Translations under genes and position numbers: made by a program
Source: Sporopachydermia quercuum
Taxonomy: Eukaryota; Ascomycota; Sporopachydermiomycetes; Sporopachydermiales; Sporopachydermiaceae
Reading direction: 5' to 3'
Assembly: GCA_001599295.1 (NCBI GenBank)
Contig: BCGN01000003.1
Location: forward strand, 1,775,148-1,839,147
DNA: 64,000 bases
Notes under the pieces: model-generated
Databases searched by the model: none
The model's input: the letters and a program-made list of their open reading frames with translations, nothing else
Told to the model about the DNA's origin: nothing
In this document: positions 1-64,000 of the stretch, in pieces
Layout of the letters: each line of letters starts with the position of its first letter
How positions within the stretch are numbered: the first letter of the stretch is position 1

Positions 1-244
1 ACACGTTTTGGAAATCTTCCTTGCCAATACTCAACAAATCCCTGGCCTCCTCAGGGCTCATGTTTTTACCGCTGTTCAATCTTTCAGGGTTGATAACTGC
101 ACCTTGTCCTGGTGTATATGATGTGTGTTGTTGAATATCGTCGAAATATTTCGGCTCGACACTGTCTTGAGAAGTGCTTTGCATGCTGTTATTCTTTGAT
201 GAGTTATCATCTTTTCTCCAGCTCAACCAAGAAGGCCATTTCAT
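1..244 (-). CDS. 5' part of a small gene, possibly COX20 (cut by window edge)
   Basis: An open frame starts at an ATG (242-244, minus strand) and runs off the left edge, giving 81 residues with no stop. The protein begins MKWPSWLSWRKDD, is polar and Ser/Asn-rich at first, then has a segment ending PEEARDLLSIGKEDFQNV. A short Trp-rich start, a polar linker and an acidic/aromatic stretch just before the expected membrane hairpin resemble the mitochondrial Cox2 chaperone Cox20. The diagnostic membrane part lies outside the window, so this is only a guess. The 5' side is a 1.67-kb spacer. Confidence 0.45.
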   Translation of the reverse strand, partial: MKWPSWLSWRKDDNSSKNNSMQSTSQDSVEPKYFDDIQQHTSYTPGQGAVINPERLNSGKNMSPEEARDLLSIGKEDFQNV

Positions 245-1913
245 TGTGACTATGTTAAGTTGATAAATGTTGATAATATTAAATGAACTATTTGTTTCAG
301 AATGAACAGGCAAGATTAAGATTGGTTTGGAATGAGCTGATTCGATGTAGTAGAGACCTGATTGGTATTCGTTCCAGAGATGCACAGCAAATATACAAAA
401 GCACCGATTATAATGAAATCGTTATAAAAACCAGTTCTCAGATCCTATAGGTTTTTTTTATTATAGTAAATGAATTTTCAAACGACTATGACGGATGTAC
501 AGAGCGTCGGTTGAACTGCTATACCAATTGTATGCGATAAGGTATGAATAATGACTGGATCTGTTAACTTTCAAAACAAATCAAGATGTTTTTCCAGTAA
601 AACCAACGATGCAGATTTCAAATAATTTAACAGAATTATACTGTTCCGTATAAATTTGTTGCTTTCTTGATGATTCATTCAGCTGAGACAGAAAACGATG
701 ATAGAAACAAATCCTGACAGTTACTTGATTTCATTGAGAGAGTTTCTTGTCCGTGTAGAAAAATGTCCATGGTGATCAATGAATGTAACTCAATGTCCGT
801 AATTATGGACAATTTCGGATAAAGTTAGCTATCGCCAGAACTTCCCCCAGAGAAGAAGATAAGAAATATAGAAAACAATGTAAAATAAAAGTTTCCTGTT
901 CAAGACTTGGGATAACATGTGAGCATTTTGCTTGAGATTTTAGTAGAATTATTCGAGAAGAGAACCAAAATACTCAGGGGTTTTCAGTAAAAGTTTGGAA
1001 AAATTAATCGCTTCAGAGTTGGCCATCAAGAACCTTAGTGCCGGAAACTAAGCATGCTATTTTGATAACAATGATCTTTTACTTTAGCAAACTATCATAT
1101 TTACATATTGAATGGGCTTATCAACTATCATACAGTATTACGTATTATCATGAAGTAGGAACACTTTCTTATATAAAACAATATGGCTGTCTTCTTTTGA
1201 ATTACTACTAATCTCACCCTTCCCACANTTTCCTCCAAGCCCATTCTCACATTCCTGCACAATTATGCAATATTCGCAATATACTTTTAAACTTTACCCC
1301 AAAATGCAACATCAATGCACAGACCAAGTGATAAAAACAAACGATACAGAGAGAGCTTATTCTCAACTCCTGAGATTCAGCTAATCTTCATGAAAATTTT
1401 TAGGTTCACTAGCAGCAATTATATAGCGAAAANAGTAAACAGTTATTCCTATAATACCTCGATTTCATTCAAAACTAACACCATATATAGATTCTCTCAG
1501 AGTCTACATAATTAATTTCTCACCCCATTCTGCAATCTACTGTACGCTTATGTACTATAATGCATTTCTGACACATTAGTCTTATCACGGGATATTGCCC
1601 GGAAACCAAAAACATTGTGTGATAAGGGAAGAGTGGAATTATTGACTCCTGAATTCTGACTAGAAGTGAAACAAGACCAAAGTGAAAGAAAAAAAATTTG
1701 GTTAAAGAAGATAAAATTTCAGTACTTAAACATTGATTTTGATCTACAGCATAGAGATGGACCATCATACTATTCTGTGGAGCTTTACGAATTTAGAGAG
1801 GATAGTAGATATACAGCACTGTTGGTTATATCATCAACTAACTGCTTGGATTGTGTCAGTTCAACTAATTTGGAAGAAGCAATTGTATTGAGAAGATCAA
1901 CTGATATTTCACT
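245..1913. other. Intergenic spacer, no gene seen
   Basis: This 1.67-kb spacer lies between the divergent edge gene and the 1914 gene. Reading frames are short and lack good support. It holds two isolated N bases (1228, 1433). An AACTAAC followed by TATATAG near 1468-1485 resembles an intron 3' end, but I found no convincing donor. Confidence 0.6.
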
Positions 1914-2996
1914 ATGGCTACTATCACAAACGAGGAAAGTAGCTACCAGCAGATCACTGAATCACAGGTTCCAGCCTCAACAACTGTTTTAGAGGAAAAA
2001 GAACCAGTGGTTGAATCAGAAGTACCTGTTGTTCATATTCCTGTTGTTAGAGCTCCAACAGTTGAAGAGCAATTATGGTATAAAGTNGATGACTATTTGC
2101 CAGTTCCAGGAAACGTGAAGTTCCGAGTTGTCTACAATGAGAAATACGATTTGGAGAGTTTAACTGATAACCAATTCATTGTTCCCCAAGTTGATAACGA
2201 AAAGTTCACAACTGTCTTATCAGACTTCCTCAGGGATCTGAATCATGAAAAGAAAGGCCACATTGTTCAACAGGTTGAACAGGAATATAATGCGAAACAA
2301 AAGGAACTGAAATTAGCAAGAGAAATAGAAATGAAATCAAACATAGAAAATACAACGGTATCAAATATAGACGAAAATGAAACAGCATCTGAACAGGAAT
2401 CAAATGCTGAAGAGTCAATTGAGGTGAATCTAGATACTGACTCTGAAGATGAAGATGAACTTGATGAGTTAGATTTAGAACTCATTTCTAAGAACTCAAG
2501 CTCGGGGGATGTCGTTGGTAGAACTGTTACTGGATTAATTAATAAGCAACATTATCTCAGTTTATCAATCCCCCCTGAAGTTTATAAAAAGCGCGAGATT
2601 GATGGAATTGTTGATTATATAAAAGGACAAAAACTACAATTGGATGGCGAAACATCACTCAATCTCAGGCCAGTAACTTTCTATGAGGACGGAATGATTG
2701 CATTATACAAGATTCAAATTATCTCCGAATATTATACTGTAATTCCTCAAATTGTTCATAAGATATTTGATAAGCATGGTCACGTTCTTGATTTCAGTCA
2801 CCCTACGAACGAAAATTCATACTTGCTTGATTCACCATTTATTGATGTTATTGTTCTTGCTTATGTTAGAGGTAGCAGTACACCTAAGTCATTCCATGTT
2901 ATCAATAAAAGAAGAAGATCAATTCATGTTCCATTGAATTTATTGAAACAAGTTATGATTAGAGGAATGTTTGAATCTCGTGTGATGGTTCATTGA
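1914..2996 (+). CDS. Unrecognised 360-residue protein
   Basis: A single-exon frame opens at ATG 1914 and ends at TGA 2994-2996. I do not recognise the family. Residues 1-60 are low-complexity and rich in Glu, Val and Pro. Residues 60-125 look folded. Residues 125-195 are highly acidic with Glu/Asp/Ser runs and probably disordered. From about residue 205 to the end the sequence is alternating hydrophobic and looks like a folded domain, ending in a basic stretch (NKRRRSIHVP) and a hydrophobic tail. There is no signal peptide or membrane segment. The one N (2087) is at a valine third position (GTN) and is harmless. It could be lineage-restricted or a fast-evolving homologue I cannot place. Confidence 0.7.
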   Translation: MATITNEESSYQQITESQVPASTTVLEEKEPVVESEVPVVHIPVVRAPTVEEQLWYKXDDYLPVPGNVKFRVVYNEKYDLESLTDNQFIVPQVDNEKFTTVLSDFLRDLNHEKKGHIVQQVEQEYNAKQKELKLAREIEMKSNIENTTVSNIDENETASEQESNAEESIEVNLDTDSEDEDELDELDLELISKNSSSGDVVGRTVTGLINKQHYLSLSIPPEVYKKREIDGIVDYIKGQKLQLDGETSLNLRPVTFYEDGMIALYKIQIISEYYTVIPQIVHKIFDKHGHVLDFSHPTNENSYLLDSPFIDVIVLAYVRGSSTPKSFHVINKRRRSIHVPLNLLKQVMIRGMFESRVMVH

Positions 2997-3743
2997 AAAT
3001 AATGCAGCAGTGGAATTATGTTGTTTTCATACTAATTGGACAAATTTTATGAGGTGATGATACTCCGAGCAGTTTAGAATCTTGAATTTTCTTAGTACAA
3101 CCGCGCATTTCGGGAGATATTTTATGGTTTCTATCATCAGCTACCGAACGTGCTTTTCGTTTATAGCGGGATTATTTGGCATTCAATAGACAGTACCAAT
3201 AAAGTTTATTATGTGTTATAGCTTAAGTCATTATAGCGTAAACTTAAATATTGTGCTATTGTTTTAAAGTTTCAGCTGGTAATCGTAGATCAGCTAGTCT
3301 CATGGGGAAAGTAAAATGAATAAAGTTGCACCTTATACAATTCAAGTATAGTGCGGTTATCATTTCGATCAGTGAGAGTTATCAGATGAGTCAAGACATT
3401 AGGCATTATTTCAAGCATCATAGACATATTTTGAACGAGCATAAAGTACTATTCATATTACTGTGTGGTGTGTGGCCGTTTGAAGACCAAATAATCCTGC
3501 CATATACAAAAGCTAGCTATCGTAGTCGCAATTGACAGGCAGCTTACTGTAATCTCTAAAATTAGCCGATAGTTGGAAGTTCGTCTGAGTATTAGATTTC
3601 TGAATTAATACTAGGTACATTTAAATCAACAGATTTCGGATCACTGTTTAATACAAACGTCTAAACCCAAGACAAGGAATAGAAAGTTATTGGGAACATA
3701 TTCACCCTAACTTCATTTTCTTTTTCACATCCTTNCCCAAAGA
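2997..3743. other. Spacer between the 1914 gene and tRNA-Cys
   Basis: AT-rich spacer holding the 3' flank of the 1914 gene and the 5' flank of the tRNA gene. The only frame of note (3326-3535) has no plausible protein features. I see nothing else. Confidence 0.6.
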
Positions 3744-3815
3744 GCCTCTATGGCGCAATGGTAGCGCATCAGATTGCAGATCTGCAGGTTACCGGTTCGA
3801 TTCCGGTTGGGGGCT
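3744..3815 (+). tRNA. tRNA-Cys (anticodon GCA)
   Basis: A full cloverleaf folds without an intron. The acceptor stem pairs 3744-3750 with 3808-3814 and has two G-U pairs. The D stem is GCGC/GCGC (3753-3756 with 3764-3767). The anticodon GCA is at 3776-3778 in the loop TTGCAGA. The T stem ACCGG/CCGGT is perfect around TTCGATT. The discriminator is T (3815), as in yeast tRNA-Cys. CCA is not encoded. The top anticodon-stem pair (position 27 with 43) is a T/C mismatch. The internal A box (TGGCGCAATGG) and B box (GGTTCGATTCC) are intact. Confidence 0.96.
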
Positions 3816-3816
3816 C

Positions 3817-3823
3817 TTTTTTT
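3817..3823 (+). terminator. RNA polymerase III terminator of tRNA-Cys
   Basis: A run of seven T starts two bases after the discriminator base, which is the usual Pol III stop signal. A second T-run follows a few bases later. Confidence 0.85.
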
Positions 3824-5384
3824 CCCCTTTTTCACTTCTTAATTTTTGTTTCTCGTCTCCCTTTTCTCTTAATTAATGCTGTGTATTGTCGAACCCTAAT
3901 AATAGTACATTACTATCAAAATAAAGGAGACCATATTCTTGGATCTTGATGAAATCAAAANTTCGCTAGGAAAACATTTACCTTCTAGTTTTACGATTGA
4001 CGCTGGCAATGTTTATTGGTGAAGACAATTGAACAGACTAATTCATACTATCAGTAATACATTTTGATAGAACTTCGATAATGTGCTTTAATCATCTCAA
4101 ACTACAATAAAATTGCTCTTATTGCATACTATTAGAAATATAAATCATTTAGCTAGTAATTACCATTATATATTGAAAATATTCTCCATTTAGGAGCCTA
4201 GTGAATTAGTGTTACAGTTATCAACTGTAGCAACGAAGAATTACAACCATGTTAACAATTACATACAAACTAAGCCAACAACAGCTGTATATCATTTCAG
4301 TACAAACATGCATGGCCTATTCACAAAATCTAAACAGTGACATAGAAACCAAATTATATCAACCAAATAAATATATTTTAACTCTTGCTACATTACATAT
4401 GATCTCAATTATTCTTGTTATGTTTACAATGTAGGTCACTTTTCTACTACCTTTTAGTGGGTTCTCTATCTGATTTCTATAATTAACCCAAGTAGTTAAT
4501 TAGTAGTGCGAATGAATGACCATACGATTACCTCTTAGTTAGCTGCTAACCACTATTGCATAACATACTTCTTTGATTCTCATTTATATAAATATGTATA
4601 CGCAGTAAGCTCGTTTACTTTATATCAACAAAGCACGAGTATTATTATCTTAAAGGATATGTTAAAAGTCAAATCTGCCACAATCTGCCAAAGTCTACTG
4701 TGTGTTAACTCATGCAGTCAAGTAAACACCTCATTCATTGAATTGTACTGTTTCAAGAGATCAATCAAAAGGATAGTTAGTAACAATATAATTATCGACA
4801 ATAGTACTATCAATAGTATAATTTTGATTTGAATAAAATAGTACTCTTGTTATTATATATTATAATCGCTTTCCAGCCAAGACTTATTTGCTTACTATTA
4901 TTAGACTAAGTATAGTAGCATAGCAGATTAGGCTTAGTGATATCAAGTTTATTTGATCAAACTATACAAGCTATAGATGCTATTGATAGTTGAAAGGTAC
5001 ACTAATTAGGACTTGCTTATAGCTAACGCTAGCAGACACACTATATTGTATTATTCAATGCTAGTCAAGACCGCAAGATCCAATAGAATAATCAAATACT
5101 GCTGTCACAATTGGTCAGATAGATTGGTAGATACGTAGAAGGTATAGCTAATTGGTCAAACGTGCAAGCAAAGTATTGAAGACAATTAATTCCAGCTCTA
5201 TTAAAACAAGCAACTAATGAATGAACAGGTTATCTCGCCAGTTTGAAGCGTATTCGAGTATATTGGATGTTTCTGTGTTTCTGTACCATAGATACTCAAT
5301 AGATCAACAATAACTACCACGAAACAAATTATATCAACAGATAGAACAATACTAAATAGACCGAACTGAAAATCGACATTCACA
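3824..5384. other. Intergenic spacer upstream of the Sel1-repeat gene
   Basis: A 1.56-kb AT-rich region with many short TAGTA/TATAG-like stretches and no supported gene. It must contain the promoter of the large Sel1-repeat gene. The minus strand carries a TTACTAAC near 4788 without a matching gene. Confidence 0.6.
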
Positions 5385-8300
5385 ATGAAATTTCCAGCAA
5401 AGAAACCGCCCCCTTCTTTAAAGAAGAAACCGCCTCCAACTACTAGTAGCATTTCTACTGTCAACACTTCTCGTATCACTTCTCTCACTAAGAATTTCCA
5501 GGAGCTTGAAAAGCCAACTAAGGAGAAAAATGCAGTCAGTGAACCTATTGACAGCTCTGACAGTGAATCTGTTAATAGTTTTGAGGCTGGCGATGAAAGC
5601 AGGAAATTTATAACCGCTGATCTGCAAACAAGTATAGAAAATCATACTATCAAGCAGGACGAAGGAACAATAGCAGCTAGTAGATACGAATTAGAAAGCT
5701 ACAGGTATAAACAAAGTAGTAATAACAGCAACAATAGGAAAAGCTGTTTGATTGAGAAGTCAAACGATCAACACAAGAGTACAGCTGCGAAGGTTCAGAA
5801 AAGTAGTGGAAAAGGAGATAAGAAGGACCAGCAGGATTTACGACAGAACAGCGAGAGTAGTAGCAGAAGCATAAACATGAGAGATCATATTGATAGCACT
5901 AGTGACAATTCTTCCCGCCAGAAACCTAGCGAGAAAACCACGGAGAAACCTAGTGATAATATATATTCCACGCGTGATCCATCTGGTTCCACTGTTTTTA
6001 CTGTCAATTCAGCCGATGATATTAACAGCACTACCTCTGTTACCTCTACGTCTACGCCTGCTATAAATTCTGATGATATTAAGCCTTCATATTCATTTCC
6101 CGCAGTTGCTTCCGTTGAGACTAATTCTACTACACCCTCTGGTTCCATTCAACCTATTACACCAATAAACTTCAAGAAACCATTAAAAGAAGTGGTTCAG
6201 AATAATCAGAACAATCAGAGCAATCCCATCTACTCGAAAGCACATATGAGAGGTCGCTCGGATATTTCACTCAACTCAGTGTTCTCAGTAGCCAGTGAAG
6301 AGTTGATAGAAGAGATTGATAAAATGGTATTGCATATCAGAAAAAACTCCGTCAACCAGGTTTTCAGTGAGCGGGAAGAAGAAACTGCTTCCAAGGCACT
6401 GAGGCTGAATGAGATTGAAATCAATGATAATACTGAAAATACTTTGAGGAAGAGCAATGGATATCAGAGTAGGTATAATTATAACTATGATTTTGGAAGT
6501 GAATATGATCATAGCACGAGAAATGCATATGATAATCATCATGACTATGCAATTAATAGAAATGATACTGATGATGGTGCCATCAACATTGGACGGGAAA
6601 TAGAACAGCGAGGAAGACAAGAGGACCATCCAATGGTTGGTGATATGATGAATAATAGCGCTTATAACGCTATTGACAAGTTCAATAACAGAAGTGTAAG
6701 CACTGGTAATGTCCATAGTAACAACCTGAAAGAAAAAGAGTGTGAAGGAAATTCTACTATAAGAAGTACTAGCCTAAGTGGTGATACTAGTAGCAATAAC
6801 AATACGAATGAAGAATTCCACAGCGATGCGTATAATTTAATANCATCAACTGTTGATTATTTCAATACCGCTAGCACTATAGCCGATAGCACTACAGCTG
6901 ACATTTATTCCCACTCTAAATTAGTGCAACTTCCTCAGTTCAAGCCTCAATTACTGCATGGAGTGTCATTTGGTGAGATCAAGCCTCTGAGTATTAAATC
7001 TGTTAACAAGAACGAAAGCAATAACAACCGTGGTACTAATATTAAAATGCCAGAACCATTTAATTTCGTTGAGTTGCCAGCTCCAATTATCTTGGATGAC
7101 GAAAGTGATACTACTAGTGACATTAATTATGACAAAAATAAGAATGAGAGGAACGTTGATTGTAATGAACCAGACGAAAATATCAACAAAAATTCCAGTG
7201 GTGGCAAAAACAACGATTACTATGAGTTTGATAATGACAATAATCACAATATCTACGATAATTCCAACGGTAATTCGGACCCAAATTTCAACTACAACTA
7301 CAGTAATTATACCTTCTCACATAATGCAACAGATAGCTATGACAATAACTCATACAGGAATCAAACAAATTATATGTATGAATCATATCAACAAGAAGAC
7401 TCAATTGATCCTTTTGACGTAAATTCCACAAAAATATCGAATGAGCATTTTGTTGAAACTAGCATTAATTACCACGATAATGATGATACTGGCACTAATT
7501 ACAATAACATTGGTAGTGATAGCAACAACAATAACGACGTCCCTAAATATCGTGAAGAGGCATTCATGGATGAATTTCACGATATAAGCGATGTGAAATA
7601 TTATTATGATAATAGTTACAATAGCAATAATAGCGCTGATAATAGTGATATCACTGTTGGTAACGACAGTACTATTAAACCCAATGGAATGTACCGAGAT
7701 AACCACCTTAATTCTGTTGATTCTAATGATACATTTTCAACATATTCTAATATCATCAACTATACCAGCAGTGATGTACTGATTAATAGTTTTATACCTA
7801 CTATCAATATTATTGATAATCCCAGCAATATTTCTGACATTCATCCTGCTGCATATTCTCATTTTACGCCAACAAGCCAATTGGATGCCCTTCATTCATC
7901 TAATACACATATCTCCACAAATCAGCCTGTTCTCCCTCAGAAACCTGGCGCCGAATCAAATCTGAACAGCATTCCAACTAACCATCCAACAAGAAGGCCT
8001 TCACCTCTGCAAGCGTCAACAGATCCCATACTTACTACGCATTACAGCAAAAAAGCACCTAACGTCAGGTCCAATGGGTTTTCCTCTTCACAATTCAACC
8101 ATTCTTTGAGTTCTAGAGCATTTTCACTACCTAATTCAACACTGCAAGACTTCACATCTACATTACAGAAAAAGTCTTCATTAACATCAATTCCGGATGG
8201 AGTGTTTGAGCCTATGAATACGAGTATATCGGGTTCGGGAGTGGATGCACAAACATCAGCTGGCTCTCTAAAGTCTGTGAATACTAGGGCATCAATTGGA

Positions 8301-9554
8301 CAAGAGCATAAAGGTAATGGAAATGACTCGGAGTTTAGTAGAAGTTCTAGTTGGAAGACAAATGTAACCGAGACGAGTAGCACCAGCACTGTTTCAAGTA
8401 CTACTAGTGCTAGCCCTAGTAAAGCTTCAAATAGGAGAATCACTGTTGAATCGTATAATCAATCCTTAAAGCTTGCGAAGAATAATCCTAGTCCCAGTAT
8501 GAATTTAACCTTGGCTGAAAACGCTTGCCAAGCATATTTATATTTAGCTTCTCATGTTAGAATTGACAGTAAAGGTGAGCTTAAATCAACTCAATCGCTG
8601 AGCGAGCGTCAAATTGAGAAAAACAAAAGTCACTTTCATAAGACAGCTAAAACCATATTGGCTAAAGCAACATACACTAATAAATACCCACCAGCATTGA
8701 AGTTCTTAGCTGATATTCACTTGAAAGGAAAGTATTCTTTCTCCAAAGATGAAAAACAAGCTTTCCTCTTATATTTGGAAGCCGCTAAATTAGGAGAAGT
8801 TAATGCCATGTATGAAGTCGCTAAACTTTATCTTAACGTGTTCTATAATCAAAAAGAGTCTAAACTTGAAGCTAGACGTTGGCTTGAAAGAGCAGCAAGA
8901 GAGGGCAAACATCCAATAGCGGTTTATGATTTAAGCATAGGAAATTTAACTGGGAAATTTGATACCCCTAAATCTTTCTCTAGAGGTTTAAATTGGTTAA
9001 AGCTTGGTACTGAAGATCCAGATGCTACCTCTGCTGAGAGTTTATTTCGCTTAGCGTTTATTTATGAGAGGGCAAACGTACTGTCTTCAAACAAAGGTCC
9101 TGATGGGAGAAGAATCATTGATAGAGATGACGGTATGGCTTTCAAGCTCTACCTTAGAGCATCACAGGAATTTAATCATGCTAAGAGCAATTATAGATTG
9201 GGATTGTGTTTTGAGTACGGTCAATTAGGTTGCACAAAAGATATGAAGCAAGCCTTGAAGTTTTACGCATTAGGAGGGGAAACAAACGATTCTAAGTGCT
9301 GTCTGAGACTTGCTGAGTTGAGATACGTGGGCTTAGGAAGCTATTGGGAAAAGTCTAATGAGCAAACATTTATTTGGCTACAGAAGGCAGTTATACAAGG
9401 ATCTGGTGAGGAATTTTTTCGTTTGGGTTACGCTTTTGAGTATGCGATTGGCACTAAGAAAGATCTGAAGCAAGCCAAAAACTGGTATTACAAGGCTGTC
9501 ACCGTGGAGAAACATCCAGAGGCTATTAAGAGGTTACAAGCATTGAATAAGTAA
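5385..9554 (+). CDS. Large Sel1-repeat protein with Asn/Ser-rich N-terminus (Chs4/Skt5 or Dsf2 type)
   Basis: The 1389-residue product starts at ATG 5385. The N-terminus has two proline tracts (KKPPPSLKKKPPP), possible SH3 ligands. Roughly residues 40-1030 are low-complexity and rich in Asn, Ser, Asp and Tyr, most strongly at about 450-800, and are probably disordered. Residues about 1040-1385 hold a series of Sel1 repeats, for example AFLLYLEAAKLGEVNAMYEV, ALKFYALGGETND and AKNWYYKAVTVEKHPEA. In yeasts this architecture belongs to Chs4/Skt5, the activator of chitin synthase III, and to the bud-neck protein Dsf2. The protein ends RLQALNK with no CAAX prenylation box, unlike S. cerevisiae Skt5. 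This leaves Dsf2-like or another Sel1 paralogue equally possible. Confidence 0.85.
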   Translation: MKFPAKKPPPSLKKKPPPTTSSISTVNTSRITSLTKNFQELEKPTKEKNAVSEPIDSSDSESVNSFEAGDESRKFITADLQTSIENHTIKQDEGTIAASRYELESYRYKQSSNNSNNRKSCLIEKSNDQHKSTAAKVQKSSGKGDKKDQQDLRQNSESSSRSINMRDHIDSTSDNSSRQKPSEKTTEKPSDNIYSTRDPSGSTVFTVNSADDINSTTSVTSTSTPAINSDDIKPSYSFPAVASVETNSTTPSGSIQPITPINFKKPLKEVVQNNQNNQSNPIYSKAHMRGRSDISLNSVFSVASEELIEEIDKMVLHIRKNSVNQVFSEREEETASKALRLNEIEINDNTENTLRKSNGYQSRYNYNYDFGSEYDHSTRNAYDNHHDYAINRNDTDDGAINIGREIEQRGRQEDHPMVGDMMNNSAYNAIDKFNNRSVSTGNVHSNNLKEKECEGNSTIRSTSLSGDTSSNNNTNEEFHSDAYNLIXSTVDYFNTASTIADSTTADIYSHSKLVQLPQFKPQLLHGVSFGEIKPLSIKSVNKNESNNNRGTNIKMPEPFNFVELPAPIILDDESDTTSDINYDKNKNERNVDCNEPDENINKNSSGGKNNDYYEFDNDNNHNIYDNSNGNSDPNFNYNYSNYTFSHNATDSYDNNSYRNQTNYMYESYQQEDSIDPFDVNSTKISNEHFVETSINYHDNDDTGTNYNNIGSDSNNNNDVPKYREEAFMDEFHDISDVKYYYDNSYNSNNSADNSDITVGNDSTIKPNGMYRDNHLNSVDSNDTFSTYSNIINYTSSDVLINSFIPTINIIDNPSNISDIHPAAYSHFTPTSQLDALHSSNTHISTNQPVLPQKPGAESNLNSIPTNHPTRRPSPLQASTDPILTTHYSKKAPNVRSNGFSSSQFNHSLSSRAFSLPNSTLQDFTSTLQKKSSLTSIPDGVFEPMNTSISGSGVDAQTSAGSLKSVNTRASIGQEHKGNGNDSEFSRSSSWKTNVTETSSTSTVSSTTSASPSKASNRRITVESYNQSLKLAKNNPSPSMNLTLAENACQAYLYLASHVRIDSKGELKSTQSLSERQIEKNKSHFHKTAKTILAKATYTNKYPPALKFLADIHLKGKYSFSKDEKQAFLLYLEAAKLGEVNAMYEVAKLYLNVFYNQKESKLEARRWLERAAREGKHPIAVYDLSIGNLTGKFDTPKSFSRGLNWLKLGTEDPDATSAESLFRLAFIYERANVLSSNKGPDGRRIIDRDDGMAFKLYLRASQEFNHAKSNYRLGLCFEYGQLGCTKDMKQALKFYALGGETNDSKCCLRLAELRYVGLGSYWEKSNEQTFIWLQKAVIQGSGEEFFRLGYAFEYAIGTKKDLKQAKNWYYKAVTVEKHPEAIKRLQALNK

Positions 9555-9869
9555 GTTATTTATTTATATATTTTCATCAATAGAGGTTAAGTAAAATAAA
9601 TATAAACCGAACAAACTATTAAAGTTTGACGGCTTGAAATAAGGTTAAGATCCAAATTTCCAATACAGTACTGGAATTGAACGTTGATATTGTGAGAGAT
9701 AAGGTCTATCTATATTCAAACCTTAATAGTTAACTAGACCAACTACAATTTCTGTGCACTTAACTAACATACTGGAAACTCCATTCTCAATCTAATTTTA
9801 TTTTTATAAACTTTAAATATTACTTTAAAATATACTTTTACCCACCAGGTTGAGCCTAGCAAAACCCTA
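9555..9869. other. Convergent 3' spacer
   Basis: This 315-bp AT-rich spacer separates the converging Sel1-repeat and PFF1 genes. It should hold both polyadenylation regions. I see no other feature. Confidence 0.6.
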
Positions 9870-12800
9870 CTATAATTCGACATACAGAGATGCATCAACA
9901 AATCCTGCTGCAGATAAACTCGACCATGAAACGTACTCAGGGGAATATTCTAACAACTCGTCATATGCCGGAATTTTCCTCAAATATTGATCTCCAACTA
10001 TCACATCTCCTTCATATTCTCCCCACATACAATCGACAGAAATACCCAAAGAGTTCTTACTTGCAGCTGATGCTCCATTGTCTAGCAAATCATCATCAAG
10101 CCATCTTGGGATCCATTCAAATCCGACATGGACATACGGTTGTGTCCAGTTGAGTTTCAAGAGGAAAATTTCATCAATTCCTTTAGCATATTGGTAGTAG
10201 TCGTTGCCGTTAGAGTCCTTTTTCCAACCAGCAGTGGCCCCATTAAACTCCGATAGAGTTTCATGTTCACTTTCCCGTGTATCTAAACTTAAACTTAATC
10301 CTGACCCAAAATTAGTCGCATTAGCATGAACTTTCTTTCCATCACCAGGGTTTGGTTTAGCGTATTTATCAGCATCATTATATACAATAACCTTTTTAAC
10401 AGGGCTTCTACCATTAGAAGTAGAACCCGATTTAAACACTGTTGTGTTGAATCTAATTGCGCAGTAACGGTTTTCCTTTGCCCGAATTAAAATATCGCCT
10501 TTCAAAGGTCCTAACAGCAAAGAATCATTGGCACCTTCTTCTAACTTTTGATTGGTTGAATTGAGCACTTGAACATCAAGCCATGAGTCATAGTCAACTG
10601 CCTGTGATGAATTATCAGCAGAGAATAACACTGGCGATTCGCCTTCATAGAAACATGACTCCATACCATCATCAAGTTCTGTACAGTTAATTGCTCTATT
10701 ACTCAACCTTACTGAAGGCATATCTTTCAATATAGGTTCAATATACCCGCTCCGACCATACACTTCCACAATGGGCTTGGCAAGCGAAGAGCTATTTAAG
10801 GTTTCGCTCAAGTCCAAACGCTGGATAAACCTTAACTTCAATCTGGAGTCAGATGTAAAAGGCTCTTTCAAAGTATAGTATAATCCTCCTGCAACAGCTA
10901 ATGTAAACAGGATACTGGGAATAATAGCATGGAATCTGTGAGCAAATGGAACAGCTAGTAGTCCAAATANAATAGCACCAATTGTAAGAAGTTCAAACAC
11001 TTGAACATTAGAGTCATAACTCTCTAAGGAGGTCTGATTCAACGCTTCTAATATTAATGTGACTGACTGGAACACCGCCAAACCTCCAACTGGTAATAAA
11101 AACAGTAATTGTAAGCTCCAATCATAAGAGAAAGAATGAACTGGTGGTTTACCGTTTGAGTTATCATCAAAAGCTTGGGAATTAACAAGCAAAGGTGCTG
11201 TTTCATCACCAATAGCACCAGCTGTAACGTTAGCGCTACTACTATCACCACCAAAACCTGAAACAGATCCAGTATATGATACAACTGTGCTTCCATAAGT
11301 AGGATTATGTCTCCCGGAAGTACCCCGGAATTTTTCGGCTTTTGGCGCCAGAATATGCGAAATCAGCCCAATCACAACTGCTAATGATACACATGTATAC
11401 ACAATGCTAGGCAAATATTCCCCAGACACGTCTTTTGATTTCCCAGCCCGAACAGTGGAAGTAACAGTCCAAATCCAGAAAACCACCATCAATTGAATAA
11501 GTACCAGAAGCTTCTGATCATGAATAGGGCTGACATAATGGAAGAATGCCAGAATTCCATAGTTGATAAACAGGAATATTCCAGTTAATACCAAAAAGAC
11601 ACCCAAATAGCTGGAAACTATCACCATGGGATTGAGCAAAAACAATTGNTAAGCGGCTGCTGCAGTTGCTGCTACACCCACCGTAACAGAGATTGGGGCT
11701 CTAAGCCATCCAGGACCTGATATCAACCACCCATCACGTTTATACACTAGAAAAGCCAGCAAGATAACTAATAATGGGAAAGCAACCAGGATTCCAATGT
11801 TGATACCAAATAAAAGTCTCAATGGCACTACCAGGAAGTAGTATTCTCCAATATCAGTATATACAGCAGAATCGTCCTTTCCATAGGCAAAGGAATTAGA
11901 ATTAGCCATAACCTGAGTAACAGCTACAGCGTTGTTAAGCATATGCCATAAAGCTCCTTTGCTTGAACCTTGGATACTATCAAATAGTGTATGGTACAAC
12001 GATCTAGGTCTGTAGAAAGCAATATCTAATCCTCTGTAGCCTAAGTTTTCATATACTCTGTAGTCAGTTTCACTGCGAACAAGGCCAGTAGCGAAACCCT
12101 GTTGGAACATTGAAGTGCCAAACGGCTTTGGCGCGGACGAGTAATACCGGGCGACTCCGTAATCTGTAGCCCGAAATAAAACGGCTCTTCCACCGGCCCC
12201 GGTACCTTCCAGGTTGATGAACGTCTCAATTTCAGAGCTCCACGGATGGGAAGCAAAAGCCTCGGCGCCAAACAATCCGAATTCTTCCGCATTGTTGAAA
12301 TTGAAAATGATATTCCGCTTGGGAACACTTTTGGACTGCGCGTAATGTTTTAGAATAGCTAGTAATGTAGCAATGCCTGCTCCATCATCAGTAGTACCAT
12401 AGGCAGCTGGCACTGAATCGTAATGAGCACTTAATAGCAACGCACCTTTATTAGTATCAGTCCCTGCTATTTTCACCAGTATGTTACCAGATTCAAAGGA
12501 TACAACTCTTCCGTCTGGGCGAGAAGAGTTGAAGATGTTCTCTTGCCGAAACAGGGTTTTTCTTGAGCTGTCATCGTCTACTTGAATGGCATTGATGATA
12601 CTGCTGTTAGCAATGCTGCTTATACGCTGTAGGAGATANTCATGAACCTCATCGTTAGCATGAGAAGTGTATGGATGGAAAGATTTTGATATTTCTTGTA
12701 AATCCAGCCAAGCGTCCGATAGCAATTGAGGTTCAGGATTAGGCACTGAAAGGGCATAGTATGATGAGAGGTAGGAAACAGCAAAGATAGCTAATAGGAT

Positions 12801-13076
12801 GAAAGAGAAAAGAATAGTGAAAGGGACCTTTTGGAACCCAAAAGACGTTTGAATGAACCGAATGAAGAAATTTGGTGATGTTGGCTGTTTTATCTGGTAT
12901 GAATTTTCATCGTAATAGGCATTTGTCCCAGGAGGAATGGCATTAAGAATAGGATTTGACGGGTTGGGTCCTTGAATGGCATGAGGAGATGGAGAAGGAT
13001 TAGAAGCAGGCTGGGAAACTATTGGAACTCTGGCGGCATTTAACGAGCTGTTAAGCTGATCAGTTGACGCTGACAT
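9870..13076 (-). CDS. PFF1: Vacuolar membrane zinc metalloprotease (M28)
   Basis: The 1068-residue product starts at ATG 13074-13076; the frame stays open seven codons further upstream but without an ATG. A cytosolic Ser/Pro/Asn-rich tail is followed by one membrane segment near residues 82-112. A peptidase M28 domain follows with the zinc ligands and catalytic residues in SAHYDSVPAAYGTTDDGAG (His218, Asp220, Asp231), NAEEFGLFG (Glu264-265) and NLEGTG (Glu290). Several membrane segments follow at about 410-710, then a lumenal C-terminal domain. This order is that of Pff1, the multispanning vacuolar protease of yeasts, slightly longer than the roughly 976 residues of S. cerevisiae. Ns at 10970, 11649 and 12639 fall inside the gene. 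Confidence 0.95.
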   Translation of the reverse strand: MSASTDQLNSSLNAARVPIVSQPASNPSPSPHAIQGPNPSNPILNAIPPGTNAYYDENSYQIKQPTSPNFFIRFIQTSFGFQKVPFTILFSFILLAIFAVSYLSSYYALSVPNPEPQLLSDAWLDLQEISKSFHPYTSHANDEVHXYLLQRISSIANSSIINAIQVDDDSSRKTLFRQENIFNSSRPDGRVVSFESGNILVKIAGTDTNKGALLLSAHYDSVPAAYGTTDDGAGIATLLAILKHYAQSKSVPKRNIIFNFNNAEEFGLFGAEAFASHPWSSEIETFINLEGTGAGGRAVLFRATDYGVARYYSSAPKPFGTSMFQQGFATGLVRSETDYRVYENLGYRGLDIAFYRPRSLYHTLFDSIQGSSKGALWHMLNNAVAVTQVMANSNSFAYGKDDSAVYTDIGEYYFLVVPLRLLFGINIGILVAFPLLVILLAFLVYKRDGWLISGPGWLRAPISVTVGVAATAAAAXQLFLLNPMVIVSSYLGVFLVLTGIFLFINYGILAFFHYVSPIHDQKLLVLIQLMVVFWIWTVTSTVRAGKSKDVSGEYLPSIVYTCVSLAVVIGLISHILAPKAEKFRGTSGRHNPTYGSTVVSYTGSVSGFGGDSSSANVTAGAIGDETAPLLVNSQAFDDNSNGKPPVHSFSYDWSLQLLFLLPVGGLAVFQSVTLILEALNQTSLESYDSNVQVFELLTIGAIXFGLLAVPFAHRFHAIIPSILFTLAVAGGLYYTLKEPFTSDSRLKLRFIQRLDLSETLNSSSLAKPIVEVYGRSGYIEPILKDMPSVRLSNRAINCTELDDGMESCFYEGESPVLFSADNSSQAVDYDSWLDVQVLNSTNQKLEEGANDSLLLGPLKGDILIRAKENRYCAIRFNTTVFKSGSTSNGRSPVKKVIVYNDADKYAKPNPGDGKKVHANATNFGSGLSLSLDTRESEHETLSEFNGATAGWKKDSNGNDYYQYAKGIDEIFLLKLNWTQPYVHVGFEWIPRWLDDDLLDNGASAASKNSLGISVDCMWGEYEGDVIVGDQYLRKIPAYDELLEYSPEYVSWSSLSAAGFVDASLYVEL

Positions 13077-13423
13077 GGTTAGCTGGTTGGTTTTCAATTG
13101 GATTTATGAGATTTCAATGAATCAGCTCCTGTACCCTTTACTGAAGATGGATAGGCTAGAATGGACACTTTCTGGCAAAAACAAAGGAATGAGTATGAGA
13201 TCAGTGCGGCATCCAGCGTTCAAACAGCAACAGGGTATTTGAAGCAATTGAGGTCAGTAACACTACTTCAAAATGGAGTAAAAAAGTCGATTAAGGATTA
13301 TTTTGATACAGAAATAAGTAGCGGAAGAAAGTAAGCAAAGGAAGAGGAGGTTAGAAGTAAGAGATTAAGGGAGGATGCATGATGCTGTGGGGAATATGCA
13401 GGTGAATACTGCAGGCAGAGAGT

Positions 13424-13442
13424 GTTTTATGATTGTGTAATC
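13424..13442 (-). repeat. Copy A of the recurring ATTACANAATCATAAA motif (inverted arm)
   Basis: GTTTTATGATTGTGTAATC is the exact reverse complement of 13613-13631. It lies about 350 bp upstream of the PFF1 start and contains the 16-bp motif found elsewhere in the window. Confidence 0.8.
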
Positions 13443-13612
13443 TAAAAATGGGGATCGGTATGATATAGATAATAGATGGAAGAAACGTTTTAGAATTATG
13501 GGGATACTTCTGGGGGTTTAGATATATTTTAAGGACATATCAATGATAAAGAAGTTGTAATCAACGAATGAAGACTGAATTAGATCTGAATTGACTTGAG
13601 GAAAACAATTAT

Positions 13613-13631
13613 GATTACACAATCATAAAAC
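13613..13631 (+). repeat. Copy B of the recurring motif (inverted arm, within a palindrome)
   Basis: GATTACACAATCATAAAAC matches copy A over 19 of 19 bases in inverse orientation, with a 170-bp spacing. It overlaps a 20-bp palindrome at 13609-13628, TTATGATT-ACAC-AATCATAA, typical of a dimeric protein-binding site. Confidence 0.8.
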
Positions 13632-14111
13632 GGACCTGTTATGAGCGTTTGCATCATCTTCTATAATATGATAAGTGATTATGGTTTAATATTAGGAGAA
13701 ACTTATTTTAAGATGACCACTTATCATTTACACTCAGGGTATCGAATTTTTTTAAACCTTTTTTTTTTTAATTCATTTAATACTACTAAACGCTTCTCTA
13801 GGCATATAATTCTCTCATACCTCCCATTCCCATTCCCACTGTCCTGCCTATTACCTTATCACCTAACCCAAACAGTAATTTTATTGTCATTTCCCAAAAC
13901 AGAGTAATTTTGTTTGTTTTCGGCACTCCTTCCTCTTACTCATCACACTTCTAAACGTTCCCATATTTACTTTGTATGTGTATCTAAGGCACTTCAAATA
14001 AGTAAACTTCAGACCGGAAACTATTCACTCTCTTTTAGCTTCACATCTCCTCTCAATAATTTGCTTCAGCTTGTACTTTGGTGAAAAAAATTACAGCGAA
14101 CAGTTGGAGAA

Positions 14112-14237
14112 ATGAGTAACGCTCTCATCAAGAGAATCTTATCTTATCTAGAGGAGTACGTAAGATCACCTCTTTATGTTTGTTTTCAGATACTGGACAA
14201 ATATAAAAGTATGTCAAGTTTTGAATCAACTGATAGA
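14112..14237 (+). other. Short upstream ORF in the ARC1 leader
   Basis: ATG 14112 opens a frame that begins MSNALIKRILSYLEEY and stays open for about 40 codons if unspliced. It overlaps the donor of a candidate leader intron (14160). It is not in frame with the ARC1 start after splicing, so it is more likely a uORF than an ARC1 exon. Confidence 0.35.
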
Positions 14238-14246
14238 CTAACCTAG
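14160..14246 (+). other. Candidate 5'-leader intron of ARC1
   Basis: The donor GTAAGA (14160) is followed by the branch-like GACTAAC (14236-14242) and an acceptor CTAG ending at 14246. The predicted length of 87 nt is close to the 90-nt coding intron of the same gene. Splicing would leave the ARC1 ATG 18 bases downstream. An internal GTATGT near 14209 is an alternative donor. Confidence 0.5.
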
Positions 14247-14263
14247 ACTAAGCATATATCACA

Positions 14264-15472
14264 ATGTCATCAGATCCTGTTCTTGCTCTNACTGAGTCTC
14301 TTAAAGGACTTACGCTTGAATCAACTGTAAGTGTCACCCAAAATGAAGGCTATAAGTTGTAAAAAGGTTGTAATTAATCAATTTGATATACAAACACATT
14401 ATCTAACCATATTTAGATTTCAGAAGCAACCCTTGAAGAGTTTGCCAGCAGTTTCCTGGATGAATTTCAAAGCGCTGAACAAGCTCAATGGATCACCCTC
14501 AGTAAGAGATTTCCAGAATCATTCGTTCAATTGAATGACGCATTGAGAACCCGAGTTTACGTTTTAGGTACCACCTTCTCTACTCCAGCTGATGCTTCTC
14601 TTTTCATCAAAGCTTACCCACTTGTCAAGACCTGGAAAGAAGAAGAAATCACGAAATTTAGACATGTTGTCCGATGGTTTGATTTGATTCAACATTTAGA
14701 TTTAGATATTGTTGCATCAATCGAACCAATTCCTTTCAACTTAGACTTGAAGCTGGATAGAGAATTGAAAGCGAAACCTGAAAAGAAGGATGCTGCTATG
14801 AAGGAAGAGAAGGGCAAGAAACCTGCTAAGGAAGAGAAAAAGGCAGCAGCTGTCGCCAAGCCAGAAGGTGTTGAAGGAGAGAAGAAGGAGAAAAAGGAAA
14901 AGAAGAAGAAGGAGAAGAAGGAAAAACCTAAGCAAGAAAAGGCCCAGGAAGCTCCCCCAAATCCATCTTTGATTGATTTCAGAGTCGGTTTCATTCAAAA
15001 GGCTATTAAACATCCTGATGCTGATTCACTTTATGTTTCTACAGTTGATATGGGTGATGCTGATGGTCCAAGAACTGTCTGCTCAGGATTGGCTAAGGTC
15101 TTTCCTTTAGAATATATGCAAGAAAGGACCATTGTTGTTGTTGCAAACTTGAAGCCAGTGAAGATGAGAGGAATTCTTTCATCTGCAATGGTCCTCTGTG
15201 CCTCGAATGACGATGGTAAGATTGAATTTGTCCTACCACCCGCTGGTTCGAGGCCTGGCGATAAGATCTTCTTTGAAGGTTTTGACGGTGAGCCATTAGC
15301 TCAATTGAACCCCAAGAAGAAGATTTGGGAAGCTGTCCAACCAAACTTCAGCACTTCTGAAGCTTTAAACGTTATTTATAAGGATCCTGAATCTGGTGAA
15401 GCTAAGCAGCTTGTGAATAAGGCTGGAGATCTATGCAAGGTTGAAACAATTGTCAGTGGTAATGTTCGATAA
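14264..15472 (+). CDS. ARC1: Arc1, tRNA-binding cofactor of methionyl- and glutamyl-tRNA synthetases (spliced)
   Basis: Exon 1 is 14264-14326 (21 codons) and exon 2 is 14417-15472. The 90-nt intron has donor GTAAGT, branch ATCTAAC (14401-14407) and acceptor TTTAG; the join is in phase 0 and gives 372 residues, close to yeast Arc1 (376). Residues 1-130 form the GST-like N-domain that binds the synthetases (AEQAQWITLSKRFPESF, FRHVVRWFDLIQHL). A Lys/Glu-rich linker follows at about 160-230. An EMAPII/OB-fold tRNA-binding domain completes the protein (IDFRVGFIQKAIKHPDADSL, VKMRGILSSAMVLCAS). Starting exon 2 elsewhere would lose the N-domain. The N at 14290 is in the third position of CTN and is harmless. 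Confidence 0.93.
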
Positions 15473-15850
15473 GTACAATTTATACAATGAATACAAAAGC
15501 CCTTATATTTTTAGTATAATGAAACATAGCACGTCGTGTGCCCTTTTCGTAGAAGACAATTGCTGATCATTCTGAGCAAGCGTCTCATATCATATGCACC
15601 ATCATGTTTAGTAGAATATTTGTATTACGTCATCAGTAAGCTTTTCGTCCAATATCAGATATGCCAACCAAGCTTCCCCATTACTGCTTCCACATGAAAA
15701 GTTTGATTATCAAGTCATCTTCATTTCTATCTCATTGATAAAACATGACTCAACTGTTTGTGAATAATTTGCTTTCTGTTTGTAAGTTAATTGGTGCACT
15801 TCTGATACCATATTACAGAAGTTTTAGCATAAGCAAGTATCTACTGCAAA
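15473..15850. other. ARC1-DOM34 spacer
   Basis: This 378-bp spacer holds the ARC1 3' end and the DOM34 promoter, including a TGACTCA at 15746-15752. Nothing else is seen. Confidence 0.6.
15746..15752 (+). promoter_or_regulatory. TGACTCA, Gcn4/AP-1-type site
   Basis: An exact TGACTCA about 100 bp upstream of DOM34. This is the consensus for bZIP factors such as Gcn4. Sites this short occur by chance, so function is inferred. Confidence 0.35.
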
Positions 15851-16990
15851 ATGAAGCTATTGAAGCAAAAGTTTGAGAAAGACAGCTCTGGATTTGTTGT
15901 CTTATATCCTCAAGATAAAGAGGACCTATGGGCTACTTACAATTTAATCCAGAAGCATGATGTGCTGTCTATGAAAACGGAACGTATGGTCAAGAAGGAG
16001 AAGAGTAATAAAGCAAAAACAGAAAAAAAGATTCTTTATTTATCGATTTCTGTAGAAGAGGTTGACTTTGAAGCTGAAGCTGGAGTTGTGAGAATAAGAG
16101 GTAAAACCACAGAACAGCATGAAGATGTACCGTTAGGATCATATCATACTATGCAAATAGTCATAAATTATCAGTTCTCTTTATATAAAGATGAGTGGGA
16201 TGCAATGGCTTACGAGATAATCACTAAAGCTTGTAATGTCGAGAGTAAAGCCGAGGTTGGTGCTATAGTATTACAGGAAGGTGTTGCTCACGTCTGTCTA
16301 TTATCTGACAGTATGACATTCATAAAGAGTAAGATTGAAAAGTCTATCCCCAAAAAACGACGTGGTGATAATTCTGGCTACGAGAAAGCAATGCAGAAGT
16401 TCTATCAACAGATTTATGAAGCTCTCAAGAAGAATTTGGATTATGTCAATCTGAAAGCAATCATTATAGCATCACCAGGATTCAATGCTGCATCACTAAA
16501 TGATTACATTTTCGAACATGCTGCCATAGAAAACAACAAACAACTGATACAAAGTAAACAGAAATTCCTGGTAACCAGAAGCTCATCAGGATACCTGCAA
16601 GCATTGGAAGAAGTCTTGAAGAAGCCGGAAATTCAAAAACAACTCGCCGACACTAAGTATGTGCAGGAAACCCAAATTCTTGACGACTTTTTCGATGCTT
16701 TAAATCAGGACAATGGCAAAGCATGGTACGGTGAAAAAGAGGTTGAAAAAGCAGTCAATATGGGAGCAGTAGAATCGTTATTACTGACAGACACTCTATT
16801 CAGAAGTACAGATAATACTATAAGGAAGAAATATATAGAGTTGGCCAAACTTGTTGAACAGACAGGTGGAAAAGTTTACATTTTCAGTAGTATGCATGAA
16901 TCGGGTGAACAATTGGATCAAATAACCGGTATAGCCGCTTTACTGAAGTATCCCGTGCCAGATTTAGATGAAAGCGAGGAAGAAGTGTAA
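15851..16990 (+). CDS. DOM34: Dom34/Pelota ribosome-rescue factor
   Basis: The 379-residue product has the three-domain eRF1-like layout: an N-terminal Sm-like domain (MKLLKQKFEKDSSGFVVLYP to about 130), a central domain with the Pelota PGF motif (AIIIASPGFNAASL, about residue 215), and a C-terminal domain ending in an acidic tail (DLDESEEEV). It lacks the GGQ of eRF1, as expected. With the GTPase Hbs1 it splits stalled ribosomes in no-go and non-stop decay. The length matches yeast Dom34 (386). The gene is uninterrupted. Confidence 0.96.
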   Translation: MKLLKQKFEKDSSGFVVLYPQDKEDLWATYNLIQKHDVLSMKTERMVKKEKSNKAKTEKKILYLSISVEEVDFEAEAGVVRIRGKTTEQHEDVPLGSYHTMQIVINYQFSLYKDEWDAMAYEIITKACNVESKAEVGAIVLQEGVAHVCLLSDSMTFIKSKIEKSIPKKRRGDNSGYEKAMQKFYQQIYEALKKNLDYVNLKAIIIASPGFNAASLNDYIFEHAAIENNKQLIQSKQKFLVTRSSSGYLQALEEVLKKPEIQKQLADTKYVQETQILDDFFDALNQDNGKAWYGEKEVEKAVNMGAVESLLLTDTLFRSTDNTIRKKYIELAKLVEQTGGKVYIFSSMHESGEQLDQITGIAALLKYPVPDLDESEEEV

Positions 16991-17159
16991 ATAAAAAATG
17001 AGAGATACANCAGAAAGAGAAGCAGTTTTATGGATAAGGGATATTTACAGAATGAGCCATTGAGGGATCTAATTTTGGTACAATCGTTCCTTAGATAGTT
17101 ATTATATACATGTGCATTTCCTAGCCTAATAGGACTTTTAATGATAAGGCCTTAATTAT

Positions 17160-17872
17160 TCATTCTGGTGAGTTAAGAAGGTTAGTGCCATACCGTATAT
17201 ACCAGACATCTTCGCCTCGAAAGTATCTTAATGCATCCTGAGCCACACCACTAAAAAAACCAAACACCAGTCCTTTCTTACTCATGTTCATAACCTGCGA
17301 TCGACTCAGACCCTCTATAGCAGAATAATGTTAGTAACCACTAAAAAACCCATATAACTGAACATTCCAGCGTTTGACTACAGTAACGATACCTCCTCTT
17401 ACCACAACTTACTTGATAAACTGTAAAGACATCCTGCTGTTGCTGTAGCTAACATTGTCGACAGAAAATCAATCTGTCCTCGTACATAATCGATTGAGGC
17501 TTCAAGTCCAAAATATGCTGTACAGAATCCAACTACCCTGGTCGAGTACTTCACACTATTTACCATTCCTTTCTGAATCATTACATAGTTTTTCCTCTTA
17601 TGATAGAAATACCATCCAGACATCGTTTTCGGCAGCCGATGAGCATTTTCTGCCAAATACTGTAAGGATGCTGCTTTATATCCATTATAGAACCCTGCGC
17701 CTAAGCCGAACATACCACCAGCTACTGCTATAGCGGGTAGCCTATATTTGGGATGCAGATGAAACCTTTGACCAACGTTATCATCTTCAAATTCACTCCA
17801 AAGTTTGGCNCTTAGTTTTTCGTGTTCTGGATCTACTGTATCCACTTCAATAACTTTTTGCTGNTGTTCCAT
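17160..17872 (-). CDS. Tim17-like fungal membrane protein, probably mitochondrial (spliced)
   Basis: Exon 1 is 17413-17872 and exon 2 is 17160-17314. The 98-nt intron has donor GTAAGT, branch TTACTAAC (about 17330-17338) and acceptor CTATAG; the phase-1 join gives 204 residues. Without splicing the frame stops soon after the third membrane segment. Glycine-rich segments (AGGMFGLGAGFYNGYKAA, STMLATATAGCLYSL, SKKGLVFGFFSGVAQDALRY) resemble the Tim17/Tim22/Tim23 fold, with the family-like signature AENAHRLPKTMSGWYFYHK. I recall conserved fungal proteins of this pattern but no experimentally settled name. Ns at 17810 and 17864 are in the coding sequence. Confidence 0.85.
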
Positions 17873-18482
17873 GATGATGCGAGATCAAGTGTAGTACCAT
17901 ACTTTGATGTNAACAGTCATTTATAATGGATATAAACAAAAGGAAATCTGTAATGAGATGTTCACTTATATCGGTGTTGATAGACAAACGTGTTTGTGCT
18001 CTACACCTACGTTCTCCTCATTGTTTTGTGGAGAGCTCTTTACTTCTTTGTGATACTATTACATTCAAAAGCCTCTGTGATATATACATACATAGTTGCA
18101 AAAAGAAGAGGATATACAATTTCTCTTTTAAGCACCTAATATAGGACATATTTATTCCTGTACACGTGAGAAGATAGTGAAAACTTTATTTAAAATGTGG
18201 AAAATCGTCCCGAAAAGCGCGTGTTGGAAAAAGGGAAGACCAATTGAATGGTAATTTGAGATAGCAATAATCAGACTGCTTAAAGCTGACTTTTATTTCG
18301 AGTTCAAGGGTTCTATACTTTATTCAGGTTTGTTACAGGATTGATTGTTTCTTCTTCGGTAAAAGCTGTTACGGTATAGAACAGCTCTTCAACTGTTTGA
18401 TCTATAGTCAACTGTCTGGCTCGAGCTTGATACCTATGCCCTTTATATAAGAAGCAGTAAGAACATCATCAAGTACTTCAAT
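17873..18482. other. Divergent promoter between the Tim17-like gene and GPI7
   Basis: This 610-bp region carries CACGTG at 18163-18168 and short AT-rich tracts. No gene is supported; the 72-codon frame at 17926 looks random. Confidence 0.6.
18163..18168. promoter_or_regulatory. CACGTG E-box (Cbf1-type)
   Basis: The palindromic CACGTG sits in ACACGTGAG, a 9-mer also present in the thioredoxin-like/RIB1 divergent promoter (25715-25723). Cbf1 and related bHLH factors bind this core. Assignment to either neighbour is not possible from sequence alone. Confidence 0.45.
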
Positions 18483-21197
18483 ATGAACAGAATATTGGGC
18501 TGGCTAGGTATAATTGCTGTACTCATTATACAATATGGCGGGTATTTTCTATTTACCCGAGGATTCTTCCCAAAGAAAGTACTGCTACCAGGACTAGGCT
18601 CTTATTATCCAGATGCGACTAATGAATTCCCAGAGGAAGTAAAATTTAATAGTATGATATTCATACTGATCGATGCTTTGAGATCTGATTTTATATTCTC
18701 AAATGCTTCAGAAATGAGTGCAGTCCATGCATTGATAAACTCAGGCGAAGCAATTGGCTTTACTGCGTATTCTACTCCTCCGACAGTGACATTACCTAGA
18801 ATTAAAGGGATTACTACAGGATCAACTCCCAATTTCCTTGATGCTGTATTGAATATAGCAGAGTCGGACAATTCTTCATCACTGGGGACGTCTGACAGTT
18901 GGCTGATGCAGCTGAATAATAAGGGCAAGAGAATCAATATGTTTGGTGACGATACGTGGCTGAAGCTATTCCCCGGGTTATTCAATGAAAATGAAGGAAC
19001 ATCTAGTTTTTTTGTTTCTGATTTTACAGAAGTTGATAATAACGTTACAAGACATATTGACGATCAGCTAAATAGAGGAAATGACTGGGAAGTGCTGATT
19101 CTACATTATCTAGGCTTAGATCATATTGGACATAAAGGGGGACCAGATAGCCCTTTCATGCCAGCAAAGCAGCGTGAAATGAATGAGATCATCTCCAGAA
19201 CTTATGAATATACCAGTAAAAACAATGGACTGCTTATTGTATGTGGTGACCACGGTATGAACGAATTAGGGAACCATGGAGGTTCTTCCAAAGGTGAGAT
19301 TTCCTCTGGGCTTCTATTTGCTTCACCAAAATTCAAAGGGTTGCATGGGCTAAATGTAGAAAGCCCATTACCAGTCAATGATGACTTCGAATACTATGGC
19401 AATATCGACCAGGTTGATTTAGTTCCAACCCTTTCAATGCTTCTCAATATACCTATACCTATTAATAGTGTGGGTGTAGTCATAGAACCTTTATTATACC
19501 TTTATTCTCAACAGTCACAACAGGAGATCCTTACTCAAAACAGCTATCAGCTGAAGCAAGTCGTGGAAGAATTTTACGGATACACCTTTGATGCAGCAAA
19601 ATATCAAGACAATAAACTGTCCTTGTCAGAGTGTGAGTCTTTCCCAACTGAGTTCCAAAAGTTAGAATGTCTATGGTTTCGTCAAGTAAATGAACCAACA
19701 TCAGAAACCAAATATCAATTCTTACGTGAAGCACAGTCAATTCTTTCTCAAGCCAGTAGTAATTATAATTTCCAGGATTTACAGTCAGGAATTGGTATTT
19801 TAATAATTGCTTCCATAGCATCATTGTCGCTTTACTTCAAGTATACTTCAAGCTCGTTGGTTATCGACCTAGTGCTGGTCTCAGTATCAGTAATATATGC
19901 TACTATATTCTTTGGCTCAAGTTTGATAGAAGAGGAGTATCAAATATGGTACTGGATTGAAGCTTCTGTTTTGGTATTATTGATCATCGTTGGTATAAAG
20001 CTGAAATGCGATAAAACAGTTGTTTTGGACTGGCTAAAGATCTTCACACTTGTTCGTTCTATTCGTTGTTTTAATCTAACAGGGCAAAAATTTACCACTG
20101 GGCCGTCGTTGGCTAATTTTCTATCCAATCCTGATTATAGTTATCTTCTATGGTTTATTGTAGCTATAACGTTCGGTAAATACTGTTATAACATAACTAA
20201 AGGGGGATTTTCAATACTGACTCAGACTGTATCTTTTATGATTGGTTTCTGCTTCACTATTATAGCCTTTGTCTTCAAAGTGACTCAAGCCTCCAACAGC
20301 AATGAGAAACTACCACCAATTTTGCTGAAACTGATTGAACTGAATGTTGAAATTGTGCCTGGGGAGCTCATTGATAATAGTGTTCTCGTTTCATTAGCCA
20401 AGTTAGTTTTCAGATTTGCTGGTGCTTTGATTATATTCAGAGCAATTCTACTACAGTTGGGTGGAAAAGAGAACTCATATAACAGTGGGAAATCTAAATT
20501 TTTCTCTGATATATGCAACATAATTGGTGTTGCGCTGATCATTCAAACAAGACCAGTTAATATTGGTATGTTTTTGGTGTTTGACTTGCTTAGAGAGCAG
20601 ATAATAGTCACTTTAAATAAATATCTTCTGCGAGTTGCCAAAGGAACTCATTTAGAAAGAATCTGTTTGAAGGAAGTACCTGTTATACTATTTGTCATCA
20701 TACTAGGCATCAGTAACATCTCTTTTTTCTCATTGGGAGAAACCAACTCATTGGCTTCTATTGATTTGTCCAACGCATATAATGGTATTGATGATTACTT
20801 GATTGTTCCCGTGGGAATTCTCACATTTGTCAGCAATTGGGTTGGACCCATCTATTGGAGCATTGCTACTACAACAATCTTGCTAGAGAACGACCTGATA
20901 TCGGCTGTGATACTTTTTTCGCTAAGGAGAAAAACCAATGATGAGAAGAAAGAGTTTTCTACTAACGGATTGAAGAGGATCAAGTGGACATTGTTTCAAA
21001 ATCTGATTATCGCATCATTAGTTTTCTATTCTATTGCATCAGTAGGTATCTTGACTGCTTGCACAATGTTGAGACATCATTTGTTCGTATGGACAGTGTT
21101 CTCACCAAAAGTCCTATACTTTTTCTCGTGGTCAATTTTGATGAATGGCGTTATTTCGGCATTCATTTTAAGCATTTTTGTATATATTTATGGATAA
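18483..21197 (+). CDS. GPI7: GPI ethanolamine-phosphate transferase 2
   Basis: The 904-residue product (also called LAS21) begins with a membrane anchor (residues 3-26). A lumenal alkaline-phosphatase-fold domain follows with metal and catalytic motifs FILIDALRSDF, TPPTVTLPRIKG (catalytic Thr), HYLGLDHIGHKGGP and CGDHGMNELGNHGG. From about residue 435 there are roughly ten to twelve membrane segments. It adds phosphoethanolamine to the second mannose of GPI anchors in the ER. It is somewhat longer than the 830 residues of S. cerevisiae. The YLGLDHIGH motif fits GPI7 rather than MCD4 or GPI13. Confidence 0.94.
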   Translation: MNRILGWLGIIAVLIIQYGGYFLFTRGFFPKKVLLPGLGSYYPDATNEFPEEVKFNSMIFILIDALRSDFIFSNASEMSAVHALINSGEAIGFTAYSTPPTVTLPRIKGITTGSTPNFLDAVLNIAESDNSSSLGTSDSWLMQLNNKGKRINMFGDDTWLKLFPGLFNENEGTSSFFVSDFTEVDNNVTRHIDDQLNRGNDWEVLILHYLGLDHIGHKGGPDSPFMPAKQREMNEIISRTYEYTSKNNGLLIVCGDHGMNELGNHGGSSKGEISSGLLFASPKFKGLHGLNVESPLPVNDDFEYYGNIDQVDLVPTLSMLLNIPIPINSVGVVIEPLLYLYSQQSQQEILTQNSYQLKQVVEEFYGYTFDAAKYQDNKLSLSECESFPTEFQKLECLWFRQVNEPTSETKYQFLREAQSILSQASSNYNFQDLQSGIGILIIASIASLSLYFKYTSSSLVIDLVLVSVSVIYATIFFGSSLIEEEYQIWYWIEASVLVLLIIVGIKLKCDKTVVLDWLKIFTLVRSIRCFNLTGQKFTTGPSLANFLSNPDYSYLLWFIVAITFGKYCYNITKGGFSILTQTVSFMIGFCFTIIAFVFKVTQASNSNEKLPPILLKLIELNVEIVPGELIDNSVLVSLAKLVFRFAGALIIFRAILLQLGGKENSYNSGKSKFFSDICNIIGVALIIQTRPVNIGMFLVFDLLREQIIVTLNKYLLRVAKGTHLERICLKEVPVILFVIILGISNISFFSLGETNSLASIDLSNAYNGIDDYLIVPVGILTFVSNWVGPIYWSIATTTILLENDLISAVILFSLRRKTNDEKKEFSTNGLKRIKWTLFQNLIIASLVFYSIASVGILTACTMLRHHLFVWTVFSPKVLYFFSWSILMNGVISAFILSIFVYIYG

Positions 21198-21754
21198 TTT
21201 TATCATAAAAAGGATTGATATAGTTCATTATCAAAGGAAATTTCTTAAAAACCATGAGCAATTGCGAGGTGACGGAAATATAGTTAAGGTTGATGCAGGT
21301 ACATGCGGGATTGAAAAGGCAAACTTTAGAATGAAGATCGGAATAATGGATTAATCTGTATGATTTCGTAATGCCTAAGAGGAAAAAAAGAATATAATCT
21401 CTCTTATGATTTATTGAGAAGGTGTGAGAGTGTTGGATGACCTGAGAGGAGATAAAGCTTCGTTTCAGTATTCAGGATCAACGTAACACTAAGAATATCC
21501 CTATCCAAACCATGCAGTAGATTTTACTTTGGATACATGACCTCTAATTGGACACACCTTCCTCTATATTGTTTCTTCGTATTCTTTCTCCATACTGTTA
21601 GTACTTCAACATTGAAAGAGCTACAAATCAATTGAGTTTCAATAGATATACATAATTAGATAAAATTTCTCTTCGCAGTATCTCACATCACTCTTATTGC
21701 ATTATCTCTCTGATCCATATCATTCCAAGCCTTCTTACGCTTCCCCAATTGTTT

Positions 21755-21770
21755 ATTACACAATCATAAA
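21755..21770 (+). promoter_or_regulatory. Copy C of the recurring motif
   Basis: ATTACACAATCATAAA, identical over 16 bases to copies A and B near PFF1. It lies about 490 bp upstream of HTZ1. Confidence 0.6.
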
Positions 21771-21851
21771 CTACTACTAGAAGAAAGTTTCAGCGGCATA
21801 TTACCATGACAACATTACCGAATTAGGCCTATATTTACCCGACATCAACTG

Positions 21852-21867
21852 ATCACATAATCATAAA
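21852..21867 (+). promoter_or_regulatory. Copy D of the recurring motif (two mismatches)
   Basis: ATCACATAATCATAAA, in the same orientation as copy C and 97 bp downstream of it, about 395 bp upstream of HTZ1. Confidence 0.5.
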
Positions 21868-22261
21868 GACCAATCAAATTATATTACACTCGCGTTGTTA
21901 TGCATCTCTGTGCATACACTTAACGTCACTTTAAAACCAAAAACGGAAAACAATAACAAAAATTAATGATTGTAGCATTTCAAATGATGTTTTTATATGG
22001 GACACAACATTTCCTTTCCTGTTTTTATATTTTGCTTAACGGGCTATTTGTTTATTTAATTTGTTTTGGTTAGTGTTAACAAGATACTCACTCATTCTCA
22101 AACTGTATAATTTATTTGAAGTTATACGAATTGTGATAATCTTTTCAAGGACGTATTGCACCATTTATACTTGAATATTGAATTAAGTAATCGATATCAA
22201 GTGATTGATCGCGAATAGTATCAGCCACTATATATATACACCACACACAACAAATATAAAG

Positions 22262-22654
22262 ATGGCAGGCGGTAAAGGAAAAGGAAAAACAGGAGCTAAA
22301 GATGGTGGATTGAAATCTCAATCAAGTTCTGCTAGAGCTGGTCTGCAATTCCCTGTCGGAAGAATAAAGAGATATTTGAAGAGAAATGCTCAAAACAAAG
22401 TAAGAGTAGGTGCTAAATCAGCGATCTATTTAACAGCTGTATTGGAATATTTAACTGCCGAAGTATTAGAACTGGCTGGTAACGCTGCTAAGGATTTGAA
22501 AGTCAAGAGAATCACTCCTCGTCATTTGCAACTTGCCATTAGGGGCGATGAAGAGCTGGATTCTTTGATTAAAGCCACGATTGCTTATGGTGGTGTATTA
22601 CCACACATCAACAAGGCATTGCTACTAAAGGTGGAGCAGAAGAAGAAGAAATAA
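22262..22654 (+). CDS. HTZ1: Histone H2A.Z variant
   Basis: The 130-residue product starts at ATG 22262, after CAAATATAAAG; a longer in-frame start at 22205 adds residues unlike any histone. The variant is identified by [60 protein letters not shown] and the C-terminal [16 protein letters not shown], where canonical H2A has the SQ tail. SWR1 deposits it in promoter-flanking nucleosomes. Acetylatable lysines lie in the [11 protein letters not shown] tail. No intron interrupts the coding part. CTG encodes invariant leucines here. Confidence 0.98.
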
Positions 22655-23627
22655 ACTCACTCCCTTTTTATGATTGTATTATTGAAGAGCCAAACAAAAT
22701 GAGACAGGGAAAGCAGGTAAAGATTATTGGTTGGGGAAATGAGAAACTGAAAATCAAATATATGTGTGGAATAGCATGATACTTACCATCAACAACACTG
22801 AACTCTTTATTTCATCAATCAGAACTTCAACTTAGGAACTATCTAATCATCACAGTTGCTATTTGGTCAAACTAAATTCATCGCCTCATTTGGTGTTTGT
22901 GTCAATTTTTCTTGTTTTTCTTTCAGATTGTTCTAAATCAGTGTTGTGTATAGGATTCAATATCAACCTATTAGTTGATTCCTTCATAATGTTTGATTTG
23001 AATTAGATTATCGTCTCTCTCATTTTAAAACCTTTTGTGTACATTATTTTGTGTTCCGATTTATCGGTCATCAGTTTGTTTAATCATCATCATTGTTTAT
23101 TATTGATTTATTTCATCAATTAGTTTCCAAACATGTTGAAGCACCCTGTAAGTAATCACAGAACTAGTAGCAGTGCAGTTTCTAACTGGTACTACTAACA
23201 ACCTATGTCATCAATCAATAGTTACCACGTTAATTCGACACAGTCTATCATAGTTATTACCACTGATCCTATTCTATTGCTTGTATTAATCAAATCCAGG
23301 ATATGTGTATTTTAACAACCATTTGGAAGGCACTTTTTTTTATGAATATGCTTTCTACACAGAAAGGCTAATGATGATGGGACCCTTGTCTTGAGACAGC
23401 TTAAGCAAGAAAAAGACATTATGTAAAGTTTCGTTTGTATGGATAGTCTTCCTAATCAAGGAAATATTACTATCATATTTAATAGATTTATTAATGTTGA
23501 TGTTTTGATACTATTACTGGGATTGTTCTGAATCGAGAAAGACGAAGCTATTGAGCCCATTAACTGTGCATTTCTATATCTCTTTTCTGATATTCTCTAT
23601 AGCTACCTCTATAGCTAAAAAAAAACA
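22655..23627. other. HTZ1-DPH7 spacer with a candidate intron
   Basis: This 970-bp spacer contains a partial reverse copy of the recurring motif directly after HTZ1 (22667-22682, two mismatches) and a well-formed intron signature at 23148-23221. No long reading frame is present. Confidence 0.6.
23148..23221 (+). other. Candidate intron in the DPH7 leader or a short spliced transcript
   Basis: Donor GTAAGT (23148), exact branch TACTAAC (23193-23199) and acceptor CAATAG (ending 23221) define a 74-nt intron of typical local size. It is preceded by ATG TTG AAG CAC CCT at 23133. Joining to the first acceptor gives only MLKHPLPR and a stop. A 5'-leader intron with a uORF is therefore more likely than a protein gene. 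Confidence 0.45.
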
Positions 23628-24767
23628 ATGGCATCTACTGCTATCATCAGTCATAACATAAAAACCAAGTATCCACCTTGCGCCTTACAGTTTCATCCTG
23701 ATGTAACTGATTTACTAGTAGTAGGAACATACCAATTAAATAAAGAGAAAGCCGTCGGTGAACCAGAGTATAGAACTGGATCAATAGACTCTTTTAGGAT
23801 ACATGAAAATAGCAATGAGTTACAGCTAATACAGCAGGTAGAGATACCCATGGCAATACTCGATGTTAAGGTGAATCCTCTGGATCACAACCATTATGTA
23901 ATAGCTACATCTGTTGGTAAACTATTATCATGTACAGTAACGACAGATGGTAAGATAAGTCTTGATTTTGAAACCTCAGTTACTAGTTCTGATACATTGA
24001 TCACCTGTGTTAATTTTTTTGGAACATCTAAAGGTGAAACAGATCAAACAAGAGTACTTTTCACAGCAGTGGATGGATCTATTGGAATAGCGTTACTGGA
24101 GAAAGAGAAATTTACAGTATTGAAAACATTTCACAGACATGACCTGGAAGCTTGGACAGGAATTGCTGTAAGGTTTGATGAAAGCGAGGATCAGTTGATT
24201 ATCACTGGAGGTGATGATGCAAGATTAGCAATTACCAAGTTTGATTCACATTCACTGGAAAATAACAGAGAAAGTGAAGAAGACAGAGAAGAAGATGATG
24301 ATGCCGAGTCTAATGCACAGAAAATCAATCTTGAAAGATTACACGACGGGGGCATAGTATCAATACTGCCGGGGTGTGAGGTATCAAATAAAGGATCAAA
24401 GTATGAATTATGGACAGGTGCATATGACGATCAACTGAAAGTACTAGATGTTGAAAAGGTTGTAAAATACGGAATTACGAGACCAATTGTTAAACAGAGA
24501 TTGAATCTTGGTGGTGGGGTATGGAGGTTGATTCCTTGTCCCAAGAATAAAACTAATGAGAGTGACCACGACTATGTACTAGTTTGTTGTATGTATAATG
24601 GTGCTGCTGTTGTCAGTAGAGATAGGAATTCTGGTGAAGTAGATATTGTCAGTCAATTACATGAAGGCCACGAAAGTATGGTCTATGGGGGAGATTGGGA
24701 TAAAGAAGGTGAGAAACTAGCAACCTGCAGTTTTTATGATAACTCATTACAGGTTTGGACAATATAG
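23628..24767 (+). CDS. DPH7: Dph7/Rrt2 diphthine methyl ester hydrolase (WD repeats)
   Basis: The 379-residue WD-repeat protein has Dph7 landmarks: PPCALQFHPDVTDLLVVGTY near the N-terminus, DDARLAITKFD, LWTGAYDDQLKVLDV, LGGGVWRLIPCP and a closing GHESMVYGGDWD repeat with CSFYDNSLQVWTI. Dph7 removes the methyl ester from the diphthine intermediate on eEF2 so that Dph6 can amidate it. S. cerevisiae RRT2 is similar in length (387). An acidic insertion (ESEEDREEDDDAE, about residue 215) lies between blades. The gene converges on the thioredoxin-like gene with only 55 bp between stops. Confidence 0.93.
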   Translation: MASTAIISHNIKTKYPPCALQFHPDVTDLLVVGTYQLNKEKAVGEPEYRTGSIDSFRIHENSNELQLIQQVEIPMAILDVKVNPLDHNHYVIATSVGKLLSCTVTTDGKISLDFETSVTSSDTLITCVNFFGTSKGETDQTRVLFTAVDGSIGIALLEKEKFTVLKTFHRHDLEAWTGIAVRFDESEDQLIITGGDDARLAITKFDSHSLENNRESEEDREEDDDAESNAQKINLERLHDGGIVSILPGCEVSNKGSKYELWTGAYDDQLKVLDVEKVVKYGITRPIVKQRLNLGGGVWRLIPCPKNKTNESDHDYVLVCCMYNGAAVVSRDRNSGEVDIVSQLHEGHESMVYGGDWDKEGEKLATCSFYDNSLQVWTI

Positions 24768-24822
24768 TAGTTCATATGCATTCATAATTGTCCATATAGG
24801 ATGATTTTGATACTCGATTTAA

Positions 24823-25437
24823 TTATTTTGGATCATCCGCAATACTTTCCACCCATTCTTTTAATCCTTCCCAATTCACCTCTTGAGTTTTCAGGTTTTT
24901 ATCAGTATAAACACCTTTAATCAATCCACTTTTCAAAGCAACAAGTGATGGAACATCAGTTACAGCATATCTATGCATTAATTCTTTAGTCCCTGGTTCA
25001 TCGACTTCGACATCAACCATAGAAACNACCTTATCAGTTTCAAGCGATACAATTCTCTGTAGAGCGCCAGTTAATTTATTGCAAACAAGATCATTCCTTA
25101 CGGTGAAATTAAGGATAAGCGGTCTTGGAAGAGGTAATAAAGTATCGAGTTCGCTTTCAAACCTAATGGGTAAGTAAATACGATTACCTTTAGGTCCAGT
25201 CACTTGGTGTTCAGGTAGAAAAGATTTCAACCATGAGAAGAACGAAGGATTGGAACCGGAAGAAGAGAACGATCTCTGAAAATTGAATTGAGGACTGATG
25301 CTAGGTGATTGTTTGATAATATATGTAGATNCAAGAGCTGTGGCCCCTATGCCAATTCCTAGCATTAGATTTCTTTTAGAGCTCATTTTCAAGGCTGATA
25401 ATGTATTCCGAGTTACGACAGCCTGGGCAAAGGTCAT
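24823..25437 (-). CDS. Mitochondrial thioredoxin-fold protein without a CxxC
   Basis: The 204-residue product starts at ATG 25435-25437. The N-terminus is basic and lacks acids (MTFAQAVVTRNTLSALKMSSKR), then has a possible membrane segment (LMLGIGIGATAL), suggesting mitochondrial targeting and an inner-membrane anchor. Residues about 95-200 look like a thioredoxin fold: PLILNFTVRNDLVCNKL, a central VSMVDVEVDE strand, then YAVTDVPSLVALKSG with the cis-proline motif. The usual WCGPC is replaced by VRNDLVC with a single cysteine, so a classical dithiol reductase is unlikely. Ns at 25027 and 25331 each make one residue uncertain. I cannot name it. Confidence 0.8.
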   Translation of the reverse strand: MTFAQAVVTRNTLSALKMSSKRNLMLGIGIGATALXSTYIIKQSPSISPQFNFQRSFSSSGSNPSFFSWLKSFLPEHQVTGPKGNRIYLPIRFESELDTLLPLPRPLILNFTVRNDLVCNKLTGALQRIVSLETDKXVSMVDVEVDEPGTKELMHRYAVTDVPSLVALKSGLIKGVYTDKNLKTQEVNWEGLKEWVESIADDPK

Positions 25438-25684
25438 TGATGGATCTTGTTGTAGGATTGGTTCACTCTTCCTGATGTTGCAATATAACCGTTTGACTGC
25501 TGTGTACCAAAACGATTATAAACAATAATTGAAATATCTGGTGTCTATTGAATTGGTACCTAAGCCAGAATTTCTTGTCTTATCAGTCTAACAATTGCAT
25601 AGTTTTCTCAATCAGTTTATTTTTTCCAATAGCCAGTTTGCCTCCTCATCGCCATCACGTCAGTAAAATATTACATAACCATGT

Positions 25685-25700
25685 ATTACCTAATCATAAA
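25685..25700 (+). promoter_or_regulatory. Copy E of the recurring motif (two mismatches)
   Basis: ATTACCTAATCATAAA, about 250 bp upstream of the thioredoxin-like gene and 16 bp before the CACGTG element. Confidence 0.5.
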
Positions 25701-25715
25701 ATTGACTTTGTATTA

Positions 25716-25721
25716 CACGTG
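25716..25721. promoter_or_regulatory. CACGTG E-box (Cbf1-type)
   Basis: CACGTG inside ACACGTGAG, the same 9-mer as at 18162-18170. It lies about 280 bp upstream of the thioredoxin-like gene and nearly 1 kb from RIB1, so the former is the likelier target. Confidence 0.45.
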
Positions 25722-26406
25722 AGCTTTCTCTTCCGTACATATAAATATTTTCCGTTACTAATCACCTAACGCTTTATACGGAAAAACTTGTAAGCTGTTA
25801 GTAATGGGTCATCAGCTAGTAAATGATGAGAATCAAGAAAAAACGGTTGATAGTATAAAAAGGAAATATCTTACTAACTTAAGTGATCTTTTTCCTCGAC
25901 AGATTATAAAGTAAATACATAGTCTCACTGACAGGAATGTATTGTTACTTTCCAATCCTTCATACATATTGTGCAGATCCAGAAACATCCTTGCGAAGTA
26001 TCTACACAAAGAGTCATACAAGAATAACTAAGCACTAAGTAGTAACAGACCCAGATGTACCGTTTTGAGAACTAATTATGTCAACAAATACAACTATTTA
26101 TTATAAAGAGCATCTACACAATCCAATATACTGAGTGTTTCCTTCATTTCTACTGGCATCCAATATCTTCAGTTTTAATCAAAGGAAGTTCATTCAAATA
26201 TCAAACTGCCCAATACCTGTCCGATTAGCCTGGTGGATTTGTAATCCTTACAGACAGGCTATACGTACATACGGGGGTTCGTCAAGCGCAACTCACTACC
26301 CACACTTCAACAAGCTGGACAGGGATTTTTCAGGCGGGGTCAAGAATACTACCATATTGTAATTTATCTGGAGACTAGAGAGAAGGAAAGATCAACATTA
26401 ATAGTT

Positions 26407-26442
26407 GATTTAAGAGTAGATTTAAGAGTTGATTTAAGAGTT
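26407..26442. repeat. Three tandem copies of a 12-bp unit
   Basis: The unit GATTTAAGAGTT repeats three times without gaps; the first copy ends in A. It lies about 270 bp before the RIB1 ATG, in the leader or promoter. Such arrays vary by slippage. Confidence 0.9.
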
Positions 26443-26526
26443 CTGCTGGATTGATTTATAGGATTGCCATTAGAAGATATTAGTTTAGAGCAGGCCTGGT
26501 TTTCACAACAAGTTGGTATTAGAGGT

Positions 26527-26533
26527 TGAGTCA
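26527..26533 (+). promoter_or_regulatory. TGAGTCA, Gcn4/AP-1-type site
   Basis: An exact TGAGTCA about 180 bp upstream of RIB1. Function is inferred from the consensus only. Confidence 0.35.
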
Positions 26534-26709
26534 TAGAAACCGGAAAGAGGTTGAAAGTTTTCGCAGGAACATAACTACTGGGAGATCGATCAATAGGTAG
26601 AACGGATAAGAAGAACAAAGCCTTCAATTTTGGAACATTTTGTTTACCAACGGAAGAGGTTCTTCTACACAATTGTTTCTCCCTAGATTATATACATCCC
26701 AGCAAAAAA

Positions 26710-27846
26710 ATGACAGATTCAAGTGATTCATTAAACCAGATCCCGGCACCTAGACCAGTGTATGCTAGGCCAAATGTTACAACCAATGATGGAACAGAAA
26801 TCAGTGGCCTACTCAATGGAAGTGCTTCACAACAGTCGAACAATGAAAATTTACAAAAGAGACAAGATATCTTCCAAAATATTCCACTAGTATCACCTAT
26901 ATCTACACCTATCGTGACCGAAAGTGTAAAAAATATCGACAAAAACCTAGATAAAGAACAACCAGAAGTTACAAAAAACCTTCCTGAAGCTTTACCTATA
27001 GTAGAATGTATTGCCAGAGCAAGAATCCCTACTACCCAAGGACCAGAGATCTTTTTGCATTTATACAAGAACAATGTGGACAACAAAGAGCATTTGGCAA
27101 TAGTGTTTGGAGAACAAATTCGGTCTAGGTCCTTGTTCAGGAGAAAATCTGGTGATAATGATACAGAAAGAATGACAAGGGGTGCGTATATAGGTAAATT
27201 AAGACCAGGTAGAACTGAAAGTGATATTGATACGAAAATTGGTCGAAAGGTAGTATTGGGAGACGACGGTGAATTCGTGGGAGTTGAAGATTTAAAGAGC
27301 GGGGAAGTGAAAAAAGGTAATGGGTTGAGTGAACCCATTTTGGTTCGAATTCATTCAGAGTGTTATACAGGGGAAACAGCCTGGAGTGCTCGATGTGACT
27401 GTGGAGAACAATTCGACGAGGCTGGACGATTAATGGGACAAAATGGGTTTGGTTGCATTGTATATCTACGACAAGAAGGACGAGGTATCGGATTAGGAGA
27501 GAAACTCAAAGCATATAATCTGCAAGATCTTGGTGCAGATACTGTACAGGCAAATCTTCTACTAAGACACCCAGCAGATGCGAGGTCTTTCAGCCTGGCT
27601 ACTGCTATTTTACTTGATCTAGGCCTTATTGAGATTAAGCTATTGACGAATAACCCCGACAAGATTTCTGCTGTTGAAGGACGAAATAGAGAAGTCAAGG
27701 TGGTTGAGAGAATTCCAATGGTTCCACTAGCCTGGCAACATAAACATGCTGATGTTGGTGTTCGAAGCAAGGAAGTCGACGGCTATTTGAGAACAAAGAT
27801 AGAACGCATGGGTCATTTATTACAACAGCCTGTTAACCTGGGATAA
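26710..27846 (+). CDS. RIB1: GTP cyclohydrolase II, first step of riboflavin synthesis
   Basis: The 378-residue product has a variable N-terminus of about 95 residues, then the GTP cyclohydrolase II domain. Zinc ligands are in [20 protein letters not shown] (three Cys). GTP and catalytic motifs are [23 protein letters not shown] and [14 protein letters not shown]. It converts GTP to 2,5-diamino-6-ribosylamino-4-pyrimidinone phosphate, formate and pyrophosphate. It is slightly longer than S. cerevisiae Rib1 (345). No partner DHBP synthase domain is fused, as is usual in yeasts. Confidence 0.97.
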
Positions 27847-28589
27847 ATATAGCCTAAGTGATGTTGAATAGCTCATAAAGTAGAATAAAGGAGGTAATGA
27901 TTAGTGATAATTCATACATAAGAAGAGGAAACAACTAGAAGTTTGTAGAAAATAAGAACACGATGATGTTGTGACCATGTTGTGTGTTTTAGAAGAATAT
28001 TCTAATGGTATATAATGATGTTTTAATGAACTTTTTATTTTGGATTCTTTCAAAGCGCTGATGAGTAATTTTATCTTACATCGCAGTTTGACCTCGTTTT
28101 GTCTGGACGCCAACTGCTTATGAGCTTCCATAAGCAGTTCACATCAAACACTCTCAATTGCTTAGTAACCTAACCTCCTAACAACATCGAACCTACATCT
28201 AGTGCATCCCTTTTCTCATAAACTATAAATATAATTATAATCACATATGCCATCTTGTTTTTCACATATATAATAAACCATTTCCTTCCTCGGTAACTTT
28301 CCGATTTCTTCTTATCACTTCTTTTTTTCCATTCCCTTTAATAGCCTTTCAAGTGCCAATGACAAGTCTAGACTTTCTGATTACATAATTAATATTTATG
28401 CCATTGCCTCCATTATCATCACATGTTAGTTCAAGTTCTCAATTACAGAGGCACATATAAAATAGCACAAACAATTATGCAAAAGATGTGTCAAATTAAC
28501 AAATGAGCTGTTGAAGTATTAATAATACATACACTTTGTTTATCATATTTATCAGTCTACTAATAAAAGGAATACCGATATAATCACAG

Positions 28590-28597
28590 TATAAAAG
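28590..28597 (+). promoter_or_regulatory. TATA box upstream of the glutathione peroxidase
   Basis: TATAAAAG, followed by a TATATATATAC tract, about 180 bp before the ATG. This is a normal yeast TATA distance. It would place initiation near or inside the candidate leader intron, so upstream TATA-like sites may also be used. Confidence 0.5.
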
Positions 28598-28622
28598 TAT
28601 ATATATACTAGGGAAACATCCA

Positions 28623-28705
28623 GTAAGTTGATGAGTCAATTGAACACTTATTATACAGCCTTACAGATGATGTTTTTGCCTTGCAATACTAACAATTAAC
28701 TATAG
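28623..28705 (+). other. Candidate 5'-leader intron of the glutathione peroxidase gene
   Basis: Donor GTAAGT (28623), exact branch TACTAAC (28687-28693) and acceptor CTATAG ending at 28705 give 83 nt, matching local intron sizes. A 22-codon uORF (28631-28699) and a TGAGTCA element lie entirely inside it, so splicing would remove the uORF from the leader. Confidence 0.55.
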
Positions 28706-28771
28706 AAGAACAAGTAATTCATCGTGGCTACCACTTTAAAGCATCTAAGAAAATTAAGTACTATAAGAACA

Positions 28772-29254
28772 ATGTCTAAGTTCTACGAATTAGCTCCTTT
28801 AGATAAGAAGGGACAACCTTATCCTTTCAGTGAATTGGAGGGCAAAGTTGTTTTGATTGTTAATGTTGCCTCAAAATGTGGATTCACCCCCCAATACAAA
28901 GGTTTGGAAGAATTGTACAAGAAATATCACGACAAGGGGTTAGAAATCATCGGTTTCCCTTGCAATCAATTTGGTAAACAAGAGCCAGGTTCTGATGAAG
29001 AAATCACCGAATTCTGCTCATTGAACTATGGTGTTACCTTCCCAGTTCTGAAGAAAGTCGATGTCAATGGTTCGAATGCTGATCCTGTATATCAATACTT
29101 GAAGAGTCAGAAGTCAGGGCTTCTTGGCTTCAAGGGAATCAAGTGGAATTTCGAAAAATTCCTTGTTGATAAGAAAGGTGAAGTTGTGAAGAGATACGGT
29201 TCTATCACTGCACCAAACTCCATCGAAAAGGATATTGATGAGTTATTAAAATAA
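28772..29254 (+). CDS. GPX2: Thiol-type glutathione peroxidase (Gpx2/Hyr1 family)
   Basis: From the first in-frame ATG (28772) the product has 160 residues, the family length. Motifs are NVASKCGFTPQY (peroxidatic Cys, where mammals have selenocysteine), FPCNQFGKQEPG (resolving Cys and Gln) and IKWNFEKFLVDKKGEVVKRY (Trp and Asn of the tetrad). These enzymes reduce peroxides using thioredoxin. GPX2 is preferred over HYR1 because the gene converges on ISW1, as in S. cerevisiae. The frame remains open upstream from 28718 without an ATG but with a GTG in an A(-3)/G(+4) context at 28724, coding a basic Ser/Thr-rich segment resembling a mitochondrial presequence. Confidence 0.93.
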   Translation: MSKFYELAPLDKKGQPYPFSELEGKVVLIVNVASKCGFTPQYKGLEELYKKYHDKGLEIIGFPCNQFGKQEPGSDEEITEFCSLNYGVTFPVLKKVDVNGSNADPVYQYLKSQKSGLLGFKGIKWNFEKFLVDKKGEVVKRYGSITAPNSIEKDIDELLK

Positions 29255-29550
29255 AGAGACAGAATAGGTGCTACTAAAAAGGAAGATTAATCATTTGTCA
29301 CTACTACTTTTTTCCATATTCTTGTCAATTAAGTTTATTCTCACACATCTTGATGATGTTATGTTCTCTTATGTAATTGATTCATGAGTTGTTGTTTAAT
29401 GCTCTTGAATTGTTAATTGAAATTTACTTCTTGTTTATAACTGAGTCAAGGTAGCATGATAGATCGAACAATCCAGAGATGTGGAATCATAGACAGTCAA
29501 TCTACATAACATGAAGCAAAGTAACATCACTAACAAAAACTCCCCAACAT
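29255..29550. other. Convergent GPX-ISW1 spacer
   Basis: This 296-bp spacer between two stop codons is T-rich on the plus strand and has no other feature. Confidence 0.6.
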
Positions 29551-32500
29551 CTACCGAGTCCTCTTTCTCTTCTCTTCTGGTACTACGGAGGATGCCTTAC
29601 TACTAGTAGTGCTTCCTGGTTTACTTCTCTTCTTCGAATTACCACCATCAACCTTTTTTGTCAGTAGCGTTAAAAGCGTGGCCGCTCTTCGGCTCAGCTC
29701 TCCTGGTGTTCTCGAGAGGAAAAACCAATCAAATCTGAACAATGGTGATCTTCGAATAGCATTTTTGATTAGATCATACACATTCTCAGTGTTCATTCCC
29801 AATTTGTTCAATTGAACCAGTAGGAATCTGTCTTCCTCTTCTGAAAACACTCTACGTTGCGATGATGATGATACATTGTAGGGAATCTCCATCTCCTGTA
29901 AAGGAAACTCATAAGACTCAACTTTCTTCCTTAGAGCATCACGTTGGACCATAAGTTTTTTGCTCTTTTCTTCACCTGCCTCAATCTGTTGTAAGTATCT
30001 ATCATATCCATCGATTTCACTATATCTTGACCAAAACACTTTGCTGTATGTTTTAACGTCTTGCAAGGACTTATCATCCAATTCATTAGCAATGGCTTCA
30101 TAGTTTCTACGTCCATGTTTGGCACTTAGTTGGATGAAATGTGTAAAGTCTCTACGATTCCAATTGCTGAAACCCTGCATTGCTAACTCAACTTTTAGTT
30201 TTTCCTCCTTTTCGGTTAACGGTTCAGCATTCTCGATTTCTTGCTGTTCAAGCTCTTGTTCAGCTTTTCGATCCTCTAATGTTTCTTCAGGACCATCAGC
30301 TAAGGGCACTTTATAACCTGTTTGCTTTCTAAAGTAGCTTTTTTCTTTCTCATAGATCTCCACTAACTGAGGAGAATAGAACTGGTGATCTTGAATATGA
30401 AGTTGCTTAGGAGGTCTAGGTCCTTTTGGAGTAGAATTTGCAGGTCTGCTTCCAGAACTTAGCATATCTTTATAATAACCATCAATATTGTAGTTTTCTT
30501 TTCTTTCACGTTTAGCAGGATTGATCCAGGTGAAAGCAGGAACATTTGTAGCTGTTTTCTTTTTGAAGTCTTCTCCATTCCATTCATAGGCCGAGTCTGA
30601 TGTGAATTTTTGTAGATCGTCTAAACCAAGCTTTTCGTACCGTTCATTGAGAGCTTTTGTTCGTTGTTCACCTTGTAACAGGATAGAATCAATATCAAAA
30701 TCATCATCTGACTCATTGCCATTGCTTCCTTCTTCAGTCTTCGTATCTCTATTACGATCACGTTTTCCTGCTTTCTTCTCGTTTACTTTTTCAAAAACAT
30801 CAGCAGCACCGTGCTGAATCATTGATAAGAGATCATCCTTTGTTGCTGCTTTTCCAGACTGCTGAGCAGCTCCCCGACGGCCTTGCTGAATAACCAGTTG
30901 ATCCAGTCTGAGTTTCTGAGCTGCTCTCTCAAGAATCTTTTCTTCAATTGCATTATCAGTAATGAATCTATAAACAAACACTTGCTTTTTTTGCCCAATT
31001 CTATGGGCACGATCCATTGCTTGTAAATCAGCCTGGGGGTTCCAATCCGAGTCATAGAGAATAACTTGATCAGCTGTAGTAAGATTGATACCTAATCCAC
31101 CAGCTCTCGTTGTTAATAGAAATACGAACTTTTCGCTTCCAGGCTTATTATAAGTATCTATAGCAGCAATTCTATCTTCATGAGCAGTTTGACCATCAAT
31201 ACGGCAATACTGATAGCCCCGGAAAATACAGTAATCTTCTAAAATGTCAAGCATTCTACTCATCTGAGAAAAGATCAAGGCTCTTGATCCTTGAGCTTGG
31301 AATTTCTTTAATAATCTATCAAGAACCTTCATTTTACCTGCATTGAATACCAAATGTTCATCCGTTGTATAAGGAGGTCCTGGCTCAGCTCCTTCAAACA
31401 AGTAAGGATGGTTACAGCATTTTCTCAACTGCATAACAATATTAAGAAGCCGTGTCTTCGACTCCTTTTTACCAGTTGCACCATTCACAGCATCTATGTC
31501 TTTTTCCAACAGCTTCTGGTACCAGTTTAGTTGCATATCACTCATTTTTATATACACGTTTACTTCTTTCTTCGGTAGTAAAGATTTCTCCACATCTGAC
31601 TTCAATCTTCTTAATAAGAAAGGATTTAGTACAGCATGAAGCTGATGAATGACGTTTTCTTCTTTCTCTTCTTTAGAAGCAGATTCTTTATCCTCTGATA
31701 ACTCTTCGCTATCACTGTTTTTGGTGAACCATAAATCAAAGTTATCAGAATCAGAAAATATATCAGGAAGAATGAAATTAAGTAAAGCCCATAATTCATG
31801 TAAATTATTCTGTAATGGTGTACCAGTGATTAATAGTCTGTTTCTTGAATGGAACATTCTGATGATCTGTGATAATAAAGATTCTTCATTTTTGATTCTA
31901 TGAGCTTCATCAATGATTATGTATTCCCAAGCAAATTTCTTCAGAGTGGCTTTTTCTTTAATGACCATTTCATAAGAAGTAACAATAACGTCAAAATCAC
32001 AAGACAAAATCCTGTCAGCAATCAATTTAGGTCTAGATTCTTTATTACCTTGCAAAACAACGACATTTACTTCTGGTGTCCATTTGTTGAACTCTCTTTG
32101 CCAGTTGTCTAATGTGGATTTGGGCACTACGACTAAATGAGGACCACCAATATTCTCAATGTATCGTAAATATCCAAGAAAAGCGATTGTTTGCAGAGTT
32201 TTCCCTAGACCCATTTCGTCTGCTAAAATACCCGAAATATTGTTCTTGTAAAGATTGATAAGCCAATTCAACCCTTGGATTTGGTAATCACGCATAGTTC
32301 CATTAACAAACCCTGGCGATTGTTCGAATACTGATGCATCATAGTTGGACTGTTCAGCTTGCAATAATTCAGCATCTTCCTCCTTTTCGGTTTTTCTTCT
32401 CCTATGCTCAGTCGATGTCGCAGTATCACCTGGTTTTGGTAAACCTTTCTTCTCTATGATTTTGACTGCCTCTGCGAAATTTGGATCTTTGCTTGCTTTA

Positions 32501-33106
32501 GCCTCAATGAAATGATGGAAAAGGGTTGTAAGACCCAAGAGATAAGTCAAGCGCGTGACTGTTTCATCAACCTTGAAAATTGTTAATAAAAATGATTATT
32601 TTTGACAATTAGAAAGAGTTATAGATTAAAAAATAGGAAAAGAGCATACTTACATCAAATGATTTCTTAGCGTCTGCAAAGTATATTCGCTTTTTAGCGT
32701 CATTGCTCAAAGGTGTAAATGCTCTGAACGGAGTTACATCCTATGAAGGAATTCTAGTTAATATGACGATGTTCTGATTAATCAAATGGGTCAAATGTTA
32801 CTGCGTGAAACTTCTCTCTTATTTTGTTCCGATTCTATTGTGGTTACAGCAGAGGGATCAAGATCTCGGTACGTACATAAGATGTTGGCACTGATGGCTA
32901 TATGGATGAAAAAAGTAATCTGTTAGTTGAGAGTTCTTCCAATATCAAAAGGATATAAGATCCTATTAAATGGACTTCCAAAGAAAGACCAAAAAATAAT
33001 TATCTAGTAGTGTACATGACTATGGAAGTAAGTGATGCAGTCCAGACTGTCGTATTATTGTACATACCATGTCAGGTTCCGGAGTAGGAGTTGGATCAGA
33101 AGACAT
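29551..33106 (-). CDS. ISW1: ISWI-family chromatin remodelling ATPase (four exons)
   Basis: Exons are 33068-33106, 32877-32897, 32654-32740 and 29551-32571; all joins are phase 0 and give 1055 residues (yeast Isw1 1129). Introns of 170, 136 and 82 nt have donors GTATGT, GTACGT and GTAAGT. The SNF2 ATPase has ADEMGLGKT (about 168-174), IIIDEAHRI (DEAH about 270) and helicase motif [21 protein letters not shown] ([20 protein letters not shown]) and SLIDE domains follow, then a basic tail. The short exons encode the N-terminal [16 protein letters not shown] region that precedes [12 protein letters not shown] in this family. Isw1 slides and spaces nucleosomes. The acceptor of intron 2 is the least certain junction. 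Convergence with GPX supports ISW1 over ISW2. Confidence 0.92.
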
Positions 33107-34030
33107 AGTTTCCAATGTTCTTGAGCAATTTGATATAACACTGAAACACTAAAAAGTCTAGTAGAATCTCAATTCGAACCTNGAAGCTTTGAAAAGATTC
33201 TCAAAAGATGAGGATCTTTCTGTCAAGGAAACTTCTCAAGCCTATAGAAGTAAGTGAATAATCGCGACATTAAGCCGTTTCGTGTAATACCTGAAAGTTT
33301 TATTTCCGTATGTTAACTGGAAAACATCCGGAAGTGATATAATATTCCGTAATATGAGAGTTGAAGTTACGGAGAATAAGCCCAATTCGAATAGATAATC
33401 AAGTAGAGTTTCCGTAACGCTCCGTTAAGCGACATGATAAGATTAGAAGCTGAGCTGTCCGTGAACGTGATTGGGATTGATCGATATTGAATAGGCCATG
33501 ATGAGGAAGGTGAGAGTGTGGTCGCTGAGTAATAGTAAGAAGGGAATATAAGTTACATTGAAGCAATGATGAAATGAATTTACTTTTATTGGGATTTGAC
33601 AATTGGTTTGGTTTGGAGATAGTCATTAGACATTAGCTTAGAGTAGTCCAATTCAATCTGAATTGTAGATCAGGAGAGTGCAGTGAAATCTGGACAACTT
33701 GTAGAAGAGATATATAGATGAAGCTGATGTAGTTAGATGTATAACGCTCTGGGAGATGAGATAGATTCTAGATTTAAGTACACTTTGATGAACTCAAATT
33801 AAGGGGAGTCGAACAAAAAAAAACCCACTTTTATTTTATAGCTTAAGAAGCTCATCATACAGTGCCAAAGGACATCAAAGACTAGTCCACCCTTTTCTTA
33901 ATTCAGTCTACAATACCACAACTTATATAACAGCAATCAAGAAATGCACATTTGGTTTCGTTTCTATGTATATAGGTTTATAAGATTATATATAATTTTG
34001 TGTTATCGATACTAAATCAAATCAATTGAT
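33107..34030. other. ISW1 promoter and TSA1 3' flank
   Basis: This 924-bp region is upstream of ISW1 and downstream of TSA1, both on the minus strand. The A-rich stretch near 33817 and AT-rich 33950-34020 suit TSA1 3' processing. The frame at 33399-33626 has no support. Confidence 0.55.
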
Positions 34031-34621
34031 TTAAGCGTTAGCCTTATTGAAGTACTCCTTGGATTCCTTGACATCAGGTTTGATTGTCAAGGAACCTTCT
34101 TGCCAGTTAGCAGGGCAGACTTCACCGTANTTGTCAGTGAATTGGAAGGCTTCCAAAAGACGGAGGGATTCATCAACAGATCTTCCGACAGGTAAGTCGT
34201 TGATGGTGATTTGTCTAAGAGTACCCTTAGGATCAATGAGGAAAATACCTCTAAGGGCAACACCTTCTTCTTCAATCAAAACACCGTAGTCCTTAGACAA
34301 AGTGTGGTTGGTGTCAGCAAGTAAAGGAATGTTTACAGGTCCGAGACCACCATCCTTTCTGGCGACGTTAGTCCAGGCCAATAAGGAGTATTCAGAGTCA
34401 GTAGAGGCGAACAACACTTCGGCACCCTTAGACTTGAACTTTTCGATGGCTTCAGAGTAAGCAATGATTTCAGTAGGGCAAACAAAAGTGAAAGCCAAAG
34501 GAATGAAAGCCAATAAAACCCACTTTCCTTTGAATTGCTCTAATGAAACTTCTTCGAAAACGCCATCAATGACGGCAGTCTTCTTGAAGGTAGGAGCTGG
34601 CTTTTGAATAATAGCGACCAT
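34031..34621 (-). CDS. TSA1: Typical 2-Cys peroxiredoxin
   Basis: The 196-residue product is the exact length of Tsa1. The peroxidatic cysteine is in [14 protein letters not shown] (about Cys48) and the resolving cysteine in GEVCPANW (about Cys169). The GGLG and YF motifs ([26 protein letters not shown]) linked to hyperoxidation sensitivity and chaperone switching are present. It reduces hydrogen peroxide using thioredoxin in the cytosol. The N at 34130 leaves one residue as Asn or Lys. A TATA element lies 170 bp upstream. Confidence 0.97.
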
Positions 34622-37106
34622 TATGATTTATTGTTTTGTGACTGTGACCTTTAGTGTGATTGAATACTTATTGGTTTGAATTATCAGCCAATCTTTATAC
34701 AACTAATACAACTTTTCTATGAATCATCTATCAATAATTGTCTTTCTATGGATCATATCATGAAGAATAAAAGGATGGGGGAACTAATTGCCTTTATATA
34801 CATTTCACTTTAACCCATATAAGGTTTTGAAGTATGTGTTCTATGTAAGCTGGGACATCTCAATTAAGAAATAAATTGTGTACTTAAGATGTTGCTTTTT
34901 GAACTGTACAGCAGAAACACTGGCGATATGAGAGCAATAATTGATATTGGATCTAGTAGTTTTTAATTCATTTATGTTATCAAAAAGGAATGAAAATAAT
35001 CTAGAAATTGTACTTGTAAAACCAGTCAGTTGTAGTGGCTTTTATATGCTTTAGCTAGTAGGTTTAATACTAACCAGTTTTCTTTCATAACCGCGCTTAT
35101 ATTTCATCAGCTATTAACTTCCTACGTATTTCTAATGCCTAATTTATACGTAAAATACACCATAAGTAATCTTCCTTGGGCGAGAATCGGAGTGAAAGAT
35201 CAATGGAAATAATGAAGAAATATCATGGAAAATGAGTTGATTGGAACTATAATAAATGATATAGCTATAATAATGAACAGAGAATATAAATGATTAGATT
35301 GGGAAGGTAATACAATGATTTCGCTTTGATAGGATAATGGAATAATCGTTGATTAACTGTTAAATAGTTGGAAGACAGTTACCGACGAGAGTTGAGATTA
35401 CTTGGTAGAGAGATCGTCATATAACCGTCAGCGTTGACCTACTTGCGGTTATCTGTGAGTTATGTTGACTTTTACAGCGAACAAAGTTCGCTATGGTAAT
35501 ATATGTCTTTGATCCTATTTTATGGTGTCATTATTAATATCGTTTACTTGTTAAGTAGAGTCTTTATAATAACGTACATGGGAATATGATTTGTTTCTTC
35601 TGACAANCTGAAGACTATCAATTCTTCAATATGATGATTTACAACTGCAGCATATATATCTTCCTTAACAATAAACATCTTATCGTCTACTCATCTAGTT
35701 ATACGGTATGTATGGGGTTCTCCTAATCCCAATTGCCTACTCTATTGATCCGCATACAAGTATCTACCCATATCTAGCTACCCGCACCTTTGACCATCTT
35801 ACTAATATACAAATTCGAGCAGCATATGTGTGCTCCGTTATAAGCTGCGAATCGCTCATAAATTCGAATTCTTATGTCAGTATTCATACAATTCATCTCC
35901 TTCCTTGATCTGTTGGTCACACAACCAGTTGGTTTTCATGTTATCGGCTCATTAGCTAATTTCCAGAACAGGTTTTTTTTCCATTTTGTATTATTAATTT
36001 TTCAAAAGTCCAGAATTGTTTGATTGTGCAATGCTCTCGTGATAGCCCCGACAGTTATTAAATAGTGAGATTCTAGAAATTTCATTTCCGAAACTGGTAA
36101 ACTACTCCTTGGAGCAAGTTTGTGGTTATGTGAACATAAATAACTGAGAATAAGGTTTAAGAGTTGAGATTAAGTTTCAAGAAAAGTGTGGAGATATAAC
36201 AAAGGATTGTTGAATTTGTTATGAAGATGAATATTTATAGTGTGAAGGTGGTAAATATGCTTCTCTGTTTTGAGGACTAATTATGATATTTATTCAACAG
36301 ATAATGGATATCTTGATAAAAATACTAAGTTTCTATGATTGCAATCCTGAGTATTCCTACTCGCTAGCTGAGACCACACTAAACACTTATCAATAATTCC
36401 CAAATTGAGAATGTAGAACGCCAATTATTGTGAACTCAATTCGAATGAAAAGTTGAAAGAGCATTGAAATTCGTTGAAATATTTTCTGAGAACATTATCT
36501 TTTGCTAAAGGTGTTCTATAATTGAATCGCCTTATTTGAGCTATCTTGTTTGTATGTTGTACAGAAATATACATACAATTAAAGTGCGTGCTGTCCACAG
36601 TTTTAGAACAAATACTACAAAGGTCATGTTTTGCCTAATAAATAAACCGTAAACCTATCATTAAACCGTTACAAAAGAATTTTCAAATATGAATAAAAAT
36701 AATCTAGCTATCGAATCTATCATCTAATCCTTACATGAAAACTCATTTCTTTTCTGACTGATATTTGGACTAGTTATAATCTTAATACTCTGTCAATATT
36801 TTAATCTAACGCCCATAACCACTCATTACTGTTGAACTAACTGCCCCAATACTAACGCTTGATCACTTCATCTTTCATGAAATGTATGATTTTTGTTCAG
36901 TTCTCAAAAATTTTATCCGGCAGACTTTCGTTTTTTTGAGTGCTGACATACTTAGTTGTTTCTTTCAGACTGCTGAGTATCTCGCACTGGCAACCATGGC
37001 AAGAACTTCATTTGCTTCTTCAAAAAGAGTAATCACCCAAATATTATGATACTTATTCCTTTTATTGGCCCGGGATACCAATATTTTTGTTTACTAACAG
37101 TTTTCT
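34622..37106. other. Long spacer upstream of TSA1
   Basis: This 2.5-kb spacer lies between TSA1 and the 3' end of the Zn2Cys6 gene, both on the minus strand. It contains the TSA1 TATA element at 34792-34800 and an N at 35607. Frames such as 35708-35908 have no recognisable features. Isolated TACTAAC strings (about 35069, 36859, 37092) lack convincing donors. Confidence 0.6.
34792..34800 (-). promoter_or_regulatory. TATA box of TSA1
   Basis: On the minus strand this reads TATATAAAG, about 170 bp upstream of the TSA1 ATG. A strong TATA suits a highly expressed, stress-inducible gene. Confidence 0.6.
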
Positions 37107-38357
37107 TCAAAGCCATGGATTCAGGTAATCCTTATTTAACATCTGATAAGTGAATAACTCTTGAATCATATTTGTATCAGATTGCATCTGAGCATTTGAA
37201 AGTGCTGTTTGATTTATCGGGCTCTCATTAACAATAGTAGTAGTTGAAGTTGGCGTGGGACCAGATGAGTAGGAATTGATAGATGGAGATACTGGTGGGG
37301 GTGCTGAAGTTTGCGGATGAGTAGGGTGTGGTTGGGGATGTGGGAAAGGAGGACTGCTGCTTTGCGTGGTACTTTCATGAGAAATCATTGAGATTAAATT
37401 GCCCAAATTGCTTTGTATTCTCACTAGCTTTTGTCTTACTATTTGTATTGTGGTAGTGCTGGAGCTATTTGAGCTTTCTGGATTATGAACAGCATTCCTG
37501 TTCCTATAATATGATCTGCTGTCTTTTAACTGTGTATCATTATCAGTTGCCCTATTGCTTCCTTCTATTTTTTGAGCAGTATCGTCATCACTTGATCTGA
37601 AATTTGAGTAGTAATTGGGTTGATTTCCATATTTGCTGCTTGCTGACCCTGAATGAGTTACCAGCGCACTTCTTTGATTTGGAGGCAATCTCTTCACTAG
37701 ATATATGATGTTGTTCAGAGCAGTCTCGAGGTTGCTGATGGCGGATTGTATAATAGGATTGATAGGGTCAACATTTGAGTCTATGGAGTCTGGCGATGTT
37801 ATATGATCCACAAATTCTAGGTCAGGCATTTTTTGACTTGTATCTTTGGAATCTATAGAAGACCTTGCTTTTGAATCTCTGATAGACTCTCTTCTAAAGG
37901 ATGTACCCTCATCGTCATCTTCATCCTGCCGCGTGCTCTCCCTTTTGCTAACTTTGTAATCGTAAGGGTTGTGGATGATAAACGATAACTGTTTCTCTTT
38001 CTTCTTTGATGGCTTGTGTTTTCGCTGTGGCTTTGAAATGCGTTTATTTGCAATTGAAGGTGCAGAATACGACAAACTCACAGTTGGAATGCTTGATTCT
38101 AAGGCACCTGTTATTTTCTGTTTTGCTGACAAACTTGACGAAGGTGATAATTGACTTTCTTCTGAGGAATTGGAATTTGGTTGACTGGTAGTGGAATTTC
38201 TTCTATTTGTTTCCTGGAAGACGCACTCTTCGCCTGCCTGATAACAACGGATGCAAGACGAATAGAATGGGTTGTCGTAAGCACACCTCACTTTTAGCCT
38301 TCGGCACCGAGCACACGCTCTTTGTTGACGCCATTTACCGGATTGATTCGATGACAT
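37107..38357 (-). CDS. Zn2Cys6 (Gal4-type) transcription factor
   Basis: The 416-residue product carries a binuclear zinc cluster near the N-terminus: CARCRRLKVRC, nine residues, then CIRCYQAGEEC (C-x2-C-x6-C-x9-C-x2-C-x6-C, residues about 15-46). The rest is Ser/Pro/Asn-rich with basic patches (KRISKPQRKHKPSKKKEK, about 105-125). There is a possible short coiled segment near 225-245 (NLETALNNIIYLVKRL) and a Pro-rich stretch near 340. I see no fungal middle-homology region, and the protein is shorter than most of the family. I cannot name an orthologue. It is flanked by two unusually long spacers. Confidence 0.88.
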   Translation of the reverse strand: MSSNQSGKWRQQRACARCRRLKVRCAYDNPFYSSCIRCYQAGEECVFQETNRRNSTTSQPNSNSSEESQLSPSSSLSAKQKITGALESSIPTVSLSYSAPSIANKRISKPQRKHKPSKKKEKQLSFIIHNPYDYKVSKRESTRQDEDDDEGTSFRRESIRDSKARSSIDSKDTSQKMPDLEFVDHITSPDSIDSNVDPINPIIQSAISNLETALNNIIYLVKRLPPNQRSALVTHSGSASSKYGNQPNYYSNFRSSDDDTAQKIEGSNRATDNDTQLKDSRSYYRNRNAVHNPESSNSSSTTTIQIVRQKLVRIQSNLGNLISMISHESTTQSSSPPFPHPQPHPTHPQTSAPPPVSPSINSYSSGPTPTSTTTIVNESPINQTALSNAQMQSDTNMIQELFTYQMLNKDYLNPWL

Positions 38358-41006
38358 GAATTGTGGATGATTGAAAAACGTCTACTGCTGATGTGGTTGT
38401 GTCTATTATAACGGCTGAAAACCAATAGCCACTTGAATCAGAAATGGCACTTAGTGAAAGTGCTTGTTGTGAAATACGATGAAACTTAATGTTGTCGCAA
38501 AGAATCAATAAACTACAAGATCAATAACTCTTTTAGCTGAAATGGCTTTTTCAAAACTAGACTTACTCTCTTCGACCCTTTCTCCTTATTGTATGCTTTT
38601 CTGTCTTTTTAGTGTATTGTGTAGATCCTGATGATCTGATATAAAGCTATCGTGCAAATCATTGGGTTACGTTACAATTGTTCTTGTTGTCTATGAGAAA
38701 AAGCAATATTCATACGCTTGATTATGCCATAAACCAAGAGATCCAGTAAAAAGTTGAGTGAGGAAGAGAATGAAAAGTAAAAGTGAAATAAAATGATTCG
38801 GCAGAGGTTAAAAGGGCTCATAAGTTATAATAAGTTTTCAATTAAAGTTTTAAACTTCAATTTTATTACTATGACTTGTTTCACATAGGAACACCGTTTA
38901 AACAATTTACCTTACAAAACATGATTTAAAGTTATTCAGCGAAGAACTTAATTTAACATATATCAAGTTAAAGCTAAAAGCCGTTGAACTCTAAACCTGA
39001 AGAGAAGATTGACAAGATGATTCAATTATTTGATTAGATGAAATAGCGGTAGAGGCTTTGCTGCAGAATGTGAAAAGTAAAGTAGTGGCAATATAAAGTA
39101 CTATTATATGATAATGCTTCTATTTATATCAGCATGTTTATTTATTGAATGTCCCTACACTCATACCTTGTACAGTAGCAACATAACATGTGAAGTCCTT
39201 TGAGAAACTATTTAAAGTTGGATATGTCATATTAGGACAACATGGTGTTTGGCTGTTTTTTTGAGAAGCGCTGACCAGAAGTAGAATCTATTAACAATCC
39301 GTAACTTGCACTAAAAAGTTCCAGCAAATTTTTATTTTTAATTCCTAGAGAAGTCGTAGTTATTTGTTGGAGGAACCGACAAAAAAAGACAATACCTTTA
39401 AGGGTGATTAGAAAGTTTTAAGTTGAACTTTAACTAAAAACCCGTAGTTAAGATTCAGGAATAATTGAGAGGTAAAGTAGGAGCATATTCAAAATCAGAG
39501 TAAGATATTTTGTTCGACTAAGGATGTTAAGTTAAGCCTTTATAATTAAGGTGGTAGACATTTAACAATATTTTATTTTTTCACAGAATCTTGTAAATAT
39601 CTATCTAAATTCAAGAATTCAAATTCTATCAGGAACCAAATGTAAGCTTTACGTCGCAACTTAAAACAATAAAGTTAATAAACTTAGATTCTCGGCAAAC
39701 CGACTCATTTTTTATTTGGATGAGATCCGAAGAGTTTCCTAACCACATCTTTCGATTTTTGTTACATTATTTTATTCAGTTATTGGTAATCGATGATCAT
39801 TATAATAAATTTCATCGTAATTCTGTGTTTTTATAGCAATCATGATCAGTTGGTTCTATTTCTTTGTATAAGTTTCCTTGGATTGTTTACTCATTCTATT
39901 TAGTATCATATTTGCCTACTTTTCAGATCATATGGTTCTCCGTCCTCCTGACAGAAAAGTGCTTTGACCCAAAGTAGATAGAAATAAAAGGTCTTAATTA
40001 TGCAAGAGGTTTGAGATATGATAAATCAAACAGATTAATCTAAATAACTATATAGATTCCTAGTGTCCATTATAATGAGTTTTTTATACAATGACAAGCA
40101 AGAGTGTCTTATATGAAAGGAGTTTATAATCAGCAAACAGTAACCAAGCCTTTTATTTTTATACAAGTCAGGTTTTCAGGAGATTTTGGCAATATCCCTC
40201 AAACTTGTCACGAGGAATTAAGTGTTGAGGAATGAACGTTTCCTTATCTTTCACTCTAAAGTGCTGCGATCTATACTGTCGGTGTTCCATTCCGGAACCC
40301 CCCGTCTCACAATCCACATCAAGTATCATCCCAAAAGTATAGAGACAAAGTGATACCTCAAGATTTTAGTATGTTATTCCGTGAGCAATTGGTGAGCAAA
40401 CGAAAAACCATGATGGAAGCATTCAAATCTATTAACAGTACTACGAAAAACAAATAAACAATGGCTGTTTTAATATAAAAATTTGATCAAAATGTGAAGG
40501 AAGAAAAGAAAACATTGTTTGAGCCAAATTACAAAGGTAAAAAGAGTGTTTTCTACTAAACTGTGGAGCCTGTTCTTACTGAAAGGCGCCAACCAATCAT
40601 TGTATTAATCAACAACTTCATACTGCTATTCTTCACACAATGCATACGTAGCACAATGATGAAAACATGTTGAAAACTTGTTTACAAACACGAATTTTTG
40701 TAGTAACAGACTATATAATTGTGGCCAAGGAGCATTTATATATTCAAAACATTGTACAATCTCAAGTAAACTAAAGCAAACAAACATTTTTTGGGTATGT
40801 TAACTGGCGCTTAATCCTCAGCGCTTCTTGCCTACCTGTCTTATCACGTACTTTGTAGGTATAGAAGCATTTAGCATCACCTGGAGTGGCTAATAAAATG
40901 TCAACAACAAAGGCAGACAGAATAAAAAAGTATTTAGGAGAAACCTCTGTACGAAAGTAGAAGTGAAATCCTAGTCTCTCAGATAACATCCAAACAAATT
41001 TCAAAC
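38358..41006. other. Long divergent promoter between the Zn2Cys6 gene and HOP1
   Basis: At 2.65 kb this is the longest gene-free stretch in the window. It is AT-rich, with no RNA gene or supported frame. I looked for a URS1-type GGCGGC element near HOP1 and found none. The 77-codon minus frame at 40771-41004 has no ATG at its first codon and no recognised similarity. Confidence 0.6.
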
Positions 41007-43170
41007 ATGGAATCAGTAGTCAGTATGAAAACAAAAGCCATCACTGGCAGAGAATCAGAGAGCACTATCCAAACATTCCTATCAATATCGTTTGGATGTC
41101 TGGCGTATTTACGTGGGCTCTTCCCAGAAGAATACTTTCTAGATAAGAGGTACATCTGTCAAAAGCAAGATAAACAGCAGGACTCTGTGAAGATTAAAAC
41201 CTTGGTCAGAGGATTATCAAAAGAAGCTGATTTATACTTGGATTGGGTCGAGAAGAGTATTTCACAAGCAGTTCATGATAAGTTTCTGGATAAATTAATC
41301 TTGGGTATATTCCTTGACAGAAGAAAGCCAACTGAATTAGTAGAGAGCTACTGTTTTGCCTTTCAATACGATGAAGGAGAAGGCAATAATTATGTTAGCC
41401 AAAATGTTGTATCAATGGGTATTAACGGAGAAAACGTTGCCATCTCAAGTATTGAACATGCCAGAAAAGAATTACAGCAACTTGTAAGACGATTCATTAT
41501 AATAACTCAGACATTGGATCCTCTACCGGATAGAAAGTATCTGGCGATCAAAATGAAGCTCAATAAAAATTGTCCACCCAACTATAAGCCTCCATTGTTT
41601 CAAATATTGAAAGATGATCCAAATCTGGCTTTCTGCGTATCTCAGAAAACAGATTTGAATATACAACAAGCAGGTTGTTTAAAAACTCCGCATAACGGGT
41701 ATGAATAACATGATCATGTTTTTTGTTCTGAGTACTTCTGCTCTTAGAATTAACATTGGAAGTAGGTTGGAAATAGATGTACTTTCACTCGATGAACAAA
41801 CATTACAAATCCCTCCAGCTGGAAGGAAGGTACAGATCGATCCTTGGAGTTCCCTCGCAAAAAATCGTTCAAAACCAGAAACTTCTGCTGCTACTACTAA
41901 TAATAGTCCTAACGATAGACAATCAAACGCACAGCAAAATCATAGGGCCATAAAAATGAGTAGTGGCTTGTCTTCTCAATCCCACTATCAAACTGACAAT
42001 CATATATTTCTCGATTCTCAGCCAGTTGATTCTATTGAAGTCATAAATAAACATAACAATACGAAGGATTCTAATCATAATGATCCTGATTGGTCACCAG
42101 AAACACACAATACTCAAACTGAAGATTCTCAGTCAATTGAATGTGAATGCGGCATGAATGAAAATATCAGGCTATTTGGATCGGTATTATGTCCACCTTT
42201 AATTTATTGGTACAACGAGTTCATCATAAATTGCTAACATTGCATAATTTTTGAAACATAGGAAAAATGTAGTACCTGCGGGAAACAAATTCACAAAGGG
42301 TGTTACACCTTCATATCAAAACCCAAATTCAAGTGTTGGACTTGTATTCTTCCTTCTGAAGTACTACAGAGCAAGAAAAAGGAAATCATCCAATTGCTGA
42401 ACCTAAGAAAGATTATTAAAGCACTCTATCTTAAAGGCTTACCTAGCAAGATATCAGACCTGAACATGTTCATCGAATCTACCTGTGAAAAATCTTCAGT
42501 TGCAGAAAATGACTACTCCTTGTTATCATATATAATGATCGTCATTCTTGCAACAGGGATAGTGGTTAACGAAGAGGAACTAAGGGAAAGTCCAGGTAGA
42601 ACCAATAATGGTGATGGTTCTATCTATAAATGGTCACGCATTGTAGTGGTTGATATTCCAGGGGTTATTAACTCGAAAGGCAAAGCTGTTGTAGGAAAGA
42701 TAATTTGGAATTACGTTCCACGGTTGAAAGAGAAACTCAATACCAGGTATTGGAGAGACTATTTCTACTCAGATGATTGTATTTTGGACACCGCACCCTT
42801 AGACAAGCTATTAAGCGAATTCAAAGACAACAGTGAAGCCACCACTGTTGTATCTATTGATGAAGACGAAATCCAGAAGGATATATCCAATGAGTCTTCT
42901 ACAATATTCAATAACAACACTCATGACAATGAAACTGGTGATAGTAGTGCACTTACTGAATATTCGATGTCATCAATTGAAAACATCAGCACATCTCAAG
43001 GTGCCAACTTACTTAAAAGAATATATTCAGATAACATTCCATCTTCAATCATTTCACAGGGTTTACTGGATACCAGCACCTCAATGGATGATCTTAGAAT
43101 TGTTGAGGATATTCTAACCCTAGAAGAACCAAGAAAGAAACTCAGGTTGGATATCTCAGGTGCCAATTGA
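41007..43170 (+). CDS. HOP1: Hop1, HORMA-domain axial element protein of meiotic chromosomes (three exons)
   Basis: Exons are 41007-41698, 41748-42183 and 42262-43170, giving 678 residues (yeast 605). The HORMA domain covers residues about 15-260 (LSISFGCLAYLRGLFPEEYF, LVRGLSKEADLYLDWVEKSI, VRRFIIITQTLDPLP). A Ser/Asn-rich linker follows. A zinc-binding PHD-like segment begins ECECGMNENIR in exon 2 and continues KCSTCGKQIHKGCY and KCWTC in exon 3, so intron 2 splits it. A winged-helix-like part and an acidic tail with possible closure-motif sequences end the protein. Intron 1 is 49 nt (donor GTATGA); intron 2 is 78 nt (donor GTATTA, branch TTGCTAAC). Hop1 organises meiotic axes and activates Mek1. 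Confidence 0.93.
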
Positions 43171-43654
43171 AGGATTGCAACTCAAACTACTGTTGCTTAA
43201 TCCCAAATATCTATCCCTTTAAATTCTTATCGTATATCATATTAGCCACGTGGCTTCTAATAAAATAAAATTACTGTTGTTCGATGATGTTGATTGTTGA
43301 TTGTTATTTGAAAATCAGAATGTAATATGATATTAACCTCTTACTTTTGCAAGTGTTGTGTATCCTTGCAAGAAGAGATGTAATGAAGGAGATGTTATGT
43401 TACTATCAACTTCATATCTCACTCTATCAAAAATAATTCAGATCTAATACCTAAAATGAGACACTTTCGCTTGAGATCTAAAGCAAACTGAAAATTCGTA
43501 CCTTCTCAGATTTGGCGGTTGATGTCTAGAAACGCTCTCTTTCACATACTCTGGCTGTTATACACTATCAAGCTTCATTGAACCAACCTGCATTTGTGGT
43601 AATTCTATCATGCATAGCTAATAATATAGTAAGCTATTTCTGACACGGTTCATC
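43171..43654. other. HOP1-ICP55 spacer
   Basis: This 484-bp spacer holds the HOP1 3' end and the ICP55 promoter. Nothing specific is seen. Confidence 0.55.
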
Positions 43655-45187
43655 ATGTCATTTCTACCACCCTTCCTACGGCGGGCAAAGGTAATTCCTC
43701 TCAGATATTTTCGCCAGTTCCATCATTCTTCATGGCAATGCAGTGCACATGCTACACCTTCAATTACTACCGGACAACCAATATTTGAAACTAGGCCACA
43801 CTTAGTGGAAGTTGGTAATATTACTCCTGGAATATCTGCTGTTGAATATTATAGACGTCGATTTGAGTTAGGTGAACAGATGCCAGTTGGATCAGCAGCT
43901 ATTATTCTAGGGTCCTCAGTTAAATTCGCATCTGGTTCTGTTTTCTATTACTTCCGCCAGAACGACGACTTTTACTATCTCTCCGGATGGAATGAACCTG
44001 ATTCAGTGTTTATTTTAGAGAAGGTATCTGAAGTCGGTGACTCTGTAGTTGTTTTCCATTTACTTGTCCCGCCTAAAGACTCAAGAGCAGAGCAATGGGA
44101 AGGTCATCGAACAGGAGTTGAAGGAGCAAAGGAAATATTCAATGCCGACCAATCTAGTGACAACAGCAAAGTGGGTTCGTACTTAGAAAAAATAATTGCG
44201 AGGAATAAAATCATTTATACTGATATTGAACCAAAGGTGCATCCTGGTAGAGTCAATAATGTCGGTGTCAATGAACTATCACGCTTTTTCAGGACATCAG
44301 ATTATAACAGCAAATTCGCCAACACCTTCCATGATATACTACGAAGAGATAACAAAACCATCAAACCTCTGAGTCCATTAATTAGGGAAATGAGAGCAAT
44401 CAAAAGTCCAGCGGAAGTGAAATGTATGCGTATTGCTGGTATTATATCTGGAAATGCATATAATCAAGCGTTTGAAAGGGCGAATCCTGAACACAAAGAG
44501 CATATCAAGACAGAACATGAATTGGCCGCATTCCTTGACTATAAATTCAGAGTTGGAGGATGTATCAGAGAAGCTTATATTCCAGTTGTCGCCAGTGGAT
44601 CCAATGCTTTATGTATCCATTACGTTCGTAACGATGATGTGTTCAAAGATGGAGAAATGGTACTTGTTGATGCAGCAGGAAACTATGGTGGATATTGCGC
44701 TGACATATCTAGAACTTGGCCTACTGATGGAAAATTCACATTGGCTCAAAAAGATTTATATCAAGCGGTTTTAAATGTGGAGAACGCATGTATCGAGTTA
44801 TGTACCGTCAATTCAAACGTCTCCTTACATGATATTCATAAAACTAGTGAAAAGCTTTTATACACAGAGTTAAAGAACTGCGGATTCAATGCACTTAACA
44901 CTTGGGATGTTCCGAAATTTTTATATCCACATTATATTGGTCATAATCTTGGATTGGATGTTCATGATGTCCCCGGTTTCTCCAGAACAGATCGGTTGAA
45001 AGCAGGGCAAGTTATTACAATTGAACCAGGTGTGTATGTTCCTGATAATAACAATTGGCCCAAAGAATTCAGAGGAATTGGTATTAGAATTGAAGATGAT
45101 ATTTTAGTTGGGGCTACTTCCTATACAAATCTCACTATTGATGCTGTTAAGAATATTGATGAGATTGAAAAGCTTGCCCAGATTTGA
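43655..45187 (+). CDS. ICP55: Icp55 mitochondrial aminopeptidase P-type intermediate cleaving peptidase
   Basis: The 510-residue product starts with an Arg-rich presequence (MSFLPPFLRRAKVIPLRYFR). An aminopeptidase P N-domain follows (YYRRRFELGEQMPVGSAAII, NDDFYYLSGWNEPDSVF). The pita-bread M24 domain has the metal ligands in VDAAGNYGGYCADISRTW (two Asp), HYIGHNLGLDVHD (His), TIEPGVYV (Glu) and GIRIEDDILV (Glu). Icp55 removes one residue from many MPP-processed matrix proteins, which stabilises them under the N-degron rule. The length is that of yeast Icp55 (511). AIM9 follows two genes downstream, a neighbourhood shared with S. cerevisiae chromosome V. Confidence 0.95.
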   Translation: MSFLPPFLRRAKVIPLRYFRQFHHSSWQCSAHATPSITTGQPIFETRPHLVEVGNITPGISAVEYYRRRFELGEQMPVGSAAIILGSSVKFASGSVFYYFRQNDDFYYLSGWNEPDSVFILEKVSEVGDSVVVFHLLVPPKDSRAEQWEGHRTGVEGAKEIFNADQSSDNSKVGSYLEKIIARNKIIYTDIEPKVHPGRVNNVGVNELSRFFRTSDYNSKFANTFHDILRRDNKTIKPLSPLIREMRAIKSPAEVKCMRIAGIISGNAYNQAFERANPEHKEHIKTEHELAAFLDYKFRVGGCIREAYIPVVASGSNALCIHYVRNDDVFKDGEMVLVDAAGNYGGYCADISRTWPTDGKFTLAQKDLYQAVLNVENACIELCTVNSNVSLHDIHKTSEKLLYTELKNCGFNALNTWDVPKFLYPHYIGHNLGLDVHDVPGFSRTDRLKAGQVITIEPGVYVPDNNNWPKEFRGIGIRIEDDILVGATSYTNLTIDAVKNIDEIEKLAQI

Positions 45188-46574
45188 AATTGATACAAAT
45201 TGCGGCCCGGTTGTTTCAGGTGCCAGTTCTTACAGATTTCAAATCAAATAAATAGAATCCTGTATATAGCTATATACTTTAATTAGCTCTATTGAGCATG
45301 TTATCTGACAGAATATAGTTCAAGTTGAATATATGAGTTTATAGATTTAGTGATAGAAGTAATTTTTCTCATAGCTATCAACAAATATACAATCATATAT
45401 TACTCTTGCATCTCAACGGTTTGCCTCTCTTACGGCAATCAAACTATTTCTCCATCTCATCGGTCAACCGTTTTCACGGTCGTCAAACTAAGAGATAAGA
45501 GATAAAACTTTCAGTTCCTGATTGATATTGTTCTATTAATCTCTTCCAGATCTAGCAAACACGATCTGTATCGGTTGAAGCCGTTACAGTAAAAGCATTG
45601 AACTGATTGTTTACTACCATATTGAGATCCTCCACCTGAAATAACGTTGGCAAACGGTCCAAACCTTATTAATTATCTTATTAACCTTAAGAAAAATGCA
45701 TCCAAGAAGGGAAGTCATTCTGTAATAGGAAAATATAGAAGCTTAAGGTTGCAACCGTTGGGGAAATATTTCTCTATTAAGATTCGTCTCGGCTATTATT
45801 TGATACAAGTATTCTTATACTTCTCAGCTATTAGATACCGTGTAATTGAAAAATTATATAAATCACTAGCAATTCCTATTTTTATACTAATAGCCGCTTT
45901 TTACCTCCCTATCAATTTTTGGAAGTTTCAATTGCCAAGATTCAAATTCGATGGCTTAATGAGCTGAAGAGCCAGGCATGAAACTGTGAAATAGACCAAT
46001 AAAAGCTTAATATTAGGTACCAAACTCTACTTTTATCTCACTTGAATTATTAAGCAAAGGAATCGAAGAGAAGGGAACTTCAGATTTTTTATTAGAAAGG
46101 TAAGGTGGCTTCACCTAGACAACTTTTGAAATTCGGTAGTCTAAACAGTTGTATTTGACTGCTGCAGAATAATAGTTACTCCTTCAAACGCTCTAGTATC
46201 CATTATATTCATGCCATTGGTAGTAATTGAAAGTAACTTTAAAGGGTGTTCAGTCATTATTGAATTATAAGAGCAAGCAAGATAACTGCCCATTGAGATA
46301 AATAGTTGATTGCTTTGTTGGGCCAACATTCGTTGTTATTTGAATAGAAAACAATAATCTACCTAATTTTCTATTATTGAAGTTATATGAAAATACTTCT
46401 ACCGTATTTTAATGATTTTCACCATTCATACTCCATTTTCTAGCAGGCAATAATCTATCACTTACTGAATTTATAGTAATAATTCACTTCTCTGCAACTA
46501 CAAACCGACTAGAGAAATCTTGCAAATAGATATTGCATCTGCATCAAATTGAATAAATCCATGCTACGTTCAAA
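45188..46574. other. ICP55-transporter spacer
   Basis: This 1.39-kb spacer contains an ATG-less open frame (45626-45967) encoding a basic peptide with a hydrophobic C-terminal part. I do not support it as a gene. No RNA gene or repeat is seen. Confidence 0.55.
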
Positions 46575-48095
46575 ATGTCCGAAGATCCTGAGAAGATATC
46601 TCATAGCAAGGTATCTTCAATAATAGAAAAGTACCAAGGAGAGTATCCAGCAGAATATCCAGCCAAGAATGATGATCTCAACAACCTCCAAAAAGTGAGA
46701 ACGTTAGAAGAAGCGCTGGAAATGTCACTAGACAAAAATCTGGAAATCGAGTGTCCGGATGGTGGCTACGGTTGGGTTTGCGTTGCCTGCTCTTTCTTTT
46801 TCAATTTTGCCGGCTGGGGTGCTAACTCATCTTTTGGTATTTTCTTGAACCATATGCTCACTAACAACACTTATCCTAATGCAACACCTCTACAATTAGC
46901 GTTTATCGGTGGGTTATCTATAGGTCTGGGGTCATGCTGTGCTCCTTTTATCAGTATATGTTTAGGAAAGGTTGGTGTGCATGTTACTTTAGTCATTGGA
47001 GGTATTATGACGTTTGTAGGTTATTTCTGCGCAGGGTATACTAAAGAGATTTGGCAGTTATTCCTCACCCAGGGGGTTCTAGTTGGGGTTGCTATTGGGT
47101 TTATTTTCATTTCTTCTAATAATGTGCTGCCACAGTGGTTTCAGAAACGAAGAGCATTGGCCCAAGGTATCGCTGTATCAGGAACAAGTGTCGGAGGCAT
47201 TGTATATTCCTTCCTTGCTCAAGGATGCATTAAGAACTTGGGAGTTGCATGGGCATTCAAAATCATTGCGATTCTATCTGCGGCTATTGTTTTCGTTGCT
47301 ACAATATTTGTCAGAACCAGGAACTCAGTTGTGCAGCCTAGTAAGAAGATCTTTGACCTTTCCGTTATCAATTTCCCATTTTTATGTATTATGGTATGGG
47401 TTGGTGTTTCTATGATTGCTTATGTCATTATGCTATATTCCATTAACGCGTTTGCATCTTCTATTGGTCTTTCAGCACAACAAGGTACAGATCTGTTGGC
47501 AATCATGTGTGGAGCCCAAGTGGTAGGAAGACCAATTGTTGGAAGACTCTGTGATAGATATGGCAGAATTAATGTGACAGCCGTTACAAATGTTCTATCT
47601 GGAATAATTGTGCTTGCCTTCTGGATTCCCATTGAATCATACGGGGCAATGATTGGATTTGTTATACTTTTGGGTCTAATTATGGGCACAGTATGGGTAT
47701 CATTCGGCCCATTGACTGCAGATTCTGCTGGTTTGAGGAAAATGCCTTCTGCTTATGCTTTTGCTAGTATTTCTTCTGGACTTCCTGGTATTTTTGCAGA
47801 AGTGATTGCGCTTGAATTGAGAAGAGACCAAAAGAAGTACTCAAGCAAGATTTACGTATGGGTACAGTTATTTGTCGGCTTAGCATTCATTGCGGGAGCT
47901 TTGGCGTTATTAGTTTTACGTGAATATAAAGTGAAAAAGATAATTGAGGCGAACCTTGAAATTTTTATTTCTGCTAGTAAGGATAAAGCCGAATCATCAG
48001 AGGAAGAGCTTGTAGAGCTTCAGAGACTTGAGTCTCTTAATGGCCCAGGTTTTAAAGCACGAGTAAGAAGATTTTTTCACATTTGTGTGATTTGA
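46575..48095 (+). CDS. MFS transporter of the fungal monocarboxylate/MCH family
   Basis: The 506-residue product has about twelve membrane segments from residue 68 to 455. The family signature PDGGYGWVCVACSFFFNF opens the first helix. A loop-2/3 motif (GKVGVHVTLVIGG) and GRPIVGRLCDRYGRINV mark the two halves. Yeast relatives are Mch1-Mch5 and Esbp6; Mch5 carries riboflavin, others are of unknown substrate, and none is shown to carry monocarboxylates. The cytosolic N-tail (60 residues) and C-tail are charged. The substrate cannot be read from the sequence, although RIB1 is in the same window. Confidence 0.9.
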   Translation: MSEDPEKISHSKVSSIIEKYQGEYPAEYPAKNDDLNNLQKVRTLEEALEMSLDKNLEIECPDGGYGWVCVACSFFFNFAGWGANSSFGIFLNHMLTNNTYPNATPLQLAFIGGLSIGLGSCCAPFISICLGKVGVHVTLVIGGIMTFVGYFCAGYTKEIWQLFLTQGVLVGVAIGFIFISSNNVLPQWFQKRRALAQGIAVSGTSVGGIVYSFLAQGCIKNLGVAWAFKIIAILSAAIVFVATIFVRTRNSVVQPSKKIFDLSVINFPFLCIMVWVGVSMIAYVIMLYSINAFASSIGLSAQQGTDLLAIMCGAQVVGRPIVGRLCDRYGRINVTAVTNVLSGIIVLAFWIPIESYGAMIGFVILLGLIMGTVWVSFGPLTADSAGLRKMPSAYAFASISSGLPGIFAEVIALELRRDQKKYSSKIYVWVQLFVGLAFIAGALALLVLREYKVKKIIEANLEIFISASKDKAESSEEELVELQRLESLNGPGFKARVRRFFHICVI

Positions 48096-48900
48096 ATTTA
48101 TAATTATTTACGGAGGGAATTTGAATATTAAAGGTTTAATAAGTGAATAAGGGGATGGTTTCGTGGGTCGTTCTAATTCTTGGGTTAATAGGAAAGGATA
48201 TGAGATCTTATGGTTATGGTTAAAACTCAGTAGCATTTGACGGTCAGTTCACGACTTTGGATGTTGCTCATTACTCCAAGAACTAAGTCATGGTTTAATA
48301 GCTACTATAATAGACTATTCTGAGACTTTTCCATTAATAAATAAGGTTCTGTAGTGTAGGTATATTTGGACAGCATATTAAACCTCATAACATAAGGATA
48401 GCCAGGCATGAGCATATTTGATAGCATTGAAGTTGGTGAAAAATCCTGAAACTGGATACTCTACTACTAAATGCTTCCATCTATTCAATTAACGCTCAAA
48501 ATAAGGTATTCACTAGTACTTTTCCTTCTTATCCTTACAAATGATGTGGAAGAATCTTCACTCATCAATGGCAGATCCCTCCACCTCCCCAGACCCTAGT
48601 TGCTGATCCTCTCTCAAAAGAGCCTCAACATAATAATAATATCATATTACCTAATATTTAATTACGAATCATTATTCTCAATCGTGTCCCATGTCCCATC
48701 AACACACGCTCCTTTCCCCAGTAGTTTGTCCATCGTTTTTACTTTTTCAGTTTATTATTTCATTCTTTTTGTTACTTGTTCATCTCCTATCACATTTATA
48801 CTAGTCCTCTGGCTTGCTTTTTTCCTAACATCATATTTCAATTTTTGGGTTTGTTAAAGGTACCTACTGCTTGATTTTCACCGCAGAAACACCTGTAATT
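48096..48900. other. Transporter-AIM9 spacer
   Basis: This 805-bp spacer becomes pyrimidine-rich just before AIM9 (48680-48850), which produces a spurious hydrophobic frame. AATTACGAATCATTA and ATTACCTAATATTTA (48633-48675) weakly resemble the recurring motif. Confidence 0.55.
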
Positions 48901-50982
48901 ATGCTTAGAACCAATAGAGTTAAAACCCTCACCAGCGCTTTCAGTGCTTTGAGCGCTAGTTCAGCAAAGACCAACAGCAGATCTGCTATTACTGCTGCCA
49001 GAGCTTTAACTGCTGCCAGAACCTTTTCAAAGACTCCTTCTTATTTGAGCTCCAGAAACACTTGTGCTGCTTTTCAAGCCAGAAAGTACTCTACCGAGAC
49101 TGAGAAACCCGGCGAAGCCTTCACTTACCTATCAGAGGAAAATGATCCTGAGAGGGAAGCATTCTTCAGATACTCCTGGGGCAGCTGGTTAGAAAACGAC
49201 AAATCCGAACAAGAACAACGTATAACCAGATTTTCTATTCCCGATGCTGTAGATTTAATCAAAACTCTTGGTTTCAAGCTTGATGAGATCCTAGCATCTA
49301 GTGAATCGGCACCTGGTCCTGTTATTGGCACATTGGCCATCGACAAGATCGCTAAGATCGCTAAGAATACTTCTGCTGGTGGAATCACCTATTTAAACCA
49401 TAATATTCATCCCAGTATCATCGGTGAAACTTCTGGTAAAGGCGGTGAACCCTTAGGTGTTAAGAGAATGCTCAGTATCCACGAAGGACGCCATCATAGA
49501 ATCTACAGATTCGAAGTATCCAACGGTAAATCATTTGTATTGAGAATTCCATATCCTTTACATAATATCAGCGAGGAAGGTAAGAAATACCGATTGCAAA
49601 GTGAAGTTGCCACTATGGATTTCCTGTCTGTGAAATCCGGTATGGACAATATCCCTAGAGTGCTGGCCTACAGTGGTGATAGCAATAACCCATTGAAGAG
49701 CCCTTTCATATTAGAAGAATACATTGAAGGAAATCTGTTAATGAGGCAATGGGATCCGAATTTCAACGACTCTGATTTAAGCAAAATCCAAGGTGATGTT
49801 TTCTTGCCAGTTGTTGATTCTATTGAGAAAATCATTGATGTTAGCTTCTCTAAGCTTGGATCCCTTTACTTTGCGGAAGATCTACAAGCTACCAGTTATG
49901 CCACTACTGAGCCAGCATATTCTGATGAATCCAATGAGTCCGTTAAAGGTAGATGGGTCATTGGTCCTTCTACAGAATCTATTTTCTGGAAGAATAAGAA
50001 GTTCCCTGAAGCTGAAAGTATGACAGGTCCATGGAAAACTACCGATGAGTTTATTTTTGCTACTATTGATATAGAAATTGCTAGTTTTAAAGATAGAATT
50101 GTCAAGGAAAGTGCCAGTGGAAACACCGAGAAGGTTGAGACTTTGAAATTCATGATCGACGTTATGGAAAAGTACAGGAAGATTGCACCTGTATTATTAA
50201 ACCCCGGATATTTGAAACCAACTGCTGCTGCCGCAGTGTATGCTTTTAAGCTATTCAATCCTGATATCGACCCTCTGAATATCGTCATGAAGAAAGATGA
50301 AGAATCTGGTAGCTTTACTCCATATATTTTAGACTTTGAAGGTACATCTATCAAGCCTTTCATTTACCATACATCACCTAAATTTGTGGAATATTCAGGT
50401 CCAAAAATCTTCGATATCAAAGAAGAAGTACCTAATTATGATGAACTGAGTGATTCTGAAAAGAGTGAAGTTGACTTCGTGTATAAGAAGACCCGAAATC
50501 AAAATGTATTTGAGACCTTGTTTGCTAATAAGAAGCCATCATTGATTTCTGCTTATGCCCCTGTATGCAAGAACTTCAGAAACCCTTACAGATACTTGTT
50601 GAACAGGAAGTTTGATAATCAAATCAGTGAGTTGAACGAAAATCTATTAACTCTTGATAAGCACTGGAATTTATTCTCTGCTGTTACTGCTCCTATTTCA
50701 GAAGACGGTAAGACTCCACTTCAATATCCTGTTAGTTATAGTGATGCTGAGATGGAAACTCAAGCTAAGCACCTTAACGCTTGGAACGATGAAGTAATGA
50801 GCAAACCATTCTTAAGTACTAGTGGCTGGATTCCTCAAGATATGTTTGATGAGTTGTTGAAGAGAGAATTGATTTTACCTAATCCCGAACGAGAAGGTGA
50901 TTACATCATCAAGCCTAAGGAGCCTGAACCTGAGGCTGCTTCTGAAGGTAATAAGGCTGATAAATCTGATACTAAGGCTTAG
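48901..50982 (+). CDS. AIM9: Aim9, mitochondrial APH-type kinase-like protein
   Basis: The 693-residue product starts at ATG 48901; the frame is open ten codons further upstream but has no ATG there. A long presequence rich in Ala, Ser, Thr and Arg (residues 1-66) points to mitochondria. The rest is an aminoglycoside-phosphotransferase-like fold: EGRHHRIYRFEVSNGKSFVLR (phosphate-binding lysine strand), FILEEYIEGNLL (hinge), and PYILDFEGTSIKPF (a degenerate metal motif with Asp). FFRYSWGSWLENDKSEQEQRI is the Aim9 family opening. Yeast Aim9 (627) is linked to mitochondrial inheritance; its substrate is unknown. A charged C-terminal tail (KEPEPEAASEGNKADKSD) is extra. Confidence 0.9.
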   Translation: MLRTNRVKTLTSAFSALSASSAKTNSRSAITAARALTAARTFSKTPSYLSSRNTCAAFQARKYSTETEKPGEAFTYLSEENDPEREAFFRYSWGSWLENDKSEQEQRITRFSIPDAVDLIKTLGFKLDEILASSESAPGPVIGTLAIDKIAKIAKNTSAGGITYLNHNIHPSIIGETSGKGGEPLGVKRMLSIHEGRHHRIYRFEVSNGKSFVLRIPYPLHNISEEGKKYRLQSEVATMDFLSVKSGMDNIPRVLAYSGDSNNPLKSPFILEEYIEGNLLMRQWDPNFNDSDLSKIQGDVFLPVVDSIEKIIDVSFSKLGSLYFAEDLQATSYATTEPAYSDESNESVKGRWVIGPSTESIFWKNKKFPEAESMTGPWKTTDEFIFATIDIEIASFKDRIVKESASGNTEKVETLKFMIDVMEKYRKIAPVLLNPGYLKPTAAAAVYAFKLFNPDIDPLNIVMKKDEESGSFTPYILDFEGTSIKPFIYHTSPKFVEYSGPKIFDIKEEVPNYDELSDSEKSEVDFVYKKTRNQNVFETLFANKKPSLISAYAPVCKNFRNPYRYLLNRKFDNQISELNENLLTLDKHWNLFSAVTAPISEDGKTPLQYPVSYSDAEMETQAKHLNAWNDEVMSKPFLSTSGWIPQDMFDELLKRELILPNPEREGDYIIKPKEPEPEAASEGNKADKSDTKA

Positions 50983-51778
50983 TTGATCTCTCATGTGTAG
51001 ATTCGTTGCTGTATATATTATTATATGAATTTTGTTAACTAAATGCTATTCTTATGGTGAATTGGTAGAATTTGGTAGAGCTAATGGCTAAAAAGAATTA
51101 ATTTACTAGCGTCATATGCATAAGAGATTCTGGTGAAAAGAAGTAGGAAGCTACATCTCTAATTTTGATGTATGTAGATGCATTGTAAATACATGTCCAC
51201 GCAACTGTATTCATACATCTTGAATCTGCAGAGGAGGTTGTGCAATATAGAGGCAAGTATATGCAAAGTGGAATTTAAGTTGGGATACGAGTGAATGGTT
51301 AGTTTCAGGGTAAAAACAAAGTTTAAGCATGCGATGCAATATGGTGAAAAAGGACGAACAAACCGCAAGAAAATAGCCTTACGCCTGTGTTTTTATTAAC
51401 ATCGCTACACATCTCGAACTACCTGGCTTATACCTCAAAAGAAATACTTAGCATCCATGATTTGTATTCAAATCAAATGAGAGAGCAACAACGAAAATTC
51501 CTGACATATTGATTAAAGTTCATTTATTGGACATAAACCTTAAACCTTAACCATGCTCTGCTCTAATTCAATTTTATTATCTACAATCAGTTACAACCAT
51601 TATACCAACAATAACTATTCACAACATTCAACTATATTCTAAACAAATATCAACTCCTACTATCAATCTCAAGCTCAGGCCATCTACTTATTGCAGCTCT
51701 CCTGCTACTTCTACTACTCCAGCTCCTCTATCTTAATCTCCCAGTCACATGCTATTATCCATGCAGTATATCCAATTC
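50983..51778. other. Convergent AIM9-PFK2 spacer
   Basis: This 796-bp spacer holds two 3' ends. It is AT-rich and has no supported frame, repeat or RNA gene. Confidence 0.55.
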
Positions 51779-54661
51779 CTACTCTACCCTGGTTCGTCCA
51801 ACAAGCATATCGGATATTCGACTAGCCTTTTCCCAATGGTTTCTCCTCTGTCTTCTCTTCATAATCTCAGTCTCATAATCATACAGGAATCTAACAGGAG
51901 AGAACTTCAATTTACCCTTGAGCTCACCCAAAACAACGGCTGTTTTCTTTAAATCGGTTTCTCTTTCGTCATTGCTCAGTTCGTTGTTTTCAATGAACTT
52001 CACTGCTTTAACCGCCAAGCGAACTGCTTGGGTTCTATCCATTGGACTGGGAATTCCACCTTGCTGAGCATGGCCTGGAACTGCTGTGCGAGATTCAAAT
52101 CTGCCTTTAGCTTCTCCGTCAATAATATGGGCTAAAACGTCAGTGGTGAAAACTTTTGATGATTTTTCAGATCGAAGAATCAATTTCCCAGCACGAGATA
52201 TTCCCCTGTCGTTAGCAAACTGTTCTCTCAGGTTGTCGATGTCTGCTTGAAGCTGGGTCAACGAAATGCCCTCTTCTGGCGTGTATACTGCATCAGCTCC
52301 GCATATAAGACCCCCCATAACAGAGACATAGCCACAGTTTCCGCCCTGGACTTCCACCACGAAAACTCTACGTCTAGTAGCGGAAGCACTAGTTTCTATG
52401 ATATCGCAGTAGTCTACCAAAGCATTCAAACACGTATCACTGCCTAGGGAGTACTCAGTTCCGGGTACATTATTAGAAATAGTAGCAGGAATCAGTACCA
52501 TTGGGATTTGGAAAGCAGGGAATGAATATCTGGCACATTCCAGTTCATTCAACGAGATAAAAGCTTCAAATCCACCAATAATAACCAACCCATCAAACTC
52601 ATACTTCTCAAAATAATAGGCAATTAATCCTACATCAACCTCAACAGGCGTTGCACGATTAGTACCTATTTCCGAGCCTCCTCTGATTGCCCATCCTTCA
52701 AGTTCAAGCCAGTTGAATTCTCTTACCGATTCGTGTCTAGCAAGCCCGCTGAACCCGTTATAAATAGCATAGGGCTTATGGCCTCTGGCAAAACAGTATT
52801 TGGCAGCTGCATGGACTGCAGCATTCATACCGCCTGCGGGAGCACCTACGTTGATAATAGCAATTTTGAGTCTTTTCTCTTTAGGCAGCAATTGAGACTT
52901 GTCTTCAGGGTTCGAAAGAGTTTGGTAGTGTTCCAGGTTTTCCTTGAATTCAGGATCGCGCAAACTCATTGCTTTATCGAAATCCTTCGCTTCAATCGCA
53001 TCAGCGACAGATTTAGTGAGCGCCACAGCTTCCATTAAAGGTTTCCTTACAATCTGCTTGTTCTGGACCCCAATCATTGGCGATGGAGTATCAGGAGTAG
53101 ATTCCAATACAGCATTGACAGCTTCCACACCTTGTAGAGTAGCCAGTTCACGGTCGTAAGCAACTGCAGTGCCACCTCGTTGAACGTGGCCCAAGCAAGT
53201 GACTCTGGTGTCCAAACCGAGCACGTCCACCAAGGCATCTTTAACCATAGCGCTACTGATAGGCTTGAGGTCGTCAGTTATAGCTCCTTCAGCTACAATT
53301 ACAATGGTTTTCCGTTTGCCCTTATCGCGGTTCGCTTTCACCGTAGAACAAAGGATTTCTGACCATTTATCAGCAGGCAAAGGCTTCTCAGGAATGAGAA
53401 TGAAATCAGCATTAGTAGCTATACCAGACATAAGAGCCAGCCAGCCGCAGTGGCGGCCCATGACTTCAATGACAAAAGCTCTGGAATGAGACTGCGCAGT
53501 AGCATCAATATAATCAACAGCTTGACAGATTCTTGCTAAAGACGAATAGCAGCCAATCGTTGCATCCGTCATGCTCATATCGTTATCAATAGAGCCAACA
53601 AGCCCACATATAGTTAAGTGCTTATAGCTATGGGCCTCTCTGTCGGAGATCCTGCCAGTAGTTTTCAATTCAGCCACCAAGCTTGGCCATTCAGCCCGGA
53701 AAACATCAGCTCCAGTTAGAGAACCATCACCACCGCATACAATAAGAGCATCAATGCCCTTCTCGATCATATTCTTAGCAGCGTCCAAACGACCTTCTCT
53801 GGTTTTAAAAGTCATGGATCTAGCTGTACCAATATTGGTTCCGCCTTCCGCAAGCCAGCTGCGCACGTCTGCCCATTCCATCTTGCGGATAAGATCACCG
53901 CCGTGAACTAAGCCCTCGTAGCCTTCGTAGATAGCAAAGACATCACAACCTTTGGCAATAGCTGCCCGAACGACTGCTCTCACAGCAGGATTCATACCAG
54001 GAGAATCACCACCAGAAGTCATCACGCCAATACGTTTAGCTGATAATCTGGTGAGCGACTCGCGTAGAGCGTTGAATGAGATATTCTTAGCAAATGGAGT
54101 CGCCTTCGACGAATTGGTTGATGTATGCGGTTTCTTGAACTTCACAGCTTCGTAGCCGCTTTGAGGAACCAGTGTGAAAGGATTAGGCCTGGAAGTGAAA
54201 CCAATCAAGTTATTTAAAGGATCATAGCCGTATACTTCTAAAGGAGCAAGCTCTGTTGGTCTGGCTATAGTTTTCGGTGATAGTTTTTCCACCAACTGGT
54301 AAACAGACTCCAAATCATGAGTGTACAGCACAAATGAAGGAGCAGTAGTTCTTACGTCAACAGAAGGCTCAACAGGATCAATTGTTTTGGCAGGAGCAAC
54401 TTCAGGGGTCGTCAAGGAGATTTGGAGAGAAACTCCGTTCACTCTTGTTAATGTTTCATCGAAAGGTTCGTCTGATTTGTTGGGAATTGATATGAGAACT
54501 ATTCTTTCTAATACTGAGGAGTCGTCTTGCTGAACTCTACATTCAAAAGGGGTTCGACGGAATCCCAAAGCTTTGTAGAAAGCGATAGTTTTCTCGTATA
54601 GAGATTTGTCTGAGGTGTTGAAGGCAATGAAGGAGGTGCCGTTAACAAGAGGAACAGGCAT
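51779..54661 (-). CDS. PFK2: 6-phosphofructokinase beta subunit
   Basis: The 960-residue product matches yeast Pfk2 (959). A glyoxalase-like N-terminal domain (residues 1-190) opens with VPLVNGTSFIAF. The catalytic half has GVMTSGGDSPGMNPAVR (ATP site), VCGGDGSLTGAD, SIDNDMSMTDATIG (catalytic Asp) and EVMGRHCGWLAL. The duplicated regulatory half follows (IINVGAPAGGMNAAVHA, GGSEIGTNRATP, PATISNNVPGTEYSLGSD). The beta subunit is chosen for RKPLMEAVALTKSV, FLYDYETEIMKR and the C-terminus VGRTRVE. It forms the allosteric alpha4-beta4 glycolytic enzyme with Pfk1, which is not in this window. Confidence 0.96.
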   Translation of the reverse strand: MPVPLVNGTSFIAFNTSDKSLYEKTIAFYKALGFRRTPFECRVQQDDSSVLERIVLISIPNKSDEPFDETLTRVNGVSLQISLTTPEVAPAKTIDPVEPSVDVRTTAPSFVLYTHDLESVYQLVEKLSPKTIARPTELAPLEVYGYDPLNNLIGFTSRPNPFTLVPQSGYEAVKFKKPHTSTNSSKATPFAKNISFNALRESLTRLSAKRIGVMTSGGDSPGMNPAVRAVVRAAIAKGCDVFAIYEGYEGLVHGGDLIRKMEWADVRSWLAEGGTNIGTARSMTFKTREGRLDAAKNMIEKGIDALIVCGGDGSLTGADVFRAEWPSLVAELKTTGRISDREAHSYKHLTICGLVGSIDNDMSMTDATIGCYSSLARICQAVDYIDATAQSHSRAFVIEVMGRHCGWLALMSGIATNADFILIPEKPLPADKWSEILCSTVKANRDKGKRKTIVIVAEGAITDDLKPISSAMVKDALVDVLGLDTRVTCLGHVQRGGTAVAYDRELATLQGVEAVNAVLESTPDTPSPMIGVQNKQIVRKPLMEAVALTKSVADAIEAKDFDKAMSLRDPEFKENLEHYQTLSNPEDKSQLLPKEKRLKIAIINVGAPAGGMNAAVHAAAKYCFARGHKPYAIYNGFSGLARHESVREFNWLELEGWAIRGGSEIGTNRATPVEVDVGLIAYYFEKYEFDGLVIIGGFEAFISLNELECARYSFPAFQIPMVLIPATISNNVPGTEYSLGSDTCLNALVDYCDIIETSASATRRRVFVVEVQGGNCGYVSVMGGLICGADAVYTPEEGISLTQLQADIDNLREQFANDRGISRAGKLILRSEKSSKVFTTDVLAHIIDGEAKGRFESRTAVPGHAQQGGIPSPMDRTQAVRLAVKAVKFIENNELSNDERETDLKKTAVVLGELKGKLKFSPVRFLYDYETEIMKRRQRRNHWEKASRISDMLVGRTRVE

Positions 54662-56257
54662 TTTGGATAGATTAGGATGAAAGATTATGCTTGCCTATTT
54701 GTATATGGTGTAGAGATGATACACTCTTAGGATGATAGAACCACAATTAGGATTTACTCTGTTGGAGATCACTTATCCAGCAGATATATGAATTAGATAT
54801 CAATTATTGCTTTATATTAAAGCAACTAACTATCCAATGGCCTATTGTTTTATAATTGATTTAAAGTACGTGATTCCTAAAGAAGAAGTAGAACAAGATA
54901 GCTATGGGATATCTCAATTGCTTAATTGATATTATGAAGTCTTGCTCTCAATGGTCTGTATTTCACTTGTATGTCTCTTCCGGACGTTCAAAATAGATGT
55001 TGTATTTGCTATACTTTGCAAGTGAAAATGAACAATTGTTACGCTCAACCAGTAAAATAAGCAGGTCAAACAAGCCACAAATTTCTTGTCTTTGTTTGCA
55101 ACTTGTTTGATTGCTTGATAGGCTTGATTCCTTCTGTTCCGTCACCGGAAGAATTGAAATGTAGAGAGACAATGGGCGATCGGTATACACAACACTGCAT
55201 ACAATTGCATATACAGCGCATATATTATACATGTAAATATTATATTAATGGAGATTAGAGTAACTGATGGACAAACATTGGGTGATGCATCCAGTGGTTT
55301 GATGTGTACGGGAGGAGGTTTCCTTGTGATGGATAAAGTTGAGATGGCTGCTGGACGCACAAGACGCACGAGCATGCATGGGGGAGGAACAGGAATAAAC
55401 TGGGAGTTCTGGTAATAATGTTGAATGATGAAGCGGAGTGAAGGGCATAGGAAAGTTAAAGAGATAGATAGTTGAATGGAGGTAAAGGAAAGGCACCAGA
55501 ATAATGTTTTATTTCGGAAAATGAGCTACAAACGACTTGAATTTACAAAAGCTTCGAATTTATGTGGCTACGTTTTAGGTAGCAGTTTCAAAAAAGCAAC
55601 GATTAAAGATGCTGCAGGATATATGCAGTACAATTGCATCATTGTGCATATAATTGAATGCCTAATAGTTTTGCAGCATACATGAAGACGAGATCCAGTC
55701 TATTCATTGAATTCTAATATGTAGAGTGGTTGGGGTACCATATCAACAAAAATACACATTTAACTAACAATCTTGAAGCACAGTAAGTCTGTGATGGTTA
55801 ATGAAAGATATTCAGAATCTCAGCCTTGATTCTGTCTCGCCAGCTTGTTCTCATTACAATTACGAGCTCTATAGTGATCANCATTGCATGATTCTCACCA
55901 CATATGGTCGAGTATCTAGTACAACATTTGTTACTATTTTCTAAATTTTAACCCTATATTAAGATTCTACTAAAATTATAAACCTTATTTACGAAACCTA
56001 GGAAGTGATGGGTATTTACAAGATATTATAAGCTACTAAGCATCTTCTTCGAATGGAACATCTATTACTATTCTACTATTAGCCTATTATATCTAATGCG
56101 ATGATTTCTAAATACCAATAAAACTGCTTACAAATCCTCAAAAATCTAATAATATAGTATTATCTATTTGATAATGACATCTAAAATAAACTAACAATTT
56201 CATCATAAACCAAAACTATAGCTGTAAACTGTGTTCTCCTTCATTCTACTCTTCCCC
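54662..56257. other. PFK2 promoter and GSY 3' flank
   Basis: This 1.6-kb spacer contains only short frames (for example 54963-55232 and 55245-55496 on the minus strand), which I judge to be chance. An N lies at 55881. No repeat or RNA gene is seen. Confidence 0.55.
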
Positions 56258-58414
56258 TTAATTTTTCTCTGCTGCTTTCTCTTTCTCAGCTTCGCCATTT
56301 GACTCTTTAGTTACTCCTTGCTTGTTCTCATTCATACTCAAATAAAACAAATAACGATCGTTCTCCTCATCTTCAACACTATCAGTGAACTTGCTACCAA
56401 GGAAATCAACATCATTGGCTTCAGCCAATGTACCTAAATCGCCAGGAGTAACCAATCCATTTCTATCCCTTGGCGATCCTGGGGCTGACAATGGAGCTGT
56501 GAGTTTTCTACTGCTAGAAGGCCTTTCAAATGGATTCCAGCTCTTATCAGTAATATTGGCATGATCAGTCAAATATTCAGTAGGATATGCTCTAATCAAC
56601 GCCAATTCTCTGGCTTTGATATACTCCAAGCCCATACGTTTCCAGTCAAGTAAATCACTCAAACGTTCCGTACGATTTCTTTGGTTGATTCTCTGTCTTC
56701 TGGTCTTTTCAGTGAAATCGTACATGAATTGAGTCAATTGATGAATAGATTCATCAGCTGATTTCATTCTACGATCAACAATATAAATACCATAGTCGCT
56801 TGAGTTTTCAATCAAATCATCCATATAGCAGCCGAAACCTGACAAGTTCGTAGTGATAGAAGGAACTCCCATAACTGTGCACTCTGCAGGTGTGTATCCC
56901 CAAGGCTCATAATATGAAGGGAAAACACCCAAATGACAACCACGGACAAAGTCTTCATAGTCCAAAGAGAGAATTGGATTATTAGCATTCAAAAACTCGG
57001 GATGGAAGATAACTTTCACGCGATCAGAAGGATGATTGAATAGCTGGACTCTTCTTAAATTGCATATAATAGGATCAGTAGAATCATCAGCCATATTATG
57101 AGTAACAATAGGGGGTAATGTTGATCTCTTCAAAGCGAAAACTCTTCTTTTGAGTAGGACTCGATCACTAGATGTCAATAAATTGTCCATATCTTTGAAA
57201 ATATCACCATGGCCACTTTCAGGATCAGTTCTGGCGCAATGCTCAAACAATCTTTTACCAATAGATTGTTGAATTTCTCTGATAGTATCGTCTAAAGCCT
57301 TAATAACGGCTTGACCTTTCAATGTTTCAACAGTATAAGAATGAGTAGCTGCTGGCATAATAATAAAAGCAACAACAGTCATTTTAGAGCCTGAAGATTT
57401 AAGCCAGTGATTTAATCTAGCTAATGATTCAATAAACATATCGCAACCTTTATTGCGGAATTCGTATCTTCCAGCAGTGAAAAAGTATAGCGTATTCTCT
57501 AAATCGAAGTCATAATGGCCATAGAAATGACCTCTAATGAAATCGTTGATCTTTTCCTTTCTTCTAGCATGCAAGTTTTGGAATTCATGCATAGCACTGA
57601 ACTTCACAACGTTTAAACCATTAGGCAAAATTCCATCAGGTTTACGTTTCAACAGATGTTCAGATTCATAGCCAGTAATTTGAGAAACAGTGGTGAAGAC
57701 GTCAGCAGAATGAGCAGCAGCTCTTTCAATACAATAGCGATGATAGATTCCTCTTTTACCTGCTTCAGCATCAACATCAAACCATTGGAGGTTATTATAG
57801 AAATCAACATCACCAGCACATAAATATCTGCCTAGTAATGTAGCATGAGTAGTGAATATAGTAGTACAGTCGATTTTTCTTTTACGGCATAAAGGAATAG
57901 CGATTCCTGCTAACCATTCATGGAAATGGGCAATAACTGCATGTTCACGATCATGGGCTACATATTCTCCAAGGAACCAAGCAATCAAGTAACCAAACAC
58001 GATAGCTTCATTAGTCTCAAAATCGTTATCTGGGCCAGGAATACTGCTGCTGCTCCATAAATCAGCTTTCCAGTCATTGAGATAGCCATATGCCGAACCG
58101 GTGTCAAAAAGGATTACCTTTGGTGCTCCTTCAATGAGCCATGTACCGTAGACAATATGAACACCTCTTTCTTTCATAGACTGCAGAGTTATTCTCAAAG
58201 GTTCATAAGCAGGTTCAGTGACTTCAACTTCCATAGAAGCTGATCTTGGGTTTAAAGGACCAATTAGATGATAAGCATCAGGACAGGAATATCTTGAGAA
58301 TTCTTTGGATGTAACTGGAGCTTTTGATTTGATTACTGAATAGATGCCGCCTACCTTATTGGCGACTTCTGTTGATACTTCAAACAGGACTGGGTTTGCT
58401 GTATCACGAGTCAT
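56258..58414 (-). CDS. GSY1: Glycogen synthase (GT3)
   Basis: The 718-residue product has the GT3 start [20 protein letters not shown] (UDP-glucose site) and the family motif [19 protein letters not shown]. The second Rossmann half has [20 protein letters not shown] with the catalytic Glu pair. The arginine cluster [20 protein letters not shown], which binds glucose-6-phosphate, is intact. The C-terminal tail has the inhibitory phosphorylation region ([20 protein letters not shown]). It elongates glycogen from glycogenin primers. GSY1 and GSY2 cannot be told apart in a yeast that may have a single copy, so the symbol is provisional. The promoter lies in the divergent spacer upstream. Confidence 0.94.
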
Positions 58415-60891
58415 TGCAAATGTGATGTTGATGCAGCCGTTGGTTTATTTTCGACGATTGATGATTTTCTTCGTTGAAATCTGGTTGGGTTCTGCGTGGG
58501 AAGTAGGAAGTGAATACGTGCTTGATGATAGTAAGGTAGTGAGTGCCAAACAGCGTCAGATGAATGCTAAGATGTCTTCTTTATACTATCTTAATACCAG
58601 ATGGTTTACACGCAACACTTATCAACAAAATAATTCTATTTAGTTAGGAACTGTTGTTGATGAGTTTATGATACAAAATTGATGAATCAGCCATATATGA
58701 TGAATAACTTGTCAAGACAAGCACAACCCAGAGTTTTCGGTTCACAGTAGATGGATGGTTTTGACCTTTTGTAGTGAGGGTAAGAAACAAAAATAAGGTT
58801 TGGGAGTGGATTGAAGGTTGACAAACCTTAAATCCAAAGCCGCGTTGAAGCTGCAGCAAGGGTGCGTCTTTACTGTTTGATGGGTGGATTGGGTTATTGG
58901 TGACAATGGTAATGAATATATGAACTTCGTGTAATTGTTGGTTATATAATTGCATAGTATTGGAATAATATTGATGAATTAACTGATAGAATTATATACT
59001 GAAGTAAAAGAAATTGAAGTGTAGGTGGAATCATTTGATGAGGCTTCAGAGGCTACCAGTCATCTAGTTACTTTTCAGGGAGAACAAAATGACCATTCAT
59101 TGCATGGGAAGGAAGAACAATGAAATTTTCTATCGGAAAAATTTCAGTTCTGCCTTCCCCATTTCAAACCATAGAACAAAGAGAGATTCGATCAATAATT
59201 GATGGCAATAACGGTTGCAATTTTCTAATAGTCAGTAATGATTTAATGCCAGATTTAATTTCAGTGATTTTTATAGTACTTTAAACAGAAGAAAGAAAGA
59301 AAGAAGAAAATATTGGCACTTTTATTACGATAGTAGACATCTGTAGAGTTTATTTTCTAAAGGGGTAACTGAGTATTTTCAGTTTAGTTTGTTACCTGGA
59401 GAGTGCATAGAGTTGCATGAAAGGAATAGTAGATCATGAGAAGTTGTTGATCTGAGGGTTAATATAGGTTCAGCTAACAAATAAGTGAAATATAACTATT
59501 TGCTAACAATTACTGTGATTTCAGTATAACAAAAGTTAAATAATGGCTTTAATTCAACTTAATACGAGTTCATGTCTTTTTCCTTCATTCACATTGCAGA
59601 TTGTACCGATGGTTGCTGGTTGGTTCCTTGTACATGCATGAGAATGCATTAAGTTTGACCTCCACCGTGACCTCATGTAGGAAGATCGTTCGACAATGGA
59701 TGGAAAGCACCGAGTGTCCTAGTCGGAAAGAAAGAACGGATAAATATGAAAAAAAGCATAGCTCTTGTGAAGGTGGTTGAGGTTCAGTTGGCGATTCGAA
59801 TTCTTGAACAATAAGGGGAAAGATAAAGAAGGTAGTTGGAAAGTAGATGATATTGTGGTCTTGAAGTTGTGTGTAGGATGATGTATTTCACCGACTAGTG
59901 GAGCACTCTTAACACAATTATCAATTGAGTTTCAACTGGATTAAGGGTCCAGCGAAATGTAGCAAAGTGATTTTCAAAGGTAATGAGATGGATTATCCTT
60001 TGTGTGAAGGCAAGAAGGGATGAAAAGGAAAATTATAGAGAATTTTCAAATCGTGCGTTTCGTTAAGGTATGTAAGGTTTGAGATTGGAAATTTTTATCT
60101 GCACCCCAATGCAACTTTAATTGTCAAATATGGGGAAATAATGGGGATATAATTGGAGTTCTTGATGCGATCTTTTTAAATTGAAGATATATACCACTGT
60201 AAGCATACTGGAACATAACTAATCATGTAAGTTCATTACGGTTTTATGCTACAACCTACAGCTCTCTTTGAGCATATTAATACACATTGTTCCATGTTCA
60301 TTTCCTAGTGCGTTGTCATACATTCAAAATTCAAGAAAATGCACAATTCCTGCAATATTCAAACTCAATTGCTCCTGAGTCAAGCATAATTACTCTATTT
60401 ACTGAATTTTTTAATAAATAGGGTGTGAAGTCAACCAGGAACTGTCATCTTAATAATTAGCCTTATTCTTTATACTCCTACTTCTTTTAATCAAACTCTT
60501 CAAGACTTCATACTAACTTCAATATGCATGCTTTATGTATCTCGCTTAACTCCCCCTTTCAGTACTTAAAGTTTCATTCTGTAGTTTATCTTCTCCGCTT
60601 CGATAGTCCGAGCCGCTATTTCCATTGCAGCTATCATCAAAGATCAACAATTGGTGTATTATTATTGAAACAACTAAGAACCGAAAAGTTTCAAGGCATC
60701 TATTTCTTTTTCATTTAGTGCCAACATCACAGACTATCCTCTTGTTGGATATCCAACCTAGCATTTGAATTATTAGAGAATTGGCAGCCACAGTTAGTAT
60801 CAAGAATTGTTCAAGATCAATCGACCAAGCCACATTTTCCTACGTTATTTAATCGTACTTCCGAACATTTCATAATCATTAATACGCCATA
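58415..60891. other. Long divergent promoter between GSY and the thioesterase gene
   Basis: This 2.48-kb region contains STRE-like AGGGG at 59361-59365 and 59814-59818, rather far (about 0.95 and 1.4 kb) from the GSY start. A GTAAGT near 60227 and CATACTAAC near 60509 could outline a leader intron of the thioesterase gene, but the evidence is weak. Frames at 58644-58955 (minus) and 60524-60718 (plus) have ATG starts but no recognisable features. Confidence 0.55.
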
Positions 60892-61635
60892 ATGTCTCAT
60901 TTTGTCAATCCACCTAAAGAAGCTGTCAGATTTCCGGCGAGGCTACAACCTGCTCAAGGAACTGTCATTTTCATCCATGGGCTTGGTGATCCTAACTATG
61001 GCTTAGGTTGGAAATTTCTAGTAGACTTCATACGGAAAGCACAATTATTCAATAATGTCAATTTTATTCTACCGTGTGCTGGAGATATAAATATTATAGA
61101 AAAAGATGGACGACATGATGTAACGCCAGGATGGTTCACTGTTGATTTGAGTAAAGGAGTAGAGGCTGAAACGTTTGGCGTGTTCCCCGAGGTAAACGAA
61201 ATAATAGCTGCTACCAAGATGATTGAGTCATTGATTGACACTGAAATCAAAGAATATCGTATTCCTGCTAACAAAATAGTTGTAGGGGGTTTTAGCATGG
61301 GTGGCTGTATGACAAGCGCAATAGCATTGCTAATTGATCATCAGCTTGCAGGTCTGATGGTTCTTTCAGGGTTCATTCCCAGTATATCTTTTATTGAACA
61401 AGCAAAGGAATGTAATAAAAAAACGCCACTGCTTATTTCTGTTGGAAGCCAGGATACTGTAGTACCGAGTATTGTTGTTAAGGAATCGAGAGACTTATTT
61501 AGGGAAAACGGGTATAATGTCAAATGGTATGAATACGATGGAGTGGACCATCATATCTCCGTTAAATGGATGAGTGATTTAGTTGAGTTTTTGTCTGGAA
61601 TTTACGAACCATCGCCAGTCTATTTCGAGTATTAA
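60892..61635 (+). CDS. TML25: Acyl-protein thioesterase (alpha/beta hydrolase)
   Basis: The 247-residue product has the APT1 layout: TVIFIHGLGDPNYGLGW (oxyanion region), nucleophile elbow VVGGFSMGGCMT (Ser in GxSxG), acid in SVGSQDTVVP (Asp) and base in GVDHHISVKW (His). DVTPGWFTVD corresponds to the family GWFD region. It removes palmitate from proteins such as Ras and G-alpha. It is slightly longer than yeast Tml25/YLR118C (227). There is no signal peptide. Confidence 0.92.
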   Translation: MSHFVNPPKEAVRFPARLQPAQGTVIFIHGLGDPNYGLGWKFLVDFIRKAQLFNNVNFILPCAGDINIIEKDGRHDVTPGWFTVDLSKGVEAETFGVFPEVNEIIAATKMIESLIDTEIKEYRIPANKIVVGGFSMGGCMTSAIALLIDHQLAGLMVLSGFIPSISFIEQAKECNKKTPLLISVGSQDTVVPSIVVKESRDLFRENGYNVKWYEYDGVDHHISVKWMSDLVEFLSGIYEPSPVYFEY

Positions 61636-62049
61636 ACTGAACATGCAAACTGAGTATTATTTTAGTTTGCAATCGTTTAAAATAACTAATAGTAAAGAAA
61701 TATCAGACCAATAGATAGATCCCTGGTAGAACGCCCGATTATGGCAGAATGGTGACAAAGCATTAGTATAGAGCTTATTTCTATGGGCTCTGATAACTCA
61801 AAGATCATTCAATACATTGTCAATCATGAATAAAAACAACATACGACTGCTTATCATCAAAGACTAATAGATATTTTTACAATAAATCAAGCGAACAACA
61901 CTTCTCTATTTCGTCCTGTCTCAGGTTTAGCATCCACACAGCAAACACATCTCCGGATTATCTATTAAGGTTTCGACGTTGAGCTAAATTGCATCAATCA
62001 CCTTTAAACTTTCCTGTTTTAGGCCTAACTTTCAACTCTATTTCCTGTC

Positions 62050-62065
62050 ATTACATAATCATAAA
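62050..62065 (+). promoter_or_regulatory. Copy F of the recurring motif (one mismatch)
   Basis: ATTACATAATCATAAA, about 240 bp upstream of the VPS75 ATG and in the same orientation as the copies upstream of HTZ1. Confidence 0.55.
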
Positions 62066-62207
62066 TTCATCTTTTCTTTCACCTTCTACGCGATTGGAAC
62101 TTTCTCTGCAAACAAATCAATTCTTTCTACTTAACTAGCAGTTTAATCAATCATCAAATGTATCAAAAGATAGCTTGTCGGAACAAGCCAAATTAACCAG
62201 AATTCTC

Positions 62208-62217
62208 TATATAAATA
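62208..62217 (+). promoter_or_regulatory. TATA box of VPS75
   Basis: TATATAAATA, 87 bp upstream of the VPS75 ATG. Confidence 0.5.
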
Positions 62218-62303
62218 GACCTCTTTTTATTCCTGCAGAGTCCCTGACTATTTCCGTTGATTTCACCCAGTTTTCTCTTGCCCATCACACGCTATACAAC
62301 ATA

Positions 62304-63326
62304 ATGTTCGAGGAAGGAGGTTTAACTAAGCAGGAGTATGTATCATTGAAATAATACTACTATACAATCTATTTATCATTTTCTTGATCTATCTTTCATT
62401 GGAATCCTATATAAGTACTAACATTTTACTAGAAAGCAAATGCAGAAAGGACTGCAAGCCTTGGCAGAAGTCGAACGGAAAATGATCAAAGCTGAAAACG
62501 CTGTGAGTATGTAAGAGTACCTTTTTCCAACAGTATAAAATTTATACAATGCATCCAAATACGGAGACTCTAACGGAGTATAGCCGCTTTTCATATAAGT
62601 CGAATGCAACCTATTTTTGAAGAGAGAAGAGAATCATTGAAGAATATTCCTGGTTTTTGGTCGACTGTTTTAGCCCAATCTGAAGACTTCCAAGAATTCC
62701 AGTTAGGTATCGATGATAATGATATATTTGACGTTATTACTGAAATATATGTAGTTAAAGGCATCGATGAAAAAGAAGAGTCAAACAATGGTATAAATTC
62801 AATAGAATTTACTTTTGAGTTCAAAGATTCTGATGTTTTGCAAGATCAAACTGTAGTTAAGAAGTTCTGGACAGAAAGTGTCAATGTTGAAAACGACGAT
62901 AGAGAGAATGAAGCCACGAGTAAGAAATCAGTCTGGGTCTCGGAACCTGTTGAAGTGAAATTCAAGTCTGAAGCTTTAAGGGATAAAAAGAAAGTGAGAT
63001 CTTATAAAAAGGGTTTTTTGAAATGGTTTGAGTATTCAGGGAAATCTCATGGCGAATTCAAAGGTGGTGACGATTTGGCTGTGCTTATAGCGGAGGATAT
63101 ATTCCCAGGAGCTGCTACTTATTTCACTGAGTCACTAGCTGATTTAGAGGATGATGAAGATGAGGAGCTTGATTTGAGTGAAGAAGATGATGAGGATAAT
63201 GAAGATGAGAAAGATAATGGCAATGGCAATGGCAATGGTGAGAATGATAGTGATCGTACTTCTGGTAAGAGAAAAGCAGATGAAGAGAATGATGATGATG
63301 AATCAAATAAGAAAGTGAGAAATTAA
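62304..63326 (+). CDS. VPS75: NAP-family histone chaperone, Vps75/SET type (three exons)
   Basis: Exons are 62304-62335, 62433-62506 and 62584-63326, giving 282 residues (yeast Vps75 264). Introns are 97 nt (donor GTATGT, branch TACTAAC, acceptor CTAG) and 77 nt (donor GTATGT, branch CTCTAAC, acceptor TATAG). The spliced N-terminus forms the dimerisation helix (QGLQ-ALAEVERKMIKAENAV) leading to RMQPIFEERRESLKNIPGFW. The earmuff domain follows (INSIEFTFEFKDSD, KKGFLKWFEYSG, IAEDIFPGAATYFTESLADL). An acidic tail, a Gly-Asn repeat and a basic end (GKRKADEE, NKKVRN) close the protein. Vps75 works with Rtt109 in H3 acetylation. The first ATG of the long frame (62604) would delete the helix. Confidence 0.88.
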
Positions 63327-64000
63327 AAGGATAGGATTTATATAGCCAAGATATTTGATAAGGTTTGAACAAGTTTTACTGGTATTTTACATCTTGGTGA
63401 AGTAAAGTGTGAATTGTAGATATAAGTTGTGTTAATTACTACTGAAAGTTGGTGAATCGCCAAGTCACCACGAAGTTTCTATAAGTACTTAATAAACTAG
63501 ATTCTGCAGTTATTCTATAATGGAAGCGGCCATTCATATGCTAACTTCTTCGCACTTTGTATAGACGAATGTATAATCACCACTAGGATCATTACCTCAA
63601 TGCTCACCGACAGAAAGCTTCACTGAGATAGCAAGATAAAATCCAACCTATTGTTAGAATCAACTGTGAAAAGGTGTCAAAATGATTGATCCTTTCATGA
63701 GAAGTAATGTTAGTGACATGTTAGACAACAAGCAGATGATTAAATATAGGCACCAGCAACGCCAGTATGACCAAATCTACATATAATTCATACGTATAAG
63801 TTCTAGATCAATCAATATGTCTTGCATTGAGCTCTCATTTTGCTTATGATGGTTATATTCCTTGTTTGTGAGATAACACGAAATGATCATAACTCAATAT
63901 TGTAATCTTCAAAAGCAAATCACCGAAGAGGAAATAGCCAATTGAACTGTTTGAGCGTTCCGGGCTTCTTTTTGGAACTTGCATCATAGGATTGATGGAT
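63327..64000. other. Right-edge intergenic sequence
   Basis: The last 674 bp contain the VPS75 3' flank and AT-rich sequence with no supported gene. A frame beginning outside the window on either strand is not evident. Confidence 0.5.

Follow-up and report, generated by a model that had tools for sequence, protein, structure and literature searches.

An ATG-less, presequence-like extension upstream of a Gpx3-type glutathione peroxidase gene in Sporopachydermia quercuum: a candidate case of dual targeting by near-cognate initiation

Immediately upstream of the first ATG of a glutathione peroxidase gene (GPX) in Sporopachydermia quercuum, the reading frame stays open over a short stretch, which raises the question of whether this stretch is translated from a near-cognate start codon and serves as a mitochondrial presequence. 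The gene is located in a 64,000-nucleotide stretch of genomic DNA (the window), which contains 20 isolated N bases, some of them in ORFs (e.g., position 34130 in ORF 34031–34621). The first-pass annotation had described the frame as open and ATG-less from a TAA to the GPX ATG, the encoded peptide as basic and acid-free, and a GTG within it as having an A at −3 and a G at +4; these three statements were confirmed from the sequence, and the GTG is located at −48 (Table 1). Other in-frame near-cognate codons include ATC (28721) and AAG (28739), both with a T at −3, and ATA (28763), which has an A at −3 yet lies just three codons ahead of the ATG. No ATG was found in any frame between 28706 and 28771, and, because the extension contains no CTG, reassignment of CUG would leave it unchanged. 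The R-K-L-S sequence in the extension, which we take to be an R-3 (MPP/Icp55) cleavage motif, could represent a predicted cleavage site; of 2518 open windows upstream of other genes, 89 contained the pattern R-x-[LFYI]-[SA].

Table 1. Features of the GPX locus (positions in the window).
Feature	Position	Strand	Basis
TATA-like elements, 15–33 nt 5′ of the donor	28590..28607	+	consensus match only
Probable 5′ UTR intron, 83 nt: GTAAGT 28623–28628, TACTAAC 28687–28693, TATAG ending 28705	28623..28705	+	consensus signals
uORF in the probable intron: ATGs 28631, 28667, 28670, all in the GPX frame; stop TAA 28697–28699	28631..28699	+	sequence
In-frame TAA bounding the extension	28715..28717	+	sequence
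ATG-less in-frame extension, 18 codons, presequence-like, FIVATTLKHLRKLSTIRT	28718..28771	+	sequence, composition
GTG, candidate start, at −48; A at −3, G at +4	28724..28726	+	start use inferred
R-K-L-S, fits R-3 motif	28748..28759	+	motif match
Glutathione peroxidase, Gpx3/HYR1-like, 160 aa	28772..29254	+	ORF, profile match, PDB alignment

The GPX product matched PF00255 (GSHPx domain) with an E value of 5.3e-48, and its best PDB chain was 3cmi (S. cerevisiae HYR1/Gpx3; E = 1.2e-83), to which it aligned without gaps over its full length (residues 1–160). C36 and C82, presumably the peroxidatic and resolving cysteines, as in S. cerevisiae Gpx3, are present in both proteins. The main ATG has an A at −3. 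A profile search of the genome (16.39 Mb assembly, 12 contigs), which by its genes resembles that of a budding yeast, scored two candidates and yielded a single PF00255 match, suggesting that the one GPX gene may serve more than one compartment. Relatives of the gene in the genome_contigs collection were all bacterial by title among the best 80 of at least 588 loci (52–68% identity), and the 29 loci found in viral_contigs (31–55% identity) included no yeast relative.

In S. cerevisiae, Gpx3 is reported to carry a non-AUG-initiated extension of 18 aa from CTT at −54 or 16 aa from ACG at −48, and with this extension it reaches the mitochondrial intermembrane space (PMC5368413); the precedent that the first-pass annotation had cited is real, with a closely matching position. 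The S. quercuum gene is alike in encoding a closely related enzyme and in having an ATG-less, presequence-like, in-frame extension of 16 to 18 codons with a near-cognate codon at −48; this likeness concerns layout and position. It differs in presenting GTG at −48, where S. cerevisiae uses ACG (or CTT at −54), and in having a probable 5′ UTR intron just upstream.

The shared layout, with a near-cognate codon at −48 in both yeasts, supports Gpx3-type dual targeting by near-cognate initiation, a reading that we consider somewhat probable and that combines the observed sequence features, the relationship to Gpx3, and the intron signals with presumed splicing, GTG initiation, and import. The first-pass annotation had called such dual targeting plausible; the Gpx3 precedent, the extensions of ACC1 and GRS1, and a likeness to the GRS1 extension (see below) strengthen this proposal, while a codon usage resembling that of non-coding DNA counts against it. 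A Gpx3-type thiol peroxidase would be made from one gene in two forms. The majority of ribosomes would bypass the weak GTG and start at the ATG, producing a cytosolic enzyme, while the few that start at the GTG would extend it by 16 residues, a basic amphipathic presequence that would direct the enzyme to the mitochondria (in S. cerevisiae, to the intermembrane space). Splicing of the leader intron would remove the three upstream ATGs and leave a leader that shows scanning ribosomes the GTG and then the ATG. If this is correct, near-cognate dual targeting of Gpx3 would not be peculiar to baker's yeast; the same −48 layout would occur in the genome of another yeast, albeit with a different codon there, alongside ACC1 and GRS1, and annotation from the first ATG would miss mitochondrial forms.

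The principle that a near-cognate start can bring about dual targeting is already known. S. cerevisiae HFA1 is described as starting at AUU, non-AUG starts are reported for S. cerevisiae ALA1 and GRS1, and the upstream ACC signal of K. lactis was tested by rescue, those of other yeasts being predicted (PMC4263661). In all these cases, a mitochondrial form arises from a near-cognate start that lies 5′ of the AUG of the other form, and the S. quercuum ACC1 and GRS1 genes share the ATG-less layout with the yeast HFA1/ACC and GRS1 cases. However, all of these are enzymes other than GPX, the S. quercuum ACC1 and GRS1 extensions (129 and 103 codons, respectively) are far longer than that of GPX, and the long form of ALA1 in S. 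quercuum, unlike that in S. cerevisiae, begins with an ATG. The Ustilago maydis pgd1 gene, in which a cryptic PTS2 is read from AGG AUU (PMC7214817), is similar in having a cryptic targeting signal in the 5′ UTR accessed via non-AUG codons, but this signal is peroxisomal and the enzyme is a different one. Among titles and abstract beginnings in the open-licence literature, no yeast GPX extension of this kind was found outside S. cerevisiae, and no paper on Pichia pastoris and Candida GPX was found in the open-licence literature.

Whether S. quercuum uses non-AUG starts at other genes bears on the GPX question. The genes that we take to be ACC1, GRS1, and ALA1 were named by orthology to the yeast genes. 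ACC1 (PF08326, one match in the genome; locus G000:C1:89001-92500) presented an ATG-less open stretch before its first ATG that is rich in Ser, Lys, and Arg and lies in a frame open from C1:90691; GRS1 (TIGR00389, also one match; G000:C8:1099850-1101718, minus strand) likewise presented open codons without ATG before its first ATG. From measured non-coding frequencies, the chance of stop-free and ATG-free runs of these lengths is approximately 9e-6 (ACC1) and 1e-4 (GRS1). At least 100 ATG-less open codons were also found in 5 of 70 control genes, the long extensions of these five genes probably being in part second exons. A search for paired donor and branch sites that might turn the ACC1 or GRS1 extension into a second exon found none; such a search can miss introns and appears insensitive, because the same kind of search found no TACTAAC 5′ of an ISW1-like gene that looks spliced. 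It is possible that ACC1 has a non-AUG mitochondrial form; a spliced second exon is the alternative. These caveats, i.e., the control genes and the introns that may have been missed, lowered our confidence in dual targeting of GPX, which is further weakened by the ATG of ALA1. The gene that we take to be ISW1-like (ORF 29551–32295, minus strand) is preceded by 100 open ATG-less codons (32296–32595) that are coding in appearance, and its start seems to be located further upstream than the first ATG.

The 16 residues encoded from the GTG to the codon before the GPX ATG align without gaps to part of the GRS1 extension, starting there at an ATT codon, with eight identical residues and a BLOSUM62 score of 42. 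This likeness was spotted by eye before testing, in a comparison that covered three genes (GRS1, ACC1, and ALA1); none of 2000 shuffles and none of 4914 six-frame chunks of 103 aa from the DNA examined (best score, 33) scored as high. The GPX extension scored at most 28 against 353 protein chunks, and the GRS1 extension scored at most 32 against 69 other 18-mers from upstream regions. No likeness was found at the DNA level (local score of 19 versus a shuffle mean of 19.7), with 25 of 48 bases agreeing and seven of the eight shared residues specified, by eye, by different codons. The likeness fits two translated presequences, related by convergence or an old common origin, with coincidence as the alternative. 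A likeness of the ACC1 or ALA1 extension to that of GPX was rejected (score reached by 1621 and 1105 of 2000 shuffles, respectively). A search of the whole genome with a 22-residue peptide returned only the peptide itself, although this search is weak, as GRS1 likewise went unreported at the first pass. The ATG-less extensions of ACC1 and GRS1, together with the peptide likeness to the GRS1 extension, favor translation of the GPX extension; the detection of that likeness by eye, and the absence of a similar likeness for ACC1 and ALA1, weaken the case.

The extension may instead belong to an ordinary 5′ leader, with 18 codons open by chance and a basic, acid-free make-up that derives from an A-rich leader, an explanation that is a real possibility although on balance we doubt it. 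Controls were drawn from the window and a 190 kb block of the same genome, with 70 ORFs of at least 150 aa (74 before removal of overlaps). Extensions of at least 18 open codons were found in 30 of the 70 genes, GPX included, although some of the longer extensions resemble exons of spliced genes; 18 codons without stop or ATG have a chance of approximately 0.20 in non-coding DNA, and length was therefore rejected as evidence for the GPX extension. Also consistent with an ordinary leader, 0.9–1.7% of control windows were open, ATG-less, and acid-free with at least four K/R residues, and the codon usage of the extension resembled that of non-coding DNA, with a log-likelihood ratio (−0.26) equaled or exceeded in 41% of the 2367 open windows from non-coding DNA; among 2127 windows from coding DNA, only 8% had a value this low. 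Coding-type codon usage in the extension was thus rejected, which weakens dual targeting as well. On the other hand, 48-mers that were open, ATG-less, and acid-free, with at least four K/R residues and a hydrophobic moment at least equal to that of the GPX extension, were rare. They made up 23 of the 7107 windows upstream of the remaining 69 genes, 579 of the 249,310 overlapping windows taken from both strands of intergenic DNA (123/52,624 plus 456/196,686), and 0.43% of the stretches in a simulated set of 200,000, which amounts to 0.2–0.4% of non-coding controls. These simple criteria for presequence-likeness were devised for this analysis and chosen post hoc, once the peptide was known, for a gene that the first-pass annotation had singled out among the 28 ORFs of at least 120 aa listed for the window, which reduces the weight of the figures for dual targeting. 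Among the 32 genes with at least 16 codons, two (GPX and one other) were acid-free with a charge of at least +4 in the last 16, and the hydrophobic moment of GPX was reached by GPX alone; a near-cognate codon with a purine at −3 combined with the presequence criteria was found in 2 of 48 genes tested (of the 70), GPX and 42466. Overall, the composition of the extension moderately exceeds chance, and this make-up, the near-cognate scan, and the R-3-type motif support Gpx3-type dual targeting. An ordinary leader is also at odds with the experimentally tested precedent for GPX in S. cerevisiae and with the GRS1 likeness.

The leader intron is an addition to the first-pass annotation, which had omitted it. 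Genome control ratios indicate that it is quite probably real: GTAAGT-TACTAAC-YAG with intron-like spacing was found 193 times genome-wide versus 54 for the reversed pattern (120 versus 22 in a tighter form), and GTATGT-TACTAAC-YAG 176 times versus 19, all counts including alternative acceptors of one site. Five donor types pooled gave 13 versus 2 for a control branch site in the subset of the genome examined. TACTAAC alone was enriched in the window (14 versus 7.12 expected); TACTAAC followed by YAG was not enriched in the window alone (4 found, 3.83 expected). The signals typical of this genome (GTAAGT or GTATGT, TACTAAC, and a near YAG) are all present at the GPX leader.

With such an intron, an AUG-initiated long form could be produced through alternative splicing of the leader, as the genome-typical intron signals would allow; this is nevertheless very improbable, because 28706–28771 contains neither an ATG nor a YAG acceptor (six AAG only) and the last ATG before the donor is located at 28503. 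In addition, TAA 28715 comes after the acceptor, and the two spliced frames examined contained no ATG before the junction; this candidate was rejected, and the lack of ATG and YAG supports initiation at a near-cognate codon. It is also improbable, though less so, that the extension matters as promoter or leader rather than as peptide, with GPX using its ATG alone. The TATA-like boxes and a TGAGTCA (28632) lie close upstream, and, because the former are only 15–33 nt from the donor, transcription may sometimes begin close to the supposed intron or within it. However, a promoter or leader role would leave unexplained a GRS1 likeness that exists in the peptide and not in the DNA, and no local RNA structure aiding the GTG was found above shuffles (z = −0.28; 74 of 200 shuffles fold equally well). 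Dual targeting is itself weakened by this lack of structure and by the location of the GTG within a predicted 4-bp hairpin. A version of dual targeting gated by splicing, with the GPX extension as one of several similar presequences, that of GRS1 among them, seems unlikely to us. On unspliced transcripts, scanning ribosomes would be caught by the uORF, which ends upstream of the GTG; spliced transcripts would expose the GTG and the ATG, and splicing efficiency (e.g., under oxidative stress) would determine how much of the peroxidase is mitochondrial.

Further consensus matches 5′ of GPX include TTAGTAA at 28162 and TTACATAA at 28381, which we take to be Yap1-like sites, while the TGAGTCA inside the probable intron is presumably an AP-1/Gcn4-like site; all three are consensus matches only. 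Intron-like signals were also observed elsewhere in the window. A Tim17-family gene (17399–17872, minus strand; PF02466, E = 4.7e-06, below the profile cut-off) presented the same signals at 17315–17412 (minus strand), where splicing turns a soon-stopping frame into one that continues for approximately 50 more residues; the ATG-to-stop ORF ends the protein approximately 50 residues early. GTAAGT-TACTAAC-YAG at 23148–23221, approximately 400 nt 5′ of ORF 23628–24767, represents at most a 5′ UTR intron, because the joined frames are short. Finally, GTATGT-TACTAAC-TAG at 62336–62432 is located 5′ of ORF 62604–63326; the joined frame contains an ATG (MFEEGG...), yet reaches a stop before this ORF.
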